Source of the DNA: an uncultured Spirochaetaceae bacterium
Lineage (GTDB): Bacteria; Spirochaetota; Spirochaetia; Sphaerochaetales; Sphaerochaetaceae
Reading direction: 5' to 3'
Length of the DNA stretch: 64,000 bases
Assembly (NCBI GenBank): GCA_944389275.1
Contig: CALXLT010000033.1
Coordinates: 1-64,000 of the forward strand
A program made the translations under genes and the position numbers. The notes beneath the pieces are model-generated. The model saw nothing but the letters and a program-made list of their open reading frames with translations. It searched no databases and was not told the origin of the DNA. Positions 1 to 64,000 of this stretch are shown in pieces (position 1 is the stretch's first letter; the number at the start of each line of letters is the position of its first letter).

Positions 1-53
1 CCAATATGCTGCAGCCCAGTTGGAGACGGGGCATAGCGAACGCGAACTTCCAT
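1..53 (-). CDS. gltX: Glutamyl-tRNA synthetase, N-terminal fragment
   Basis: Only the first 17 codons lie in the window; the gene runs off the left edge. The residues read MEVRVRYAPSPTGLQHI, which is the start of a class I Glu-tRNA synthetase with the HIGH-type ATP-binding signature (APSPTG..HIG). An AAGGAG Shine-Dalgarno sits 6 bases before the ATG. A weak promoter (GATAAT at 84-89, TTGTTG at 105-110, 15-base spacer) is possible. The enzyme charges tRNA-Glu in the cytoplasm. A GlnRS is unlikely but cannot be excluded from 17 residues. Confidence 0.85.
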   Translation of the reverse strand, partial: MEVRVRYAPSPTGLQHI

Positions 54-123
54 CTGCTTCTCCTTAGATTGACGCCTAATCTTATTATCTTTAGAAGCAA
101 TTGACAACAAGAGGGATCAAGAC

Positions 124-348
124 ATGCAGGACAAGATTCCCGTCAATATCCCATCTGTCCTTGATACGGACGTAAGGAACGGCATCGCTCAGGATGAGAT
201 GATTGATGCTGTCTATGCTGGCACTGCTGGGGATCTGCTGAAAGCTGCCTTTGCCGGAAGGCACGACCGAGCAGATACCAATATTGCAAAAATAAAATTT
301 GCAAATATCAGCTTATTTGATAAAACCATATTATCAAATAATGGGTAA
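124..348 (+). CDS. Doubtful 74-residue ORF in the gltX upstream gap
   Basis: This is the only plus-strand ORF of note in the roughly 300-base gap between gltX and the hydrolase. It begins ATG after GAGGGATCAAGAC (a poor SD) and encodes a mildly acidic protein with no motif I recognise. The last third is AT-rich, unlike the neighbouring genes. The opposite strand is also open for about 80 codons but has no ATG start. It could be a decayed gene remnant or chance. Confidence 0.2.
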   Translation: MQDKIPVNIPSVLDTDVRNGIAQDEMIDAVYAGTAGDLLKAAFAGRHDRADTNIAKIKFANISLFDKTILSNNG

Positions 349-356
349 TGATAACC

Positions 357-1193
357 TCACGAAAACCACTCAAGCACTGCCTGCACAGCCTTTTCCTCCC
401 CATCCTTGTCCTTGTCATAGAACGGGAAATGAGTGCACTCGCTTATCTTTATGGTCTTATGCTCTGCAGGTATTGTCCTGTCAAGGATATTCGCTGGCTC
501 CGGACCTACGACAAGGTCCTCGCCACCTACGATGATCAGAGTCGGCACGGCTAAGCTCTTCGCGGCTTTTCCAGCCTCATACATCAGGCGAAGAAGCTCG
601 TAGCTCTGCCTTGTATAGTTCCATGACCAGTATTCCTTGCCGAGGTACGCGTCATCCGCCGGGGCATCCTCATAGTAAAGGACATATGACGGATCGGATT
701 GCCAAGGCTTTGGCATTTTCTTCTTGAATACGGAAGCTATCCTGATCATGATGCTCGGCGCTTTCTCAGCGACAGCGGGAGCGGCAAGGACGATCCTATC
801 GAAACGGACGCTTTGCGATGCAAGGATGACAAGAGCTGTTCCCAGCGAGTGGCCAAGGACATAGAGCGTCTTATACCTCGCTCTCAGGTCCCTCGCGGCA
901 TTGAGGACAAGTCCAAGCCAGTCCTTACCCGTGGATCTTCCGAAATCCTCGCCTGTCGTCCCGCATCCGGGAAGACGGGGCGCGTAGACATCGAAGCCTC
1001 TCTCATAAAGGTCGCGGGCGGGACGTACCAGCTCCCCTGGGTATCCTGCATAGCCATGGATGAGAAGCACCGCCTTATCTGTCTTCTCCTTATGGGCAAG
1101 GGTGAATGGACGCCCTGCCTTGCATGGAGCATTCTTATCCTGATAGACCCCTTCATACCAGGATAGCGGGACTGAGTATCTGAACACGATCAC
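357..1193 (-). CDS. Alpha/beta-fold serine hydrolase (esterase/lysophospholipase-like)
   Basis: The 278-residue protein has an alpha/beta-hydrolase layout: oxyanion-region HGYAG at about 46-50, nucleophile elbow GHSLG at 114-118 (Ser116), an acid candidate in VGGEDLV, and a late His in SECTHFPF. No signal peptide is seen, so it is probably cytoplasmic. It resembles carboxylesterase/monoacylglycerol-lipase-like enzymes, but the substrate cannot be read from sequence. Its ATG overlaps the stop of the upstream LuxR gene by 4 bases, so the two are translationally coupled. It is the last gene of the AAA-RloB-LuxR operon. Confidence 0.85.
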   Translation of the reverse strand: MIVFRYSVPLSWYEGVYQDKNAPCKAGRPFTLAHKEKTDKAVLLIHGYAGYPGELVRPARDLYERGFDVYAPRLPGCGTTGEDFGRSTGKDWLGLVLNAARDLRARYKTLYVLGHSLGTALVILASQSVRFDRIVLAAPAVAEKAPSIMIRIASVFKKKMPKPWQSDPSYVLYYEDAPADDAYLGKEYWSWNYTRQSYELLRLMYEAGKAAKSLAVPTLIIVGGEDLVVGPEPANILDRTIPAEHKTIKISECTHFPFYDKDKDGEEKAVQAVLEWFS

Positions 1194-2089
1194 CAGGACG
1201 CCTCCTGCAGCAGGTTCAGCAGATCTATCCTCGAGCGGACCCCGGTCTTGGAGAATATGTTCGCGATATGGTTATTCACGGTATTCACCGAGATGTTCAG
1301 GTTATAGGCGATCTCCTTGTTGGTAAGCCCGTTCTTTATCTGGAGGATCACCTCGAACTCCCTCTCGGTTATATGGAACTCGCTCTGTATATCCTCGAAG
1401 GAGATCCCTTTCTTCCCCTCGGACTGCTCGAGCTGCGACTCAAGGCGCGCGATGGCGATGAAGAGGAATACAAGGATCGCGATCGTGTACGATAACGACA
1501 CCAATGATATCGAGATGCCGCGAAGGGACGGGAAGAGCATCGAGGAGACAGCGACAGGCAGCATCGCGAATGAGATGATTATCATCGTGAGGCACATGGT
1601 CCTGATGGACTTGTCCGCGATGGTCTTCCATTGGGATATCATGACGATGATGCAATAAAGGACCACAAGCGTCCATATCACATACTGCAGGATCGAGCTT
1701 ACCGAGGCCTTCGTCACGATCCATACAAGCGAATCGGCCAGATAGAGGATCCCGGCTATGAACGCCAAGGACTTCTCTCCCTTTCCTGTCGGGCGAGCCA
1801 CCACCCAGTTGCAGAAGAAAGGTATCATGCCGAGTATGAATGTCGAGTCAAGCACCAGCAGGACTTCCCATATAAGATGGAGGACAGCCTGCGCCGTGCC
1901 ATCGAACGCAAGATATGAATACTGATCGAGCGCGAAGGAAACCACTGCCCCAAGGAGCGTGGCGGTAAAGACAACGCAGGTGCGCGACCACGTGTATCGC
2001 GCCCTGCGGTTCCATACGATAGCCAATGCCAGGTCCATGCTGACGATGGCAAGGGCTATAAGGCTTAACAGAAGAGGGACAGCCTCCAT
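1190..2089 (-). CDS. Membrane-bound LuxR-family regulator (7 TM + HTH)
   Basis: The 299-residue protein has about seven hydrophobic segments in residues 4-213 followed by a short charged linker and a LuxR-type HTH at about 240-295 (ITEREFEVI, GLTNKEIAYNL, NTVNNHIANIF). No phospho-receiver domain is present, so the membrane part presumably senses the signal directly; this is inference. The ATG lies 3 bases after the RloB stop, and the SD (AAGG) is inside the RloB 3' end, so it is in the same operon. The hydrolase gene follows with a 4-base overlap. Confidence 0.85.
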   Translation of the reverse strand: MEAVPLLLSLIALAIVSMDLALAIVWNRRARYTWSRTCVVFTATLLGAVVSFALDQYSYLAFDGTAQAVLHLIWEVLLVLDSTFILGMIPFFCNWVVARPTGKGEKSLAFIAGILYLADSLVWIVTKASVSSILQYVIWTLVVLYCIIVMISQWKTIADKSIRTMCLTMIIISFAMLPVAVSSMLFPSLRGISISLVSLSYTIAILVFLFIAIARLESQLEQSEGKKGISFEDIQSEFHITEREFEVILQIKNGLTNKEIAYNLNISVNTVNNHIANIFSKTGVRSRIDLLNLLQEASW

Positions 2090-2092
2090 CTA

Positions 2093-2728
2093 CTACCTTC
2101 GCACCTTCTGGTTATGGGACATGTCAGCGGTGCCGCAGATAGCCGTCACATCCTCATTGAGGAGCGGCATGGCGGTAGCCTCAAGCCCCGTAGCGGCCTT
2201 TGCCACCACGTTGTAGTTGCGTGCGTTGATATCCGCACTCGCGTGGCGAGGGAATAGACGGATATGGGTGTTCAGGCCCTTCGTGAGGAAATACTCAGGG
2301 GTCATCTCGAATCCTGGTAGAGCTTCCCTGAGCTTAGCCTCAAGCGGCGATATATCCGCGACGTACGAAGTCGGCGCGCCGAGATGGAAGATGAACCAGA
2401 GATCGAACTTAGGATTGATCCAGCAGAGCTTGACCTTCTTCTTCTCCGTATACTCCTCCATCATCGACTTGACCTCGTCGACGCTGGTGTTCACATCATC
2501 GAATCCGAAGAGTGCCCATGCGCTGTCGAACTTGCCATGGTTCCTCTCCTTCGCCGTGTAGTCGATAAGTCCCTTGAGATCCTTTCCCTCAGGAGCCTTG
2601 AGGACCGTGAGATTGACGAAGCGGCAGTCCTTCCTCATCTGGGAGAAGTACAGGGCCTCAGCCTCCGTCGCACATACCAGAAGCAGTGTCTGCTTCGGCG
2701 CCGTTATGTTCTTCCTGCGCTTTATCAT
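2093..2728 (-). CDS. RloB-like TOPRIM-type protein (AbiLii-like)
   Basis: The 211-residue protein matches the RloB pattern: a conserved Glu in CATEAEAL (E22), an Asp pair in FGFDDVN (D77-D78), and the family block NPKFDLWFIFHL at 105-116 (NPxFExW..LH in relatives). These fit a TOPRIM-like metal-dependent nuclease core. I chose the ATG at 2726-2728 because GGAGAGGAGG lies upstream and it abuts the ATPase stop; a longer start at 2824 would overlap the ATPase gene. RloB proteins pair with AAA ATPases in abortive-infection AbiL and in type I restriction islands. The gene ends in tandem TAG codons. Confidence 0.8.
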   Translation of the reverse strand: MIKRRKNITAPKQTLLLVCATEAEALYFSQMRKDCRFVNLTVLKAPEGKDLKGLIDYTAKERNHGKFDSAWALFGFDDVNTSVDEVKSMMEEYTEKKKVKLCWINPKFDLWFIFHLGAPTSYVADISPLEAKLREALPGFEMTPEYFLTKGLNTHIRLFPRHASADINARNYNVVAKAATGLEATAMPLLNEDVTAICGTADMSHNQKVRR

Positions 2729-2729
2729 C

Positions 2730-4013
2730 TTATGCCTCCTCTCCTTCAGTCTCTGCCTTCTCAGGCTCCACAGGCGTGCCATCATGCACGAAATAGAACT
2801 CGCTCGTGATCGGCAGCGAACCATAGACTCCCTGCATGTAGCGCTGCGATGTAGGCACCTTGCCGCGCGCGCCCTTGAAGTCGGAAAGCGAGTAGTAGAC
2901 AGTCGAGCTCTCCTGGTCCTTCTGCGCGAACCACACCGCGTCGCGGCGGAGCAGGCCTTCCCTGAGAAGGGATGGGTTGCAGTCGACTACGAGCATCTGG
3001 CTCTCCTGGTCGCAGTTCTCGAAGATCTCGACAAGGTGGCAGAGGATGTCCGGATGCAGAAGCTGTCCGAAATCATCGATGACAAGGGTCTTCTCGGTGA
3101 TGAATGCCTCGAAGAACGCGAAGCCTATGACCGTGAGGCGCCTGAGCGAGAGGGACTCGCCCGCGAATACGTTGGCATAGCCTTCAGCCTTCTTGTCATT
3201 GACATAGATATGGGTGAACCTGAGGTGGTCCTCGCCATTCTCGTTCGTCTTGACCTCGACCCTGTTTATGTCCGTGATATCAAGGGCCCAGAGATAGTTG
3301 AGGATCTGCTCGCCCCAGCCTGGATGGGCCTTGAGCATATCGCAGGCATACTGCTCAGCCTTCGTGGAAACACCCATAGGAAGGATGTGGAGCTTCTTCT
3401 CGAACCATGTATAGAGCTCGAGCGATGTCTGTCCGCCCTTCCTTGCCGATCCCGCCAGGAATGTCCTGTTCTCAGGAAGCTTCGCCGCCTGCCTCTTCTT
3501 CTCGCCCCTGTAGAGCTTGCCGAAGCGGTAGGAATAGAGCCCGTCCTCCCCGAGAAGGCGCTCGAACATGAGCTTCTTGGAGTTGTTGATTATATAGTAG
3601 AGGGACTCCTCGTAGATCTTCTCCTTGTTGGCCTTGAGGGTATAGCGGGCTATCGTCGTCGGCTTCTCATCCGTGCCCTCTCCCTTATCAAGGAGGACCT
3701 CGATGGATATCGTAGCGGGCGTCGCCTTGTCTATACCGTACGCGAACACGGTTCCGGTGAGCGCTCCCTGGAGCGGATTCTCCGGGCCATCAGAGGCCAT
3801 GACTATCCTCTTGAGGACCTCGAGGGCCCTTACGAATGAGCTCTTGCCGGCTCCATTCGGTCCGATTATGGCACTTGTCTTGATGACCTTCAGGTGATCA
3901 TTGACCTCAACGAGCTTCGATGCCGGAAGCCTTGAATCCTTTACCGCCTGGAAGCTGATGGTCTGAGGTGACTTTACGGACTTGAAGTTCGCAATAGTCA
4001 TGTTTAGCAGCAT
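2730..4013 (-). CDS. AAA-family ATPase, partner of RloB (AbiLi/RloA-like)
   Basis: The 427-residue protein starts LLNMTIANFKSVK, the typical opening of SMC-like AAA15/AAA21 ATPases. Walker A is GPNGAGKS at 51-58, and a Walker B-like LVIDDFGQLLHPDIL lies near residue 310, with an ABC-type AGESLSLRRL stretch before it. The ATG at 4011-4013 is preferred because AAGGAGGAG precedes it; an in-frame ATG four codons later and one 11 codons earlier are alternatives. It is the first gene of the operon, with a strong promoter about 50 bases upstream. With RloB it resembles the AbiL defence pair. Confidence 0.85.
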   Translation of the reverse strand: MLLNMTIANFKSVKSPQTISFQAVKDSRLPASKLVEVNDHLKVIKTSAIIGPNGAGKSSFVRALEVLKRIVMASDGPENPLQGALTGTVFAYGIDKATPATISIEVLLDKGEGTDEKPTTIARYTLKANKEKIYEESLYYIINNSKKLMFERLLGEDGLYSYRFGKLYRGEKKRQAAKLPENRTFLAGSARKGGQTSLELYTWFEKKLHILPMGVSTKAEQYACDMLKAHPGWGEQILNYLWALDITDINRVEVKTNENGEDHLRFTHIYVNDKKAEGYANVFAGESLSLRRLTVIGFAFFEAFITEKTLVIDDFGQLLHPDILCHLVEIFENCDQESQMLVVDCNPSLLREGLLRRDAVWFAQKDQESSTVYYSLSDFKGARGKVPTSQRYMQGVYGSLPITSEFYFVHDGTPVEPEKAETEGEEA

Positions 4014-4061
4014 AAGCTCCTCCTTATTGATGGGCAGCGGGCCCATCTACTCTGATTCACG

Positions 4062-4090
4062 ATTATAGCAAAGCGGGGCCGATGGGGCAA
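4062..4090 (-). promoter_or_regulatory. Strong sigma-70 promoter of the AAA-RloB operon
   Basis: On the minus strand TTGCCC (4085-4090) and a perfect TATAAT (4062-4067) are spaced by 17 bases. The predicted start is near 4055, leaving a leader of about 40 bases that carries the SD. I see no obvious operator palindrome. Confidence 0.7.
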
Positions 4091-4224
4091 AAAATACCGG
4101 AAAAGAGGTGTTTCTGCCCTTTGGTAGCCCAGTCTTCGCATTCCTACCCTTAAAAATGAGGGAATATATCGCTAGATTACTGCATTCTCTTGATATTATT
4201 CCAGCCAAAGGGGGTATTATAAAG

Positions 4225-4256
4225 AAAAAATATTCAGAAATTACTTAATATTTTTT
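4225..4256 (-). terminator. AT-only hairpin at the end of the lipoprotein operon
   Basis: A perfect 10-base inverted repeat (AAAAAATATT / AATATTTTTT, 12-base loop) overlaps the stop codon of the 4241-4606 gene. Both strands have U-rich arms, so it could stop either direction; the stem contains no G or C, so it would be weak. Confidence 0.4.
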
Positions 4257-4606
4257 AAGTATTCCTCTATCTGCCCGGACTCATCGCATCTTACCCCCTC
4301 GCTCCACGGGCCGGAGGAGATGGCGATAAGCAAAGGCGTTCCAGGCTCCGCGAGGTGATCAGAGACCCAGAAGGCAGTGCTCTCCTTGACCTCTGAAGCA
4401 ACCTCCGAGAAGCCGGAAAGGACGATGACGGAGAAGGAGGACGAGCTTATCCAGCGCTTGAGCATCTCCATGCCCCCGCGCGCGCTCGCGCACTCCTTGG
4501 CCTCCCGGCATCTGCCGGTGGCCTTTCCCGAGAATACAAGCTCCGCGGAGCTTATGCCTGTCATATCAGGAAGGATCCCTTCCTCCACGTAGATGATCCT
4601 GGACAT
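4241..4606 (-). CDS. Uncharacterised 121-residue protein
   Basis: I do not recognise this protein. It has a short N-terminal beta-like stretch (SRIIYVEEGILPD), three Cys residues, and a hydrophobic central strand (FSVIVLSG), so a small soluble alpha/beta protein is likely; no signal peptide or membrane segment is seen. GAGGTG precedes the ATG, which lies 3 bases after the lipoprotein stop, so it is co-transcribed with the lipoprotein and the PdxA-like gene. A role linked to those genes is only a guess from position. Confidence 0.6.
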   Translation of the reverse strand: MSRIIYVEEGILPDMTGISSAELVFSGKATGRCREAKECASARGGMEMLKRWISSSSFSVIVLSGFSEVASEVKESTAFWVSDHLAEPGTPLLIAISSGPWSEGVRCDESGQIEEYLKNIK

Positions 4607-4609
4607 GTC

Positions 4610-5710
4610 TCACCTCAGAAGATAATCGTAGATCGAGATCCCCGAATCCTGAGGCTCCTCTATAGTCTCATTGCTCACGGAGAACTGGCTCAAGGCCTCA
4701 TCGTTGCGCTTACGGAGCGTCATGAGGTCATCATAGAGGCTCCTGGCATCCCTGTTGCCGGAATACGCCACGACCTCCTCGGCTATGGCTATCGCCTTGT
4801 CGAAGTCCCCCAAGGCTGCGGTAAGGAGCGCGGCATTGTACCCGGATGGCACATGACGCTCGCCCTGCCAGAGCGAGAGGAACTGGTCAAGCGATGCCCT
4901 GTACTGCCCGTCAGAGGCCCTCTTATACGCGTCCTTTGCCGCCTCAAGTTCCGGCTTGTTGTCCATGAGCGTGACGTCATAGCTTCTGGAGGTCGGCACG
5001 AACGAGCGCCTTATGCCTTCATTGAAGCCCCTTATCATGCGACGGAACATAAGATCGACGCCATCAAAGCGCGGCCAGAACGGGTCGAACACCTCGGAGC
5101 GGGTATCGGAATCGATGAACGTGCGCACGGCAATCACCCTGTCGGTATGGGTGTCCACTATGGATATCGAATAGCGGATGGAGGCCTTCTGCCTCACATA
5201 GTAGTCATACCAGTACTCCGTCCTGTATTCCTTGCGGTGCTCATCCCATACGCGCTCTGAGTTGCGCCTCGTGTAGATACGCTCCTCAATAGTCATATCC
5301 TCGATGCGCGGGATCATCACCGCATCATAGCCCATGTCCCTCAGCCTCTCGGATACCCTGTATCCCGAATTCACGATCCAGGCAGTGGACTGGGGATCGA
5401 GAAGGCTGAAGTAGCCGGTATTGGAAAGCGTTGAATAAAGCTGGTCGGTGGCATAGCTGGAGACGTCGGATGCTATGGAGGCGGAATAGGATGACCTGAC
5501 ATGCACGCTGCCCGCCATGACATCCAGCCCCGCTATCCACTGCGTTGATGGGATATATCCCCTGTACTGCACGACAGGCATAACCGCAAGGTGGCGGTAA
5601 TTCGACATGTTCACGTCAGACGGATAGAGATAGTTTATCCTCACGCTCGTCTGGCACGATGAGAATAGCAATGCAGCTGCAGCCAGGGCAGCAAGAATGA
5701 TCTTCCTCAT
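4610..5710 (-). CDS. Lipoprotein, possibly DUF6340-like
   Basis: The 366-residue protein has a lipoprotein signal (hydrophobic AALAAAALLFSS then Cys19), so it should be lipidated and anchored at a membrane. The segment LYPSDVNMSNYRHLAVMPV resembles the start of DUF6340/CsgG-neighbour lipoproteins, where a short beta-strand opens an envelope domain. The C-terminal third (about 265-335) is helical and TPR-like (YKRASDGQYRASLDQFLSL, YNAALLTAALGDFDKAIAIAEE). Its ATG overlaps the PdxA-like stop by 4 bases. The function is unknown. Confidence 0.75.
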   Translation of the reverse strand: MRKIILAALAAAALLFSSCQTSVRINYLYPSDVNMSNYRHLAVMPVVQYRGYIPSTQWIAGLDVMAGSVHVRSSYSASIASDVSSYATDQLYSTLSNTGYFSLLDPQSTAWIVNSGYRVSERLRDMGYDAVMIPRIEDMTIEERIYTRRNSERVWDEHRKEYRTEYWYDYYVRQKASIRYSISIVDTHTDRVIAVRTFIDSDTRSEVFDPFWPRFDGVDLMFRRMIRGFNEGIRRSFVPTSRSYDVTLMDNKPELEAAKDAYKRASDGQYRASLDQFLSLWQGERHVPSGYNAALLTAALGDFDKAIAIAEEVVAYSGNRDARSLYDDLMTLRKRNDEALSQFSVSNETIEEPQDSGISIYDYLLR

Positions 5711-6720
5711 ACCATATAATCCTTTTCAGAGAGCCGGAGCCCCTCAAGCACGGCGGTGACCATAGGCTTTATGCTGGCGATTCCCTTTCCCGCATCATCG
5801 AGGCCCGCCTCGCCTATTATGCCAAGGCGGAGGAACGGAAGGCCCCATGTGAGCATATAGGACTCATCAGGAGCGGCGGCAGCGGATGCCGCGTATCCGA
5901 CGCTCGCGGTCATCACGAGCACCGCGGAGTACTCACCCTTGGCGGCATGGCGGAAAAGGGACTCCGGGGATATCGGGCCGACTACGTTTATCCCTATGCG
6001 CTTCGCGATCTCGATAGCGGGTATGATGATCCCGCTCTCCTCTGGCCCTGTCCACTCCCCGTCCCTATCACCGGGATTGAGGGAGCATACCGCTATGGGC
6101 TTCTCCTTATCGAAGAACCTGGATACCTTGAGAGCGTCTATGGAGACGAGGGCCTCGATTATGTTCTCTCTGGTCAATGAGGAAAGCGCGTCCGAGAGGG
6201 CACGCCTATGCGTGAGGCCGAATATGTTCATCTTTCCCGCGACTATCATGTTTATAAGGCGCGAGGATGAGGCGAAGCGGGAAAGAAGGGAGAACACGGA
6301 TCTCTCCTCATACCCCGCCTTCTCCAGGGCCTTTGACGAGACAGGGGTTGTCACGAGGCATGAGCCAAGGCCGTTCTGGATTATCGAGACAGCCGCCTGG
6401 AGCGCCTCGTACGCGGCCCTGCCCGTGTCTGCCGTGGCCTTGCCATAGCTGAACTTCGACATGTCCATATCAGAGGAGCGATAGAAGATGAACTGCACGC
6501 CATTCTCTTCCGCAGCCCTCAGGTCTTCCTCGTTCTCCGCGATATAAGCAAAGCATGGATCTATAGAGAGATCGGAGGCGGTATGGCTGAACACGCCCTC
6601 ATCACCTGTGACTATGACCCCGCCTGAGAATGTGGCGGAAAGGGCGTTCACGGCCTTGAGGATCATCTCAGGGGACGTGCCTGCTGCCTCCCCCATGGAA
6701 ATGACGATATATCTGTACAT
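5707..6720 (-). CDS. Degenerate PdxA-family protein (4-phosphohydroxythreonine dehydrogenase-like)
   Basis: The 337-residue protein keeps the PdxA fold markers: MGEAAGTSPEM (TPGDPAGIGPE in PdxA), TTPVSSKAL (TAPINK), SLNPGDRDG (GLNPHAGE), GPISPESLF (GPLPADT) and LPFLRLGIIGEA. The metal-binding His of the NPHAGE and MYHDQG blocks are gone (NPGDRD, MTASVG); only the His in GLTHRRALSD might correspond to a third ligand. It is therefore unlikely to be a normal NAD-dependent, metal-dependent PdxA. I start at MYRYIVISMGE because a -10 box lies 6 bases upstream and PdxA proteins begin there. It heads a three-gene operon. Confidence 0.7.
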   Translation of the reverse strand: MYRYIVISMGEAAGTSPEMILKAVNALSATFSGGVIVTGDEGVFSHTASDLSIDPCFAYIAENEEDLRAAEENGVQFIFYRSSDMDMSKFSYGKATADTGRAAYEALQAAVSIIQNGLGSCLVTTPVSSKALEKAGYEERSVFSLLSRFASSSRLINMIVAGKMNIFGLTHRRALSDALSSLTRENIIEALVSIDALKVSRFFDKEKPIAVCSLNPGDRDGEWTGPEESGIIIPAIEIAKRIGINVVGPISPESLFRHAAKGEYSAVLVMTASVGYAASAAAAPDESYMLTWGLPFLRLGIIGEAGLDDAGKGIASIKPMVTAVLEGLRLSEKDYMV

Positions 6721-6726
6721 ATCCTG

Positions 6727-6735
6727 ATGATACCA
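6727..6735 (-). promoter_or_regulatory. Extended -10 giving a leaderless PdxA-like mRNA
   Basis: TGG-TATCAT on the minus strand ends 6 bases before the ATG at 6718-6720. Transcription would start at or next to the A of the start codon. No SD is present at a usable distance. Confidence 0.55.
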
Positions 6736-6753
6736 TAATGCGGCCATCAAGGA

Positions 6754-6759
6754 TATAAT
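6754..6759 (+). promoter_or_regulatory. Perfect -10 box six bases before a small ORF
   Basis: TATAAT is followed by GCAGCT and then ATG at 6766. I see no good -35 and no SD; a leaderless transcript is predicted. It lies back-to-back with the PdxA-like promoter. Confidence 0.5.
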
Positions 6760-6765
6760 GCAGCT

Positions 6766-6927
6766 ATGTGCGATGATGCCTACATTTACGATGAGATGGA
6801 AGAAGACGTGGAAGATGAGGATGAGCTCTTCTCATTCATCCCCGATCTTCCAGGCCCGGATGAGGCCTTTGATGGCGAGAGCGAGTACGGAGACCTGGAC
6901 GACGAGGATATGGACATAGATTTCTGA
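6766..6927 (+). CDS. Small, highly acidic 53-residue protein
   Basis: The ORF runs ATG to TGA and encodes a protein in which nearly half the residues are Asp or Glu (for example DEMEEDVEDEDELF and GDLDDEDMDIDF), with two central Pro residues (FIPDLPGPDE). It contains one Cys near the start. No family is recognised. Support comes from a TATAAT box six bases upstream, the same arrangement seen at other genes here, and G/C-ending codons. A role as a nucleic-acid mimic, chaperone tail or metal binder would be speculation. It lies upstream of the trpX1 promoter. Confidence 0.5.
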   Translation: MCDDAYIYDEMEEDVEDEDELFSFIPDLPGPDEAFDGESEYGDLDDEDMDIDF

Positions 6928-6946
6928 TGTTTCTGCAAATAGTATC

Positions 6947-6988
6947 TTAACACTTATCCTTGTTCTTTCTTATAGTAACATTGTTACT
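6947..6988 (+). promoter_or_regulatory. trpX1 promoter with overlapping palindromic operator
   Basis: TTAACA (6947-6952), an 18-base spacer and TATAGT (6971-6976) form a promoter. A perfect inverted repeat AGTAACA-T-TGTTACT (6974-6988) covers the end of the -10 and the start region, an ideal place for a repressor. An AAGGAG SD follows before the ATG at 7001. The repressor is unknown; TrpR encoded at 18702-19046 is one candidate, but the repeat lacks the CTAG core of classical trp operators. Confidence 0.6.
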
Positions 6989-7000
6989 AAGGAGAGAAAC

Positions 7001-7951
7001 ATGAAAAAGCTCATGATCATATTGTCCATAATAGCGCTCGCAATGATGCCTATAGCTGCACAGGGGAACACGGAGACAGGAAGCATCAGGATCGGGATAT
7101 CCAAGCTGCTGGCCCACCCCGCCCTCGACGCGATCGAGAGCGGCATCAAGGATTACCTTGCCGATGCCGGCATCGACGCGGTGTTCGACACGCAGAACGC
7201 GAACGGGGAGATCAGCACCGCGGCATCTATCGCGAAGCTCTTCAGGGACGAGGGCTGCGATATCGTGGTGGGCATAGCCACGCCAACAGCCCAGGCGCTA
7301 GCGAACACGTTCGAGGATATCCCGGTGGTGTTCGCGTCGGTGACGGATGTGCCTACTGCAGGGCTTGAAGGGATAGATAATGTCTGCGGCGTGTCGGACG
7401 CGGTCCCGCTTGAGGAGCACTTCAGGATGATCGAGCGCCTCACGGATGCCAAGCGCATAGGAATGGTATATACATCAGGAGAAGCGAATGGGATTTCCCT
7501 GATGGAAGGTATGAAGGCCATATGCGAGGAGAATGGAGTGGAGCTTATATCCGCGGCAGTCGCGAACTCAGCTGAGGTGAAGATGGCGGCCCAGTCCATC
7601 ACGGACAGGATAGACGCCATGTACGTCGCGACTGACAACACGGTCGTCTCGGCGATCTCCGCCCTCTCTGACGCCTGCACGGAAGCCCAGGTCCCGCTCT
7701 TCAGCGCGGACACCACATCTGCATCCGGCACGAACGTGCTTGTCGCAGGCGGCTTTGACTACTACGCGTCCTGTCTCCTTACCGGAAGGCTGATACAGGA
7801 GATCATCGAAGGCAAGTCTCCCGCGGATATCGGCACGGTATTCCTTGAGGACCTCGAGCTCTACATAAACATGGACACGGCAGAGATGTTCGGGATAACG
7901 ATTCCAGAGGATATGATAGAGAAGGCCGCATACATCATTGACGAGGAATGA
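7001..7951 (+). CDS. trpX: TrpX-like ABC-importer substrate-binding protein, copy 1
   Basis: The 316-residue protein has a cleavable signal peptide (MKKLMIILSIIALAMMPIAA) and the PF04392 (ABC_sub_bind/TrpX) pattern: GISKLLAHPALDAIESGI, QNANGEISTAASIAKLF, IVVGIATPTAQALANTF, GMVYTSGEANGISL and YVATDNTVVSAISAL. Members bind aromatic amino acids such as tryptophan or tyrosine in the periplasm and deliver them to TrpY/TrpZ. It is a paralogue of the gene at 9034-10038, which repeats the same blocks. It is separated from trpY by an inverted isomerase gene and by the second copy. Confidence 0.85.
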   Translation: MKKLMIILSIIALAMMPIAAQGNTETGSIRIGISKLLAHPALDAIESGIKDYLADAGIDAVFDTQNANGEISTAASIAKLFRDEGCDIVVGIATPTAQALANTFEDIPVVFASVTDVPTAGLEGIDNVCGVSDAVPLEEHFRMIERLTDAKRIGMVYTSGEANGISLMEGMKAICEENGVELISAAVANSAEVKMAAQSITDRIDAMYVATDNTVVSAISALSDACTEAQVPLFSADTTSASGTNVLVAGGFDYYASCLLTGRLIQEIIEGKSPADIGTVFLEDLELYINMDTAEMFGITIPEDMIEKAAYIIDEE

Positions 7952-7966
7952 TGGAAAGCCATCAGC

Positions 7967-7991
7967 GAGGCTGCTCGAAGAGAGCGGCCTC
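7967..7991. terminator. Bidirectional hairpin between trpX1 and the isomerase gene
   Basis: GAGGCTGCTC and GAGCGGCCTC form a 10-base stem with one mismatch and a 5-base loop, followed on the plus strand by TTATGCTTC. It lies between convergent stop codons. Confidence 0.55.
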
Positions 7992-8008
7992 TTATGCTTC
8001 TAATATCC

Positions 8009-8881
8009 TCACGCCTCAGCCCACAGTCTCCTGATATAGCCCAGACCGGCTCTCAGCTTCTCAGGCGTATCCATATCATTGCAGAAATCCTCAAGCGAGA
8101 TTGTGCCATCATAGCCTGTGGCCTTGAGCTCGTGGATAAACCTAGGGAGATCCGCCTGCCCATCCCAAAGGGGCGTCCACACGCGCTTCCACCGCCTTGC
8201 CCCGAATCGATCACGGCCATCTTCGGCCATAATCGCGTTCTTGACGTGCACATGCGCGACGTATGGGCCAAGCACCTGGAGGACCTTCCGATAGTTCTCA
8301 TAGCCTTCATAGACCATATTGCCTGGATCCACGATAACTCCTATACGCTCGGGATCAAAGCCATCCACAAGGCGCATGACGGCGCTCGCGCTCGTGGCGA
8401 TGCTGTCATGGTGGATCTCGAACACGATCTTCACCCCGTACTCCGCCGCAAGGGACTCGATAGTCCTTATGTTCTCCCGCGTATGGCTGAAGATATCGTT
8501 ATACGTCTTTTCAGAATCATATGCATATCTGTCAGCAAAGAGCCTCACCATCCTGACGCCGGCAGCCTTCGCAGCCTCCAGCACAGGCACAATCTCAGGG
8601 ATCCTGTCTGACGTGAGATAAGTATCGAAGCCCGTGATGGAAAGGCCAGCATCATCGCACATCCTCCTCAGCCTCGGGGCAAGCTCCCCTATCCTCTTTA
8701 CATCGACGGTGCTTTCATTCCAGACCCAGTATCTTCGGTCATAGGGGATGTCATCGGGGATCTTCTCCGGAATCTCAGCGACACGCCACTCGACAGCGTC
8801 ATAGCCGATTGCCTTGAGCAGGCTGACAGTATCATCCAGTCCATACTCCGGCATGCATACAGAGAAAACCCCTAGTTCCAT
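8009..8881 (-). CDS. Sugar phosphate isomerase/epimerase (xylose isomerase-like TIM barrel)
   Basis: The 290-residue protein shows the AP_endonuc_2 / IolE-like TIM-barrel pattern: GVFSVCMPEYGLDDTVSLL, GYDAVEWRV, a metal-site Glu in IVFEIHHDS, IVDPGNMV, VAHVHVKNA and the final SLEDFC. Such enzymes isomerise or epimerise free sugars or inositols in the cytoplasm with a divalent metal. The substrate is not readable. It is transcribed against the flanking trpX genes. A possible promoter has TATACT on the minus strand near 8908 and an AGGAGA SD. Confidence 0.8.
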   Translation of the reverse strand: MELGVFSVCMPEYGLDDTVSLLKAIGYDAVEWRVAEIPEKIPDDIPYDRRYWVWNESTVDVKRIGELAPRLRRMCDDAGLSITGFDTYLTSDRIPEIVPVLEAAKAAGVRMVRLFADRYAYDSEKTYNDIFSHTRENIRTIESLAAEYGVKIVFEIHHDSIATSASAVMRLVDGFDPERIGVIVDPGNMVYEGYENYRKVLQVLGPYVAHVHVKNAIMAEDGRDRFGARRWKRVWTPLWDGQADLPRFIHELKATGYDGTISLEDFCNDMDTPEKLRAGLGYIRRLWAEA

Positions 8882-8971
8882 ATCTCACGTTCTCCTATTC
8901 ACAGTATATATATTACGGCATGCGCTTTCTCATAATTTGTGAATATTTATTCAAAACGTGCATATGAAACA

Positions 8972-9025
8972 TTGAATCGGCAAATTGCTTTCTGTATAGT
9001 TGAACATAACCTAAAAGGGAGGTTA
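8972..9025 (+). promoter_or_regulatory. trpX2 promoter and leader hairpin
   Basis: TTGAAT (8972-8977), a 17-base spacer and TATAGT (8995-9000) make a good promoter. In the short leader TAACCT (9007-9012) and AGGTTA (9020-9025) are inverted repeats; the second arm overlaps the GGGAGG SD (9017-9022), so pairing would hide the ribosome site. AGGT-TAAC-ACCT is an overlapping alternative palindrome. Confidence 0.5.
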
Positions 9026-9033
9026 ACACCTAA

Positions 9034-10038
9034 ATGAAGAAACTGACTGCTATACTGATCGTGCTCATCGCTTCCTTCTCGCTTGCAGCGGGAGGCGCAA
9101 AGGAGGCCGCGGCCGATGACGGCTCGACTCTCATCGGAGTCTCGAAGCTCCTTTCCCATGCGGCCCTTGATGCCGTTGAGCAGGGAATGCAGGACTACCT
9201 TGCCACGACGGGCCTTTCAGTAAGATATGATTTCCAGAACGCAAATGGCGATATCTCGACAGCCGCGTCGATCTCACAGCTCTTTGATGATGAGGACTGC
9301 GATATCGTGGTCGGCATCGGAACGGCGACGGCGCAGTCCCTTGCCAATACATTCACGGACAGGCCTGTCCTCTTCGCCGCTGTCACTGACCCGGCTGACG
9401 CGGGCCTCGTGGCCGATAACTTCACTGCCGATCCGGAATCCAACATCTGCGGCGTCTCCGACATGACCCCTGTCGAGGATCAGATAAGGCTTCTGAGCGA
9501 CATCACGGGCGCCAAGGTCATCGGCAACGTCTACTCCTCAGGAGAGCAGAATGGCGTCGTGCTCATGGAGATGGCGAAGGCCGCGTGCGAGAAGCTCGGG
9601 CTGGAGTTCGTCCCTGTCGCTGTCGCGAATTCCTCAGAGGTGATGATGGCTACGCAGTCCATCATCGACCGCGTTGACGCAGTGTATATCGCAACGGACA
9701 ACAACGTTATCTCCGCTATCTCAGCCGTGGATGACGTATGCTCATCAGCCGGCAAGCCTCTCCTCGCCGCCGATCCATCAGGCATCGACGGGCTTGACTG
9801 CATGATCGCCTGGGGCTTCAACTACTACGCGATCGGCGTCGCTCTCGGAGAGCAGATCGAGGCAATCATCAACGGGACAGTCCCAGGAACCCTCGGAACG
9901 GAGATCCTCTCCGACCTCGATGACTTCGAGCTCTGGTTCAATCTCGACACAGCTGCAGAGCTCGGCATAGAGATCCCGCAGGACTATCTTGATATGGCCC
10001 AGGTCATCATCCAGGATGGCGTGAAGACAGAGAGATGA
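9034..10038 (+). CDS. trpX: TrpX-like ABC-importer substrate-binding protein, copy 2
   Basis: The 334-residue protein has a signal peptide (MKKLTAILIVLIASFSLAAG) and the same blocks as copy 1: GVSKLLSHAALDAVEQGM, QNANGDISTAASISQLF, IVVGIGTATAQSLANTF, GNVYSSGEQNGVVL and YIATDNNVISAISAV. No lipobox Cys is present, unlike many spirochaetal binding proteins, so it may be free in the periplasm. It is directly upstream of trpY and trpZ and is the more likely partner of that permease. Divergence in the central ligand region suggests the two copies may differ in substrate. Confidence 0.85.
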   Translation: MKKLTAILIVLIASFSLAAGGAKEAAADDGSTLIGVSKLLSHAALDAVEQGMQDYLATTGLSVRYDFQNANGDISTAASISQLFDDEDCDIVVGIGTATAQSLANTFTDRPVLFAAVTDPADAGLVADNFTADPESNICGVSDMTPVEDQIRLLSDITGAKVIGNVYSSGEQNGVVLMEMAKAACEKLGLEFVPVAVANSSEVMMATQSIIDRVDAVYIATDNNVISAISAVDDVCSSAGKPLLAADPSGIDGLDCMIAWGFNYYAIGVALGEQIEAIINGTVPGTLGTEILSDLDDFELWFNLDTAAELGIEIPQDYLDMAQVIIQDGVKTER

Positions 10039-10059
10039 TTATCTGCTAGAATCGATGAA

Positions 10060-10080
10060 GGCCGCCGCAGGGCGGTCTTC
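10060..10080 (+). terminator. Hairpin between trpX2 and trpY
   Basis: GGCCGCC (10060-10066) and GGCGGTC (10071-10077) form a 7-pair stem (one G-U) with a GCAG loop, followed by TTCTCTCTTT. It may lower expression of trpYZ relative to the binding protein, a common layout in ABC operons. Confidence 0.5.
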
Positions 10081-10096
10081 TCTCTTTGAGGTTTAT

Positions 10097-11041
10097 ATGA
10101 TTGAAGGTATTTTCGTTGAAGGTCTCATTTTCTCGATCATGGTCCTCGGCATCCTCATAAGCTACAGGATCCTTGATCTCGCTGACCTTACATGCGATGG
10201 CTCTGTCGCTACCGGCGCGGCTGTCGCGACAATGTGCATAGTGAACGGGCTTGGCATCCCCATGGGGCTTATCATGTCGTTCCTAGTCGGAGTGCTCTGC
10301 GGCCTTGTCACCGCCACGATACACAATAAGCTCCACATCCCGGGGCTTCTCGCGAGTATCCTGACGATGACCATGCTCTACTCCATCAACCTGAGGATCC
10401 TTGGGAACAAGGCGAACGTGTCGCTTGTACGCGTGGATACGCTCTACCGTCTTTTTCCGAAGGCCTTCTCATTCGCCTCCAGCGATGTGGCGGCCCTGCT
10501 TGGCACGCTGCTCTTCGTCCTCCTCGTGAAGGTGCTCATGGATGTGTTCTTCCGCACCGATATCGGGCAGGCGATAGGCGCTCTTGGAGGAAATGAGCAG
10601 GTTATCCTCTCGCAGGGAATGAATCCGGCCATACTCAAGGTGATCGGCCTCGGGCTCTCGAATGGCCTGATCGCGCTCTCGGGCGGCATGCTCGCCCAGT
10701 ACCAGGGCTTCGCGGACGCCAACCTCGGTCAGGGAATGGTCGTGCAGGGCCTTGCCGCGATAATGATCGGAGAGTTCCTCTTCTCATCCAACCGCATATC
10801 GCTGATAACGCTCAGGGCCATTCTCGGCGCGATCATATACAAGGCGCTCATGTTCCTCGGAAGGAAGTATGGCTACCTCATCGGAATCACCCCGAATGAC
10901 TTCAAGCTCCTCACGGGCATACTCGTCATCATATCGCTCGCTGTGGCCCAGACCAGGGCGATGGCGTCCAACAAGGGAGCGAGGAAGAAGGCCATAGCAA
11001 GGGTCCTCGGAGAGGCGAAGGAGGAGGAGAAAGATGCTTGA
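10097..11041 (+). CDS. trpY: TrpY-like ABC-importer permease
   Basis: The 314-residue protein is strongly hydrophobic with about eight to nine membrane segments and resembles the BPD_transp_2 permeases that pair with PF04392 binding proteins (ISYRILDLADLTCDGSVATGAAVA, LSNGLIALSGGMLAQYQGFADANLGQGM). I use the ATG at 10097 because GAGG precedes it and the membrane segment starts at once; the longer reading from 10055 runs through the hairpin. The 3' end overlaps trpZ by 8 bases. Confidence 0.85.
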   Translation: MIEGIFVEGLIFSIMVLGILISYRILDLADLTCDGSVATGAAVATMCIVNGLGIPMGLIMSFLVGVLCGLVTATIHNKLHIPGLLASILTMTMLYSINLRILGNKANVSLVRVDTLYRLFPKAFSFASSDVAALLGTLLFVLLVKVLMDVFFRTDIGQAIGALGGNEQVILSQGMNPAILKVIGLGLSNGLIALSGGMLAQYQGFADANLGQGMVVQGLAAIMIGEFLFSSNRISLITLRAILGAIIYKALMFLGRKYGYLIGITPNDFKLLTGILVIISLAVAQTRAMASNKGARKKAIARVLGEAKEEEKDA

Positions 11042-11822
11042 GATCAGCCATGTGACGAAGGTGTTCTTCCCGGGCACCGTCAACGAGAAGGTCGCGCTCG
11101 AGGATATAAACCTCACGGTCAACGACGGTGACGTCATCTGCGTCATCGGCTCCAACGGATCGGGAAAGTCCACGCTCTTCAATATGATAGCCGGCACGTT
11201 CCCGGTGACCTCCGGAACGATAAAGCTTGCAGGAAAGGACATAACCCATGCCCCGGAATACAAGAGGGCGTTCAATATCGGGAGGATATTCCAGGATCCG
11301 ACGAAAGGCACAAGCGCGAACATGTCCATCCAGGACAATATGAACCTGGCATCCTCAAAGGGCATGAAAGGGCTGAGGTTCGGCTTGACGAAGGAGAGGA
11401 AGGCGGCATTCAGGGAGATGCTCTCCACTATAGGGCTGGAGGACAGGATGGAGGACAACGTAGGTCTTCTCTCCGGAGGCCAGAGGCAGGCCCTGACGCT
11501 GCTGATGACGACGCTCTCAAGACCGTCGCTGATGCTTCTTGACGAGCATACCGCGGCGCTTGACCCAAGGAACGCCGAGATCGTCATGAACCTCACGAAG
11601 GAGTATATAGAGCGTGACCACCTGACGGCGATGATGGTAACGCATAACATGCAGTTCGCCATCGACTACGGCAACAGGCTGATCATGATGGACGAAGGCC
11701 ACATAATCATGGACGTGAGCGGCGAGGAGAAGTCAAAGCTCACGGTGCAGGCCCTGGTTGACGAGTTCAGGAACATACGCAACAAGGAGTTCGACTCGGA
11801 CGAGGGACTCCTGACGAATTGA
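11034..11822 (+). CDS. trpZ: TrpZ-like ABC-importer ATPase
   Basis: The 262-residue protein is a single ABC ATPase: Walker A GSNGSGKST at 39-47, Q-loop near FQDPTKG, signature LLSGGQRQALTLLM, Walker B LLLDEHTAALD (catalytic Glu present) and H-loop VTHNM. It energises the TrpXY importer at the inner face of the cytoplasmic membrane. An insertion between Q-loop and signature (ASSKGMKGLRFGLTKERK) is typical of the branched-chain amino-acid-like class. The gene overlaps trpY by 8 bases and is followed 4 bases later by a MATE gene. Confidence 0.9.
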   Translation: MLEISHVTKVFFPGTVNEKVALEDINLTVNDGDVICVIGSNGSGKSTLFNMIAGTFPVTSGTIKLAGKDITHAPEYKRAFNIGRIFQDPTKGTSANMSIQDNMNLASSKGMKGLRFGLTKERKAAFREMLSTIGLEDRMEDNVGLLSGGQRQALTLLMTTLSRPSLMLLDEHTAALDPRNAEIVMNLTKEYIERDHLTAMMVTHNMQFAIDYGNRLIMMDEGHIIMDVSGEEKSKLTVQALVDEFRNIRNKEFDSDEGLLTN

Positions 11823-11826
11823 CGCC

Positions 11827-13161
11827 ATGCCGCACCAGTACACACGGAAGGAGCTCTACTCGCTCATCATACCGCTCATAGCGGATTCCTTCCTGAGCAT
11901 CCTCATAGGCATGGCGGATACCGTGATGGTATCCACATGCGGGGAGGCCGCGGTATCCGGGGTGTCGCTCGTCGATACCGTATCAAACCTATTGATAACG
12001 CTCTTCAGCGCCTTCGCCACGGGAGGCGCTGTTGTCGTCTCACAGTATCTGGGAAGAAGCGACAAGGAGAGCGCGAGAAGGGGCGCGAAGAACCTCATAT
12101 ACATCTCCGCGGCGATCTCCATCGCCATGACGCTAATCGTCATGCCCATCAGGTCGCATATCGTGGATTTCTTCTTCGGCACGATCGACGCGGATGTGAA
12201 GGGCTTCACCGATGATTACTTCGTCCCCATCCTCCTCTCCTACCCGTTCCTGGCGCTGTACTCGGCGCTCACCGCGATCTCAAGGGCTGAGAACAGGAGC
12301 TTCAGGACGATGGGGGTCTCCGCGATGATGAACGCCATAAACATCACGGGCAACGCCATCCTCATCTACGGCTTCGGCATGGGGCCGAGGGGTGCCGGGA
12401 TATCATCGCTCCTGTCGCGCATGGCGGGCTTTGCCATCATGTTCATGTTCCTCCACCGCAGAAGCGACATGCTCAGCCTCAGCGGGATCGCCAAAGGGCC
12501 TGTGGATCTGAAGATGATCGCGAGGATACTGCGCATCGGCATTCCCGCGGGGCTTGAAGGCGCGACGTTCCACATCGGGAAGATAATGGTACAGTCGCTC
12601 ACGGCATCGCTCGGGACCTCCGCCATCGCGATCAACGCGGTCACCGGCAACTTCAACGCCTATTCGAATATACCGGGCAACGGCATAAACCTCGCTATGA
12701 TAACGATAATAGGACAGTGCCGCGGCAAGAAGGACTTCAGGGATATATCGTACTACACGAGATACCTGCTTATCCTCGTCTATATATCCACGCTCGCGAT
12801 AAACATCCCGTTCTTCGCGGTTACCCCGTCCGTTGTCTCATTCTATGGGCTCGAGGCCTCATCCATAGCCACGGCAGTGCCGATGTGCAGGCTGTGCCTC
12901 GCCGCGTGCGCCCTGCTCTGGCCGCTGGCGTTCACACTTCCCAACATGCTCAAGGCCGTGGGAGACGTCAGGTTCATCCTCTTCGCGTCCTTCTCCTCCA
13001 TGTGGATATTCCGTGTCGGAGGGGCGTATCTGATGGTGCGCGCCCTTGGAATGGGGGTAGAGGCTATATGGTACGCCATGTACATGGACTGGGCGGCCAG
13101 GGGCATACTGTTCTCCTCGCGCATCCTGAGCGGGCGGTGGAAGACAAAAGAGGTCATATGA
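11827..13161 (+). CDS. MATE-family efflux transporter (1 of 5)
   Basis: The 444-residue protein has about twelve membrane segments in two related halves. The opening LYSLIIPLIADSFLSILIGMADTVMVSTCGEAAVSGVSL is the MATE N-terminal signature. Family members export drugs, cationic metabolites or other small molecules in exchange for Na+ or H+. It starts 4 bases after trpZ and may be read through from the Trp operon, so export of an aromatic compound is possible but unproven. A 7-base hairpin follows 40 bases downstream. Confidence 0.9.
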   Translation: MPHQYTRKELYSLIIPLIADSFLSILIGMADTVMVSTCGEAAVSGVSLVDTVSNLLITLFSAFATGGAVVVSQYLGRSDKESARRGAKNLIYISAAISIAMTLIVMPIRSHIVDFFFGTIDADVKGFTDDYFVPILLSYPFLALYSALTAISRAENRSFRTMGVSAMMNAINITGNAILIYGFGMGPRGAGISSLLSRMAGFAIMFMFLHRRSDMLSLSGIAKGPVDLKMIARILRIGIPAGLEGATFHIGKIMVQSLTASLGTSAIAINAVTGNFNAYSNIPGNGINLAMITIIGQCRGKKDFRDISYYTRYLLILVYISTLAINIPFFAVTPSVVSFYGLEASSIATAVPMCRLCLAACALLWPLAFTLPNMLKAVGDVRFILFASFSSMWIFRVGGAYLMVRALGMGVEAIWYAMYMDWAARGILFSSRILSGRWKTKEVI

Positions 13162-13201
13162 AATTGACAGAAGAGCGATATCAATGGTAGCTTTACAGAA
13201 G

Positions 13202-13219
13202 CTGTTTCTTTTGAAACAG
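13202..13219. terminator. Perfect hairpin CTGTTTC-TTTT-GAAACAG
   Basis: A 7-base perfect stem with a TTTT loop sits 40 bases after the MATE stop and 34 bases before the ppiD-like start. There is no U-tract after it, so it may equally be an operator or a leader structure. A second small repeat (AGCTT/AAGCT) lies just upstream. Confidence 0.35.
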
Positions 13220-13252
13220 TGCGCTCATACCAACTGAAAAAGAGGTTCGGAA

Positions 13253-14758
13253 ATGCCTTCAGATAATCAAAAGGGTATTGAATTCCCACAGCAGGGAAAC
13301 AGCAAGCACAACGGCGGGAAGAAGCATCAGAAGAGATCCATCGGATGGATAATCGGAGTTGTCGTCCTTATCCTCATCTCCATCACCTTCATCCTTCCCA
13401 CGACAGCTCTTTCCGGCAGCGGAAGCTCAATAGAGTTCGGAAGATACAACGGGGAGAAGATCGAGCTGGAATACGGCAACTTCTTCTATAATCAGATATC
13501 ATCGCTGGCGAGCCAGTATCCTATGGATGCCGCCAACAGCTTCCAGATCTACTATCAGGCGTATTACGCCACGGTATTCGAGACAGCGCTGCGCCAGATG
13601 GCCGAGCAGGCTGGAATCAGGACAACCGATTCGATGGTCAACGACGCGATTATCCAGAGCGGCTACTTCAGCAATGAAAATGGCTCATTCGATCCAGAGG
13701 TCTACAAGGCGGCTTCCACTGTCGAGAAGTCCGCTATCAGGGCGCAGATCGAGGAGATCCTTCCTTCACAGATGGTCCTTGGCGACATCGCGGACGTAAG
13801 GACATCGGACGCTGAGAACGAGTTCGTCGCGGCCCTCAACGCCAACGCAAGGGCATTCCAGTACATCACCGTAGGCGCAGAGACCTATCCAGATACCGAC
13901 GCGTGGACATACGCGGAGGAGAATCCCGCCCCATTCCAGACGATGGATCTCTCCTCTATCACCGTAGCCACCTCCGACGAGGCTTCCTCGATCCTTTCCT
14001 CAATCCAGAGCGGCGAGACCACGTTCGAGAGCGCTGCTGCCGAGAAGTCAACGGACAGCTACAGCGACGCTGAAGGCGCTATGGGCGCGGTAATGTACAC
14101 GGATCTTGAGGGACAGCTCGCGGACAGCACGAACGCGGCAACGATCTTCTCCGCATCCGTCGGCGATATCGTGGGCCCGTTCCAGACATATACCGGCTAC
14201 GCTCTCTACAGGATCAACAGCGAGAGCATGGCCGCTGACCTTGAGGAAGCAGAGAACCTCAACGCGGTCAAGGAGTATATCGCGTCAAACGATCCGGAGA
14301 CGATGGACGCGTACCTCAAGGCGAAGGCTGACGAGGTCTATGCCATGGCCCAGGGAAGCTGGGATGACGCGGCGGCGGTCTATGGAGTGACAGTGACGGA
14401 TGTAGGAGCCGCGGCCCCTAACCCGGCATCATCCTCGATAATCAACGGCATCGCGCTTACCGATCCTGATTACCGTCTTGCCAACGCGGTCATGGGCAAC
14501 GAGGCATTCAACAAGGAGATCTACACATCGGAGATCGGAACCGTCTCTGCCCCAGTGCAGTCAGGAAGCGACTACATCATCGTGCGCTCCGTCGAGAGCG
14601 AGGGAGCAAGCGATCTCCAGTCCTCCTATCTGACATCGCTCTATCCTTCGTTCTTCGTGCCGTATGTCACGCAGAGCGACCTCCAGTCCTCCGTGCTCTC
14701 ATCGGACAGCTTCGAGGACAACTTCCTTGACACATATTTCTCATCCATCGTTGGCTGA
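13253..14758 (+). CDS. PpiD/SurA-like membrane-anchored periplasmic chaperone
   Basis: The 501-residue protein has a short charged cytoplasmic N-terminus (KKHQKRS), one membrane helix at about 30-49, then a large exported region. Residues about 55-190 look like the SurA N-terminal chaperone domain (long helices, EILPSQMVLGDIADV), and about 240-315 like a parvulin-type PPIase (SGETTFESAAAEKSTDSYSDAEGAMGAV, GDIVGPFQTYTGYALYRI). A second, weaker parvulin-like stretch follows near the C-terminus. It probably assists folding of exported proteins. Ser/Asp/Ala-rich composition is notable. A strong terminator follows. Confidence 0.8.
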   Translation: MPSDNQKGIEFPQQGNSKHNGGKKHQKRSIGWIIGVVVLILISITFILPTTALSGSGSSIEFGRYNGEKIELEYGNFFYNQISSLASQYPMDAANSFQIYYQAYYATVFETALRQMAEQAGIRTTDSMVNDAIIQSGYFSNENGSFDPEVYKAASTVEKSAIRAQIEEILPSQMVLGDIADVRTSDAENEFVAALNANARAFQYITVGAETYPDTDAWTYAEENPAPFQTMDLSSITVATSDEASSILSSIQSGETTFESAAAEKSTDSYSDAEGAMGAVMYTDLEGQLADSTNAATIFSASVGDIVGPFQTYTGYALYRINSESMAADLEEAENLNAVKEYIASNDPETMDAYLKAKADEVYAMAQGSWDDAAAVYGVTVTDVGAAAPNPASSSIINGIALTDPDYRLANAVMGNEAFNKEIYTSEIGTVSAPVQSGSDYIIVRSVESEGASDLQSSYLTSLYPSFFVPYVTQSDLQSSVLSSDSFEDNFLDTYFSSIVG

Positions 14759-14775
14759 GAAAGCGATAAGCGGAG

Positions 14776-14804
14776 AAAAAGACGGCTTCGGCCGTCTTTT
14801 TTTT
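14776..14804 (+). terminator. Rho-independent terminator
   Basis: GACGGC-TTCG-GCCGTC with flanking A5 and T8 tracts: a textbook stem with a stable UUCG-type tetraloop 17 bases after the ppiD-like stop. Confidence 0.95.
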
Positions 14805-14812
14805 GCTATACT
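14804..14812 (+). promoter_or_regulatory. Extended -10 directly after the terminator; leaderless DUF2804 gene
   Basis: TGC-TATACT ends 6 bases before the ATG at 14819. The TG overlaps the terminator T-tract. Transcription would begin at the start codon; the GAGGA between them is too close to act as SD. Confidence 0.6.
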
Positions 14813-14818
14813 GAGGAT

Positions 14819-15769
14819 ATGGTACACGAAAAGCTTTCCCGATCGCCCCTGCTCAAGGCCGACAAGACACTCACGGAGGAAGGATGGGCACGCGCTGCCC
14901 TTTGGGATTATTCAAGGAAAGAGGCTAAATCCCCGTATCTGAGGGAGAACGATGGCTATCTTGTCGCGGACAGGCAAGGCGGCTTCATGATGCTTTTCGA
15001 GTTCGCCGCGGCCGGCATGAAAGCACGTCACAGGATTACCTATGTGGATATAGCGCGAAAAGAATGCGCGGAGGTGGAATCATCGAAGGTCTCGGTGCTC
15101 AGGCATGGGACGCTTCCTGAGGATATCCTTAGCGACAGCGAGATGACCTACGCCGATCAGGCCATGACGATGGCCGCTGTGAAGAGAGGGAGCAAGAGAC
15201 AGCTCCTCATAACCGCTCCATATCTTGACCTGCCTGGGGATATAACGGGACTCAAGGCTCATATCGAGCTTGAGAACAGCAACGATGAGACGATAAGCGC
15301 GGCCTCCGCGGAGAAGGATGACGGGACAAGATGGTGCCTGAGAAGCATCGAAAGCCCGCTCACGGCAGAGGGCATAATGTTCGTTGGCCATAAGCCCGTG
15401 ATGCTCTCCCCCACCGCGTCAGGAGCGTTCTGGTACTCACGCTCCAAGCTCCAGCGGAGCATAGTCGGCGCGATGATACTCGGCGATGGCTGGAGCCTAT
15501 GCGCGGGAGAGGATAGATATATAAACTCCATCACATACCGCGGATGCATAGACAAGCTTGGATCGATGATCTTCTCCAGGACCGCAGACAGGTGGATCGC
15601 GAGCGAGGAGAATAGCCGCGTGGAAATCGAGGCGCGCCCCATAGCCACGGCAGGAAGCGAGGGGAACGCAAGGGAGTTCATCAGCTGCTCTGGCTCATTC
15701 ACGCTCAGCGACGGGCAGAGGATAGCGTTCAGCGATGCATTGGGGATCATCTCATCGCAGATCCGGTAG
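14819..15769 (+). CDS. DUF2804 family protein
   Basis: The 316-residue protein has the DUF2804 (PF10974) layout: LLKADKTLTEEGWARAALWDYSRKEAK near the N-terminus, beta-rich centre, and SGAFWYSRSKLQRSIVGAMILGDG where relatives have the conserved W-Y motif. Family members resemble a lipocalin/AttH-like double beta barrel; no enzymatic activity is established to my knowledge. No signal peptide is seen. It appears to be a single-gene unit with a leaderless promoter, between a terminator and the helicase gene. Confidence 0.7.
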   Translation: MVHEKLSRSPLLKADKTLTEEGWARAALWDYSRKEAKSPYLRENDGYLVADRQGGFMMLFEFAAAGMKARHRITYVDIARKECAEVESSKVSVLRHGTLPEDILSDSEMTYADQAMTMAAVKRGSKRQLLITAPYLDLPGDITGLKAHIELENSNDETISAASAEKDDGTRWCLRSIESPLTAEGIMFVGHKPVMLSPTASGAFWYSRSKLQRSIVGAMILGDGWSLCAGEDRYINSITYRGCIDKLGSMIFSRTADRWIASEENSRVEIEARPIATAGSEGNAREFISCSGSFTLSDGQRIAFSDALGIISSQIR

Positions 15770-15785
15770 ACACATCACGTCATTT

Positions 15786-15794
15786 TGATACAAT
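15786..15794 (+). promoter_or_regulatory. Extended -10 of the helicase gene
   Basis: TGA-TACAAT ends 8 bases before the ATG at 15803, so the mRNA would have none or only 1-2 leader bases. No SD is visible. Confidence 0.5.
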
Positions 15795-15802
15795 GACAGC
15801 AT

Positions 15803-17620
15803 ATGGATGAATTACTCCCAGGATTCAAGGCGTTAGGCCTTTCCGAGCCTACGCTTAAGGCTCTCAAGGACAAGGGCTTCGAGGAGCCCACAGAGATACA
15901 GAAGCTTGCCATTCCACGCCTGCTGGAAGAAGGCACTGAGATTGTCGGGCAGGCCCAGACCGGAACAGGAAAGACAGCGGCGTTCGCCCTGCCTATCATA
16001 GAGACGATAGATGCCTCATCTTCCGCAGTGCAGGCTCTGATACTTGTCCCGACAAGGGAGCTTGCCGGGCAGGTTGCGGAGGAGATCGGATCGCTGAGGG
16101 GGGAGCGGAAGCTCGAGGTCACCCCTATTTACGGCGGCGCCAGCATGGAAGCCCAGCTGAAGAAGCTCAGAAAGGGTGTGCAGATAGTAGTCGGGACGCC
16201 AGGAAGGATACTCGATCACATCAGGCGCGGCTCCCTTAAGCTCGAAAATCTGAAGTTCATGGTGCTCGATGAGGCTGACGAGATGCTCGACATGGGCTTC
16301 ATCGATGATATCGAGCAGGTGCTCAGGGCCGTTCCAGAGAAGAAACGCATGCTGATGTTCTCCGCGACGATGCCGCCTGAGATCATGAAGCTCGCCGAAA
16401 GCTTCATGAAGAACGCCGAGGTCATACGCACGCAGAAGAAGGAGAGCGCCACGCTTAGCGCGGACCAGATCTACTATGAGGTCAGGGAATCAGACAAGCT
16501 TGAGGCACTGACACGCATAATAGACAAGGAAAGCGATTTCTATGGCGTCGTGTTCTGCCGCACCAAGCTCCAGTGCGATGAGATCGGCGGCAAGCTCCGC
16601 GACCGCGGCTATGACGCGGCATCGCTCCATGGAGACCTCTCGCAGAGAGAGCGCGAGCAGATCCTGAAGAAGATGAAGGATCATCAGATATCCATCCTCG
16701 TGGCAACCGATGTTGCCGCCCGTGGCCTCGATATCCAGGACCTCACGCATGTCATCAACTACTCCATCCCGCAGGATCCGGAGATCTATATCCATCGTGT
16801 CGGACGCACGGGAAGGGCCGGGAAGAACGGCACCGCGATCACATTCATAACCCCGTCGGAAGCGAGGAAGTTCTCCTTCATCCGCAAGGCATCGCGCGCG
16901 GAGATCCGCAAGGAGGAGATCCCGCGGGCCGAGGATATTATCGAAGGCAAGAAGGCAAGGATCACGGCCCAGGTCGAGGAGGCGCTGCTGCAGGAGCCGA
17001 AGAACGACTATCTGGACATAGCGCGCGCGGTTCTCATAGGCCGGGATCCTGAGAGCGCGTTCGCGAGCCTTCTCGGCTACTTCTACCGCAATGAGCTAGA
17101 TATCTCCCAGTACAGGAAGATCGAGGCGATCGTGCCGAAGGCGAAGAAGGAAAGGGGAAGGAAGGCTGATGCGGGCAAGGCCTCATTCGAGGAAGAAGGC
17201 ACTACGCGCCTCTTCATAGCCCGCGGCCGCAAGGACGGGCTTACCAAGGCGATGCTCGCGAACATCATCATAGAGCAGTCCGGAGTCCGCGACGAGGATC
17301 TTTCCGACATCGAGGTGCACGATGACTGCTCATTCGTCAGCGCCCCCTACTCCATCGCCGAGCGCATACTCAAGTCCTATGAGGAGCGCACCGTGAAAGG
17401 AAAGCCTATAGTCACGCGCGCCAAGCAGGAGAGGAAGGCGGAGCCGAAGAGGAAGGCGTCAGGCAAGAGGGACGCGATGAAGGGCAGGAAGAGAAGACGT
17501 GACTGGGAGGACGACTTCCAGCCATATGGCCGCGACACCCGCCCTGGCGAGGACGGCCGCCTCTCATTCCCTGAGAGGAAGCGTGACAAGGCCAGGGGCG
17601 GAAGGAGAAGAAGGAAATGA
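15803..17620 (+). CDS. deaD: DEAD-box ATP-dependent RNA helicase (DeaD/CsdA-like)
   Basis: The 605-residue protein carries every DEAD-box motif: Q motif FEEPTEIQKLAIP, AQTGTGKT at 51-58, PTRELA, TPGR, DEAD, SAT, and HRVGRTGRAG. Residues about 465-540 (TTRLFIARGRKDGLTKAMLANIIIEQSG) match the DbpA-type RNA-binding domain, and the last 60 residues are a very basic Arg/Lys tail. It unwinds structured RNA, probably in ribosome assembly and mRNA decay, and such genes are often cold-induced. Its TGA overlaps the glf ATG (ATGA). Confidence 0.92.
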   Translation: MDELLPGFKALGLSEPTLKALKDKGFEEPTEIQKLAIPRLLEEGTEIVGQAQTGTGKTAAFALPIIETIDASSSAVQALILVPTRELAGQVAEEIGSLRGERKLEVTPIYGGASMEAQLKKLRKGVQIVVGTPGRILDHIRRGSLKLENLKFMVLDEADEMLDMGFIDDIEQVLRAVPEKKRMLMFSATMPPEIMKLAESFMKNAEVIRTQKKESATLSADQIYYEVRESDKLEALTRIIDKESDFYGVVFCRTKLQCDEIGGKLRDRGYDAASLHGDLSQREREQILKKMKDHQISILVATDVAARGLDIQDLTHVINYSIPQDPEIYIHRVGRTGRAGKNGTAITFITPSEARKFSFIRKASRAEIRKEEIPRAEDIIEGKKARITAQVEEALLQEPKNDYLDIARAVLIGRDPESAFASLLGYFYRNELDISQYRKIEAIVPKAKKERGRKADAGKASFEEEGTTRLFIARGRKDGLTKAMLANIIIEQSGVRDEDLSDIEVHDDCSFVSAPYSIAERILKSYEERTVKGKPIVTRAKQERKAEPKRKASGKRDAMKGRKRRRDWEDDFQPYGRDTRPGEDGRLSFPERKRDKARGGRRRRK

Positions 17621-18717
17621 ACAAGCGCTACTCTTTCCTCATAGCCGGCTCAGGCCTCTTCGGATCGGTATTCGCCCATGAGGCCGTGAAGAAAGGGCAC
17701 TCCGTGCTCATGGTCGAGAGAAGGGATCATATCGGAGGGAACATATACACGGAGAAAAGGGACGGCATAGACATCCATGTCTACGGTGCCCATATCTTCC
17801 ACACCTCAGACAAGGAGGTCTGGGACTACGTCACATCGCTGGTGCCGTTCCACTCCTTCATCAACTCCCCTATCGCGAACTACAAGGGCCGCATACTCAA
17901 CATGCCCTTCAACATGAACACCTTCTCCAGGATGTGGGACATAGCAACCCCCGAGGAGGCGATGGAGAGGATAGAGGCGCAGAGAAGCGAGATCAAGGGA
18001 GAGCCCAGGAACCTCGAGGAGCAGGCCATAAGCCTTGTCGGCCGCGATATCTATGAGATCCTCGTCAAAGGCTACACCGAGAAGCAGTGGGGAAGAAGCG
18101 CGTCTGAGCTTCCCCCTTCGATCATAAAGCGCCTTCCCGTGAGGTTCACCTATGACAACAACTACTTCAACGATACCTATCAGGGGATTCCTGACGATGG
18201 CTATACAGCCATCATAGAGCGCCTGCTGGAAGGCGTTGACGTGATCACGGGCGAGGACTATGCAAAGCGGAGGGAGTATTGGGACAGCAAGGCTGACAGG
18301 ACGCTCTACACCGGCTGCCTTGACCGCCTCTATGGCTATGAGTACGGCAAGCTGCAGTACCGCTCCGAGATATTCGAGACAGAGAGGATAGAGAAGGAGA
18401 ACTACCAGGGAGTGGCTGTCGTGAACTACACGGACAGGGAAACGCCCTGGACCAGGATAATCGAGCATAAGCATTTCTCGCATCATAGCTCCCCTGTCAC
18501 CTGGATAAGCCGCGAATACCCCGTGGACTACGAGAAGACAGATGAGCCTTTCTACCCCATCAACGATGAAAGGAACAATGCCCTATACAGGAAATACAGG
18601 GAAAGGGCGGAGAAGGAGGAGCGCCTCATAATCGGAGGCCGCCTTGCCGACTATGCCTACTATGACATGGACAAGACGGTCAAGGAAGCGCTCGGGAAGG
18701 CTCAGATGTGGGTGTGA
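17617..18717 (+). CDS. glf: UDP-galactopyranose mutase
   Basis: The 366-residue protein has the FAD-binding start FLIAGSGLFGSVFAHEAVKKG, the ERRDHIGGNIYTE stretch and the UGM signature YGAHIFHTSDKEVWDYV, plus EKQWGRSASELPPSIIKRLPVR and the C-terminal GGRLADYAYYDMD. It converts UDP-galactopyranose to UDP-galactofuranose for cell-surface glycans. The length equals the family norm. It is coupled to the helicase gene by a 4-base overlap, an odd functional pairing. Its own terminator lies inside the opposing trpR gene. Confidence 0.95.
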   Translation: MNKRYSFLIAGSGLFGSVFAHEAVKKGHSVLMVERRDHIGGNIYTEKRDGIDIHVYGAHIFHTSDKEVWDYVTSLVPFHSFINSPIANYKGRILNMPFNMNTFSRMWDIATPEEAMERIEAQRSEIKGEPRNLEEQAISLVGRDIYEILVKGYTEKQWGRSASELPPSIIKRLPVRFTYDNNYFNDTYQGIPDDGYTAIIERLLEGVDVITGEDYAKRREYWDSKADRTLYTGCLDRLYGYEYGKLQYRSEIFETERIEKENYQGVAVVNYTDRETPWTRIIEHKHFSHHSSPVTWISREYPVDYEKTDEPFYPINDERNNALYRKYRERAEKEERLIIGGRLADYAYYDMDKTVKEALGKAQMWV

Positions 18718-19046
18718 TCCTCATCATAGCGGGAGGAGAGAAGATGGCGCATGAAGCCATCTTCTTTTTTCAGCATCCTCGACCCGCGGGTTATCTTGCA
18801 AAGCGAGAGCCCTCGCTTTGAGGCTATCTCACGCTGAGGCTTACCCTGGTAGATATCATCCATCAGCAGCCAGCGCGTGATGAAGTCCTTCTTCTCGGAT
18901 TCGGTGAAGATATCATCAAAGAGGGCCTTCATCTCCTCAGGGTCAGAGGTGGAGGAGAACACGTTTATTATGTCCTCATATGCGTTCCTCGCCTCCTCCT
19001 CAGGAGTAGGGACAGCCTTCCTTGGTTTTCTATCGACAGTATTCAT
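18702..19046 (-). CDS. trpR: Trp repressor family regulator
   Basis: The 114-residue protein matches the TrpR fold: helical EEARNAYEDIINVFSSTSDPEEMKALFDDIFTESEKKDF and the HTH PQREIASKRGLSLCKITRGSRMLKK, where TrpR has REIAxxLGVSxATITRGSNxLK. It should bind DNA with tryptophan as co-repressor. The trpXYZ importer at 7001-11822 is an obvious candidate target. The gene has its own promoter with the -10 six bases before ATG (leaderless). Its 3' end overlaps glf by 16 bases, tail to tail, and contains the glf terminator on the other strand. Confidence 0.8.
   Translation of the reverse strand: MNTVDRKPRKAVPTPEEEARNAYEDIINVFSSTSDPEEMKALFDDIFTESEKKDFITRWLLMDDIYQGKPQREIASKRGLSLCKITRGSRMLKKEDGFMRHLLSSRYDEDHTHI
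18740..18770 (+). terminator. glf terminator embedded in trpR
   Basis: GAAGATGGC and GCCATCTTC form a perfect 9-base stem with a 7-base loop followed by T6, 22 bases after the glf stop. The whole structure is inside the coding sequence of trpR on the opposite strand. Confidence 0.85.
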
Positions 19047-19052
19047 ATGGAA

Positions 19053-19081
19053 AGAGTACGGCTGGATAAGGCCTGCGTCAA
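19053..19081 (-). promoter_or_regulatory. trpR promoter, leaderless
   Basis: TTGACG (19076-19081), a 17-base spacer and TACTCT (19053-19058) on the minus strand; the -10 ends 6 bases before the trpR ATG. The -35 lies just beyond the cls stop codon. Confidence 0.65.
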
Positions 19082-19082
19082 G

Positions 19083-20603
19083 CTAGAGGGCCGGAGAGAA
19101 GAGACGGAGGAAGTAGCGCATTATGCGCTTGGGGATGCTGACGGACCTCGCCTCCGCCGCGCTCTGCTCGCGAGACATGCCGAATGTCTTCAGGAAATCG
19201 CTTCGGACCTGGGCGACTACCGGGGAGCGGAAGAAGAGCACGGAAAGCTCGAAATGGAGGTAGAACGACCTGTAGTCTATATTCGTGGTCCCCACGACCG
19301 CCACCTCGTCATCGACGAGGAACGTCTTTGAGTGTATGAAGCCCGGGATGTACTCATAGATCCGCACCCCGGCCTCCAGAAGCTGCAGATAGTTCGACCT
19401 GGAGACCTCGAACACCGATTTCTTGTCAGGATAGTGCGGCGTGATTATCCTCACGTCAACCCCTGAGCGCGCCGCGATCGACAGGGCCTCGATCATCGAG
19501 TCATCCGGGATAAGATACGGCGTCGTGATCCATATGTTCCTCTCGGCCATGCTTATCATCTTGAGATAGACATTCTCGGTGGTAGTATCGGAATCGAGGG
19601 GGTTATCGCCGAAAGGCTGCACGAAGCCCTCGCTCCTTCCCTTCTCTGTCGGAAGGTACTGCGAGAGATCATCATGCCCGCCGGCAACGCCCATCCACAT
19701 CTCCAGGAAGAGGAACGTGAAGTTCATCACGGCAGAGCCCTTTATCTTCACGGCGTTGTCCTTCCAGTAGCCGAACCTGATTACGTCATTCGAGTACTCA
19801 TCGGAGAGATTGAGGCCTCCGGTGTAGCAGATGTTGCCATCTATGTCGAAGATCTTGCGATGGTCACGGAAATTGAGGCGCGGATTGAAATGGAAGCGCA
19901 CGCGGTTGAACACGACTGTCTTGATACCCTTCGCGCGGAGCTTCCTGTCATAATGCTTGGGCAGTGAGCTGATCGAGCCCATATCATCATAGATGACGCG
20001 CACATCAACCCCCTCCTGCACCTTCTTCTCAAGCTCTGAGAGTATCAGGGACCACCAATGGCCCTCGCCTATTATGAAGTACTCAATGAAGATGAACCGC
20101 TTCGCTCCCCTCACCTCCTCCAATAGATCGATGAAGAAGGCATCGGCATACTCGAAATACGTGCACTCGGTATCGACCCAGGCGGACATACCTGTTGAGT
20201 TGCGGACAAATAGCGAGAGCTTTCGGAACTCAGGAGAGAGCGCGTAGAGCTCCTCGTCGGCATTGGGCGGTATGGAATCCTCACGCGGCAGCGATCTCCT
20301 GAAAGCCTCTGTCTTCTTCCGCGAGAAATAGCCAAGCTTCTTGTTTGCCATGAGGAAGTAAAGCACAGCCCCGTACAGCGGGAATATGCAGATGAGGAAT
20401 ATCCAGACGGTGCGGTACGCGGGCTTCTCAGGCCTCGTGAAGACCACGAAGCCCATGAGTATGGAAAAGAGCGAGAAGAAGAGGAAATACCCTTTTACGT
20501 AGCTTGCCCAGAACACGAAATAGGCAATTACCGCGAACTGGAGGATGAATGCCAGCACTGACCACAGAAGCCGGGATGTAAGCACCTTGAAGAGCTTTCT
20601 CAT
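19083..20603 (-). CDS. cls: Cardiolipin synthase
   Basis: The 506-residue protein has two or three N-terminal membrane helices (about 8-85) and two phospholipase D HKD motifs: HRKIFDIDGNICYTGGLN and HSKTFLVDDEVAVVGTTN. It transfers a phosphatidyl group between phosphatidylglycerol molecules to make cardiolipin in the cytoplasmic membrane. The length is typical. Its ATG overlaps the queH stop by 4 bases, so it is translated with queH. Confidence 0.93.
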   Translation of the reverse strand: MRKLFKVLTSRLLWSVLAFILQFAVIAYFVFWASYVKGYFLFFSLFSILMGFVVFTRPEKPAYRTVWIFLICIFPLYGAVLYFLMANKKLGYFSRKKTEAFRRSLPREDSIPPNADEELYALSPEFRKLSLFVRNSTGMSAWVDTECTYFEYADAFFIDLLEEVRGAKRFIFIEYFIIGEGHWWSLILSELEKKVQEGVDVRVIYDDMGSISSLPKHYDRKLRAKGIKTVVFNRVRFHFNPRLNFRDHRKIFDIDGNICYTGGLNLSDEYSNDVIRFGYWKDNAVKIKGSAVMNFTFLFLEMWMGVAGGHDDLSQYLPTEKGRSEGFVQPFGDNPLDSDTTTENVYLKMISMAERNIWITTPYLIPDDSMIEALSIAARSGVDVRIITPHYPDKKSVFEVSRSNYLQLLEAGVRIYEYIPGFIHSKTFLVDDEVAVVGTTNIDYRSFYLHFELSVLFFRSPVVAQVRSDFLKTFGMSREQSAAEARSVSIPKRIMRYFLRLFSPAL

Positions 20604-21130
20604 CGCCTATCCCTCAGCGAGAACTCGCAACCGCAGTAATCCTGCCTGTAGAGACCAAGCTCCTTTGACAGCATCACGGACCTGTTGAATCCATCCTTCT
20701 TCTTGAAGTCTATCTCCTGGAACCCGGGGTAATCATCGCCTATGCGGAATATGGCGGCGCTGGGCTTGAAGCGTGAGACGGTAAGAGTGGTCGTGAACTC
20801 GTCTATGCCAAGCTCCCTGGCCTTCTCCGCCGTACGAGCGAGGTTGAAGCGGAAGCAGATCAGGCAGCGCTCTCCATGCTCCCTGTCCTCCTCATGTCCC
20901 TTCACGGCCTCAAGCCACCTTGAATGGTCCCATTCATCGAGGATCACCTCAAGGCCATTGAGGCGTGCCACTATGAGAAGGTTCTCATAACGCTTCATGA
21001 ACTCCTCTTCAGGGAAGATATTGCTGTCTGAGAAGAAAAGGACCGGCTCGTAGCCTTCAGAGAGAAGGCGCTCAATGCTCGAAGTGGCGCACGGTCCGCA
21101 GCATACATGTACCAATATCCTCTTTCCCAT
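20600..21130 (-). CDS. queH: Epoxyqueuosine reductase QueH
   Basis: The 176-residue protein matches the QueH (DUF208) family: ILVHVCCGPCATSSIERL with the CCxxC at 10-14, FFSDSNIFPEEEFMKRYENL, the CxxC of ERCLICFRFNLART, SRFKPSAAI and the C-terminal CGCEFSLRDR. QueH reduces epoxyqueuosine to queuosine in the anticodon of some tRNAs, using an Fe-S centre. I place the start at 21128-21130 (MGKRILVHV); the ATG 21 bases upstream would include the -10 box. It shares an operon with cls. Confidence 0.88.
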   Translation of the reverse strand: MGKRILVHVCCGPCATSSIERLLSEGYEPVLFFSDSNIFPEEEFMKRYENLLIVARLNGLEVILDEWDHSRWLEAVKGHEEDREHGERCLICFRFNLARTAEKARELGIDEFTTTLTVSRFKPSAAIFRIGDDYPGFQEIDFKKKDGFNRSVMLSKELGLYRQDYCGCEFSLRDRR

Positions 21131-21141
21131 AGGCTTAGAGG

Positions 21142-21170
21142 ATGATAACATACTGAAAATCAAGACACAA
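21142..21170 (-). promoter_or_regulatory. queH-cls promoter
   Basis: TTGTGT (21165-21170), 17 bases, TATCAT (21142-21147); the -10 ends 11 bases before the queH ATG, leaving a leader of about 4-5 bases and no SD. Confidence 0.55.
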
Positions 21171-21183
21171 TGGCAGGTAAGGA

Positions 21184-22257
21184 ATGCATAGATATAAACA
21201 GACACCGGCAATAGTGCTCCTCGTTATCGGAATCGCCCTTATGATGATGCCCTCGGTACCGAGGGCGCTGGTCCTCGCGGTGCTTGCCGCGGCGGCGGTC
21301 CTGATGGTATTCGCCTCCAGGAGCTCCTACTATTTCAACAAGGCCTCGAAGATAATAAGGACCAAGGAAGTGGCAAGGTTCCCGGAGGCGGTCGGCTACC
21401 TGAACAAGGCGATAGACGCGGGGCTTCCGGATGACTATCTCGTGATAGCGGCATCGGTGCTGATGCAGTACGGAGACAAGGAGAAGGCAAGGACCGCCCT
21501 TGTCCCCCTCCTGGACTCAAAGAAGAAGCAGACGGCGGCGCTCGCGAAGATAACGCTCTCGATGTACTACTTCGTAAGCGATGACATCGAGGAGGCCATA
21601 AGGCTCTGCGAGAGCGCGAGGGACGATGATGGCTCTGCCGACCGCAACCTGTATGTCAATCTCGCCGTGTACTACCTCAGGGCCGGGGACAGGAAGAACT
21701 ACAGGAAGACGGTGAAGGATGCCGTGAGCCACTATCCATCCTCCCCCGCCGTCGTAGACTCCCAGGCCATCCTCTACATGCTCGATGGCAGATGGGATCT
21801 CGCGGGCGCGACGCTCTTCGCGATCTTCGATACCATCAACCCGTCATTCGCGGATCCATATGTCCACATGGCCATGGTCCATATGCATTACGGGGAGATC
21901 GGCAAGGCGCGAAAGGAGCTTGAGAAGGCTGAGGCGACGCTCTTCACGAACATATCTGTATATGATCCGGAGGATATCTCAAGGATAAGGGAAACGCTGG
22001 ATAAGGATGATGAGATCATACCTATGATCCGGGCGTTCGAGAACGATATCGCATCAGCCGCGTCAGGATGCATCCCCTCATGGGAGAAGGGCGACACGAC
22101 GGACGCCGGCACATCCCTGATACCAGGCTTCCCCGCAGAGCCTGACTTCAAGAAGGAGGCCCTGCCTGAGAAGGACTACGTCGAGGATGAGGACGAGGAT
22201 ATAAGCACAGACCTCACCGACGCGGATGAGAGGTGGCTCGAGAGGCACCAGGACTAA
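21184..22257 (+). CDS. Membrane-anchored TPR protein
   Basis: The 357-residue protein opens with two hydrophobic helices (about 8-46) followed by helical repeats that read as TPRs: VGYLNKAIDAGLPDDYLVIAASVLM, DIEEAIRLCESAR, NLYVNLAVYYLRAGDRKNYRKT and VHMAMVHMHYGEIGKARKELEKAE. The C-terminus is very acidic (VEDEDEDISTDLTDADE). It probably scaffolds a membrane complex; the partner is unknown. It is divergent from queH and its stop overlaps the patatin gene end (tail to tail) by 4 bases. No good SD precedes the ATG. Confidence 0.7.
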   Translation: MHRYKQTPAIVLLVIGIALMMMPSVPRALVLAVLAAAAVLMVFASRSSYYFNKASKIIRTKEVARFPEAVGYLNKAIDAGLPDDYLVIAASVLMQYGDKEKARTALVPLLDSKKKQTAALAKITLSMYYFVSDDIEEAIRLCESARDDDGSADRNLYVNLAVYYLRAGDRKNYRKTVKDAVSHYPSSPAVVDSQAILYMLDGRWDLAGATLFAIFDTINPSFADPYVHMAMVHMHYGEIGKARKELEKAEATLFTNISVYDPEDISRIRETLDKDDEIIPMIRAFENDIASAASGCIPSWEKGDTTDAGTSLIPGFPAEPDFKKEALPEKDYVEDEDEDISTDLTDADERWLERHQD

Positions 22258-24248
22258 TACTTGAGCGACAGGAGGAACGAGGCCGCGAAGTTATTCGCCC
22301 AGGAATCATAGCCGAGGCGGATCCTGATAGGCAGGTCAACCAGCCCTATCAGTGAAAGCGCGGTCTGCAGCTCCACTCCCGTAGACACGCTCACCGCCGC
22401 GTCCCTTATCAGGAGATCGCAGTAGATCCCTATCTCGGAGTTCTCGATGATCACGAACTCGCCGAATGTCGGGGAGTAAGGGATATCATAGCCGAAGCCG
22501 AGGGATATCATCGTGATATGGTAATCCGCGGGTGTCACGAATCCCGCGTCCTTCATCACGTTGGGGCTGGTATAGCCATCGGAGAGGAAGAGAGGCACGT
22601 CGCCCTGCCCGTCGAATCTCATGGCAAGCCTTGAGAACACGCGGGCATCGATATAAAGCGAGTCAGCTGGCGGCAGCAGGAAGCGTGCCGATATGTCGAT
22701 ATCGATGAAATGCCTAGGCTCCCGCAGCCAGTTGCCGCGCGCGACAAGCATGTAGCCCAGCGACATATCAGGATTGAACCAGTCAAGCGAGAGGCTGCCG
22801 TCGAAGAAGCCAGAGAAGACAAGGGCATCAAGCCCCTCGAAATCCGTCCTGTACTCAAGCGCTTCCTTGAAAGAGACATCAAAGAGCCCCTCAGTCGCCC
22901 AGATGACCCAATCAAGGCCCTGGCGCATATAGAGCTCCGGTATGTACCATGGGTCATGGCCGAAGTCAAGGGAGGCCTCAAGCATGATGCGGAGGTTATC
23001 CAGCGGATAGTACGACACGTAGCCCTCGATCATAGGATACGCGCCCGCTGTCTGGGGCGTCATGAAGTCAAAGGCAAAGCCAAGGGACGTGCCGGCCTCG
23101 AATCCATAGTACCTATAGTCGAAATCAACGGCGAAGTCCGCGGAGTTATTGAGGAAGCGGCGGAATTTCCTGTCAACGTTCTGCTCGAAGCAGATCCCGA
23201 GGGTATATGACGGGGACACGGCCTCAACGCGACCGAAGTACTTGAGCCCCTTCGTCGCGGTATCTATCGCGCTGTCATAGCCGCGGCGCAGCGTAAGCAT
23301 ATGCCTCGGAAGCCCCGCCTTGTATATCCCGGCAAGCTCATCGGCCTTCTCCGCGGCGCTTTCGTAGCCTATCCCAGCCATCTCCCCCATCTTGTCGAAG
23401 TCCATGAAGGAGAACTGCTCGACATCGCAGCGTATCCATATGAAGTCCTCATGGGCCTTCATGTCAGCAGCGGCCTTCTGGTTCTTGCCGATATCGAAGG
23501 AGGAATTGAGTATCGATATGATATTCCTCAGATCGATCGAGGAGACATTGTAGAACGTCGTCGAGACTATGACCGTATCCGAGTATTCGAACGCGGCATC
23601 CACCGGGGCCAGGGATATCACCCCGCCATCTATCAGGAGGTGCCCGTTGTAGATCCTCGGCGCGAAGTAAACGGGAAGCGCGAATGAAGCGAGAAGCACT
23701 TCAGTGAAATCGCCCTCGCAGATCCTGATCTCCCTCTTCGTGACAAGGTCATCGCAGACGACCATCACCGGGATATCCAGATCCTCAAGCCTGAGATCGG
23801 TGCCGACAACGCTCTTCACGAGCGTCTCCAGCCCCGATGGGTGCAGCAGCCCGCCCTCCACGGGAAGCGTGAACGTAAAGAGGGACGAGAGATCCCCCGC
23901 CGTAAGCGCCTCGATTATCTGATCAGGAGAGAGCCCCGCCGCGTACAGCAGCCCTATTATCGAGCCCATGCTGTTCGATACTATGAAATCAGGCACGATG
24001 CCCTCGTCCTCGAGGTATGAAAGCACGCCAAGATGGGCCAGGGCCCTGGCGCTGCCGCCTGTGAGCACGAGCCCGATCGGGTCACGCTCGCCCCTCGTTC
24101 TCTCCAGTATCCTCTCACGGAATGACTGATCGCCATATGTTATGGGGATATCCGAAACAAGGATCGCCTCGGCATTGTCATATGAGGAGGCGAAGGCTGA
24201 AAAAGACACACAAAGGACAACCAATAGCGCAACGAACCTTCTGAGCAT
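22254..24248 (-). CDS. Patatin-like phospholipase with C-terminal outer-membrane beta-barrel
   Basis: The 664-residue protein has a signal peptide (MLRRFVALLVVLCVSFSAFA), a patatin domain at about 45-260 (LTGGSARALAHLGVL, SNSMGSIIG, and the catalytic-type DGG in LIDGGVISLAPV), and a beta-strand-rich C-terminal half ending in an aromatic Tyr, as outer-membrane barrels do. This is the PlpD-type two-part layout. The nucleophile motif is SNSMG rather than GxSxG, and the oxyanion loop is GGSAR rather than GGGxR, so activity is uncertain. I start at 24246-24248 because the signal peptide begins there. Confidence 0.8.
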   Translation of the reverse strand: MLRRFVALLVVLCVSFSAFASSYDNAEAILVSDIPITYGDQSFRERILERTRGERDPIGLVLTGGSARALAHLGVLSYLEDEGIVPDFIVSNSMGSIIGLLYAAGLSPDQIIEALTAGDLSSLFTFTLPVEGGLLHPSGLETLVKSVVGTDLRLEDLDIPVMVVCDDLVTKREIRICEGDFTEVLLASFALPVYFAPRIYNGHLLIDGGVISLAPVDAAFEYSDTVIVSTTFYNVSSIDLRNIISILNSSFDIGKNQKAAADMKAHEDFIWIRCDVEQFSFMDFDKMGEMAGIGYESAAEKADELAGIYKAGLPRHMLTLRRGYDSAIDTATKGLKYFGRVEAVSPSYTLGICFEQNVDRKFRRFLNNSADFAVDFDYRYYGFEAGTSLGFAFDFMTPQTAGAYPMIEGYVSYYPLDNLRIMLEASLDFGHDPWYIPELYMRQGLDWVIWATEGLFDVSFKEALEYRTDFEGLDALVFSGFFDGSLSLDWFNPDMSLGYMLVARGNWLREPRHFIDIDISARFLLPPADSLYIDARVFSRLAMRFDGQGDVPLFLSDGYTSPNVMKDAGFVTPADYHITMISLGFGYDIPYSPTFGEFVIIENSEIGIYCDLLIRDAAVSVSTGVELQTALSLIGLVDLPIRIRLGYDSWANNFAASFLLSLKY

Positions 24249-24254
24249 ATGTAT

Positions 24255-24260
24255 ACGATA
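24255..24260 (-). promoter_or_regulatory. Possible -10 of the patatin gene
   Basis: TATCGT ends 6 bases before the chosen ATG; TGGGCA 17 bases further up (24278-24283) matches the -35 at 4 of 6. Weak on its own, but it follows the spacing seen at other genes here and no SD is present. Confidence 0.35.
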
Positions 24261-24337
24261 CAGGATATTCGAGCCATTGCCCATAGCTTTGCAAAGATAG
24301 AGACCTATAATTCCACCTTGCAGGCACCTTCCCTATC

Positions 24338-24346
24338 TGCTATCAT
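24338..24346 (+). promoter_or_regulatory. Extended -10 before tRNA-Leu
   Basis: TGC-TATCAT ends 12 bases before the mature 5' end of the tRNA. Confidence 0.5.
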
Positions 24347-24358
24347 AACGGGCAGATT

Positions 24359-24440
24359 GCCGGCGTGGTGGAATTGGTAGACACAGTAGACTCAAAATCT
24401 GCCGGGGCAACCCATACCGGTTCAAGTCCGGTCGCCGGTA
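24359..24440 (+). tRNA. tRNA-Leu (anticodon CAA)
   Basis: An 82-base class II tRNA. The acceptor GCCGGCG pairs with CGCCGGT, discriminator A; the anticodon loop is CTCAAAA (CAA, reads UUG); the variable arm has a GGG/CCC stem; the T-arm is ACCGG-TTCAAGT-CCGGT. The first acceptor pair is G-U rather than G-C. CCA is not encoded. The buk stop codon lies 10 bases further on, facing it. Confidence 0.95.
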
Positions 24441-24450
24441 TAGCTTGTCC

Positions 24451-25545
24451 TCAATCCCAGGGAAAGCCGGAGAACACCGGCCGCCCGCTATATACCGCGG
24501 CTTTCTTCTCGCCACGCATTACCTTAAGCACCTCAGAGCACATCTCCTCCTGCTCGACCTCACCCTGATAGACAGAGATAGGAGCTATCCACGAGCAGCG
24601 CCTCTCTATTCCCTCGACTATATCGCCAAAGCGCACAAGGCCTCCCGTGAGGAGTATGGCATCGACCTTGCCCTCAAGGACCGTGGCCATGGCCCCTATC
24701 GACTTGCATATCTGATAAATCATCGCCTCCCAGACAATGGATGCATGAGGATCGCCCGCCTCCTTGAGCTTATGCACCTTATTAGCGTCCGAGGTGCCGA
24801 AATGGCTGACAAAGCCACCGGAGCGGGAGCACATCGCCTCAAGCTCCGCGGGAGTGTGCGTCTCAAGGTACCTCGCGGTCTCCATCAGCGGTATGCTTCC
24901 AAGCCTTGTCGGGGTAAACGGGCCATCCCCTCCGGCGCCTTCAGTTCCGTCTATCATCCTTCCCTTGCTGTGTGCCGCCACCGTTATGCCGCCATCGATA
25001 TGGCAGACTATGAAGGAGCAGTCCTCATAGCGCCTTCCAAGACGCTTTGCGTGCAGCCGCGCTATGCCCTTCTGGTTCAGGACATGCGACTGAGCCCTTC
25101 TGTACACCCCCTTGAGCCCTGTTATCCTCGCAACATCCTCGAACTCATCGACATTGGTGGGATTGAGCGTGAACATCGGCTTATGGTGCTCGCGCCCGAA
25201 CTCATAGGCCATCATCACCCCAAGCTTGGCAGGATGGTCGCTGCCGCCCTTGTCATCCCGGGTATCGGCATAGAGCCTCTCATCGATCTCCATCACGCCC
25301 TCTCCCTGGGAATAGGCGCAGCCTCCCCTTCCCACGAAGACATCTATCGAGTCCACATCCACAGAGTGGCGGGAAAGCGCGTCCATCACGACGCTTTTGC
25401 GGAACGGAAGCTGATCATTGGTGGTGCTGAACCTGAGAAGCTCAGGAGCGTCATGGAATATGCTCTCGGTGAATATCTCACTGTCATCATCGAATACGCT
25501 GATCTTGGTGGATGTGGAGCCTGGATTTATAACAAGAAGTCTCAT
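24451..25545 (-). CDS. buk: Butyrate kinase
   Basis: The 364-residue protein is an ASKHA acid kinase: NPGSTSTKISVFDD at the N-terminus, FVGRGGCAYSQGEGV, VCHIDGGITVAAHSKGRMIDG, DGPFTPTRLG and the C-terminal LTGGLVRF. The spacing fits butyrate or branched-chain fatty-acid kinase rather than acetate kinase. It makes ATP and butyrate from butyryl phosphate, or the reverse. A phosphotransbutyrylase gene is not in the window. The promoter has its -10 six bases before ATG. Confidence 0.9.
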   Translation of the reverse strand: MRLLVINPGSTSTKISVFDDDSEIFTESIFHDAPELLRFSTTNDQLPFRKSVVMDALSRHSVDVDSIDVFVGRGGCAYSQGEGVMEIDERLYADTRDDKGGSDHPAKLGVMMAYEFGREHHKPMFTLNPTNVDEFEDVARITGLKGVYRRAQSHVLNQKGIARLHAKRLGRRYEDCSFIVCHIDGGITVAAHSKGRMIDGTEGAGGDGPFTPTRLGSIPLMETARYLETHTPAELEAMCSRSGGFVSHFGTSDANKVHKLKEAGDPHASIVWEAMIYQICKSIGAMATVLEGKVDAILLTGGLVRFGDIVEGIERRCSWIAPISVYQGEVEQEEMCSEVLKVMRGEKKAAVYSGRPVFSGFPWD

Positions 25546-25551
25546 GCCACT

Positions 25552-25580
25552 ATCTTAGGATCTTCGGGTGCTGTGGACAA
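25552..25580 (-). promoter_or_regulatory. buk promoter, leaderless
   Basis: TTGTCC (25575-25580), 17 bases, TAAGAT (25552-25557) on the minus strand, then six bases to the ATG. The -35 abuts the ATG of the divergent gtrA gene. Confidence 0.6.
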
Positions 25581-26029
25581 TGGAGAAACAGTTCATTAGG
25601 ATTTACCGGGTGAGAAAGTGCCCTGATTTCATCGTCTACTGCATATTCGGCTTCATGGCCACGCTCGTGAACATGCTCAGCTACGAGATCCTGTACAGGA
25701 AGCTTGGCATGCCTAACGTGGCAGCGGTGGCGCTCTCATGGCTATTTGCCGTCACATTCGCGTTCTTCACGAACAAGTACATCGTATTCCGCGTGAAAGG
25801 GGCCAGGAACAGGCATAGCCTCGGTCAGGAGCTCCTGTACTTCTACCTATGCCGCGCGGCAAGCGGCGTGCTCGATGTCGTCATAATGTTCATAGCCGTC
25901 GATGTGCTTGACCTCAACCACACGCTCTGGAAGTTCATCTCAAATCTCGCTGTGGGAATCTGCAATTACCTTGCGGGACGCCTCTTCATCTTCGCGAAGG
26001 ACAAGGATCAGGCAAGGCCCAGGGAATGA
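25580..26029 (+). CDS. GtrA-family membrane protein
   Basis: The 149-residue protein has four hydrophobic segments and the GtrA pattern: FIVYCIFGFMATLVNMLSYEIL, NKYIVF and a final VGICNYLAGRLFIF. GtrA proteins are thought to move polyprenyl-linked sugars or take part in surface glycosylation. I prefer the ATG at 25580; a GTG at 25568 is in frame. The 3' end overlaps the HAD gene tail by 22 bases. Confidence 0.8.
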   Translation: MEKQFIRIYRVRKCPDFIVYCIFGFMATLVNMLSYEILYRKLGMPNVAAVALSWLFAVTFAFFTNKYIVFRVKGARNRHSLGQELLYFYLCRAASGVLDVVIMFIAVDVLDLNHTLWKFISNLAVGICNYLAGRLFIFAKDKDQARPRE

Positions 26030-26802
26030 AGGGCGCGGTATATGCCCTCATGGTCATTGTCATCGGCATGGAGGCTTATCCTGGCCTTCAGGTCCTCAGG
26101 CGCGTTGCCCATCAGGAAGCCCTTGCCAGCTACGCGGAGAAGCTCCTCATCATTGTAGCTATCACCGAAGGCGATGGCATCCTCCATCCCAAGCCCATAC
26201 TCACGGCATAGCAAGGCGGCAGCGGCCGCCTTTGATACGCCTTTTGCCATTATCTCCACAAGGCGATCAGATGACCTTACGATAAAGACATCGGGAAACC
26301 TTCCGCGAAGCCTATACTCTATGCTCTCCGCTTCCCCGGGCTCACAGATGCATAGGATCTTGCTGACCTCATCAGCTGCTGCGGAATCAAGCGTCCCCTC
26401 TTCAGCCTCGGCCTCAACTATCTCCTCCTCTCGCCTTATCCTCCCATCATCCCGGCTCTTCACGATCCACTGATCATATGAGTAGATGCAATATGAGAGA
26501 TCGAGGCGCTCATCCTCGATGTACCCGATGATCTCTCCGGCCTTATCCTTAGGCATGCCTCTGTGGAAGAGCACGCGGCCTTCCTCATCCAGCACCAGCG
26601 CCCCGCTATAGGAGATGATAGGAGCGCAGAAGCCATAGCGGCGGAATATCGGGTATATGCCGGAAGGGCCACGGGCAGAGACAATCACGAACGGTATGCC
26701 CCTCTCCCTCAGTTCCGCGATAGCACGCGCTGTATAGCTCCCGATCCTGTGGCTGCTGTCCAGAAGCGTTCCATCGACATCGCTGAATACTATCCCATTC
26801 AT
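26008..26802 (-). CDS. Cof-type HAD-superfamily phosphatase
   Basis: The 264-residue protein has HAD motif I (FSDVDGTLLDSS), motif II (FVIVSARG), and motifs III/IV (KGVSKAAAAALLC, AIAFGDSYNDEELL). The C2B-type cap is typical of Cof enzymes that hydrolyse sugar phosphates, FMN or pyridoxal phosphate. The start at 26800-26802 is preferred because AAAGGGGGA precedes it and motif I follows at once. It follows the EamA gene in the same direction. Confidence 0.88.
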   Translation of the reverse strand: MNGIVFSDVDGTLLDSSHRIGSYTARAIAELRERGIPFVIVSARGPSGIYPIFRRYGFCAPIISYSGALVLDEEGRVLFHRGMPKDKAGEIIGYIEDERLDLSYCIYSYDQWIVKSRDDGRIRREEEIVEAEAEEGTLDSAAADEVSKILCICEPGEAESIEYRLRGRFPDVFIVRSSDRLVEIMAKGVSKAAAAALLCREYGLGMEDAIAFGDSYNDEELLRVAGKGFLMGNAPEDLKARISLHADDNDHEGIYRALHSLGLA

Positions 26803-26821
26803 TCCGTCCCCCTTTCTGCCA

Positions 26822-27679
26822 TCAGAGGATGAGCAGCATCGTTCCCAAGACAATCATCAGAAGCCCGGCAAGGGAACGCATGCCAAGCTTCTCATGGAAG
26901 ACAACGCGTGAGAACACGATCGAGACCACGATGCTAAGCTTATCGATAGGAACGACTATCGACACCGGCCCGATCTGCAGGGCCCTGTAATAGCAGAGCC
27001 ATGAAGCCCCCGTGGCCAGGCCTGAAAGGATGATGAAAAGCAGCTCCTTCCTTTCCGGGACAATGACAAGGCTGCCCTTTCCTTCAACTGCCACGGCCAG
27101 CCAGGCCATCACGAGCACGACAGTAGTCCTGATTGCCGTGCCAAGATCCGGATCAATGCCTTCTATCCCTATCTTCCCGAGTACCGAGGTAAGCGCGGCA
27201 AAGATGGCAGAGAGCAAGGCATAGACAAGCCATGAGCCATAGCGCACGTCTTTCCCGCAATCCTGGCGCTGTATCATCAGATATGTTCCGATGGCGATCA
27301 GGATCATCGATATGACACCTGAGGCGCTTATAGGTTCATGGAGAAGCAGTATGGCAAGAAGCATCGACAGCACGGTGCTGGACTTATCGATCGGAACGAC
27401 CTTGCTCACATCCCCGTCCTTCAGCGCGCGGAAATAGCAAAGCCATGAAGCTCCTGTAGCAAGCCCGGATAGGATCAGGAATATCCACGTCGTCGGCGCA
27501 ATCGAGCCCATAGGCGGGAGCGGCCCGCCTATTGCGGCCATAAGCCAGGAGAAGACAAGGACAATGATAGTCCTGAATGCCGTAGCAACGGCCGAATCTG
27601 TCTTCCTTATGCCGCATTTCGCGAGAATCGAGGTGATTCCGGCAAAGAACGCAGAGAGAAATGCAAGCACGATCCACAT
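26822..27679 (-). CDS. EamA-family (DMT) transporter
   Basis: The 285-residue protein has ten hydrophobic segments and two visibly duplicated EamA halves: ITSILAKCGIRKTDSAVATAFRT against TSVLGKIGIEGIDPDLGTAIRT, and GLATGASWLCYFRALKDG against GLATGASWLCYYRALQIG. Members carry amino acids or other small metabolites across the inner membrane. I start at MWIVLAFLSAF (27677-27679), 8 bases after the -10. It is divergent from the lysine operon, so lysine/diamine export is conceivable but not shown. Confidence 0.85.
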   Translation of the reverse strand: MWIVLAFLSAFFAGITSILAKCGIRKTDSAVATAFRTIIVLVFSWLMAAIGGPLPPMGSIAPTTWIFLILSGLATGASWLCYFRALKDGDVSKVVPIDKSSTVLSMLLAILLLHEPISASGVISMILIAIGTYLMIQRQDCGKDVRYGSWLVYALLSAIFAALTSVLGKIGIEGIDPDLGTAIRTTVVLVMAWLAVAVEGKGSLVIVPERKELLFIILSGLATGASWLCYYRALQIGPVSIVVPIDKLSIVVSIVFSRVVFHEKLGMRSLAGLLMIVLGTMLLIL

Positions 27680-27687
27680 GCTCAGTG

Positions 27688-27715
27688 ATGATAGCACCAA
27701 TGACACAATAGTCAA
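27688..27715 (-). promoter_or_regulatory. EamA promoter
   Basis: TTGACT (27710-27715), 16 bases, TGC-TATCAT (-10 at 27688-27693); the ATG lies 8 bases downstream, so the leader is 0-2 bases. Confidence 0.65.
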
Positions 27716-27720
27716 GTATT

Positions 27721-27743
27721 GTTATTAAAATAACATAATGTTA
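27721..27743. promoter_or_regulatory. Overlapping palindromes between EamA and dapB
   Basis: GTTATT-AA-AATAAC (27721-27734) and TAACAT-A-ATGTTA (27731-27743) share an arm. They sit upstream of both divergent promoters and could be one operator; the protein is unknown. Confidence 0.4.
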
Positions 27744-27768
27744 AATTATAGACACTGATGTTATAAAT

Positions 27769-27777
27769 TGCTATCAT
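27769..27777 (+). promoter_or_regulatory. dapB operon promoter
   Basis: TGC-TATCAT extended -10; the leader of about 12 bases contains GAGG, so this operon is SD-led. Confidence 0.5.
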
Positions 27778-27795
27778 CAGGCATCGAGGAACGAA

Positions 27796-28557
27796 ATGAG
27801 GATAGCAATCGTTGGATACGGAAGGATGGGAAAGCTCATCCGCAGCATGATAGAAAGCTCAGGAGATGATGAGGTTACGGCAGTCATCGACCCCGTGGCA
27901 GGAGAAGGAGTCACGGCAGGATCTGTATCGGAGGAAACGCTTGGACATGCGGATGCGGTGATAGACTTCTCCTCCGCCCAGGCAGTGCAGGACAACATCG
28001 CGCTGTACTCCGCCATTGGGATCCCCACGGTCATCGGGACAACGGGATGGTATGATAAGCTCCCCGCAATCCGCGAGATGATCGATGGGAAGAAGGCAAG
28101 GATAATATACTCCGGCAACTTCTCGATAGGCGTGCAGATATTCCTCCATCTGGTATCGGAGGCTGGAAAGCTCATAGATGGCATCGAGTCGTATGACGCC
28201 GCTGTAACGGAAATCCATCACAGGGAGAAGGCGGACTCCCCTTCCGGCACGGCGCTGATGGCCGCTGAGAGGATACTCGGCACGGTAAGGAGGAAGTGCG
28301 CGCTGCAGATAGGGAACCCTGAAGGGAAGATCGCAAAGGATCATCTCTCAGTCTCATCATCGCGCATAGGTTCCGTTCCCGGCGTGCACACGGTGATGCT
28401 TGATAGCCCGGCGGACACGATAGAGATAACCCATACGGCAAGATCCAGGGAAGGATTCGCGGAAGGCGCGATCAGGGCCGCCAGGTGGGTAGCGGGACAG
28501 GAACCCGGGATATATACGATGGATGATTTCGTAAGCGATCTTATAGGAGGCAGATGA
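27796..28557 (+). CDS. dapB: 4-hydroxy-tetrahydrodipicolinate reductase
   Basis: The 253-residue protein has the NAD(P)-binding start IAIVGYGRMGKLIRSMIE, the DapB block EIHHREKADSPSGTAL and the VPGVHTVMLDSPADTIEITHTARSREGFAEGA C-terminal pattern. It reduces hydroxy-tetrahydrodipicolinate to tetrahydrodipicolinate. It is the first gene of dapB-dapA-dapL-lysA; dapA follows after one base. Confidence 0.95.
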   Translation: MRIAIVGYGRMGKLIRSMIESSGDDEVTAVIDPVAGEGVTAGSVSEETLGHADAVIDFSSAQAVQDNIALYSAIGIPTVIGTTGWYDKLPAIREMIDGKKARIIYSGNFSIGVQIFLHLVSEAGKLIDGIESYDAAVTEIHHREKADSPSGTALMAAERILGTVRRKCALQIGNPEGKIAKDHLSVSSSRIGSVPGVHTVMLDSPADTIEITHTARSREGFAEGAIRAARWVAGQEPGIYTMDDFVSDLIGGR

Positions 28558-28558
28558 C

Positions 28559-29464
28559 ATGGAAGGATTCAGAGGAGTATACACGGCGCTCATAACGCCA
28601 TTCACGGATATCGGGACAGTGGATTACAAGGCTCTCGAGAGGATCGTCGAGCAGCAGATAGAAGCTGGCATCGATGGCCTTGTGCCATGCGGGACCACAG
28701 GAGAGAGCCCGACGCTTTCCCATGAGGAGCATGACAGGGTGATCGCCCAGACGATCAAGTACGCGGCAGGACGCGTTCCGGTGATAGCTGGCACAGGCTC
28801 CAACGCCACGACAGAGGCTATAAGGCTCTCCCAGCACGCGGAGGACGCGGGGGCAGATGCCGTGCTTCTTGTCAATCCCTATTACAACAAGCCGACGCAG
28901 AAGGGGCTTTACCTGCATTTCAAGGCCATCGCCGACTCGGTGAAGATCCCATGCATCCTCTACAACATCAAGGGACGCACGGGCGTCAACCTTGAGACAG
29001 AGACGCTTGTAAGGCTGGAGAATGACTGCCGCAACATAACCGCGGTCAAGGAGGCCTCTGGCTCGCTGGAGCAGATGAAGGCCGTGATAGACGGCACGGA
29101 GAACGGCTTTTCAGTGCTCTCCGGCGATGACAACCTCGCGCTTGACCTCATCAGGCTTGGCGGCGATGGCGTCATCTCAGTGGCCTCCAACCTATTCCCG
29201 AAGGAGATGGTGCGCATGGTCCATGCAGCCCTTGACGGCAGATGGGACGAGGCTGAAAGGCTTGGCGCGTGGTTCGCGCCGTTCTTCTCCGCATGCTTCA
29301 TCGAGACCAATCCGATACCGATCAAGACAGCTATGGCAAGGATGGGATGGTGCAGGGAATCATTCAGGCTCCCGATGTGCCCGCTTGAGAGCTCGGAGCA
29401 CAGGGAGAAGCTCTTCTCGATAATCGACGGCATGGCAGAGGACGCAAAGGAGGGAAGGATCTGA
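28559..29464 (+). CDS. dapA: 4-hydroxy-tetrahydrodipicolinate synthase
   Basis: The 301-residue protein is a class I TIM-barrel lyase: GVYTALITPF, LVPCGTTGESPTLSHEEH, VLLVNPYYNKPTQ, the YN of CILYNIKGRTGVNL, and the Schiff-base Lys in NITAVKEASG. It condenses pyruvate with aspartate semialdehyde. The stop overlaps the dapL ATG by one base. Confidence 0.96.
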   Translation: MEGFRGVYTALITPFTDIGTVDYKALERIVEQQIEAGIDGLVPCGTTGESPTLSHEEHDRVIAQTIKYAAGRVPVIAGTGSNATTEAIRLSQHAEDAGADAVLLVNPYYNKPTQKGLYLHFKAIADSVKIPCILYNIKGRTGVNLETETLVRLENDCRNITAVKEASGSLEQMKAVIDGTENGFSVLSGDDNLALDLIRLGGDGVISVASNLFPKEMVRMVHAALDGRWDEAERLGAWFAPFFSACFIETNPIPIKTAMARMGWCRESFRLPMCPLESSEHREKLFSIIDGMAEDAKEGRI

Positions 29465-30693
29465 TGGCAAGGGCAAGCGAGGATTTCATGAAGCTGCAGT
29501 CGGGATATCTCTTCCCGGAGGTCGCAAGGCGCATCAGGGCATGGCAGGAGCGCAATCCTGGCGAATCGGTCATGAAGCTGAGCATAGGCAATACCACCGA
29601 GGCGCTCCCGCGCTTCATCGCGGAGGAGATGAAGAGGAAGATCGACCTCCTGATGGACAGGAACACATATACAGGCTACGGCGATGAGCAGGGCGATACC
29701 CCTCTCCGCGATGCCCTCGCGGAGCACTATCAGAGGGAATATGGCGTGACGCTGCCTTCCTCTGCGTTCTTCGTATCGGACGGGGCGAAGAGCGACGCCG
29801 CGAATATCCAGTCGATATTCAGCCGCCGCTCGATCCCGGCGATCCAGGACCCAGCCTACCCTGTCTATGTCGACTCGAACGTGGCCGGCGGCCATACCGG
29901 GCTGTATGACGCAGCGGCAGATGGCTACAGCGGCATTGTCTACATGAAGGCAGACGCCTCAAACGGATTTGTGGCAGAGCCGCCGAAGGAGCATGCCGAC
30001 ATCATATACCTCTGCTTCCCCAACAACCCCACAGGCGCCGTGGCAACGAAGGAGCAGCTTGCCCGCTTCGTGGACTACGCGCATAGGGAGAAGGCCGTCA
30101 TCATCTTCGACAGCGCCTATTCGGACTACATCGAGACAAAGGGCATCCCCCACTCCATCTATGAGATAGAGGGGGCAAGGGACTGCGCGATAGAGATCGG
30201 ATCGTTCTCGAAGAACGCGGGCTTCACAGGCGTGAGGCTTGGCTGGACGATTGTTCCGGAGGAGCTTGAGGCGGAGGATGCCCCGAAAGGCACGCTGCAC
30301 AGGCTCTGGAACAGAAGGCAGTGCACGTTCTTCAACGGCGCGTCGAACGTCGCTCAGGCGGGTGGCATCGCAGCCCTTTCCCAGACAGGGCGCAGGGAAT
30401 GCCTGGACCTTGTCGGATACTACAAGGAGAACGCCCGGATCATAAGGGAAGGAGTCGGGAAAATCGGCCTTGAATGCTATGGCGGCGTGGATAGCCCTTA
30501 TATCTGGACAAGCTGCCCGGACAGCATGACAAGCTGGGACTTCTTCGATTTCCTCCTGGACAAGGCCCATGTGGCGGTAACGCCTGGCTCCGGCTTCGGA
30601 AGCGCGGGAGAGGGCTTCGTGCGCATCTCGGCGTATGGCCACAGGGAGGATGTGGAGAGGGCGGTCGCCTCGATCAGGGAGAATCTAAGATGA
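29464..30693 (+). CDS. dapL: LL-diaminopimelate aminotransferase
   Basis: The 409-residue protein is a fold-type I PLP enzyme with the DapL pattern: GYLFPEVARRIRAW, SIGNTTEALP, TYTGYGDEQGDTPLRDA, VSDGAKSDAANIQ, FPNNPTGAVAT and the PLP Lys in GSFSKNAGFTGVRLGW. It converts tetrahydrodipicolinate to LL-diaminopimelate in one step, bypassing DapD/C/E. This pathway is known in chlamydiae, spirochaetes and plants. It is followed by lysA with a 4-base overlap. Confidence 0.94.
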   Translation: MARASEDFMKLQSGYLFPEVARRIRAWQERNPGESVMKLSIGNTTEALPRFIAEEMKRKIDLLMDRNTYTGYGDEQGDTPLRDALAEHYQREYGVTLPSSAFFVSDGAKSDAANIQSIFSRRSIPAIQDPAYPVYVDSNVAGGHTGLYDAAADGYSGIVYMKADASNGFVAEPPKEHADIIYLCFPNNPTGAVATKEQLARFVDYAHREKAVIIFDSAYSDYIETKGIPHSIYEIEGARDCAIEIGSFSKNAGFTGVRLGWTIVPEELEAEDAPKGTLHRLWNRRQCTFFNGASNVAQAGGIAALSQTGRRECLDLVGYYKENARIIREGVGKIGLECYGGVDSPYIWTSCPDSMTSWDFFDFLLDKAHVAVTPGSGFGSAGEGFVRISAYGHREDVERAVASIRENLR

Positions 30694-31949
30694 CAGAGAA
30701 GAGACTGCCGCTTCCAGACAAGGATCTCCAGGCCTTCGCGGCAAAGGCCGGCACGCCATTCCATATCTATGATGGCCGCGCGATCAGGCAGAACGCCATG
30801 GATATGCTTTCCGCGTTCTCTTGGGCAGATGGATTCGTGAACTACTTCGCGGTCAAGGCGCTTCCAAACGTGAATATCGTGAGGCTTCTGGGCCAGTGCG
30901 GCTTCGGCGCTGACTGCTCCTCTCTTCCCGAACTCCTGATAGCGAAGGAGGCCGGCATCCCCGGCGAGAGGATCATGTTCTCCTCAAATGACACCCCCGA
31001 TGAGGAATTCGAGGAGGCGTTCAGGCTCGGTGCGATCATCAATCTCGATGACATAACGCACATAGATGACGTGATCAGAGTGTGCGGCCGCCTTCCTGAG
31101 ACGATCTCGTTCCGCTACAACCCTGGAAGGGAGCGTACAGGGAACGCGATCATAGGGAACCCTGTGGAAGCGAAGTACGGAGTCACGCATGACCAGCTCC
31201 TGGAGTGCTACAGGAAAGCCTCGGAAAACGGCGCAAGGCGCTTCATGCTCCACACGATGGTAGCCTCAAACGAACTTAACGAGGATTATATCGCGGAGAC
31301 AGCGCGCATGGTATTCTCGCTGGTCGATGAGATACGCAGCAAGACAGGGATCAGAATCGAGCAGGTGGATCTTGGAGGCGGGATCGGCATACCATACCGC
31401 CCGGAGGACACCGCTATATCCTTCAGCCATCTCTCGGAGAGGATACACGAGCTCTATTCCTCCATGATAGAGGCAAAGGGGCTTGCTCCCCTACGCATAT
31501 CATTCGAGTGCGGAAGATGCATAACAGGCCCCTACGGCTGGCTTATCTCCCGCGTAAGGCACGTCGCGCATAAATACAAGGACTATGTTGGCCTCGATGC
31601 CTGCATGGCTGACCTCATGCGTCCAGCCTTGTACGGGGCGTATCATCATATCACGGCAATCGGAAAGGAGGATCAGCCCAGGGATCATGTATATGACGTG
31701 ACAGGATCGCTATGCGAGAACAACGACAAGTTCGCCATAGACCGACCTCTTCCGCTTATCGAGAGAGGCGACCTCCTCGCCATACATGACACTGGAGCCC
31801 ATGGCCACTCGATGGGATTCAGCTACAACGCCAAGCTCCGCCATGCCGAATACCTCATAGAGGACGACGGCATCTACTGCATCAGGCGCGCGGAGACTTA
31901 CGAGGACTACATCCGCACGCAGCTGAGCGAGCCGAAGCTGATGCGATGA
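30690..31949 (+). CDS. lysA: Diaminopimelate decarboxylase
   Basis: The 419-residue protein is a fold-type III PLP decarboxylase: FHIYDGRAIRQN, NYFAVKALPN (PLP Lys), GFGADCSSLPEL, VDLGGGIGIPY, and a C-terminal HDTGAHGHSMGFSYNAKLR. It matches the DapL-associated LysA variant and makes lysine from meso-diaminopimelate. The epimerase DapF is not in the window. It ends 5 bases from the facing XdhC gene; no clear terminator is seen. Confidence 0.88.
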   Translation: MTEKRLPLPDKDLQAFAAKAGTPFHIYDGRAIRQNAMDMLSAFSWADGFVNYFAVKALPNVNIVRLLGQCGFGADCSSLPELLIAKEAGIPGERIMFSSNDTPDEEFEEAFRLGAIINLDDITHIDDVIRVCGRLPETISFRYNPGRERTGNAIIGNPVEAKYGVTHDQLLECYRKASENGARRFMLHTMVASNELNEDYIAETARMVFSLVDEIRSKTGIRIEQVDLGGGIGIPYRPEDTAISFSHLSERIHELYSSMIEAKGLAPLRISFECGRCITGPYGWLISRVRHVAHKYKDYVGLDACMADLMRPALYGAYHHITAIGKEDQPRDHVYDVTGSLCENNDKFAIDRPLPLIERGDLLAIHDTGAHGHSMGFSYNAKLRHAEYLIEDDGIYCIRRAETYEDYIRTQLSEPKLMR

Positions 31950-31954
31950 GTCCG

Positions 31955-33127
31955 TCAGAACGCAGAGAAGAATGAATCGACAGCCTCGAGGATAGCCCCC
32001 GTGACAGATCCGATCGCATTGGATGGAATGGAAAGGCTATCACCGGGGAGCGTGCTTCCGGAGCGCAATAGGCACCCGACATCTTCCCCTAAAGTCTCTA
32101 TCACGGCGTCGGCATCCTCTGCCGCCGTGAGCCCTGGCCCCGCCGCAACCGTGAACGGAGCCATTTTCCTCATATTCCGTCCAGCACTTCCTATGCCGAC
32201 AGCGGCAAGCGGCTTCAGCTTTGCCGCGGCTTCCTCCGCGCTTCCGGAAAACACAGGCAGCCTCCCTTCATCCAGCACATGGAAGCATAGCTCCGGTGAC
32301 GATATCTCAAAAGCATGCGAGGGAGGAATGGATCCCACGGCAAGGACATCATATCCAGAGCGAAGCAGACGCAAGGCGGCCTTCTCCGCGATCTCCCCGT
32401 TTCCCGATACAAGCACGAAGCGTCGCCGCCTCTCCCAGCCGGGAAGCCCGGACCTTCCGCTATATGCCATCATCACCTCAGCCGTGACGGAGATGGCGAT
32501 CTCCTCGGGCGTCCTTGCGCCTATGTCCAGCCCGATGGGAGCATAGAGATCTTTGCCGGGTATCACCCGTGAGCGGGAAGAGAGAATGCCCGCATAGAAA
32601 GCATTGGAATAATCAATGAGAGGAAGGACATCATCGCTGCCATGGACTGTCACGACAAGCGCGGAGCTCTTATCAAGGACAAGGCCGGAAAGAGCCTCGT
32701 TCCAGTTTCCGCCGACACGGACCCCGGCAGCCCAGGGGCACTCTACCGGGGCTGTGTCATGGATATATATGGCGTACCCGACCGAGTGAAGCGCCTTGGC
32801 GACAGCCTGCCCGACATGGCCGTATCCGATGATGTACGCGCGCCTAGCCTTCTGGACCACATCCACCATGAGCTTGACGCTCCCCCGTCCCGTGCTGACA
32901 TCGATAATCCTCCCCTTCCCTTCTCTGATAGCCTCAAGCGAGGCCTTGATAGCAGTCTCCTCGACAAGATGGCCGCCGACTGTCGACCATGTGCTCCCAT
33001 CCTCAGCTACAAGCATGCGTCCCGACCTTCTGGGCACTATGCCCTCGGCGCCGATGATGGTGACGATGGCGAACGGCAGATTCAGCCTTTCCAGCTCATA
33101 AGCCTTAGCGAACATATCCTCTTCCAT
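31955..33127 (-). CDS. XdhC/CoxI-family protein fused to a YqeB-like domain
   Basis: The 390-residue protein starts as XdhC/CoxI (LPFAIVTIIGAEGIVPRRSGRMLV, VGGHLVEETAIKASLEAI) with an XdhC C-terminal Rossmann domain (RRAYIIGYGHVGQAVAKALHSVG; GLDIGARTPEEIAISVTAEVM). From about residue 240 a second part (RFVLVSGNGEIAEKAALRLLRSGYDV ... VAAGPGLTAAEDADAVIETLGEDVGCLL) resembles YqeB, an accessory protein of selenium-dependent molybdenum hydroxylases. XdhC proteins bind and sulfurate molybdenum cofactor. No hydroxylase gene is in the window. The -10 lies 6 bases before ATG. Confidence 0.75.
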   Translation of the reverse strand: MEEDMFAKAYELERLNLPFAIVTIIGAEGIVPRRSGRMLVAEDGSTWSTVGGHLVEETAIKASLEAIREGKGRIIDVSTGRGSVKLMVDVVQKARRAYIIGYGHVGQAVAKALHSVGYAIYIHDTAPVECPWAAGVRVGGNWNEALSGLVLDKSSALVVTVHGSDDVLPLIDYSNAFYAGILSSRSRVIPGKDLYAPIGLDIGARTPEEIAISVTAEVMMAYSGRSGLPGWERRRRFVLVSGNGEIAEKAALRLLRSGYDVLAVGSIPPSHAFEISSPELCFHVLDEGRLPVFSGSAEEAAAKLKPLAAVGIGSAGRNMRKMAPFTVAAGPGLTAAEDADAVIETLGEDVGCLLRSGSTLPGDSLSIPSNAIGSVTGAILEAVDSFFSAF

Positions 33128-33133
33128 GGCTCC

Positions 33134-33142
33134 ATTCTAGCA
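33134..33142 (-). promoter_or_regulatory. Extended -10 of the XdhC-YqeB gene, leaderless
   Basis: TGC-TAGAAT ends 6 bases before the ATG at 33125-33127. GGAG in the interval is too close to serve as SD. Confidence 0.55.
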
Positions 33143-33208
33143 GGGATACCGCGACAAAGCACACGCAAAGAGCAAATCAGCTGAAAAATGAATATTAAGC
33201 GATATATA

Positions 33209-33286
33209 ATTCCTAAACAGGAATATATATTATATTTTAATATTCGAAAATATTGTGAGGCGCCATCACGGAGAACAATGTATAAT
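33209..33286 (+). promoter_or_regulatory. AT-rich operator-like repeats and promoter of the CoA-disulfide reductase gene
   Basis: ATTCCT-AAAC-AGGAAT (33209-33224) and AATATT-CGAA-AATATT (33239-33254) are perfect inverted repeats in an AT-rich stretch. TATAAT at 33281-33286, preceded by TG, is the likely -10. TAGGAG precedes the ATG at 33305. Redox control is plausible for this gene but the regulator is unknown. Confidence 0.45.
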
Positions 33287-33304
33287 CCCGTATAGGAGAA
33301 AGAG

Positions 33305-34960
33305 ATGAAGGTTGTAATAATCGGAGGGGTTGCCGCTGGGGCCACGGCGGCGGCGCGTCTTAGGAGATTATCAGAGGAAGCCGAGATAATCATCATTGAA
33401 CGAAGCGGCTTCATATCATACGCGAACTGCGGACTGCCTTATTACATAGGCGGCGTCATAACCGACAAGAAGGATCTTACGCTGCAGACGCCCCAGAGCT
33501 TCTGGCAGCGCTTTCGCATCGAGGCACGCGTCAGAAGCGAGGCGCTCTCCATAGACAGGGCTGGGAAGAGCGTGAGGATAAAGGATCTTGAAAGCGGGAG
33601 GATATACGGCGAGAGCTATGACTACCTGCTTCTTTCCCCTGGCGCGGAAGCCGTCATCCCGGATCTTCCGGGGATAAGAAGCGGCAGGATACTCACGCTC
33701 CGCCATACGGAGGACTCGTTCGCCATCAAGGATATGGCTGATAAGCACCAAGGCGGAAAGGCCATCGTGATCGGCGGAGGCTTCATAGGGCTGGAGACAG
33801 CGGAGAACCTCGTGCATAGCGGCCTTTCGGTGACGCTTATCCAGCGCTCTGATCATGTGATGAAGCCTTTCGATAGCGATATGGCGGCATTCCTTCATAA
33901 GGAGCTCAGGAGGAACGGGGTCTCCCTCCACCTCAATACATCGCTCACAGGATTCCAGGAAGATGATGACGGCATAACAGCCATCACGGACAAGGGAAGA
34001 TTCAAGGCTGATTTCGCCGTCCTCGCAATCGGCGTCCGCCCTGATTCCAGGCTTGCGAAGGAGGCGGGGCTTGAGACAGACAGCAGAGGCTCCATAATCG
34101 TCGATGATTCGATGCGCACTTCCGATCCTTCTATCTATGCGGCAGGGGACGCCGTGGCGATCATGAGCAAGGCAACTGGCGAAAGGGGCATGATAGCCCT
34201 CGCGGGTCCCGCCAATAAGGAAGGGAGGATCGTCGCTGACAATATCGCAGGCATCCGGAGCAGATACAGAGGAGGGACAGGAGTCTCTGTCCTGAAGCTC
34301 TTCTCCATCACGGCCGCCACGGCGGGAATGAACGAGGAGACGGCCATGGCCAGAGGGCTGGACTATGACACCGTGTTCACGTATCAGGGAAGCCACGCCA
34401 GCTACTATCCCGGCGCCCAGTCCATGATGATCAAGCTGATCTACGAGAAGCCTTCGGGAAGGATACTCGGCGCAGAGGCTGTCGGAAAGGATGGGGTCGA
34501 CAAGCGCATAGACACGATTTCGATGGCGGTAGCGCTTGGCCTCACCGCAGATGACCTAGTGTCACTCGATATGGCATACGCCCCGCCTTATTCATCCGCG
34601 AAGGATCCGATGAACATAGCCGGATACATAGCCTCGAACAAGCTCAGCGGCATCCTGGACGAGTTCAGCTATCGGGATATCCCAGCACTCGATAAGGACA
34701 GGGACATGCTCGTTGATCTCAGGACAAGGGAGGAGACGAAGCAAGGAATGATCGACGGGGCCGTGAACATCCCTTTGGACGAGCTCAGGGAAAGGCTTGG
34801 CGAGATAGACAAGGAGAAGACCATCTATGTCTATTGCAGAAGCGGCCAGCGAAGCTATATCGGAGCAAGGATACTCACCGGCCATGGCTTCAGGGCAAGA
34901 AGCCTCTCCGGCGGCTACCTGCTTTATTCAGAAGTGATGAGCGACCGGGCAGAGGCTTAA
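33305..34960 (+). CDS. cdr: CoA-disulfide reductase with C-terminal rhodanese domain
   Basis: The 551-residue protein has the FAD site VVIIGGVAAGATAAARLRRL, the single redox Cys in SYANCGLPYYIGG (C42), an NAD site IVIGGGFIGLETAENLVHSG, and a C-terminal rhodanese domain with active loop CRSGQRS near residue 515. This is the CoADR-RHD layout. It reduces CoA disulfide or persulfides with NAD(P)H and may detoxify oxygen or polysulfide in the cytoplasm. It is a single gene with a good SD; a long hairpin follows its stop. Confidence 0.88.
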   Translation: MKVVIIGGVAAGATAAARLRRLSEEAEIIIIERSGFISYANCGLPYYIGGVITDKKDLTLQTPQSFWQRFRIEARVRSEALSIDRAGKSVRIKDLESGRIYGESYDYLLLSPGAEAVIPDLPGIRSGRILTLRHTEDSFAIKDMADKHQGGKAIVIGGGFIGLETAENLVHSGLSVTLIQRSDHVMKPFDSDMAAFLHKELRRNGVSLHLNTSLTGFQEDDDGITAITDKGRFKADFAVLAIGVRPDSRLAKEAGLETDSRGSIIVDDSMRTSDPSIYAAGDAVAIMSKATGERGMIALAGPANKEGRIVADNIAGIRSRYRGGTGVSVLKLFSITAATAGMNEETAMARGLDYDTVFTYQGSHASYYPGAQSMMIKLIYEKPSGRILGAEAVGKDGVDKRIDTISMAVALGLTADDLVSLDMAYAPPYSSAKDPMNIAGYIASNKLSGILDEFSYRDIPALDKDRDMLVDLRTREETKQGMIDGAVNIPLDELRERLGEIDKEKTIYVYCRSGQRSYIGARILTGHGFRARSLSGGYLLYSEVMSDRAEA

Positions 34961-34975
34961 GCCCGCTGCCCATTC

Positions 34976-35021
34976 ATAAGCACCGCGCACAAATGCCACA
35001 GACTTTGTAAGTGGTGCTTAT
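34976..35021. terminator. Long hairpin between convergent genes
   Basis: ATAAGCACC (34976-34984) and GGTGCTTAT (35013-35021) form a 9-base perfect outer stem; ACAAA/TTTGT pair inside. It has no U-tract and overlaps the last codon of the MBL gene, but its place between facing stops suggests a bidirectional terminator. Confidence 0.5.
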
Positions 35022-35638
35022 CTCATTGCATTGCGAGGATTAAGCACAACAATCCCTTTCAGATTATCAGAAGTGTCAATCGAGGAGCCATCGAGCTTGT
35101 TCACTTCATCAAAGAATGAAAGGAAGCCATCAGATGTGCTGAGGACATCGAATCCAAAGCCCTTCTCAACGCTTCTGTAATGCATGGGGATGGCAATCCT
35201 AGGCCGCAGGTCCTTGACTATGGCGGCGGCTGTGGCGCCATCGATCGTGAAGAAGCCTCCGACAGGGATCAGCAGAACGTCGAGATTCCTGAGCTTATCG
35301 CAATCGGGAGGATAGCATCCAAGGTCACCCAGATGCGCGACCTTTGTGCTTCCATCGCTTACTATGTATATCTCATTGCGCCCGCGAAGGCTTCCCTCCT
35401 TGTCATCATGGAAGGAATGGATAGTCTCGACAGAGAATGGCGCTTCTGATGTCCTGACGATCTTCACGCCATCACAGAAGCTATGATCCCCATGGCCATG
35501 GGTGCAGAGAACCGCGGAAGCCTCCTCCCTGACGTTCCCAAGCCCATCCACGGATCCATCCTCATATGGGTCGATCACAAGAGAATAGCCCCCGCTCTCA
35601 AGACGGAAGCATGAGTGTCCTATCCAGGTTATCCTCAT
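35018..35638 (-). CDS. MBL-fold metal-dependent hydrolase
   Basis: The 206-residue protein has the metallo-beta-lactamase HxHxDH motif (THGHGDHS, H47/H49/D51/H52), the opening MRITWIGHSCFRLE, the LGDLG turn and IPMHY near residue 160, as in UlaG/YtkL-like hydrolases. It probably hydrolyses a small ester or lactone with two metal ions in the cytoplasm. It is the last gene of the four-gene operon starting at 37140, 11 bases after the flavodoxin gene. Confidence 0.85.
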   Translation of the reverse strand: MRITWIGHSCFRLESGGYSLVIDPYEDGSVDGLGNVREEASAVLCTHGHGDHSFCDGVKIVRTSEAPFSVETIHSFHDDKEGSLRGRNEIYIVSDGSTKVAHLGDLGCYPPDCDKLRNLDVLLIPVGGFFTIDGATAAAIVKDLRPRIAIPMHYRSVEKGFGFDVLSTSDGFLSFFDEVNKLDGSSIDTSDNLKGIVVLNPRNAMR

Positions 35639-35649
35639 AACGCTCCTCC

Positions 35650-36153
35650 TTATTTCCCGAAAAGCTCCAAGGCCTTGGCCGCAAAGCGCCTGCCATAGAC
35701 ACGGAACATCTCCCTCGACTCATCATAGTGATCGCCTTCCTTATCGAGGGCGACCGGGCCATGATGGATTATCGGGAGGCCGAAGCTGCCGCCGCCCGAA
35801 TATACAAGCATGCCTTTCACGAGAAGCTGGCCGAGGATATCCATGATCGCCGTGTCCTGGCCGCCCTGCGCGTAATGCGCTGTCGCGAAGGCGCCCCCAA
35901 GCTTCCCGGAAAGAGAGAGGGGCCGGGAATCCTCCTCTATCCACTTCTTCACCTGCCACACGCTGGAAGCCATATATGTAGGGGTTCCGATAATTAGGCC
36001 CGATGCGCTCCTGATATACTCCGCGTCCACCTCATCCGTCCTGATATTGAATATCCTGGCCTCAGCTCCTTCCTCCTCGATTCCCCTGGCAATCTCCCCC
36101 GCCATCTCAAAAGTATGGCCCGTGAGGCTGTAGCAGACTATGGCGATCCTCAT
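35650..36153 (-). CDS. Flavodoxin-like protein
   Basis: The 167-residue protein has a flavodoxin FMN phosphate loop (CYSLTGHTFEMA, 8-19), the 50s-loop-type segment GLIIGTPTYMASSVWQVKKWIE and the 90s-type ATAHYAQGGQD, close to the WrbA/NAD(P)H:quinone-reductase-like group. It likely carries or transfers electrons through FMN. Its ATG overlaps the upstream gene by 4 bases. Confidence 0.82.
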   Translation of the reverse strand: MRIAIVCYSLTGHTFEMAGEIARGIEEEGAEARIFNIRTDEVDAEYIRSASGLIIGTPTYMASSVWQVKKWIEEDSRPLSLSGKLGGAFATAHYAQGGQDTAIMDILGQLLVKGMLVYSGGGSFGLPIIHHGPVALDKEGDHYDESREMFRVYGRRFAAKALELFGK

Positions 36154-36644
36154 TTCCCCTCCTCGGTGATAGACGGGGCATCAACGTCCAGAAAGGTAGA
36201 GAGCACGGAGCATATCGTCTGATGATCCTCCTCGCTAGGCATCCCGGAAACAGCGATGGAGCCGATCCCGAGGCCTGAGGAGAGGAGTATCGGGAAAGCC
36301 CCTCCCTCCAGGGCATAATCAGTGAAAGGAAGCCCTATCTCCGCCAGTCCCCTGTTCTTCTTCCTGTTCTCTATGGCCACGCGCATCGAGCTCTTCTGGT
36401 TAAGCTCCGCCGTGTTGGCCTTGCGCTCTGCCCATTTCCGGTTATTGCCTGAGGCTCCGGCGATAGCCTGGGAAAAGACCTCAAGGCCATTCACGCGGAT
36501 CATGACATACGCAAAGGCTCCCTTGGCCTTTATCGCGGAGACGATCGCCTCACCTATCGCGGAAAGCTTCTCCACAGATACGCTTCCGAACCTGAGAACT
36601 CTCTCCTGCTCCTCTATTATCTCAAGCATCCTGTCATCACACAT
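36150..36644 (-). CDS. UPF0303 / HbpS-GlcG-like protein
   Basis: The 164-residue protein matches the UPF0303 (heme-degrading-domain) pattern: FAYVMIRVNGLEVFSQAIAGASGNNRKWAERKANTAEL, SSMRV, and the C-terminal YALEGGAFPILL...GSIAVSGMPSEEDH. Related proteins bind haem or small organic ligands; the function in bacteria is not settled. It overlaps the asparaginase-like gene by 8 bases and the flavodoxin gene by 4, so all are one transcript. Confidence 0.75.
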   Translation of the reverse strand: MCDDRMLEIIEEQERVLRFGSVSVEKLSAIGEAIVSAIKAKGAFAYVMIRVNGLEVFSQAIAGASGNNRKWAERKANTAELNQKSSMRVAIENRKKNRGLAEIGLPFTDYALEGGAFPILLSSGLGIGSIAVSGMPSEEDHQTICSVLSTFLDVDAPSITEEGK

Positions 36645-37140
36645 CCTCGAATATCCCCTTCTCCCTGTTCTTCCTTACGCGCCCCGCATCATATATGCGG
36701 CCGCCCATCGTTATGTACACCCCGCTTCCAAGCATCTGAACCGCACTCATCGCGCAGCCCAGGTTGAAGACCGCGTCGCTGTTCTCGAGGGCATATGGGA
36801 TCATCGCCCCCGTGAAGACAAAGACATGGCCATCATCCGGAGGAAGGCTTTCCTTCAGCAGATCTGCTGTCTTAACCATGGTGTCCGTGCCATGGATTAT
36901 GATCACCATCTTCTCATGGGAGAGCATGGCGTTGCTTACTATGTTGCGCCTCTCCTCCTCGGTCATGACAAGGCTGTCAACGGCCAGGAGGTTATCCAGA
37001 TGTATGGGAAGCGTCACGCGGGACTGCGCGAGGATGCGCGGAAGCTGGCTCTCGGAGAACACGAGCTCCCCCTTCACCGCATCATAGAGCTTATCGAACG
37101 TGCCGCCTGTGGTTATGATCCTTACAGTCTTCTCATCCAT
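36637..37140 (-). CDS. Short asparaginase-fold protein (N-terminal domain only)
   Basis: The 167-residue protein keeps the first asparaginase domain: VRIITTGGTFDK (first nucleophile Thr region) and VIIHGTDTMVKTADLL (second Thr-Asp-Lys set), then FTGAMIPY. The C-terminal half of normal L-asparaginases (about 330 residues) is missing and the ORF ends cleanly. Short versions of this kind exist, so it is probably a real family rather than a break. I start at 37138-37140, where a -10 box lies 6 bases upstream. It heads the four-gene operon. Confidence 0.8.
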   Translation of the reverse strand: MDEKTVRIITTGGTFDKLYDAVKGELVFSESQLPRILAQSRVTLPIHLDNLLAVDSLVMTEEERRNIVSNAMLSHEKMVIIIHGTDTMVKTADLLKESLPPDDGHVFVFTGAMIPYALENSDAVFNLGCAMSAVQMLGSGVYITMGGRIYDAGRVRKNREKGIFEDV

Positions 37141-37146
37141 GGCATT

Positions 37147-37155
37147 ACTATACCA
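37147..37155 (-). promoter_or_regulatory. Extended -10 of the asparaginase-like operon, leaderless
   Basis: TGG-TATAGT ends 6 bases before the ATG. No SD is present upstream. Confidence 0.6.
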
Positions 37156-37181
37156 CCTATAGCGAGCGCCGATGAACAATA

Positions 37182-37211
37182 TTGCCCACAGGAAGGCAAA
37201 ATCCATATAAT
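37182..37211 (+). promoter_or_regulatory. Promoter of the LUD-domain gene
   Basis: TTGCCC (37182-37187), 18 bases, perfect TATAAT (37206-37211); a GGGAGG SD follows before the ATG at 37233. It is back-to-back with the asparaginase-like promoter. Confidence 0.7.
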
Positions 37212-37232
37212 CATGAGCGTAGGGAGGACAGC

Positions 37233-37838
37233 ATGGATTTCAGCAAGGTCATCGGCAATCTCAAGGCTCTTGGATACGGCGTGCACGAGTTTGGAACGGC
37301 AAAGGAGGCCGCCCTGTGGCTAGATGGGGAGATAGACGGCCGCACCGTTGGCTTCGGAGGCTCGGAAACGCTCAGCGAGATGGGGCTGTATGATATCCTC
37401 TCATCGCATAACACCGTATACTCGCACCATGTCCCGAAGGACGGGATGACATCGGAGGAGCTGAGGAAGGCCGCCTGCAGCGCCGAGATCTACCTCTCAT
37501 CCGTCAACGGGCTATCCGAGGATGGGGAGATCATAAACATAGACGGCAAGGGGAACAGGGTCGCCTCGATCTTCTATGGCCACAGCAAGGTCTACCTCGT
37601 CATCGGAGAGAACAAGCTAGCTCCCGATTACGGCAAGGCGCTCTGGAGGGCGAGGAACATCGCGGGGCCGCTCAACGCGAAGAGGCTTGGCATGAAGACG
37701 CCGTGCACGGTGAAGGCGGACAGGTGCTATAACTGCAAGAGCCCGGACAGGATCTGCAGGGAGCTTGCGGTGCTCTGGCAGTGCCCGATGGGCGCGGATA
37801 TAGAGATCGTGCTCATCCACGAAAGCCTCGGATACTGA
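37233..37838 (+). CDS. LUD-domain protein (LutC/DUF162-like)
   Basis: The 201-residue protein matches the LUD fold: MDFSKVIGNLKALGYGVHEF, TVGFGGSETLSEMGLYDIL, and NRVASIFYGHSKVYLVIGENKLAPDYGKALWRARNIAGP. Four Cys (CYNCKSPDRIC...CPMG) lie near the C-terminus. Free-standing members of this kind occur in anaerobes without lactate-utilisation partners; none is seen here. The start at 37233 has the SD. It is followed by tRNA-Gly. Confidence 0.82.
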   Translation: MDFSKVIGNLKALGYGVHEFGTAKEAALWLDGEIDGRTVGFGGSETLSEMGLYDILSSHNTVYSHHVPKDGMTSEELRKAACSAEIYLSSVNGLSEDGEIINIDGKGNRVASIFYGHSKVYLVIGENKLAPDYGKALWRARNIAGPLNAKRLGMKTPCTVKADRCYNCKSPDRICRELAVLWQCPMGADIEIVLIHESLGY

Positions 37839-37856
37839 GAAATACGGACATATCTA

Positions 37857-37885
37857 TTGCCTTACCCGCAGGATTATTGTAAATT
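37857..37885 (+). promoter_or_regulatory. Promoter of tRNA-Gly
   Basis: TTGCCT (37857-37862), 17 bases, TAAATT (37880-37885), 9 bases before the mature tRNA 5' end. Confidence 0.55.
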
Positions 37886-37894
37886 AGCATCAAC

Positions 37895-37966
37895 GCGACT
37901 GTCATATAATGGTTATTATCCGAGCTTCCCAAGCTCGAGACGCGGGTTCGATTCCCGTCGGTCGCT
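37895..37966 (+). tRNA. tRNA-Gly (anticodon CCC)
   Basis: A 72-base tRNA: acceptor GCGACTG/CGGTCGC, discriminator T, anticodon stem CGAGC/GCTCG with loop TTCCCAA (CCC, reads GGG), T-loop TTCGATT. CCA is not encoded. A terminator follows 4 bases later, so it is a single-gene unit. Confidence 0.96.
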
Positions 37967-37970
37967 GATG

Positions 37971-37992
37971 GCCCTGGATTCCCAGGGCTTTT
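37971..37992 (+). terminator. tRNA-Gly terminator
   Basis: GCCCTGG-ATTC-CCAGGGC followed by TTTTCTGTTT: perfect 7-base stem with a T-run. Confidence 0.9.
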
Positions 37993-38051
37993 CTGTTTAT
38001 CAGGCCTCGCGCACATTGACAATCGCATGATAATTCCCACGATTCTAACCT

Positions 38052-39398
38052 ATGGCCGGGAATCTGAAGGGGCTTGATCTGACGGAGGGACCGATAGCAA
38101 GGACGCTTATCGTATTCGCCCTTCCTTATCTTGCTGCGAACATACTCCAATCGCTATATGGAGCCGTTGACCTCTTTGTGGTAGGTCTATACTGCAGCGC
38201 GGAGAGCGTCGCCGCGGTCTCCACGGGAACGCAGGTCACGCAGATAGTCACCAGCCTCATCACAGGCCTCACGCTCGGAAGCACCATACTCATAGGTTCC
38301 TATATGGGAGAGAGGGATGAGGAGCGGGTGAAGAGGACAATAGGCACCACGCTCACCATATTCTTCTTCGTTTCCTTGATCATTACTTTCCTGCTGCTGT
38401 TCTTCCTCAGCGATATCCTCACGCTCCTGAGGACCCCTTCCGAGTCCTTTGCCCTTACAGCTCAATATGTCTCGATCTGCGCGTATGGATGCCTCTTCAT
38501 CTGCGGCTACAATGCGATAGCGGCGATCCTCAGAGGCTATGGGGACTCGAAGCGTCCGATGCTATTCATACTCATAGCCTGCGCGCTCAATATCGTGCTG
38601 GACTTCCTCTTCGTGGCGGCATTCGGCATGGGAGTCGCCGGCACGGCGCTGGCAACAGTGATATCCCAGGCAGCGAGCATGGCCATTGCCGTGATATACC
38701 TCAAGCGGAAGCACTTCGTGTTCGATTTCCGCCCAGGCTCATTCAAACCTGACAGGGAGATCGCCATCCGCCTAGCGAAGATAGGAGTGCCGATCTCCTT
38801 CCAGGAGATGGCCGTAAGGATATCATTCCTGTATCTGACGGCCGTCATGAACGGGATAAGCGTGTACAGCGCAGCGGTGGTAGGCATAAGCGCCAAGTAC
38901 GACGTGTTCGCGATGCTATCCGCCACATCACTTGCCAACGCGCTGGCGGCGATCACGGCGCAGAACTACGGAAGGGGCAGCATGGCGAGAGCGCGCCGCT
39001 CTCTCTGGCTTTCGCTTCTGTTCGCGCTATGCGTCGCGTCCCTCTTCTGGATATGGGCACAGGCAGCGCCGTCGACGATGATAAGCGTGTTCACCTCCGA
39101 TCCTGCCGTCATAGAGGCCGGGATACCGTTCTTCCGCTCATGCAGCTATGACTACATAGCCGTGACGCTCGTGTTCATACTCAATGGCTACATAAACGGC
39201 ATGCAGAAGACCGTATGGACCATGATAAGCTGCACGTTCGGCGCCATCGCGCTCCGTATCCCCCTTGTCTACATCTTCAGCCAGCACTTCCCGGATGATC
39301 TGGGAAGGCTTGGCATGATAGCGCCTACCGTGTCATTCATAATGGCGTTCTACACGCTCATATACGTGCTGAAGGGCAAAAGGCGCGAAAGAGGGTGA
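38052..39398 (+). CDS. MATE-family efflux transporter (2 of 5)
   Basis: The 448-residue protein has about twelve membrane segments and the MATE opening LTEGPIARTLIVFALPYLAANILQSLYGAVDLFVVGLY, of the DinF/NorM-like type common in Firmicutes and spirochaetes. It probably exports cationic or other small compounds. A TTGACA (38017-38022) lies upstream but the -10 (near ACGATT, 7 bases before ATG) is poor; no SD is seen, so it may also be leaderless. Confidence 0.9.
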   Translation: MAGNLKGLDLTEGPIARTLIVFALPYLAANILQSLYGAVDLFVVGLYCSAESVAAVSTGTQVTQIVTSLITGLTLGSTILIGSYMGERDEERVKRTIGTTLTIFFFVSLIITFLLLFFLSDILTLLRTPSESFALTAQYVSICAYGCLFICGYNAIAAILRGYGDSKRPMLFILIACALNIVLDFLFVAAFGMGVAGTALATVISQAASMAIAVIYLKRKHFVFDFRPGSFKPDREIAIRLAKIGVPISFQEMAVRISFLYLTAVMNGISVYSAAVVGISAKYDVFAMLSATSLANALAAITAQNYGRGSMARARRSLWLSLLFALCVASLFWIWAQAAPSTMISVFTSDPAVIEAGIPFFRSCSYDYIAVTLVFILNGYINGMQKTVWTMISCTFGAIALRIPLVYIFSQHFPDDLGRLGMIAPTVSFIMAFYTLIYVLKGKRRERG

Positions 39399-39405
39399 AG
39401 CGTCA

Positions 39406-39435
39406 TTGACGACAGCGATGGTGATTGATTATCAT
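39406..39435 (+). promoter_or_regulatory. Promoter of the HlyC/CorC-family gene leader
   Basis: TTGACG (39406-39411), 18 bases, TATCAT (39430-39435). An extended -10 (TGC-TATATA) 3 bases downstream is an alternative. Either starts an RNA near 39445, about 165 bases before the ATG. Confidence 0.6.
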
Positions 39436-39445
39436 CTTGCTATAT

Positions 39446-39608
39446 ATCGCACCTAAGGGTGCAAAGGAAGGAGAAGTGGACGAAGGGCCTGGCAGTATAC
39501 GCCATAACGGGACAGAACCTGATCCTCATTTATGCTTGATTGAGAATCTTTTTCTCCGCCTCTGACTGGAGTCAGGCGGCATGATGGCAAGACTATAAGG
39601 AGAAAAGG
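39446..39608 (+). ncRNA. Long, probably structured 5' leader (riboswitch or attenuator candidate)
   Basis: The leader opens with a hairpin GCACC-TAAG-GGTGC (39449-39462), has a purine-rich stretch, a middle region with TGGC/GCCA pairing, and ends with a strong hairpin CTGAC-TGGA-GTCAG extended by CCGC/GCGG (39556-39579), 12 bases before the AAGGAG SD. A GTG-started 29-codon reading frame (39476-39565) with AAGGAG just before it ends inside the second hairpin. I compared it with what I remember of cobalamin, NiCo, manganese, c-di-AMP and guanidine motifs and found no match. The downstream CorC/HlyC-type gene makes metal-ion control a reasonable guess. Confidence 0.45.
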
Positions 39609-40967
39609 ATGACAATAGCACAGCAGATAGCTTTACAGGTAATACTTATACTTATCAACGCGTTTTTCGCAGCTACGGAGATTGCCGTAGTCTCTCTCAA
39701 CAAGACAAAGCTCGAGAAGATGGCTGAGGATGACGAGGACAGGACAGCTATGAAGCTCCTGCGCCTTACGGAGAACCAGTCAGCGTTCCTATCGACAATC
39801 CAGATCGCGATAACCCTCGCGGGATTCCTCGGCTCGGCTTTCGCGGCAGACAACATCGCGGTCTATTTCGTGCCTATATTCAAGAGCTGGGGCCTCCCGC
39901 TCTCGGACGCGACGCTCGGAACGATCGCGGTCGTGATCACGACGATCATCATCTCGTTCTTCACGCTCATATTCGGCGAGCTCGTGCCTAAGAGGATAGC
40001 CCAGCAGAAGTCATATGCCGTGGCTAAGATGGCATGTTCCGTGGTCATATTCCTCTCGAAGGTGATGAAGCCATTCATATGGATCCTCTCAGCTTCCACG
40101 AACATCGTCCTGCGCCTCATCGGCTTGAAGGCTGACAGCAGCGACGAGGACGTGACCGAGGATGACATCCGCCTGATGGTCGATGCCGGAGGCAAGTCCG
40201 GATCGATCGAGGAGGACGAGAAGGAGTGGATCCAGAACGTGTTCGAGTTCAATGACATCTCCGTAAGCGATGTCATGACGCGCGAGCCTGATGTGGTGGC
40301 GTTCCAGATCGATACCCCTGAGTATGAGATCCTCGACACGATCAAGGATACGGGACTCTCGAGATTCCCTGTCTATGGCGAGGATATAAACGACATACTC
40401 GGCATCCTCAACGCCCGTGACTTCCTCATCAACCGCAACGAGAGCGAGAGGAAGAAGATCAAGGACCTTCTGAGGCCTGCATACATGGTACCGGAGTCGA
40501 TCCATGCCGATAAGCTCTTCGCGAACATGCAGGCAAAGAAGACTCATATCGCGATAGTCGTCGACGAGTATGGCCAGACGATCGGAATCATAACGCTAGA
40601 GGATCTTCTGGAGGAGATCGTCGGCAACATCTATGACGAGTTCGACCCGCAGGAAGAGGTAGAGATACAGAAGATCGGCGATGATGAATGGAAGGTCTCC
40701 GGATCGATCAGCCTCTCTGACTTCTCCGACGAGACAGGCATAGAGCTCGAGGAGAACGAGGACTACGACACGATCGGAGGCATGGTGCTCTCCACCCTCT
40801 CGCAGATCCCTGAGGATGGCACGCAGCTTGACTGCAGGATCAATGGCCTCGATATCCACGTGACGAAGATCGAGGACAGGAGGATCGAGGAAGCGATCGT
40901 CAAGAAGCTTCCTCCTGAGGAGGCATCCTCCGAAGAGGAAAAGGAAGAGGAGAACTCCAAGGAGTGA
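39609..40967 (+). CDS. HlyC/CorC-family (CNNM-type) transporter with CBS domains
   Basis: The 452-residue protein has an N-terminal DUF21/CNNM membrane domain with about four helices (1-150; AATEIAVVSLNKTKLEKMAE, FGELVPKRIAQQKS), a CBS pair at about 215-345 (VSDVMTREPDVVAF, IAIVVDEYGQTIGIITLEDLLEEIVGNI) and a CorC_HlyC domain at 350-430. The C-terminus is Glu-rich. Relatives are linked to Mg2+/Co2+ transport and resistance; 'hemolysin' is a historical name. The gene has its own promoter, a long leader and a strong terminator. Confidence 0.9.
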   Translation: MTIAQQIALQVILILINAFFAATEIAVVSLNKTKLEKMAEDDEDRTAMKLLRLTENQSAFLSTIQIAITLAGFLGSAFAADNIAVYFVPIFKSWGLPLSDATLGTIAVVITTIIISFFTLIFGELVPKRIAQQKSYAVAKMACSVVIFLSKVMKPFIWILSASTNIVLRLIGLKADSSDEDVTEDDIRLMVDAGGKSGSIEEDEKEWIQNVFEFNDISVSDVMTREPDVVAFQIDTPEYEILDTIKDTGLSRFPVYGEDINDILGILNARDFLINRNESERKKIKDLLRPAYMVPESIHADKLFANMQAKKTHIAIVVDEYGQTIGIITLEDLLEEIVGNIYDEFDPQEEVEIQKIGDDEWKVSGSISLSDFSDETGIELEENEDYDTIGGMVLSTLSQIPEDGTQLDCRINGLDIHVTKIEDRRIEEAIVKKLPPEEASSEEEKEEENSKE

Positions 40968-40972
40968 TCATG

Positions 40973-40996
40973 AAGGCTGCGCTTCGGTGCAGCCTT
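40973..40996. terminator. Bidirectional terminator
   Basis: AAGGCTGC and GCAGCCTT form a perfect 8-base stem with an 8-base loop between convergent genes; TTTCCT follows on the plus strand. Confidence 0.75.
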
Positions 40997-40998
40997 TC

Positions 40999-41583
40999 CT
41001 ATTCCACCATCTGCAGCACGAGCCCCCTTATCAGGAAGCGCAGCGTCTTCTCCTTGTCCTCCAGCTTATCTATATCCAGAAGAAGATAGAAAAGGGCCTC
41101 ATAGCCGGAAGAGAACGCCTCTATATCATCCTCGTCCTCGATTGAGAAATAAGAGAAGAGAGAGCGCAGGATTGGGTGGAAGCTGTTCCTGAGCGCCTTC
41201 CGTCCATCCTCCCCGTATTTCCTATAGACAAGCTCAAGCTCCACCCCATCAAGGAACCTATGGAGCCCTTTCGAATAGAACTCCCAGAGGATGGTGAGGA
41301 ATATATCTGTCAGTGATGTGACTATATGGTTCTCATCAAGCTCCTGGAGCCGCGAGAGATAAAGCCCCTCAAGGCTGTCCATGAACGATGTGAGCATATC
41401 CAGGAAGAGCGCTTCCTTGTGCTCATAGAAAAGATAGAACGTCCCCTTCGGGATGCCCACGCGATGCACAAGCTCATCAACTGTCGTACGCTTCACGCCA
41501 TACAGCCTGAGGCATTCACCTCCTTCACGCCGCAGCGCCTGCCTTATGCTTTCCCTTTCCGTTTCCGTATATTTCCTAGGCAT
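40999..41583 (-). CDS. TetR-family regulator
   Basis: The 194-residue protein has the TetR HTH at about 8-55 (ESIRQALRREGGECLRLYGVKRTTVDELVHRVGIPKGTFYLFYEHKEALFLDML) and a helical ligand domain without recognised subgroup. A GAGGGA SD lies 2 bases before the ATG. It is divergent from the UgpC/MsmK ATPase gene. The inverted repeat at its own promoter suggests autoregulation. Confidence 0.88.
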   Translation of the reverse strand: MPRKYTETERESIRQALRREGGECLRLYGVKRTTVDELVHRVGIPKGTFYLFYEHKEALFLDMLTSFMDSLEGLYLSRLQELDENHIVTSLTDIFLTILWEFYSKGLHRFLDGVELELVYRKYGEDGRKALRNSFHPILRSLFSYFSIEDEDDIEAFSSGYEALFYLLLDIDKLEDKEKTLRFLIRGLVLQMVE

Positions 41584-41594
41584 ATTCCCTCTTT

Positions 41595-41637
41595 TTGACT
41601 GAAATAGATTATATAGTCAGCAAAAGACCGTTTTCAA
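41595..41637 (-). promoter_or_regulatory. TetR-gene promoter with inverted repeat
   Basis: TTGAAA (41632-41637), 18 bases, perfect TATAAT (41608-41613) on the minus strand. TGACT (41596-41600) and AGTCA (41615-41619) flank the -10 and extend imperfectly into T/A-rich arms, a likely operator. Confidence 0.55.
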
Positions 41638-41680
41638 GGAAAATTCAGGGAAATTAAGCGTTTTATCAGATATTTTTTCT

Positions 41681-41709
41681 TTGACTCCGACTATCTGAGG
41701 GCTTACGAT
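41681..41709 (+). promoter_or_regulatory. Promoter of the UgpC/MsmK ATPase gene
   Basis: TTGACT, 17 bases, TACGAT; SD AAAGGAG before the ATG at 41739. The GACT half-sites resemble the arms of the TetR-side repeat, so shared control is possible. Confidence 0.6.
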
Positions 41710-41738
41710 TTAAGCATCGAAATCAAAAGGAGCAATCA

Positions 41739-42833
41739 ATGGCTGCAGTAGTACTCAAGAATATCTGCAAGATCTACGATGGCGGCGTCAAGGCTGTAGA
41801 CAACGTCAACATCGACATCGAAGATCAGGAATTCGTGGTTCTCGTTGGCCCTTCCGGATGTGGTAAGTCCACGACACTCAGGATGGTTGCTGGCCTTGAG
41901 GATATCTCCTCTGGCGAGCTCTACATCGACGGAAAGCTGATGAACGACGTTCCTCCTAAGGATAGGGATATAGCGATGGTTTTCCAGAACTATGCTCTTT
42001 ATCCTCACATGACCGTTTATGATAACATGGCATTCGGTCTCAAGATCAGGAAGTTCCCGAAGGATCAGATCGACCAGCGCGTTAAGGAAGCTGCTAAGAT
42101 CCTCGACATCGAGTCCCTCCTTGACAGAAAGCCAAAGGCACTCTCTGGCGGACAGAGACAGCGTGTTGCTGTAGGACGCGCTATCGTCAGAAAGCCAAAG
42201 GTATTCCTCTTCGACGAGCCGCTCTCGAACCTCGACGCAAAGCTCAGGGTCCAGATGAGAGCAGAGATCTCAGGTCTCCACAACAGGCTCAAGGCAACAA
42301 TGATCTACGTAACGCATGACCAGGTTGAGGCTCTCACGATGGCTGACAAGATCGTCGTCATGAAGCTCGGCGTTATCCAGCAGATCGGCGGACCTATGGA
42401 ACTCTACAACGAGCCAGACAACAAGTTTGTCGCCGGCTTCATTGGTTCACCACCGATGAACTTCCTCGTAGTCAAGATCGAGAAGGACGGAGACAAGGTA
42501 TACGCCAACGAGGGTACATTCCGCCTCGAGGTAACTCCAGCTCAGGCTAAGTTCCTCCAGCCATACATCGGCAAGGAAGTGACCTTCGGTATCCGCCCAG
42601 AGGATGTTGAGTACTCACACACACCGATGGATGGAAAGACGATCAACGGCCACGTATCCGTCGTTGAGCCTCTTGGATCAGAGACACAGGTCTATGTATC
42701 CACATCCAAGGCAAAGGTTGTCGGAAAGATCGATCCGACCGTCATCCCTGAGCCAGATGAGAAGGTAGCTCTTATCGCGAACATGGAGAAGGCAAAGTTC
42801 TTCGATCTCGACACAGAGCTCACGATCCGCTAA
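41739..42833 (+). CDS. ugpC: Carbohydrate ABC-importer ATPase (UgpC/MsmK/MalK family)
   Basis: The 364-residue protein has Walker A GPSGCGKST (37-45), signature LSGGQRQRVA, Walker B VFLFDEPLSNLDA, H-loop VTHDQVEA and a C-terminal OB/TOBE regulatory domain (about 235-364). It is of the CUT1 sugar-importer type. No permease or binding-protein genes are near, which fits a shared ATPase serving several sugar importers. Codon use (more GTT, GCT, CCA) differs from its neighbours and suggests high expression. A strong terminator follows, so it is monocistronic. Confidence 0.92.
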   Translation: MAAVVLKNICKIYDGGVKAVDNVNIDIEDQEFVVLVGPSGCGKSTTLRMVAGLEDISSGELYIDGKLMNDVPPKDRDIAMVFQNYALYPHMTVYDNMAFGLKIRKFPKDQIDQRVKEAAKILDIESLLDRKPKALSGGQRQRVAVGRAIVRKPKVFLFDEPLSNLDAKLRVQMRAEISGLHNRLKATMIYVTHDQVEALTMADKIVVMKLGVIQQIGGPMELYNEPDNKFVAGFIGSPPMNFLVVKIEKDGDKVYANEGTFRLEVTPAQAKFLQPYIGKEVTFGIRPEDVEYSHTPMDGKTINGHVSVVEPLGSETQVYVSTSKAKVVGKIDPTVIPEPDEKVALIANMEKAKFFDLDTELTIR

Positions 42834-42856
42834 GGATCAACTCCTATCACTGATAG

Positions 42857-42884
42857 ATGCTGTCACCTCGGTGGCAGCATTTTT
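42857..42884 (+). terminator. Rho-independent terminator
   Basis: ATGCTGTCACC and GGTGGCAGCAT pair (one G-U) with a tight CTCG loop, followed by TTTTC. It lies 23 bases after the ATPase stop. Confidence 0.9.
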
Positions 42885-42886
42885 CA

Positions 42887-43483
42887 TTACAGCACATACT
42901 CCAGCTGGCGATCATAAGGCTCTTTCGCAACATGCATCGGTTCCAGCTCCTCCGCTTCCCTGCATCCCATTGCGAGATAGAACGCGACGCTCTCGACAGC
43001 AGAATGGGAAGAGATGTAAAGCTTCCGTGCCCCGACACCGAGCGCGAAGGCTGCGGCTTTGCAGAATAGCGCGCTGCCAACCCCTAGCCTCCTGGCCTCC
43101 TCGGAGACATGAAGCTCAGCAAGGTCCGCGTACTGGGAAGAGCTTCCGAACAAGCGGCTATCAACCGCGGCGAAGCCTTTCAGGCATCCTGATGAGAACA
43201 CGCCATATACCAAGCCGCCAGCACTGATTATCTTTCGCAGCTTATGAAGCAGCTCCAGGATATCATCACATGTCCAGTCATCGATGAATGGATCCGGCCT
43301 TATCTCCCAGGAGGATCCTGCCCTGCGCCAGCAGTCATGGACGACCTGACGGCGGATGAATGACGAGAACAGCTCTGGACGGAACTCATCCTCATGTATT
43401 TCCCTGAAGACGAAGACACCGGCTGACGAGGCAGCCGGTATCTTAATCGAAAGAGTGCCGTGATCAGCCGAAGAGCTTCTCAT
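42887..43483 (-). CDS. GNAT-family N-acetyltransferase
   Basis: The 198-residue protein has the GNAT core in its second half: LAELHVSEEARRLGVGSALFCKAAAFALGVGARKLYISSHSAVESVAFYLAMGCREAEE, with acetyl-CoA loop RRLGVGSAL. The acceptor substrate is unknown. The ATG used lies inside the 3' end of lysC (20-base overlap) and has no good SD, so translation may start a little later. It is probably co-transcribed with lysC. Confidence 0.8.
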   Translation of the reverse strand: MRSSSADHGTLSIKIPAASSAGVFVFREIHEDEFRPELFSSFIRRQVVHDCWRRAGSSWEIRPDPFIDDWTCDDILELLHKLRKIISAGGLVYGVFSSGCLKGFAAVDSRLFGSSSQYADLAELHVSEEARRLGVGSALFCKAAAFALGVGARKLYISSHSAVESVAFYLAMGCREAEELEPMHVAKEPYDRQLEYVL

Positions 43484-44762
43484 AGACAGCGGCGAGGGCC
43501 TCTTTCGCGTCCTTCTCTCTTATTCCGATAAGAACGGAGGTATCAGAGGCGCCCTGGTTCACGGAGACGACCTCGATGCCCTTCTTGCAGAGCGCCGTGA
43601 TAGCATCCAGGCAGCCCTTGCCCATAGCCTCTGACGTGCCTGTTATGCCCATCACGGCATAGCCATGCTCCACGGAGATGGAATCAAGCTTATACTCGGT
43701 CTTGAGCCTCTCGCACATCGAGGAGCACACGCTGTCGCTTGCCATCTTCGACTCGAAGAACCACACGATGGAATCGATACCGAAAAGCGAGTAGCACGGC
43801 CTGATACCGAAGATATGGAGCATCGTCAGGAGCGCGTGGCGCATGCCTGACTTCTTGAAGAGCATGAGCTTGCGGAGCTTTATCATCGAAAGCCCTGTGC
43901 GCACGGAAACGCCTGAAAGCCCCTTAGCACTGGACTCCGGGAGTATCATGGTGCCCTTATCCTCAGGCTTGTTCGTGTTCTTGATGTTTATAGGAATGCC
44001 GAGGTGGTAGATCGGGGCGATGGCCTCCTCATGGAAGACAGATGCGCCTACATCGGCAAGCTCCCTTACCTCCTTATAGGACATGGAAGAGATGACCTTT
44101 GCATTCTCCACGATCCTGGGATCGGCACGGAAGATGCCTGACACGTCTGTCCAGTTCTCATAGAGCTCGGCAGAGAGGGCACGCGAGACGATAGCTCCTG
44201 TTATGTCGGAGCCGCCGCGGGTGAAAGTCTTGAGCACGCCCTGCTCCGTCTCTCCGTAGAAGCCTGGGATAACATAGCGCTTTCCCTTCTCAAGCCTCTC
44301 GGCAAGACGCTGATACGTAGCCTCATTGACCGTGGAATCGGAGTTGATCACGATCACGTCAGCGGCATCGATGAACTCCCACTTCAGGAACTTGCTGATG
44401 ATATACGCGGAAAGGTACTCACCTCTCGAGGCGGCATAGTCAGCGCCTTTGCCTGCATCTATCTGATACCTTATCTCATCGAGCTTCCCGGCAAAGTCCT
44501 TCTCCTCGACGCCAAGAGCCCTTGCGATCTCCGAGAAACGCCTTGCTATGACATTGAATACCTGGCGACAGGACTGGCCTTTGCGTACAAGGTCATTGCA
44601 CTGATAAAGCAGATCAGTGATCTTATCATCATCCTTATTCCTCTTTCCAGGAGCGGAAACGACAGCGACCTGCCTCCTCTCGTCTGCAGAGAGAATCGAC
44701 TGGACCTTACGGATCTGATCAGCGTCAGCAACGCTGCTTCCGCCGAATTTGCATACTATCAT
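43464..44762 (-). CDS. lysC: Aspartate kinase
   Basis: The 432-residue protein has the aspartokinase start VCKFGGSSVADADQIRKVQSIL, the catalytic RGGSDITGAI stretch and tandem ACT domains at the C-terminus (ISVEHGYAVMGITG). It makes aspartyl phosphate for the lysine/threonine/methionine pathways and feeds the dap operon at 27796-31949; the ACT pair implies feedback by an amino acid. I start at 44760-44762 because GGAGGA lies 5 bases before it; an in-frame ATG two codons earlier is less likely. Confidence 0.93.
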   Translation of the reverse strand: MIVCKFGGSSVADADQIRKVQSILSADERRQVAVVSAPGKRNKDDDKITDLLYQCNDLVRKGQSCRQVFNVIARRFSEIARALGVEEKDFAGKLDEIRYQIDAGKGADYAASRGEYLSAYIISKFLKWEFIDAADVIVINSDSTVNEATYQRLAERLEKGKRYVIPGFYGETEQGVLKTFTRGGSDITGAIVSRALSAELYENWTDVSGIFRADPRIVENAKVISSMSYKEVRELADVGASVFHEEAIAPIYHLGIPINIKNTNKPEDKGTMILPESSAKGLSGVSVRTGLSMIKLRKLMLFKKSGMRHALLTMLHIFGIRPCYSLFGIDSIVWFFESKMASDSVCSSMCERLKTEYKLDSISVEHGYAVMGITGTSEAMGKGCLDAITALCKKGIEVVSVNQGASDTSVLIGIREKDAKEALAAVYEKLFG

Positions 44763-44923
44763 AAGCATCCTCCAGAATGCATTCTATTGGGAAAGGCTGG
44801 AGAAAGTAAACCTACTCGCAGCTCCTGCGGATATCGGGAGGATAAGGATCAGAAGGATGGCAAGCGCTTTCATAATCAGGATTCTACGGCAGAAACGCAG
44901 GCCTGGAAAAGCGAAAAGCCTCG

Positions 44924-44952
44924 TTGCATATAATTTTCCCTTCCGATATCAT
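44924..44952 (+). promoter_or_regulatory. Promoter of MATE gene 3, leaderless
   Basis: TTGCAT (44924-44929), 17 bases, TATCAT (44947-44952), then six bases to the ATG at 44959. The same -35/-10 pair with the same spacing drives fusA. Confidence 0.7.
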
Positions 44953-44958
44953 CGCGGT

Positions 44959-46302
44959 ATGACCGAAGAAATCAAAGAGAACATAATGGGATACGAGCCT
45001 ATCCCAAAGCTTATCATGAAGCTTTCGCTTCCGCTTATGCTGTCAATGCTCATACAGGCTCTCTACAACGTCGTGGACAGCATATTCGTCGCACGCGTCT
45101 CTGAGGCATCGCTTACAGCCGTCTCGCTGGCATTCCCTCTTCAGAATCTCATGATAGCCTTCGCCGTCGGCACGGCAGTCGGCGTTAACTCATACCTTGC
45201 CAGGAAGCTCGGGGAGCAGAACAGGAAGGAGGCTGAGCATACAGCCGGAAACGGCCTTTTCCTCTCCCTTCTCACATGGATCGCATTCGCGCTCTTCGGC
45301 TTATTCGGCTCAAAGCCATTCATGTCCATGTTCACCGACGATCCTGAGCTGCTCAGGCTCGCCACAGGCTATACGCAGATCTGCCTCATATTCTCGTTCG
45401 GTGTCTTCGTCGACATAACGGCAGAAAGGATAATGCAGGCGACCGGAGACAGCATACACCCGATGATGACGCAGATGGCTGGAGCCATAACCAACATCAT
45501 ACTCGATCCTGTCTTCATATTCCTCTTCGGCCTGGATGTGTACGGAGCCGCGATCGCAACTGTTCTTGGCCAGTTCGTCAGCATGTTCCTCGCGCTTTAC
45601 TTCGTGCGCAAGAACAAGTACGTCACGATCCACATAAGGCAGATAAGGCCTTCTGGAAGGATCATCAAGGAGATATACACGGTAGGAGCTCCCTCGATCA
45701 TCATGCAGAGCGTCAGCACCGTGATGGTCAGCGCGCTCAACTCGATCCTCATCGCCTTCAGCACGACAGCGGTATCAGTGCTTGGCGTGTACTTCAAGCT
45801 CCAGTCATTCGTGTTCATGCCTGTGTTCGGGCTGCAGAACGGGATGATACCTATCATCGCCTACAACTACGGGGCAAGGAAGAGGGAGAGGATGATGGGC
45901 ACGCTCAGGTTCGGAGGCTCGATCGCTGTCCTTATAATGCTATGCGGCCTGCTGCTCTTCCAGCTCGCGCCGGGACTGCTTCTCTCGTTCTTCGCGGCCG
46001 GGGAGACAATGATGGAGATAGGGCGCCCTGCCCTGAGGATAATCTCCCTCTGCTTCGTCCCCGCAGCGATCTCCATAAGCCTGACATCGGTATTCCAGGC
46101 AACAGGAGTCGGTTATGCATCGATGATCGTGTCGATCGTGAGGCAGATCGTCATACTACTTCCAGCCGCGGCTATCATAGCCTCCTTCGGGGTGCTCTCC
46201 TCGGTATGGTTCGCGTTCACGATCGCGGAGGTCGCGGGCCTCACGCTATCGATACTGTTCTTCATAAACGTGTACAAGAGGAAGATAAGGCCAATAGCCT
46301 AA
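44959..46302 (+). CDS. MATE-family efflux transporter (3 of 5)
   Basis: The 447-residue protein has twelve hydrophobic segments and the MATE opening MGYEPIPKLIMKLSLPLMLSMLIQALYNVVDSIFVARVSEASLTAVSLAFP. I start at MTEEIKENIMG, where the -10 lies six bases upstream; a longer reading from 44749 would include the promoter and a basic non-MATE extension. A TetR gene faces it with a terminator between, so TetR control of the pump is plausible though not adjacent in promoter terms. Confidence 0.9.
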   Translation: MTEEIKENIMGYEPIPKLIMKLSLPLMLSMLIQALYNVVDSIFVARVSEASLTAVSLAFPLQNLMIAFAVGTAVGVNSYLARKLGEQNRKEAEHTAGNGLFLSLLTWIAFALFGLFGSKPFMSMFTDDPELLRLATGYTQICLIFSFGVFVDITAERIMQATGDSIHPMMTQMAGAITNIILDPVFIFLFGLDVYGAAIATVLGQFVSMFLALYFVRKNKYVTIHIRQIRPSGRIIKEIYTVGAPSIIMQSVSTVMVSALNSILIAFSTTAVSVLGVYFKLQSFVFMPVFGLQNGMIPIIAYNYGARKRERMMGTLRFGGSIAVLIMLCGLLLFQLAPGLLLSFFAAGETMMEIGRPALRIISLCFVPAAISISLTSVFQATGVGYASMIVSIVRQIVILLPAAAIIASFGVLSSVWFAFTIAEVAGLTLSILFFINVYKRKIRPIA

Positions 46303-46313
46303 AAAGGGATACG

Positions 46314-46337
46314 GAGGCGCATCAGCAGGTGCGCCTC
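46314..46337. terminator. Bidirectional terminator
   Basis: GAGGCGCA and TGCGCCTC form a perfect 8-base stem with an 8-base loop between the facing MATE and TetR genes. Confidence 0.7.
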
Positions 46338-46346
46338 TTGCCTTCC

Positions 46347-46886
46347 CTAGCGAGAAGAGAATACCTCGATGCCGTTGTCTATGTACCTTCGTATGAGCAT
46401 TATGAGCTTGTCGGCCATGTCCTTCTCGCTGCGCCATGCAGGGTCAGAGAGCCAGGAATAGAACGCGCCGGATACGGCCCAGACAGCGGAGTGGGCAATC
46501 AGGCTGATATCCTTGTCGCGAAGCTTCCTGCCCTCATCGCTCTCCTTTATATCCTTGGCGATGATCGGCGCGATCTTGCGTATAAGAAGGGCATAAGTGC
46601 TTTCGTTTATGCGTGTCGCAAGCTCGAACCAGGAATCATCGGTAAAGAGAGCCACGGCAGAGCGTATGGTGCTCTCCCACCTTACATCCTTGTTCTCAAA
46701 CAGCGTCAGGAGCTTGCTATCGATGATCCAGGACACAAGATCATCGATCCCTGAGAAATGATAATAGAAGGTATGGCGGTCAAAGCCTGCCTCCTCGGCA
46801 ATGCGCTTGACCGTGATCTTACCCGTTGGATTCTGCACCTTCAGCCTTCTGAAGGCCTCAGCGAAAATCTCCTTTGTCTCATCCAT
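46347..46886 (-). CDS. TetR-family regulator (DhaS-like)
   Basis: The 179-residue protein has the TetR HTH (IFAEAFRRLKVQNPTGKITVKRIAEEAGFDRHTFYYHFSGIDDLVSW) and a C-terminal domain like the TetR_C_8/DhaS group. I start at 46884-46886 (MDETKEIF); the upstream reading has no support. Its target may be the facing MATE gene or its own promoter. Its promoter overlaps the end of feoB. Confidence 0.87.
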   Translation of the reverse strand: MDETKEIFAEAFRRLKVQNPTGKITVKRIAEEAGFDRHTFYYHFSGIDDLVSWIIDSKLLTLFENKDVRWESTIRSAVALFTDDSWFELATRINESTYALLIRKIAPIIAKDIKESDEGRKLRDKDISLIAHSAVWAVSGAFYSWLSDPAWRSEKDMADKLIMLIRRYIDNGIEVFSSR

Positions 46887-46893
46887 CCCTATG

Positions 46894-46922
46894 AGTATGG
46901 ATTGAAAACAAAGGAAAGACAA
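46894..46922 (-). promoter_or_regulatory. TetR-gene promoter
   Basis: TTGTCT (46917-46922), 17 bases, CATACT (46894-46899), 7 bases to the ATG. AGGG in that interval is too close to be an SD. Confidence 0.55.
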
Positions 46923-46923
46923 G

Positions 46924-49272
46924 CTAGAACATCATGATGACCAGGCGCACAAGCGCTGCCGCGAGCCACGCCACCGCGCACTGCAGGACAACGACGGAGA
47001 AGCTCCATCTGCGCCCAAGCTCACGGCGTACCGTCGCGATCGCCGCGACGCATGGGGTATAGAGAAGCGTGAACGTGAGGAAGACGAACGCGGTGCCTGG
47101 CGTGAATATCGTGGAAAGCGCGGACAGAGGATCCGAAAAGAGGACCGTAAGGGTGCTCACCACGCTCTCTTTTGCCATGAATCCCGTGATCAGCGCCGTG
47201 GATATCCTCCAATCCCCGAAGCCGAGCGGTGCGAATATAGGCGCGATGAAGGATCCGATCGCGGCGAGCATGCTGTCCCTGCTGTCCGATACCGTATTCA
47301 GCCTTATGTCAAACGTCTGGAGGAACCAGATGATGATAGAGGCAAGGAATATGACGGTGAAGGCCCTCGTGACGAAATCCTTCGTCTTGTTCCAGATGAG
47401 CTGCAGTACGTTCCTCGCGCTCGGCATCCTGTAGTTCGGGAGCTCAAGCACGAACGGGATCGGATTGCCACGGAATCCCGTATTCTTCAGTATGAGGGCG
47501 AAGATGATGCCGAAGGCTATGCCAAGAAGATAGAGGCTTATCATGACAAGGGCACGGTAGCGCGGGAAGAATGCATATGTGAAGAGCGCGTATATCGGGA
47601 GCTTCGCGGAGCACGACATGAACGGGACGAGAAGGATAGTCATCTTCCTATCCCTGTCTGATGAGAGCGTGCGCGTAGCCATGATCGCAGGAACCGAGCA
47701 GCCGAATCCAATGAGCATCGGCACGAAGCTGCGTCCGGAAAGCCCGAACTTGCGCAGCATCTTATCCATCACGAACGATACGCGCGCCATGTATCCGCTA
47801 TCCTCAAGGATCGAGAGGAAGAAGAACAGCACGACTATTATCGGAAGGAACGAGAGCACGCTGCCGACTCCCGCGAAGATGCCGTCTATGACAAGGGAAT
47901 GGACAACAGGATTGAGGCCGAACGCCGTAAGCGCCCCATCGACCGCGGCGGTGAATCTGTCTATCGCAAGCGAGAGAAGGTCAGACAAGGCTGTCCCTAT
48001 AAGCCCGAATGTCAGATAGAAGACAAGTCCCATGATGGCGATGAACGCCGGGATAGCCGTATAGCGGCCGGTGAGGATCCTATCAAGCCTTATGCTCCTG
48101 AGGCGCTCCTTGGACTCATGAGGACGCGTCACGCACTCCATGCATACGCGCTCTATGAAGCGATAGCGCGAGTCAGAGAGGGCCGCGTCGGCATCGGTGC
48201 CGCTTTCCTTCTCAAGCTGCGCGAGGATGTGCCCAAGCGTCTCCTTCTCGTTCTCATCGAGATCGAGGGCCTCCATCACTGGCTCATCGCCTTCCAGGAG
48301 CTTCGAGGCCGCGAAACGTATCGGAAGGCCCGCCCTGGACGCATGGTCCTCGATGAGGTGCATGACAGCATGCAGCGATCTATGCACCGCGGTCTCCGCT
48401 ATGGTTCCCTCATCCTGGCAGAAATCAGGGCGGCTCGGGCCTTCCTTGAACCTCGCCACGTGTATGGCGTGCTCTATAAGCTCCTCTACCCCGTCATTCT
48501 TCGCCGCGGATATAGGCACGACAGGAACGCCCAGCTCGCTCTCGAGCGCGTTGACATCGATCGAGCCTCCATTGTCCCTGACCTCATCCATCATGTTCAG
48601 CGCGATGACTATCGGAAGCCCGAGCTCGATAAGCTGCAGCGTGAGGTAAAGGTTGCGCTCTATGTTCGTCGCGTCGACTATGTTTATTATCCCATCGGGA
48701 TGGCTCTTGAGTATGAAATCCCTGGTGACGATCTCCTCATTGGAGAACGGGGAAAGGGAGTAGATGCCCGGGGTGTCCACGACAGATACATTCTCATGGC
48801 CCCTTATAGTGCCGGACTTGCTGTCTACCGTGACGCCAGGGAAGTTGCCCACATGCTGGTTCGATCCCGTGAGCTGGTTGAATAGGGTCGTCTTGCCGCA
48901 GTTCTGGTTCCCGGCAAGGGCGAAGGTTATCGGCATGCTCTCGGGAATCAGAGGCTTCTCCGATGGCTTATGCTCCCCTCTCTCGCCTATATGCGGATGC
49001 GCGATCTCGCGATGCCTCGCGTCCTTCCTGGCCTCGCTTCTCTCAGCCAGCGCGCGTTCAATGCCGATGCGCCCCGCGTCCTCGCCTCTTAGCGTAAGCT
49101 CATATCCTCTGACGGATATCTCAAGCGGGTCACCCATGGGCGCCACCTTCACCAAGGTAACGATGGTGCCCGGGGTGATGCCCATGTCAAGGAAATGCCG
49201 CCTCAGGGCCTTATCGCCCCCGACAGAGAGAACCCTGCCGCTCTCTCCAATAGAAAGCTGATCCAATGTCAT
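46924..49272 (-). CDS. feoB: FeoA-FeoB fusion, ferrous iron transporter
   Basis: The 782-residue protein starts with a FeoA domain (1-75; SIGESGRVLSVGG, LRRHFLDMGITPGTIVTL), a charged His-containing linker (about 76-112), then the FeoB G domain: G1 GNQNCGKTT (121-129), FPGVTVDSKSG, DTPGIYSL and NMMD, followed by about ten membrane helices with the Gate motifs (IGFGCSVPAIMATRTL). It imports Fe2+ through the cytoplasmic membrane. A promoter lies upstream; I do not see a clear Fur or DtxR box. Confidence 0.95.
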   Translation of the reverse strand: MTLDQLSIGESGRVLSVGGDKALRRHFLDMGITPGTIVTLVKVAPMGDPLEISVRGYELTLRGEDAGRIGIERALAERSEARKDARHREIAHPHIGERGEHKPSEKPLIPESMPITFALAGNQNCGKTTLFNQLTGSNQHVGNFPGVTVDSKSGTIRGHENVSVVDTPGIYSLSPFSNEEIVTRDFILKSHPDGIINIVDATNIERNLYLTLQLIELGLPIVIALNMMDEVRDNGGSIDVNALESELGVPVVPISAAKNDGVEELIEHAIHVARFKEGPSRPDFCQDEGTIAETAVHRSLHAVMHLIEDHASRAGLPIRFAASKLLEGDEPVMEALDLDENEKETLGHILAQLEKESGTDADAALSDSRYRFIERVCMECVTRPHESKERLRSIRLDRILTGRYTAIPAFIAIMGLVFYLTFGLIGTALSDLLSLAIDRFTAAVDGALTAFGLNPVVHSLVIDGIFAGVGSVLSFLPIIVVLFFFLSILEDSGYMARVSFVMDKMLRKFGLSGRSFVPMLIGFGCSVPAIMATRTLSSDRDRKMTILLVPFMSCSAKLPIYALFTYAFFPRYRALVMISLYLLGIAFGIIFALILKNTGFRGNPIPFVLELPNYRMPSARNVLQLIWNKTKDFVTRAFTVIFLASIIIWFLQTFDIRLNTVSDSRDSMLAAIGSFIAPIFAPLGFGDWRISTALITGFMAKESVVSTLTVLFSDPLSALSTIFTPGTAFVFLTFTLLYTPCVAAIATVRRELGRRWSFSVVVLQCAVAWLAAALVRLVIMMF

Positions 49273-49295
49273 AAACTAACCATTCCTGACATCGG

Positions 49296-49325
49296 ATGAT
49301 AGAACATATGGAAAGGCGTTAGCAA
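49296..49325 (-). promoter_or_regulatory. feoB promoter
   Basis: TTGCTA (49320-49325), 18 bases, TATCAT (49296-49301); the leader is about 17 bases with AGGA. It sits directly after the MATE gene stop, so feoB can be expressed apart from the marR-MATE operon. Confidence 0.55.
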
Positions 49326-49329
49326 TAAG

Positions 49330-50691
49330 CTACCCCATCCGTCTCAAGGCCTTCCTGAAGTCGAAGAAGAACAGCACCGATGTAAACGCGACCGCGAGGG
49401 TATCGGCGACAGGCTCCGCAAGGAACACGGCCATCGCCTGGTTTCCCGTGAATATATGCGGAAGCAGGTACATCAGCGGTATTAGCAGCACGAACTTCCT
49501 CATTATGGCGACGATGGCGCTGCTTCTCGCGTTCCCAAGCGACGTGAATGTCATCTGGCATGACATCTGTATGCCGAATAGCACAGATGCTGCCATATAC
49601 ACGCGGAGAGCGGATGAGGAGAAGCTGACAAGAGCCTGGTCCGATGTAAAGAGGCGCGCGAACGCTGAGGGGAAGAGCATCACCAGAAGCCAGAGGATCG
49701 CCGCATATATGAGATTAACGCGGAGAAGGAGGAAATAAGCGCCCCTGACACGCTCCTTGTCCTTCGCACCGTAGTTGTAGCTGAGTATGGGTTGCGCCCC
49801 CTGCCCAAGTCCCTGCAGGGGAAGCATTGCGAACTGCATCACCGATGAGAGTATCGTCATGGCCCCTACCGCTATGTCCCCGCCATAGCGCAGCAGGGAG
49901 GAGTTATAGCAGATGTTTATAATCGACTCGCTTGCCTGCATTATGAACGTCGCCATGCCAAGCCCCACAGCGGGCAGCACGATTGACCTGTCAAGCCTCA
50001 TCGCCTTCGCCCTGAGCCGCAGGAATGTCTTCTTCCCGAAAAGGAATGAGAGCACCCAGATGGCAGAGAAGCCCTGGCTGATGATCGTGGCGAGGGCGGC
50101 ACCCCTTACGCCCATGCCGAAGCCGAATATGAAGATAGGATCGAGGATGATGTTCGAGACTGCCCCGATAGCTACGGAAAGCATCCCGGTCCGGGCAAAG
50201 CCCTGCGCGGTGATGAAGTAATTCATGCCCAGAGTTATCTGCACGAATATCGTCCCGATGGCATAGATATCCATATATGCCGTGGCATAACCTATCGTGT
50301 TCGCGCTGGCGCCGAACGCAAGGAGCAGATCCTCATTCCAGATAAGAAGCACTGCCGTAAGGATCACGGATATCGCGATCTGCAGCGTGAAGCAGTTGCC
50401 AAGCGTCCTCTCGGCCTTGCCGTACTCCTTCTGTCCCATGAATATCGAGGCCCGAGGAGCGCCGCCCGCCCCTACCAGAGCCGCGAAGGCGGAGACGATG
50501 AGGATGAGCGGAAGGCACACGCCGACACCGGTGAGGGCAAGCGCGCCATCGCCTGGCATATGCCCGATATATATCCTGTCCACGATATTGTAGAGCATGT
50601 TTATCAGCTGAGCGGTGACAGTGGGGACCGCAAGCCGGAAAAGAAGCTTCCCAAGCGGTTCCTTGCCCAGGAATTCCTTATCGTCTGCCAT
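49330..50691 (-). CDS. MATE-family efflux transporter (4 of 5)
   Basis: The 453-residue protein has twelve hydrophobic segments and the MATE opening FLGKEPLGKLLFRLAVPTVTAQLINMLYNIVDRIYIGHMPG, close to the MepA group. I start at 50689-50691, 7 bases after GGGAGG inside the marR 3' end; the longer start at 50715 has no SD. It follows a MarR gene with a 14-base overlap, like the mepR-mepA arrangement, so the repressor probably senses a pump substrate. Confidence 0.92.
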   Translation of the reverse strand: MADDKEFLGKEPLGKLLFRLAVPTVTAQLINMLYNIVDRIYIGHMPGDGALALTGVGVCLPLILIVSAFAALVGAGGAPRASIFMGQKEYGKAERTLGNCFTLQIAISVILTAVLLIWNEDLLLAFGASANTIGYATAYMDIYAIGTIFVQITLGMNYFITAQGFARTGMLSVAIGAVSNIILDPIFIFGFGMGVRGAALATIISQGFSAIWVLSFLFGKKTFLRLRAKAMRLDRSIVLPAVGLGMATFIMQASESIINICYNSSLLRYGGDIAVGAMTILSSVMQFAMLPLQGLGQGAQPILSYNYGAKDKERVRGAYFLLLRVNLIYAAILWLLVMLFPSAFARLFTSDQALVSFSSSALRVYMAASVLFGIQMSCQMTFTSLGNARSSAIVAIMRKFVLLIPLMYLLPHIFTGNQAMAVFLAEPVADTLAVAFTSVLFFFDFRKALRRMG

Positions 50692-51121
50692 ATAGCTTCC
50701 TCCCGTTCTCATCAAGCTTCACGAAGAACCCGTCAAGGACCTCCACATCCTCCGGAGATAGTCCCTCGAGCACCTTGCGGCATAGCTCATCTGTTGCCTC
50801 CGTGAGCTCTGAAAGGAACTCATCCGCAGCGGGCAGAGGCAAAAGGTGCGTGACGCGCCTGTCCTTCTCATCAGCCTTCCTGCACAATAGGCCCTTCTTC
50901 TCAAGCGACGAGATGGCTATGGAGACATTGCCCTTCCTCAGCCTCCTGCCATATACGATATCGCTGAGCGTATCCGCGCCGGGATTGTTGTGGATGAACG
51001 CCAGCACGGAACTCTCTCCATTCGTCAGCCCATGCTTTATCGCGATATCCCCTTCAAGCTCATGGTAAAGCTGCCTGATCACGCGGACAGCTGATAGCAT
51101 ATCAATGAAGACTTCTTTCAT
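50678..51121 (-). CDS. MarR-family regulator of the downstream MATE pump
   Basis: The 147-residue protein has the MarR winged-helix region: SSVLAFIHNNPGADTLSDIVYGRRLRKGNVSIAISSLEKKGLLCRKADEKDRRVTHLLPL. Its upstream region has TTGACA and a short repeat GTTCT-GTAAT-AGAAC (near 51125-51140) just before the ATG, fitting autorepression. It is the first gene of the marR-MATE operon. Confidence 0.9.
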   Translation of the reverse strand: MKEVFIDMLSAVRVIRQLYHELEGDIAIKHGLTNGESSVLAFIHNNPGADTLSDIVYGRRLRKGNVSIAISSLEKKGLLCRKADEKDRRVTHLLPLPAADEFLSELTEATDELCRKVLEGLSPEDVEVLDGFFVKLDENGRKLYGRR

Positions 51122-51203
51122 AATGGTTCTATTACAGAACTAATCATAATCGGGGAAGTTGTCAACGCTGCAACAGAATCAGGCTAAGGCCATATCAATG
51201 CCA

Positions 51204-51245
51204 ATGGCAAATGCCATCGCTATCCCCTTCTAGCTGCAATCAGCT
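51204..51245. promoter_or_regulatory. Two palindromes upstream of carD
   Basis: ATGGCA-AA-TGCCAT (51204-51217) and AGCTG-CAAT-CAGCT (51232-51245) lie in the roughly 190-base gap between marR and carD. They may be operators or hairpins; nothing else is visible in the gap except promoters. Confidence 0.35.
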
Positions 51246-51295
51246 GTTTCTGTACACTCTGTATGGAAAGATTTTCCACCCAAACACAAAAACCC

Positions 51296-51304
51296 TGCTA
51301 GAAT
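51296..51304 (+). promoter_or_regulatory. Extended -10 of carD, leaderless
   Basis: TGC-TAGAAT ends six bases before the ATG at 51311; no SD. Confidence 0.6.
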
Positions 51305-51310
51305 AAGTAT

Positions 51311-51802
51311 ATGAGTAGCGCTGAGTTAAATGCAGTTTTCAATATCGGGGACAGTGTCGTATACCCCTTGCAGGGTGTAGGCTGCATACTCTCACGCGAA
51401 AAGAGGAATTCGCGGGAGTATTACAGAGTCCAGATCGCATCATCTGATATGGATGTCCTATTGCCCGTGGATAAGGCCGCTGAGATCGGCCTAAGGCACC
51501 TCGCGTCCGTGACGGAGGCGAAGAAAGCCCTTTCATCCCTATCCACCAAAAGAGAGTCAGGGAAGACGGACTGGAAGCAGAGGCTCCTTGCCAATCAGGA
51601 GCTGATGAAGGAAGGGACCATGTCCTCCGTGGCCAATGTCGTCAACTCCCTTTACAGGCGATCGAAGGTGAAGGAGCTGCCCGTGCAGGAACGCAAGCTC
51701 TATGATAGCGCGCTCACGCTTCTTGTTGATGAATCCTCTTCTGTGCTAGGAATAAGCACGGAGGAAGTGAAGAAGAAGATCTTCTCTAAACTGGAAAAAT
51801 GA
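51311..51802 (+). CDS. carD: CarD-like RNA-polymerase-binding regulator
   Basis: The 163-residue protein has the CarD N-terminal Tudor-like RNAP-interacting domain (FNIGDSVVYPLQGVGCILSREKRNSREYYRVQI, MDVLLPVDKAAEIGLRHL) and a helical DNA-contact domain (DWKQRLLANQELMKEGTMSSVANVVNSLYRRSK). CarD stabilises promoter open complexes. Its ATG-overlapped chain with ispD and ispF is typical of spirochaetes. It begins a leaderless transcript. Confidence 0.92.
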   Translation: MSSAELNAVFNIGDSVVYPLQGVGCILSREKRNSREYYRVQIASSDMDVLLPVDKAAEIGLRHLASVTEAKKALSSLSTKRESGKTDWKQRLLANQELMKEGTMSSVANVVNSLYRRSKVKELPVQERKLYDSALTLLVDESSSVLGISTEEVKKKIFSKLEK

Positions 51803-52593
51803 GCATACCGACACTTGCCGCGGTCATAACGGCCGCGGGTTCTTCTGCCAGATTCTCAAAGGGAATCGGCTGTGATGTGAAGAAGGAATACCTTCCCCTT
51901 GATGGCCATAGCGTGCTTTACATGGCGACCAGGCCTTTTTATGAGATACCTTCGCTCAAGGCTGTCGTGGTCACCTGCCCCGAAGGAAGCGAGGACGAGG
52001 CTGCCGTAGCGCTTGAGGACCTTATAGATATAGCCTCCGTTCCACTCCTCATAATCAAGGGAGGAGCTACGAGGATGGAATCTGTGAAGGCCGCGCTTGA
52101 GGCGCTAAAGGGCTTGCCTGGCCTTCCCGAATACATAGCGATCCATGATGGCGCCCGCCCTTACCTGGACAAGAGCCTGATAATAACAACCCTAGCCTCT
52201 GCGGCAATCGCGGGAGGAGCTGTCCCGGTGCTGCCTGTAACGGATGCCGTGAGGCGGCTTGGTCCAGATGGCCTCTTCTCTGAATCCATAGAGAAGAAAG
52301 GGCTCGTGACGGTGCAGACCCCGCAGATATTCCGCTCAGAGGAGATCCTTGATGCATATGGCCGCTATCCCTTCACAGAAGCCGATGATGACCTGCAGGT
52401 GCATATGCAGGCGGGATACAGCTCCACATTCTCAGTAGGAAGCCCTCAGAACAGGAAGATAACATTCGCAGAGGATATACCTGACGCGAAGGCGAAGGCA
52501 GAGGAATACCTCAAGGCAAGGGAAGAAGGACGCAGGAGCGCAAAGGCCTCGAAGAGGATGCGTGAGCTTATCATGCAAGGGGACGCTGAATGA
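51799..52593 (+). CDS. ispD: 2-C-methyl-D-erythritol 4-phosphate cytidylyltransferase
   Basis: The 264-residue protein has the CTP-binding loop ITAAGSSARFSKGIGCDVKKEYLPLDG, HDGARPYL, and the VTVQTPQIFR and TEADDDLQ blocks of IspD. It forms CDP-methylerythritol in the MEP isoprenoid pathway. A C-terminal tail (RRSAKASKRMRELIMQG) is longer than usual. Four-base overlaps join it to carD and ispF. Confidence 0.95.
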   Translation: MSIPTLAAVITAAGSSARFSKGIGCDVKKEYLPLDGHSVLYMATRPFYEIPSLKAVVVTCPEGSEDEAAVALEDLIDIASVPLLIIKGGATRMESVKAALEALKGLPGLPEYIAIHDGARPYLDKSLIITTLASAAIAGGAVPVLPVTDAVRRLGPDGLFSESIEKKGLVTVQTPQIFRSEEILDAYGRYPFTEADDDLQVHMQAGYSSTFSVGSPQNRKITFAEDIPDAKAKAEEYLKAREEGRRSAKASKRMRELIMQGDAE

Positions 52594-53051
52594 GGATAGG
52601 GCTCGGAAAGGATGTTCATCGCCTGGTAGAAGGGCGCTCTCTTATCCTTGGCGGCGTGGTGATTCCATCAAGCTTTGGCGAGGATGGCCACTCAGACGGG
52701 GATGTCCTGATCCATGCAGTGGCCGATGCCATACTAGGAGCGCTCGGCATGGATGACATAGGTCACATCTGGCCCGATACCGATCCTGCTCTCGAGGGCC
52801 TTGATTCCGCGGTGATCGCGAGGGAGGCGGGAAAGCTCGCTGCTGGGCGTATTGAGAATATAGACACGATCATAACGCTTGAGAAGCCGAAGATCGAACC
52901 CTACCGCAAGGCAATCAGGGACAATCTCGCAGCTCTTCTCGGCATACCATCGTCAAAGCTCAACATAAAGGCAAAGACAGCAGAAGGGCTTGGCCCCATA
53001 GGAGAGGGAAAGGCCATAGCCGCTGAGGCAATAGCGCTTCTACGGGATTGA
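52590..53051 (+). CDS. ispF: 2-C-methyl-D-erythritol 2,4-cyclodiphosphate synthase
   Basis: The 153-residue protein has the IspF zinc site RIGLGKDVHRL (Asp8, His10), the block GHSDGDVLIHAVADAILGALGMDDIGHIWPDTDP and the C-terminal LNIKAKTAEGLGPIGEGKAIAAEA. It cyclises CDP-ME-2-phosphate. IspE is not in the window. Its stop is 10 bases before the terminator shared with the facing ATPase gene. Confidence 0.96.
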   Translation: MRIGLGKDVHRLVEGRSLILGGVVIPSSFGEDGHSDGDVLIHAVADAILGALGMDDIGHIWPDTDPALEGLDSAVIAREAGKLAAGRIENIDTIITLEKPKIEPYRKAIRDNLAALLGIPSSKLNIKAKTAEGLGPIGEGKAIAAEAIALLRD

Positions 53052-53054
53052 CAG

Positions 53055-53084
53055 CAAAAAAGAGACCTGCGCAATGCAGGTCTC
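53055..53084. terminator. Strong hairpin between ispF and the ATPase gene
   Basis: GAGACCTGC-GCAAT-GCAGGTCTC, perfect 9-base stem. A run of six A before it becomes a U-tract on the minus strand, so it mainly terminates the ATPase transcript. Confidence 0.88.
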
Positions 53085-53104
53085 CATCCGAGAGATCGGT
53101 CCTC

Positions 53105-53812
53105 TTACTTGGATATAAGCATCGTCTTCGGGTCAAGGTTGACCTTCATCGGCTTAGGCACATTCTGGTGATGCGCCCTGACGACCGTAAGAACGACCTT
53201 ATCGATCTTCTCGTCATACTTGAGGGCAAGCAGGACATCAATCATATCGAAATACTTGACCAGCGTATTAGGCACGCCGTTCTCGTCATAGACGACATCC
53301 GGGCGCACAGGGGATACGCTGAACCATACCTCGAGATCCATCCTCTTCGCAAAATCCTTGATCTTCGCGATATCATCCTCATCAGCGATCGTGAGCTTAT
53401 AGCCGTCGAACAGGATCGCGTCAGCCTTGAACGATCCCTGCTTGATGAGGGACTCAAGGGAGGAAAGCACCTTCTCCACCGGTACCTGCTCCTGAGAGAA
53501 GTTCATGACAACCCTGTTGGACAGGATCGAATTATAGACCATCGCGGCATCATCAAGAGACTGCAGCTCCGCGATCTCCCTGAATACTTCCTTGTACCAG
53601 TTTATAACATGCTCAACGTTGCCTGAGAAGGAAACGTGAATAACGCTCTCACCCTTGAAAAGCTTGTCAGTAGCCAGATGCACGAGGCAAGCAGTCTTTC
53701 CCAATCCATGTCTGGAAACGATCACTCCGAGATTGCCCTTGCCAAGCCCGCCATTGATCGACTCCTCGAATACACGGATCGGGCTTACACTGTTCAATTC
53801 CTTGATATCCAT
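53105..53812 (-). CDS. RecA/KaiC-like ATPase-fold protein of unknown role
   Basis: The 235-residue protein looks like a RecA/KaiC-family domain: SINGGLGKGNLGVIVSRHGLGKTACLVHLATDKLFKGESVIHVSF (P-loop region) and FKADAILFDGYKL (Walker B-like), with a late basic strand (VVRAHHQNVPKPMKVNL). The P-loop is SRHGLGKT, lacking the first Gly/Ala. Start at 53810-53812 follows GGAGG. I do not recognise the family; it may be spirochaete-specific. It is single, with a terminator. Confidence 0.65.
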   Translation of the reverse strand: MDIKELNSVSPIRVFEESINGGLGKGNLGVIVSRHGLGKTACLVHLATDKLFKGESVIHVSFSGNVEHVINWYKEVFREIAELQSLDDAAMVYNSILSNRVVMNFSQEQVPVEKVLSSLESLIKQGSFKADAILFDGYKLTIADEDDIAKIKDFAKRMDLEVWFSVSPVRPDVVYDENGVPNTLVKYFDMIDVLLALKYDEKIDKVVLTVVRAHHQNVPKPMKVNLDPKTMLISK

Positions 53813-53836
53813 TAGCACCTCCTGGATCTTTTGCTT

Positions 53837-53845
53837 ATTTTACCA
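53837..53845 (-). promoter_or_regulatory. Extended -10 of the RecA/KaiC-like gene
   Basis: TGG-TAAAAT about 25 bases before the SD-led ATG at 53812; a TTTTTGCAAAAA palindrome lies upstream near 53870. Confidence 0.45.
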
Positions 53846-53893
53846 TGCCTGAGGGCAAAACACACCTTTTTTTGCAAAAATCATACCCTCTGT

Positions 53894-55699
53894 TCACTCA
53901 AGTTCGAACATTCCCATATAGAGACTGTAATAACGTCCCTTCATCGCCATCAGCTCCTCATGGTCTCCCCTCTCGATTATCCTCCCCCTCTCCAATACGA
54001 GGATCGCGTCGGCATTGCGGACGGTTGAGAGGCGATGGGCGATGACGAATACGGTGCGCCCTTCCATAAGCTTGTCCATACCCTTCTCTATCAGGTCCTC
54101 TGTCCTTGTGTCGACAGAGCTTGTCGCCTCGTCGAGGACCAGCACAGGCGGATCGGCAACAGCGGCACGCGCTATGGACAGAAGCTGCCTCTGCCCCTCC
54201 GACAGATTCGCCCCGTCATTTGTGACAAGCGTGTCATATCCATCGGGAAGCCTTCTTATGAACGAGTCGGCATTGGCGATCGACGCGGCCTTCTCGACAT
54301 CCTCATCAGAGGCGTCCAGCCGCCCGAACCTGATGTTCTCCCTTATCGTCCCCGTGAAGAGATGGGTATCCTGCAGCACGTAGGCGAAGGAATGCCTGAG
54401 ATCCGACAGCCGTATGTCCCTTATGTCTATGCCGTCATAGAGTATCGTACCTGAGGATATCCCATAGAACCTGTTCACAAGGCCTGTGATCGTGGTCTTC
54501 CCGGCTCCTGTGGATCCGACAAGAGCGATCATCTGCCCGGGCTTCGCGTATAGCGATATGCCATCGAGGATCTTCCTGTCAGGGGTATAGCCGAACACGA
54601 CATCCGAGAACCTCACGTCGCCGCGAAGGGGAACCGCGCTTCCGTCAGCCTTGATCCAATCCCAGCCTGCGTCATGGCGCTGAAGGCGCACCGTCCCCTT
54701 ATCCTCCTCGCTCTTCTCATCCAGGACATTGAATATCCTCTCCGCGCCGGAAAGGGCGGAGATGAGGAAGTTCGTCTGCTGCGTGAACTGGTTGATCGGG
54801 GCAGCCGCCTGGCGCACGAAGACAAGATAGCTTGCAAGGCTTCCCACATCGGTCCAGCCCCTGAGCACCATCAGGCCACCGACAAAGGCCACTATCGCAT
54901 AGTTTATATATGATATGCTCACTACCGCGGGGATCATCGAGGCGGCATAGCTTTGGGCCCCGATGCCGGCAGCCGCGAGCACCTCATTCCTCTTCACAAA
55001 GCCCTCTATGTTCTCTCTTTCATGGGTGAAGACCTTCACGACCTTCTCGCCGCTCACCATCTCCTGGACATACCCATCAAGCTCGCCGATAGCCTTCTGC
55101 TGCTTGTTGTAATAGGCCTTGCTGCGCTTCCCGCTGTATCGGATATAAGCGAACATCAGGATATAGGCAGCGGCTACTATAAGCGAGAGCCTCCAATTCA
55201 GGACGGCGATGAGCACCATCGTCCCCGTGATCTGTATCGAGTTCTTGATCACGGAGGAGAAGCTGTTGTTCATCGCGTCGAGTATCGTGTCGATATCATT
55301 GGTGAAGAGGCTCATGATATCGCCATGCTTCCATCTGTCGAAGAAGGAGAGCGGAAGCGTCTCCAGGTGCGAGAAGAGATCGTGGCGGATATCAAAGACA
55401 AAGCGCTGCGAGACCCGGGCCATCAGCTGGGTATATGCGAATGTCGCGCTTACCCCCACGGCATAGATAACAGCTGTCAGCAGCACGCCTTTCATAAGCT
55501 GCAGCCTGCTTCCGTTCTCAAGAAGGCCATTCACGACCGGGCGTATCATATATGTGCCCGCGAGGTTGCCGGAGACGCTGATAGCTACCGCGATCACGAC
55601 CAGGATCAGCTTCGTTCGCTGATTGCCAAGGTATCCGGACATCCTGGAGATCGTGTACTTCATATCCTTAGGCTTCTTTGATGTATATGGCCTACGCAT
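53894..55699 (-). CDS. ABC exporter half-transporter B
   Basis: The 601-residue protein has six membrane helices (about 30-330) and an ABC ATPase: Walker A GSTGAGKTT, Q-loop YVLQDTHLF, signature LSEGQRQLL, Walker B VLVLDEATSSVD (catalytic Glu kept) and H-loop VIAHRLST. It pairs with the upstream half-transporter (8-base overlap) as a heterodimeric exporter, like LmrCD, BmrCD or TM287/288. The cargo is unknown; drug, lipid or peptide export are all possible. Confidence 0.9.
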   Translation of the reverse strand: MRRPYTSKKPKDMKYTISRMSGYLGNQRTKLILVVIAVAISVSGNLAGTYMIRPVVNGLLENGSRLQLMKGVLLTAVIYAVGVSATFAYTQLMARVSQRFVFDIRHDLFSHLETLPLSFFDRWKHGDIMSLFTNDIDTILDAMNNSFSSVIKNSIQITGTMVLIAVLNWRLSLIVAAAYILMFAYIRYSGKRSKAYYNKQQKAIGELDGYVQEMVSGEKVVKVFTHERENIEGFVKRNEVLAAAGIGAQSYAASMIPAVVSISYINYAIVAFVGGLMVLRGWTDVGSLASYLVFVRQAAAPINQFTQQTNFLISALSGAERIFNVLDEKSEEDKGTVRLQRHDAGWDWIKADGSAVPLRGDVRFSDVVFGYTPDRKILDGISLYAKPGQMIALVGSTGAGKTTITGLVNRFYGISSGTILYDGIDIRDIRLSDLRHSFAYVLQDTHLFTGTIRENIRFGRLDASDEDVEKAASIANADSFIRRLPDGYDTLVTNDGANLSEGQRQLLSIARAAVADPPVLVLDEATSSVDTRTEDLIEKGMDKLMEGRTVFVIAHRLSTVRNADAILVLERGRIIERGDHEELMAMKGRYYSLYMGMFELE

Positions 55700-57425
55700 T
55701 GCGGCCTCCCTTCATCTGGCTCTGGTATATCTCCTGATAGATCCTGCTTGACGCCATGAGATCCTCATGGGTGCCGACGCTCTCTACCTTGCCATCGGAG
55801 AGCACGATGATCATATCCGCATAGCGGACAGAGGATATGCGCTCGGCGATGATGATCTTCGTAACGCCTTCAAGAGCCTTGAGCGATTCATGTATCGTAC
55901 GCTCGGTCGCGCTATCGACGGCGCTTGTCGAGTCATCGAGGATCAGCACGCGCGGGGACGAGAGAAGGGCACGGGCAATCGTCAGCCTCTGCTTCTGGCC
56001 GCCCGAGACATTCACGCCACCCTGGCCAAGATCATGATCAAGCCCGTCAGGGAAAGCCCTGACGAAGCCATCCGCCGCGGCCGCCTTCAGCGCTGCCCAT
56101 ATCTCATCATCGGAGGCATCCTTCTTTCCCCACCTCATATTCTCCCGTATCGAGCCGGAGAAGAGGAGATTCTTCTGCAGCACCATCGATACATCCTGCC
56201 GGAGCGTGGGAAGGTCATATCGCCTTACATCCACGCCCCCGACGGACACGGAGCCGGAATCCACGTCATATAGCCTCGGGATGAGCTGCACGAGCGTTGA
56301 CTTTCCAGAGCCTGTACCTCCGACAAGCCCCACCGTCATGCCGCTTCGTATATCGAACGAGATATCCGAAAGGGTCGACTCGCCACGCCCTGATGAATAG
56401 CGGAAGGAAACCGATGAGAAGGATATGCTGCCATCCTTCATCTCCTTCACGGCATCCTCGGGCTCCTTTATCGCGCTCTCCTCCTCCAGCACCTCCGATA
56501 TGCGCCTCGCGCTGGCGACGGTACGGGACAGGAGCAGGAACACGTTCGATATCATCATCATGGAATTGAGAGTCTGCATCGCGTAGCTAAGGAATCCCGT
56601 AAGCTCCCCCACCTCCAGGCGGGAATCGATTATCATCGAGCCGCCGAGAAGCATTATCAGGACAATCGCCGTATAGAGCGTAAGCTGGAACGATGGCATA
56701 TTAAGCATCGCCTTCCTGTTCGTCCGTTCCCCAATCGTCCTCAGGGAGGCATTAGCGTCATCGAACTTCTCCTCGGACCATTCCTCTCGGACGAATGCCT
56801 TCACAGCCCTTATCGCCCTGACATTCTCCTCAACCACGGCATTGAGGCCATCGACCGCCCTCTGCAGCTTCGAGTACATCGGAGAAACGGCGCGGAGGAT
56901 GAGGAAGAGGATGACGAAGAGCACCGGGGTGACCACGATGAAGACAACAGCCAGCTCGGCATTCATCGAGAACGAGAGCCCGATTCCGAGGAACAGCAGC
57001 AGCGGGCTCCTGACAAGAGGCCTGAGCCCGCCATTTATGACATTCTGCATGACAGTGACATCGCTGGTAAGCCTTGTCACAAGCGAGGAAGTCTCGAACT
57101 TATCTATATCCGAGAAGGCATACTCCTGTATCTTCCTGTACTCCGCCTCCCTTATGCGGGCGCCCCAGCCATACGCGGCACGGGCCGCGAAGCGCGCGTG
57201 CATAAGCCCGGTGACAAGGGCGAGGATTGCGCAAAGCCCCATCTGCATCCCTTTATCGGCCATATATCCAAGATCGCCTGGAACGACCCCGTTATCGATA
57301 AGATCCGCCATTAAAGCCGGGATGAAAAGCTCGAACGAGGTCTCGATGAACACGAAGGCGCAGGCTATGAGAAGATCCTTCCTATATGGCCCTAGGAAGG
57401 AAAGCAGCCTCTTTATATCCTTCAT
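55692..57425 (-). CDS. ABC exporter half-transporter A (degenerate ATP site)
   Basis: The 577-residue protein has six membrane helices and an ABC ATPase with Walker A GGTGSGKST, Q-loop MVLQKNLLF and signature VSGGQKQRL. Walker B reads LILDDSTSAVD, so the catalytic Glu is Asp, and the H-loop reads IIAERISS, so the switch His is Glu. Both changes mark the non-catalytic site of a heterodimeric exporter. It overlaps the MarR gene by 4 bases and the second half by 8. Confidence 0.92.
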   Translation of the reverse strand: MKDIKRLLSFLGPYRKDLLIACAFVFIETSFELFIPALMADLIDNGVVPGDLGYMADKGMQMGLCAILALVTGLMHARFAARAAYGWGARIREAEYRKIQEYAFSDIDKFETSSLVTRLTSDVTVMQNVINGGLRPLVRSPLLLFLGIGLSFSMNAELAVVFIVVTPVLFVILFLILRAVSPMYSKLQRAVDGLNAVVEENVRAIRAVKAFVREEWSEEKFDDANASLRTIGERTNRKAMLNMPSFQLTLYTAIVLIMLLGGSMIIDSRLEVGELTGFLSYAMQTLNSMMMISNVFLLLSRTVASARRISEVLEEESAIKEPEDAVKEMKDGSISFSSVSFRYSSGRGESTLSDISFDIRSGMTVGLVGGTGSGKSTLVQLIPRLYDVDSGSVSVGGVDVRRYDLPTLRQDVSMVLQKNLLFSGSIRENMRWGKKDASDDEIWAALKAAAADGFVRAFPDGLDHDLGQGGVNVSGGQKQRLTIARALLSSPRVLILDDSTSAVDSATERTIHESLKALEGVTKIIIAERISSVRYADMIIVLSDGKVESVGTHEDLMASSRIYQEIYQSQMKGGRNA

Positions 57426-57841
57426 GGCTGCCTCCTGAAGTTATCATCTATGCGCGTGAGGAATGAGCAGAGGAGCTCCGCCTCTTCCTCCGTGAAGCCC
57501 TCGAGCATCACAGACTCGACCTCAGCGCAGTATCCATTCCAGGCTGATAGGGCCTCTTCACCCTTCTCCGTTATAGCTATGTTGTTCGCCCTTCGGTTCT
57601 CCGGGCACTGCGCCTGCGTTATGAAGCCATTGCGAAGCAACGCCTCAACCATGCGCGAGACATTCGCGGGATCTATGGAGTAGCACTCCGCTATATCCTT
57701 CTGATTGCTTTCCCCGTGCTCGGCAAGATACTTAAGCACCCTAGGCTGGCCCGGTCCGAGCCCCAGCGTGCCAAGATAAGGCCTAAGCCTGTTCCTCTGT
57801 CCATGGAATGCCCTGTAAAGCAGGCTATGCAGCTTTCCCAT
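57422..57841 (-). CDS. MarR-family regulator of the ABC exporter
   Basis: The 139-residue protein has a MarR winged helix: GLGPGQPRVLKYLAEHGESNQKDIAECYSIDPANVSRMVEALLRNGFITQAQCPENRRANNIAITEKG. I start at MGKLHSLLYRAFHGQ (57839-57841) with GGAGC upstream. It is the first gene of an exporter operon, so it likely represses it until an exported compound binds. The region before it carries a perfect palindrome. Confidence 0.9.
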   Translation of the reverse strand: MGKLHSLLYRAFHGQRNRLRPYLGTLGLGPGQPRVLKYLAEHGESNQKDIAECYSIDPANVSRMVEALLRNGFITQAQCPENRRANNIAITEKGEEALSAWNGYCAEVESVMLEGFTEEEAELLCSFLTRIDDNFRRQP

Positions 57842-57861
57842 AATAATTGCTCCATCAATTA

Positions 57862-57873
57862 TTGATATATCAA
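57862..57873. promoter_or_regulatory. MarR-type operator TTGATATATCAA
   Basis: A perfect 12-base palindrome 20 bases before the MarR start, within AT-rich DNA holding further TCAAT/ATTGA half-sites; typical for an autoregulatory MarR site. Confidence 0.6.
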
Positions 57874-57916
57874 CAATGATGGACGAGGTCAATCCGGAGC
57901 CCGGAAACGAAAGGCA

Positions 57917-58468
57917 TCAGGCCAGGACTGCCTCCTGGGCGATCCCCTGAAGCGCATAGGATGCTGTGAATGAGGCGTAAAGCGCGTAGAATGCGTCCCG
58001 ACCCATCGAGGGATTCTCGCTCATATAGCTGTCATGAAGCCTGGAAACCCAGCCGAATGAAAAGCCGGTCACGGAAGAGGGAGAGAATCGCAGGTTGCCG
58101 ATATTGTCCTTGAGATAGACCGTGAGGTCATCCTCATATGCCATGTGCTCTGAAAGGGTTCCCGCAAAGCACGCGTTGTGCGGATGGGTGAACGCGTCGA
58201 CAAGATAGTGGCAGAGCCTGCCAAGGCGGAAGGATGCAAGCACGCCTGTCCTGCCATCGCACTTATCGATCAGCGACGTGATGCACTCCCTGATGTTCTC
58301 CCAGCAATGGCCATGGATGCCTTTCCCCTTCGCCGCTCCCCTGAGATATGTGACCATGACGCAATCCGGCTCGATGCAGCCGAATATGAATGCCTTGCGG
58401 CAGAGCGGGCTCAGCGAAAGCGCATCAGCTATCTGATGTCCGATGAATATGTGGCTTGCTAGTTCCAT
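57917..58468 (-). CDS. Zinc-dependent phospholipase C-like protein
   Basis: The 183-residue protein fits the Zn_dep_PLPC (PF00882) pattern: SHIFIGHQIADAL, FGCIEPDCVMVTYLRG, and LGRLCHYLVDAFTHPHNACF with the HxxxD..H zinc set. No signal peptide is visible, which is unlike secreted phospholipases; cytoplasmic members of unknown role are common in anaerobes. An SD (AGGAG) lies upstream. It follows the fusA terminator region on the same strand. Confidence 0.7.
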   Translation of the reverse strand: MELASHIFIGHQIADALSLSPLCRKAFIFGCIEPDCVMVTYLRGAAKGKGIHGHCWENIRECITSLIDKCDGRTGVLASFRLGRLCHYLVDAFTHPHNACFAGTLSEHMAYEDDLTVYLKDNIGNLRFSPSSVTGFSFGWVSRLHDSYMSENPSMGRDAFYALYASFTASYALQGIAQEAVLA

Positions 58469-58563
58469 CGCGATCTCCTATATGGATGATGGACGGCGTG
58501 GATGAAATCCTGCGGAACGCGGCATTAAGAAGATGTAAAACCGCGCTATCACATGAAAAAGGA

Positions 58564-58595
58564 AAAGGATTGCCATATCGCTACGGCAATCCTTT
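58564..58595 (-). terminator. fusA terminator
   Basis: AAAGGATTGCC and GGCAATCCTTT form a perfect 11-base stem with a 10-base loop; on the minus strand it is followed by TTCCTTTTTC. Confidence 0.88.
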
Positions 58596-58606
58596 CTCTC
58601 AAGAGA

Positions 58607-60727
58607 TCATTTCTTGCTCTCTGCTTCCTTCTTCCTCTTCTCCTGGTATGCCTTCTTCAGGTCATCGGATACGGACTGCGGGACGCGGCCATACTTGGCG
58701 ACCTCCATCGTGAACTCCGCCTTGCCCTGCGTGAGCGAGCGAAGCACTGTCGAGTATCCGAACATCTCGGAAAGAGGTACCTCGGCTATGACCTGGCACT
58801 GGTTGTTGTCCTCTGTGGAGGAAACTATCATTCCGCGCCTCTGGTTGATCGAGCCGAAGATATTTCCCTGGAACTCAGATGGTCCCTCTACCTCAACCTT
58901 CATGATAGGCTCGAGGATGACTGGCTTTGCCTTCTCGAAAGCATCCCTGAATGCGCCGATGGCAGCTGTCTGGAATGCCATATCAGAGGAGTCGACCGGG
59001 TGCCATGCGCCATCGTTGACCACGCAGCGCACGCCGATTACCGGGAATCCGACCTGCGTGCCCTTCTTCATAGCGGACTGGAAGCCCTTGTCGCAGGATG
59101 GGATATACTCGGTAGGAATCGCTCCGCCCTTGACCTCATCGACGAACTCATAGTCCTTTGCCGGCTCATCAGGATTCGTCTGCACGATCGGCTCGATGTA
59201 GCCAGCGACACGCGCATACTGACCGGATCCACCTGTCTGCTTCTTGTGGGTGTAGTTGAACTCCGCCCTCTGGCTGATCGCCTCCCTGTATGCTACCTCA
59301 GGCTGGCCAACCTTGACCTCTGCCTTGTACTCTCTCTTCATCCTCTCGATGTAGACATCAAGATGAAGCTCGCCCATTCCCCTGATGATCGTCTGGTTGG
59401 ACTCTGGATCGACATAGGTCTGGAATGTCGGGTCCTCCTTCGTGAAGCGGTTGAGGGCCTTAGCCATGTTGTCAGCGGCCTTCTTGTCAACCGGCTCGAT
59501 AGCGAGCGAGATAACAGGGGTCGGGACATACATGCTGGTCATCGAGTAGTTGAGCGATGGATCGCAGAAGGTGTCTCCTGATGCGCAGTCGATGCCGAAG
59601 AGGGCAGCGATCTCGCCGCATCCAGCCTCGGAGATATCCTCCATGGTGGAAGCATGCATCTTTACGAGACGGCCGACGTTGAACTTCTTCTTCGTCCTCG
59701 TATTGAGGAGAGTGTCACCCTTCTTGATCTTTCCCTGATAGATCCTGATGTATGTGAGCTGTCCGAACTGGCCATCCTCAAGCTTGAACGCGAGGATGAC
59801 CGGCTTTGCGTCCTCCTTGCTCTCAAGGACAACCTCCTTCTCGTTGTCATCAAGGTCAAGAGCGATGTTCTGGACCTCTGTAGGATTAGGAAGGTAGCTC
59901 ACGACTCCATCGAGAAGCGGCTGGATACCCTTGTTCTTATAAGCGGAGCCCATGAATACCGGGCAGAGCTCAAGGGCGATCGTGCCCTTCCTGACCGCGG
60001 CCCTGATAAGCTCTGGGGTGACGGTATCCTCGAGCATGGCCTCCATAAGCTCATCGGAGCACATGGAGACAGCATCAAGCATCTCCTCCCTCTTGGCCTG
60101 TGCCTCAGCAAGGAGCTCCTCCGGGATCTCAGCCTCCCTGACCTGAGCCTGATCCGGACCGGCATCGAAATAGAGAGCCTTCATGTCGATAAGGTCGACA
60201 ACTCCCTGAAGCCTGTCCTCAAGCCCGATAGGGATCTGCATGAGAACCGCATTGAGGCCGAGCTTCTCGACAAGCTGGTTCTTTACCCTATATGGATTGG
60301 CACCCGTTCTATCGCACTTGTTGACGAATGCGATGCGGGGGACATGGTATCTCTTCATCTGGCGGTCAACCGTGATTGACTGGGACTGTACGCCACCAAC
60401 GGAGCAGAGGACGAGGATAGCTCCATCGAGAACACGGAGGGAACGCTCGACCTCGATCGTGAAATCCACGTGTCCCGGAGTATCGATGATATTGATCTCG
60501 TGGCCCTTCCACTCTACGTTCGTTGCGGCGGAAGCGATCGTGATGCCTCTCTCCCTCTCAAGCTCCATTGAGTCCATCGTTGCACCGACACCATCCTTGC
60601 CGCGTACTTCGTGGATAGCATGGATCTTGTTGCAGAAATAGAGAATGCGCTCTGAAAGAGTGGTCTTTCCCGAGTCGATGTGGGCGCTGATACCGATATT
60701 CCTCATGCCCAGTAAGTCGTGTGCCAT
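58607..60727 (-). CDS. fusA: Elongation factor G, spirochaetal EFG1 type
   Basis: The 706-residue protein is a complete EF-G: G1 [16 protein letters not shown]2 [12 protein letters not shown]3 [10 protein letters not shown]4 NKCDRTGA, then domains II-V with [12 protein letters not shown] and a Lys-rich C-terminus. HIDSGKTT (not HIDAGKTT) and [10 protein letters not shown] are hallmarks of the mitochondrial/spirochaete EFG1 branch, which handles translocation; spirochaetes usually have a second paralogue for recycling, not in this window. A TTGCAT-17-TATCAT promoter drives it and a strong terminator follows. Confidence 0.95.
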
Positions 60728-60810
60728 AATCTATAAACCTCTTCAATAATATTTCTGGATCTCTGGCCTACGGCCCTCTCTTGCACGCGGCCGCATACCA
60801 CCGAATTGGC

Positions 60811-60839
60811 ATGATATTGATTTTCGTCTATTTATGCAA
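60811..60839 (-). promoter_or_regulatory. fusA promoter
   Basis: TTGCAT (60834-60839), 17 bases, TATCAT (60811-60816); leader about 75 bases with a GC-rich hairpin (GGCCG region) and GAGG before the ATG. Confidence 0.6.
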
Positions 60840-60930
60840 GACTGCCCTGACAATTTATCAAGCACGCATCCCCTTCCCTTACAAAGAATAGATTACGCGA
60901 CGCCCCGCGATAGCCTCCGAAGGGAAAAGA

Positions 60931-60939
60931 TGCTATCAT
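60931..60939 (+). promoter_or_regulatory. Extended -10 of the HIT gene, leaderless
   Basis: TGC-TATCAT ends six bases before the ATG at 60946; no SD. Confidence 0.6.
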
Positions 60940-60945
60940 CAGATC

Positions 60946-61347
60946 ATGGCAACGATATTCGAGATGATCATAAATGGCGATATCCCGTCAACCAAGCTGT
61001 ATGAGGATGATCTCTGCATCGCGATACTCGACATAAACCCCGTGAACAAAGGCCATGCGCTGGTCATTTCAAGGAAATGCTACCCGACATTCACCGATGT
61101 CCCGATGGAGACCCTGTCGCACATGATGGAGATCGCGAGAAGGATCGATCAGAAGCAGAGGGAGGCGCTCGGAGCCGATGGAACGAACATAATGATCAAC
61201 AACTCCCCAGCATCCGGGCAGGAAGTTCCTCATCTGCATATACATGTCATCCCGCGCAAAGCCGGGGACGGGAAGACCCCTGTCATGGCGAAAGGCAGCT
61301 ATGATGAAGGCGAGGCCGCAAAATACGGAGAGCTGCTGAAGCTATGA
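60946..61347 (+). CDS. hinT: HIT-family (HinT-like) nucleotide hydrolase
   Basis: The 133-residue protein has the histidine triad HLHIHVIPR and upstream HALVISRKCYPTFTDVP, with the N-terminal DLCIAILDINPVNKGH. HinT proteins hydrolyse phosphoramidates and aminoacyl-AMP. It overlaps the lipoprotein gene by 4 bases. Confidence 0.92.
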   Translation: MATIFEMIINGDIPSTKLYEDDLCIAILDINPVNKGHALVISRKCYPTFTDVPMETLSHMMEIARRIDQKQREALGADGTNIMINNSPASGQEVPHLHIHVIPRKAGDGKTPVMAKGSYDEGEAAKYGELLKL

Positions 61348-62450
61348 GAAAGCTCATACCCATACTGATGCTCATCATCCTCTCCTCCTGCGTATCCTAC
61401 ACGGTACAGGATGGATATGATGCGATAAGGCTCCCGGATGAGAGCGGGAATAAGCCTGAGACGCGCTACCGCCTCATAAAGGATAGCGAGGAACCCTATG
61501 TCCCATCCGCCCCTGTCGTAGAGGCTGTTGAAGAAGAGGCTGAGGAGATTCCTGCCGCTATCATAGCGGAAGAGGAGCCGATCCTCATCCCTGAGGATGC
61601 TGCGGAAGCTGCAGAGGAAGCGCCAGAGGCTGCAAAGGCTGAGGATAAGCTGGCATACCCAGATAAGCTTTCATCGATAACATTCCCCTATCTCTATACC
61701 GTCACAGACGAAAGCCGGCTCCATGATGGCGCCATCATAACAGCGAAGGTGCTATTCCTTCCGCTTGGATTCAAGCCGATCGAGGACGCGGGAAGGATCA
61801 TATCCTCGGTTTCGGATATCGACGCGGACTTCATAATCCTCACAGGCTCCCTTGAGAACCAGGCGATAGCCGCGGAGAGCGCCGCAATGAACGCGGTGAC
61901 GCTGGAAGGAGGGACCATCCTCTACACGGCACGCATCGAGTTCGCGGACAGCGACAGCGCGGTGTTCTCGTTATCTGAGGATAAGGATATCGAGATCGCG
62001 CCTATCTCATCCAGCCGCCAGATGCCATCATCGGCGTCCGGCATATCAAGATGGATCGCTTCAATCAGGGAGGATGAGAAGGCAGTGACAGCTGAGGTGC
62101 TCACGATAGCTGACAACATGGTGGATGACAACGCGCTCATAGCCCTCTCCGCCCCATCTCCGGCAACCGCTGACTGGACGGATCTGACACCGTATAGCTA
62201 CAGGCATCAGGAATCATTCCTCCTTTCCGACAGGCTTGCGGACAATGGCTGGAGGGACGCCTATAGGGATACCCATTTCTCCGCGGAGACAGACCCTGGC
62301 ATAACGGCCATAAGCGGCGAAGTTTACGAACGGCTGGACTTTATATACATTAAGGATATGATTCCGGGCAGCGTAGTCTCATTCCCAGTCGCGGGGCTGA
62401 CTGATACAGTGGGCAATCTCGGGGTCGTCGCGGAATTCGCGATACCATAG
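61344..62450 (+). CDS. Uncharacterised lipoprotein with Glu/Ala-rich linker
   Basis: The 368-residue protein has a lipoprotein signal (KLIPILMLIILSS then Cys13) and a low-complexity Glu/Ala/Pro linker (about 52-100; VEEEAEEIPAA, EAAEEAPEAAKAE) ahead of a soluble domain with IITAKVLFLPLGFKPIEDAGRIISSVSDIDADFIILTG, which resembles the opening of endonuclease/exonuclease/phosphatase-like folds, though catalytic residues are not evident. It is probably anchored to a membrane. It sits between hinT and thioredoxin. Confidence 0.7.
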   Translation: MRKLIPILMLIILSSCVSYTVQDGYDAIRLPDESGNKPETRYRLIKDSEEPYVPSAPVVEAVEEEAEEIPAAIIAEEEPILIPEDAAEAAEEAPEAAKAEDKLAYPDKLSSITFPYLYTVTDESRLHDGAIITAKVLFLPLGFKPIEDAGRIISSVSDIDADFIILTGSLENQAIAAESAAMNAVTLEGGTILYTARIEFADSDSAVFSLSEDKDIEIAPISSSRQMPSSASGISRWIASIREDEKAVTAEVLTIADNMVDDNALIALSAPSPATADWTDLTPYSYRHQESFLLSDRLADNGWRDAYRDTHFSAETDPGITAISGEVYERLDFIYIKDMIPGSVVSFPVAGLTDTVGNLGVVAEFAIP

Positions 62451-62460
62451 GAGGAAAACG

Positions 62461-62766
62461 ATGACAGCGATAACGAAAGCAAATTTCGAGAGCGAAGTGC
62501 TTAAGGCCGAGGGCCCTGTCCTTCTTGATTTCTGGGCAGAGTGGTGCGGACCATGCAGGATACAGTCCAGGATACTCGAGGAGTCGGCAGAAACGCTCAG
62601 CGGCGCTAAGATATGCAAGTGCAATGTCGATGAGAACGCAGAGCTAGCCGGGCAGTTCGGGGTCCAGGCGATCCCTACCCTGCTGGTGTTCAGGAACGGC
62701 GAGATCGTTGACAGGGCAACAGGCGTAAGGAAGGAAGCGGAGCTCAAGCGCATGCTCGGGCTCTGA
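62461..62766 (+). CDS. trxA: Thioredoxin
   Basis: The 101-residue protein has the active site WAEWCGPCRIQ, the cis-Pro block QFGVQAIPTLLVFRNGE and a VDENAELAG centre. It reduces protein disulfides in the cytoplasm. One extra pair of Cys (KICKCNVDEN) is seen in the third strand. AGGAGG precedes the ATG, 10 bases after the lipoprotein stop; the reductase is not in the window. Confidence 0.95.
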   Translation: MTAITKANFESEVLKAEGPVLLDFWAEWCGPCRIQSRILEESAETLSGAKICKCNVDENAELAGQFGVQAIPTLLVFRNGEIVDRATGVRKEAELKRMLGL

Positions 62767-62775
62767 GAAAAGCGC

Positions 62776-62806
62776 AAGGGAGCGGGGCGTAGGCCTTGCT
62801 CCTTTT
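62776..62806 (+). terminator. Probable thioredoxin terminator
   Basis: GGAGC/GCTCC (extended by AAG/CTT) with a 14-base loop followed by TTTTCTTATCC; a competing GCAAGG/CCTTGC pairing overlaps it. Confidence 0.45.
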
Positions 62807-62869
62807 CTTATCCTCCCTATTCCCATCCTTTGCCGATAAGCGCAGAATCATCAACGGGAATGGCAAGGG

Positions 62870-64000
62870 ATGAAAAGGCTTTCAGAGAAGGAATTCAGGG
62901 AATACTCCCTTTCAGGCAATCTATATAAGCTCATCGTGCAGGTAGGCACCCCGTTTGCCGTATTCGCGGTCTTCAACAGCCTTTTCTCGATACTTGACAC
63001 GATGATGGCGAGCCATCTTGGGACCATAGATGTATCAACGGTCGCATATATGTCGCAGCTCAGGATGATACTCAACGCGCTTGGCTCAGGGCTTGTCACG
63101 GGCTCCATGATCCTCATAAACAGGGCATATGGAGCCGGGGACAACGAGAAGGCGAATATGCTCATGAACACCCTGATAAGGCTCATACTGATCCTCTCGG
63201 CGATCTTCCTCTCGCTCATACCGCTCATTCCCTGGATACTCAGCCTCATAGGGACGCCAGAGGAATTCATAGAGGAAGGGACACCGTATTTCAGGGTCAT
63301 CATCGTTGCCACCGCGGTCAATTTCATAAACCTGATCTACATCAACGTCGAGAAGGCAAGAGGAAACACAAGGACGATAATGATCGCAAACATGACAACC
63401 ATGGCGATAAAGCTTGCCCTTACTGCCCTCTTCATCTATGCCATGGGCAAAGGGATCATATACATAGCCCTGGCCACGCTTATCGCATACACGCTGTTCG
63501 CGCTGTATTCCCTGCCCCATCTTTTCGAGAAGGGAAGCATATTCTGCATAAGGCCCGGCATTGTGCTGAAAGGCCGCAAAGGCTATATGAAGGGGCTTGT
63601 GGATATCTCATACCCTGTCGCGGTGGAGGACTCCGCCTTCTCCCTCGGCAAGGTCGTGGTCAACTCGCTCGCGGCATCCTACGGGGCGGAGATGATCGGG
63701 GCCTTGGGGATATCAAACAACATCTCAGGCATAGCCTCAAGCTTCGAGAACGGCTTCTCGGATGCCTCCAGCTCGATAGTGAGCCAGAACTACGGAGCGG
63801 GAAGATATGACAGGGCCGTGAAGGCATACAAGGCGAATATAGCCATAACGTTCATAGCCTGCTTCTTCGCCATGACGCTGCTGTACCTTATGGATGACGT
63901 CCTCATCAGGATATTCGCCACCAGCCGCACGGGGCTGGACGCATCATTCATGTCGATGATAAAGCGAGTCTTCGTGTTCGATTCGCTCAGCTGCCTCGGC
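62870..64000 (+). CDS. MATE-family efflux transporter (5 of 5), cut by window end
   Basis: The open frame from ATG at 62870 continues to the right edge (377 codons). The reading KLIVQVGTPFAVFAVFNSLFSILDTMMASHLG is a MATE opening, and later SYPVAVEDSAFSLGKVVVNSLAASYGAEMIGALGISNNISG and NYGAGRYDRAVKAYK match the second half of the family. A weak GGGA lies upstream; the start is the first ATG in frame. The 3' end is missing. Confidence 0.88.
   Translation, partial: MKRLSEKEFREYSLSGNLYKLIVQVGTPFAVFAVFNSLFSILDTMMASHLGTIDVSTVAYMSQLRMILNALGSGLVTGSMILINRAYGAGDNEKANMLMNTLIRLILILSAIFLSLIPLIPWILSLIGTPEEFIEEGTPYFRVIIVATAVNFINLIYINVEKARGNTRTIMIANMTTMAIKLALTALFIYAMGKGIIYIALATLIAYTLFALYSLPHLFEKGSIFCIRPGIVLKGRKGYMKGLVDISYPVAVEDSAFSLGKVVVNSLAASYGAEMIGALGISNNISGIASSFENGFSDASSSIVSQNYGAGRYDRAVKAYKANIAITFIACFFAMTLLYLMDDVLIRIFATSRTGLDASFMSMIKRVFVFDSLSCLG

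Follow-up and report, generated by a model that had tools for sequence, protein, structure and literature searches.

The window analyzed here is the whole 64,000-nucleotide stretch of DNA from the genome of an uncultured Spirochaetaceae bacterium. Within positions 357-4090 it carries four minus-strand genes that encode an AAA ATPase, an RloB protein, a LuxR-type protein, and a serine hydrolase. The AAA and RloB genes are separated by 1 base and the RloB and LuxR genes by 3 bases, and the LuxR and hydrolase genes share a 4-base overlap (GTGA). The features of the locus and its borders are listed below in the direction of transcription, with the evidence for each in parentheses. "Core-type" denotes matches whose aligned part is at least 44% identical; weaker paralogue matches of 20-36% were left out.

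4610..5710, minus strand: CsgG-like lipoprotein, a marker of the conserved block (weak CsgG match in the homologue at locus L076; conserved position)
4241..4606, minus strand: CobO/BtuR-derived remnant of 121 amino acids, an upstream neighbor outside the system (clusters with CobO)
4062..4090, minus strand: sigma-70-like operon promoter, TTGCCC-17-TATAAT (sequence; upstream alignment)
2730..4013, minus strand: AAA_21 ABC-ATPase, core-type AbiLi, 427 amino acids (Pfam, PADLOC, AF2 model)
2093..2728, minus strand: RloB/AbiLii TOPRIM-like protein, core-type, 211 amino acids (Pfam, AF2 model)
1190..2089, minus strand: 7TM protein with C-terminal LuxR/GerE HTH, 299 amino acids (GerE match, hydropathy, neighborhood)
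357..1193, minus strand: alpha/beta serine hydrolase, 278 amino acids (Hydrolase_4 match, triad)
1..52, minus strand: start of gltX (glutamyl-tRNA synthetase), the downstream border (cut by the contig end)

A preliminary description of this DNA had recognized the four genes, their junctions, and the promoter, and all of these were confirmed in the sequence. The AAA start, which had been placed at position 4046, is corrected to the ATG at 4013, because this codon follows AAGGAGGAGCTT and alignments begin at that Met; relatives keep the same start. The promoter consists of a TTGCCC box (4090-4085), a 17-base spacer, and a TATAAT box (4067-4062). An alignment of upstream regions shows that four close relatives retain the -10 box and two the -35 box. 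The AAA gene of other genera is preceded without a break by a CpsB/CapC-like gene; the operon promoter is therefore specific to a sub-clade.

The identities proposed earlier for the four proteins agree with their Pfam matches (AAA_21, 2.9e-13; RloB, 8.8e-12; GerE, 2.5e-16; Hydrolase_4, 7.6e-24). Hydropathy indicates that the LuxR protein has seven transmembrane segments. The hydrolase has a Ser116/Asp226/His255 triad, which is conserved in 33/33 cases. PADLOC assigns AAA to AbiLi (2e-59) and RloB to AbiLii (6e-8). These matches, with those of Pfam, uphold the previously suggested homology to AbiL and other AAA-TOPRIM pairs: AAA-RloB shares its origin with AbiL/RloAB-type defense pairs. A search of NCBIfam found no family that covers AAA or RloB of the core type.

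The genes reside in a chromosomal block with the order PdxA, CsgG-like lipoprotein, CobO, CpsB/CapC, AAA, RloB, LuxR, hydrolase, GltX, GlyS, TyrS. This block is common to several genera, with local gene losses, and the AAA gene is followed directly by RloB in 40/40 loci examined. The CobO homologue in the Sphaerochaeta locus L076 matches Pfam CobA_CobO_BtuR (1.5e-54), and the remnant in the window lacks the P-loop region. At the downstream border, MEVRVRYAPSPTGLQHIG in the window's gltX start is the same as in gltX of L076.

Distribution and descent of the AAA-RloB pair

Core-type AAA is present in 105 of 119 Sphaerochaetaceae genomes, and core-type RloB likewise in 105 of 119. The presence of the two genes disagrees in only two genomes (G060 and G113), where they are truncated at contig ends. 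In a sample of 296 genomes from the phylum, 12 of the 13 Sphaerochaetaceae carry core AAA, and all 283 remaining genomes lack it. Scores with an RloB profile in the same sample agree with this limit, exceeding 270 bits inside the family and reaching at most 92 outside it. Named carriers are Sphaerochaeta, Bullifex porci, and Candidatus Ornithospirochaeta, all Sphaerochaetaceae.

Searches of viral contigs, phages, and plasmids produced no core-type copy, only canonical relatives with 23-26% identity. Canonical AbiL-like AAA-RloB pairs also occur sporadically in some of the same family genomes (L110-L116, L118), and these co-resident pairs are 20-29% identical to the core pair. In the source genome, a search found no canonical RloB in addition to the core pair. 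One sub-clade of small genomes (g9, g13, g19) has lost AAA-RloB, and thus the pair is not universally essential.

The AAA gene is under very strong purifying selection. Between close pairs, dN/dS is 0.012-0.06 for AAA, 0.05-0.11 for RloB, 0.055-0.126 for LuxR, and 0.09-0.16 for the hydrolase, although these ratios are approximate because dS is near saturation. The AAA values are similar to those of the neighboring GltX and GlyS where the latter are measurable. Across 30 genomes, AAA identity correlates with that of RloB (r 0.91) and of GltX (r 0.84). In the AAA tree, the core proteins form one clade with support of 100, apart from the canonical copies of their own and other families. On the GltX tree, in which support is moderate in places and the family root is weakly placed, the absence of AAA-RloB corresponds to one change, a loss in the small-genome clade next to g8. 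The pair has a single origin and has been inherited vertically, with strict co-occurrence of both genes.

Three other accounts of the locus were rejected. Recent horizontal transfer is ruled out because divergence of the pair correlates with that of GltX and because core AAA forms a single clade, and a pseudogene is ruled out by dN/dS. A mobile defense island is ruled out by the constant locus, by the distribution, and by the lack of core-type copies in viral, phage, and plasmid collections.

The four-gene neighborhood is not peculiar to the source genome, since AAA, RloB, LuxR, and hydrolase are all present in 71 of 80 related loci. LuxR and the hydrolase are, however, separable from AAA-RloB. 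Genus g14 has AAA-RloB beside gltX without either gene, genus g8 has AAA-RloB without the hydrolase, and two of three loci examined in genus g18 (L080 and L081) keep the hydrolase and lack LuxR. Conversely, g9, g13, and g19 have the arrangement lipoprotein-LuxR-gltX, with AAA-RloB missing from between. These presence/absence patterns rule out the four genes as one obligate system, and this separability means that a four-part defense system is not supported. A literature search, with most subscription journals outside its coverage, found no paper linking Sphaerochaeta with LuxR.

Residues and predicted folds of the two core proteins

An alignment of 100 core and 18 canonical AAA sequences was used to tally motif residues; core AAA is 23-29% identical to canonical AAA. 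The Walker A motif GPNGAGKS is intact in 100/100 core sequences. In each of these 100, the ABC signature Gly is replaced by Ser (ESLS versus canonical ESxG), the Walker B Glu by Asp (DD versus DE), and the H-loop His by Cys (DC versus TH), so that the ES-x-G, DE, and His of the AbiL/RloAB pair occur in 0/100. Canonical sequences keep the Gly and the Glu in 18/18 and the His in 17/18, with one Q. An AF2 model of AAA (pLDDT 82) shows an ABC head fold like that of SMC, Rad50, and PtuA, with Z scores of 19.3 for the SMC head, 19.3 for Rad50, and 17.6 for PtuA. A sequence search of solved structures with AAA returned P-loop matches only.

The Walker B Glu and the H-loop His are required for efficient hydrolysis, and loss of the Glu is a hallmark of degenerate nucleotide sites, at which ATP can bind as a conformational element (PMC7544095). 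The core ATPase would thus be expected still to bind ATP and to dimerize like an SMC/Rad50/PtuA head, and to hydrolyze slowly or not at all, as degenerate ABC exporter sites do. Asp in place of the Walker B Glu can, however, leave some ATP hydrolysis. Also, Walker B mutations in Cran1, an OLD ATPase-nuclease of Sulfolobales, have no effect on ATPase activity in vitro (PMC12796447), which counts against inferring inactivity.

RloB residues were tallied in 103 core sequences aligned with 15 canonical ones. At the position of the TOPRIM Glu, 103/103 core sequences have a non-acidic residue (Ala, Ser, or other), and 14/15 canonical ones have Glu. The first position of DxD is Asp in only 4 of the 103 and Gly or Ser in 96, versus Asp in 15/15 canonical sequences. 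The corresponding residues in the window's RloB are Ala20 and Gly75. E22 and D78, which had been proposed as catalytic, fall at no canonical acid position in an alignment to canonical RloB; among nearby acids, only E24 and D77 occupy such positions. In place of the old conservation, core RloB has two new near-invariant blocks, YFSQMRKDCRY and CGxADxSHNQK.

The AF2 model of RloB has a pLDDT of 91. Its best solved matches are the OLD C-terminal domains 6nk8 and 6njx (Z 6.8 and 6.7), and GajA (8tjy) scores 6.0; unrelated Rossmann-like folds score 6.3-5.7, close to the OLD value. Foldseek with this model gave no match of E < 0.001, and a sequence search of solved structures with RloB gave nothing meaningful.

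The pair might be domesticated yet still catalytic, with an RloB metal site that has moved (E24 plus D77/D78), an AAA protein that hydrolyzes by an altered mechanism, and a Cran1-like role as a housekeeping nuclease. E24, the second Glu of canonical EGxxTE, is present in 94/103 core RloB sequences, and position 78 is Asp or Glu in 92/103; a rearranged metal site is therefore possible, though not in every genus. Moreover, the OLD protein Cran1 is a core nuclease and has a role in the cell cycle (PMC12796447). However, the replacement of the first TOPRIM Glu and of the first DxD Asp is family-wide or nearly so, 44/103 sequences have no acid at position 77, and in some genera E24, or any acid at 77/78, is missing throughout. 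We therefore regard this reading as rather unlikely.

Origin and possible cellular role

We consider it likely that AAA-RloB is a domesticated AbiL/RloAB-type module (OLD-class ABC-ATPase plus TOPRIM-like protein) that has been a core cellular complex since the ancestor of the Sphaerochaetaceae. The residue losses in both proteins, coupled with strong selection, suggest a disarmed, ATP-binding complex with a cellular role. As read from its residues, the complex probably binds ATP and is non-nucleolytic. The core pair probably serves cell maintenance rather than phage defense. With hydrolysis slow or absent, ATP would act as a conformational switch or clamp for the AAA-RloB complex. RloB would not cut by the canonical TOPRIM metal site, and would form the docking or nucleic-acid/partner-binding half. 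The adjacent 7TM-LuxR protein, where present, may regulate expression or hear an envelope signal.

The pair marks one spirochaete family, some members of which have lost the spiral shape. Non-spiral Bullifex, Parasphaerochaeta, and Sphaerochaeta form one clade (PMC12236494), and the family limits of the pair include non-spiral Bullifex and Sphaerochaeta. Because the pair is confined to a family with non-spiral spirochaetes, the first candidate roles are in cell shape/envelope or in maintenance of the chromosome. A more specific proposal, which we put forward tentatively, is that both active sites are disarmed and that the pair is an ATP-gated structural or regulatory core complex that arose with the non-spiral family and maintains cell form or the chromosome. 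The tie to non-spiral shape amounts to one coincidence of evolutionary events and is offered as a lead only.

The preliminary description had instead suggested a defense-like module in which the hydrolase acts as a second effector; RloB would then be the nuclease effector. This proposal is at odds with a vertically inherited core locus in housekeeping surroundings, with the family-wide catalytic replacement, and with the separability of LuxR and the hydrolase. The nearest remaining version is a chromosomally fixed phage defense that signals without a nuclease, in which AAA-RloB would be the sensor and LuxR, the hydrolase, or both the output. The homology to AbiL, the label that PADLOC would give, and the adjacency of the four genes in most related loci are consistent with such a system. 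However, AAA is conserved like a housekeeping gene (dN/dS down to 0.012) at a constant location, and phages, plasmids, and viral contigs carry no core copy. LuxR and the hydrolase are each missing in genera with AAA-RloB, and LuxR persists without the pair. We hold this version to be improbable, and on sequence grounds a defense role of AAA-RloB is unlikely. Least credible is a decoy or antidote, in which the inactive pair would restrain active systems by mixing with or mimicking canonical AbiL/RloAB or phage anti-defense proteins: canonical pairs do share some of the same genomes, but they are sporadic and divergent, whereas the core pair is near-universal and occurs even where a search found no canonical RloB, as in the source genome.

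If the domestication of AAA-RloB is correct, it would be a clear case of an abortive-infection-type pair whose two active sites were rewritten as it turned into a conserved complex of the cell. The core pair would then be a handle on non-cutting roles of OLD-class ATPase/TOPRIM complexes. It also carries a warning, in that profile-based defense catalogues (such as PADLOC AbiL) count a domesticated core gene as phage defense. We found no description of the core AAA-RloB pair in a literature search that left most subscription journals outside its coverage, and the papers retrieved for Sphaerochaeta with abortive infection were unrelated.

Several known systems resemble the core pair in part. AbiL (AbiLi plus AbiLii, from Lactococcus) and RloA/RloB have the same two-gene AAA_21 plus RloB architecture and order, and their PADLOC profiles match. 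A sporadic distribution and a mobile or defense-island context would be expected of such a defense pair, whereas the core pair is a non-mobile chromosomal gene pair of one family, lies beside gltX, and carries replaced catalytic residues in both proteins. PARIS (AriA plus AriB, class 4 OLD) likewise has separate ABC-ATPase and TOPRIM genes, but it is not the best-matching family: PADLOC gives an AriA match of 1e-10 for AAA, versus 2e-59 for AbiLi, and RloB matches AbiLii only. AriB is described as an active Toprim tRNA nuclease effector (PMC12409363), whereas core RloB lacks the TOPRIM acids.

Cran1 (PMC12796447), also OLD-class, has left defense and serves a cellular function as a conserved core gene. 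It is thus a precedent for the core pair, but one in which the enzyme stayed active: Cran1 is one protein that retains every active-site residue and has measured nuclease and ATPase activities, whereas the core pair consists of two genes with these residues replaced. The ATPase domain of GajA (Gabija, class 2 OLD) is thought to be hydrolysis-dead, with nucleotide binding kept as a regulator (PMC12796447); however, GajA keeps its nuclease and is a mobile defense system. Degenerate sites of ABC exporters (ABCB11, TM287/288) also lack the catalytic Glu, have conserved replacements, and use ATP as a conformational element (PMC7544095). Those proteins are transporters with one canonical partner site, whereas core AAA is a soluble head encoded by one gene, and a homodimer of it would have degenerate sites only.

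PADLOC calls and a second AAA pair in the source genome

The core AAA-RloB pair, which is housekeeping-like, scores far above chance with the PADLOC AbiL models PDLC02335 and PDLC02337. Therefore, AbiL counts for spirochaete genomes are probably inflated.

The source genome (G000) also contains an ordinary canonical AAA gene, recognized by its DE and TH motifs:

L109:3356-5302 (G000 contig C5), canonical AAA gene and 194-aa partner gene

The gene that follows this AAA encodes a product of 194 aa that is not a recognisable RloB. The L109 genes are an AAA-partner pair of another kind than AAA-RloB.

CobO-derived gene upstream of the operon

A further gene lies upstream of the AAA gene and is assigned by its clustering with CobO/BtuR:

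window 4241-4606, CobO/BtuR-derived gene, 121 aa

Its product groups with CobO/BtuR cob(I)alamin adenosyltransferases, with the P-loop half missing; a full-length CobO is found at the equivalent position in Sphaerochaeta. Because the 121-aa gene is retained in several Ca. Ornithospirochaeta genomes, with dN/dS of ~0.18-0.22 where measurable, it may be another gene with an altered role.

Loci with irregular or absent AAA-RloB

At L099, L102, L103, L104 and L105, from genomes without AAA-RloB, both AAA and RloB are cleanly absent, and the lipoprotein gene immediately precedes the 7TM-LuxR gene, followed by gltX.

In a single genome of its genus (G110), an in-frame TAG breaks the core AAA at L072:1077-2327 into two separate frames, and this break may reflect an assembly error, a pseudogene or recoding. 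One other genome (G093) has an additional gene of ~248 aa between RloB and LuxR (L073:5729-6551).
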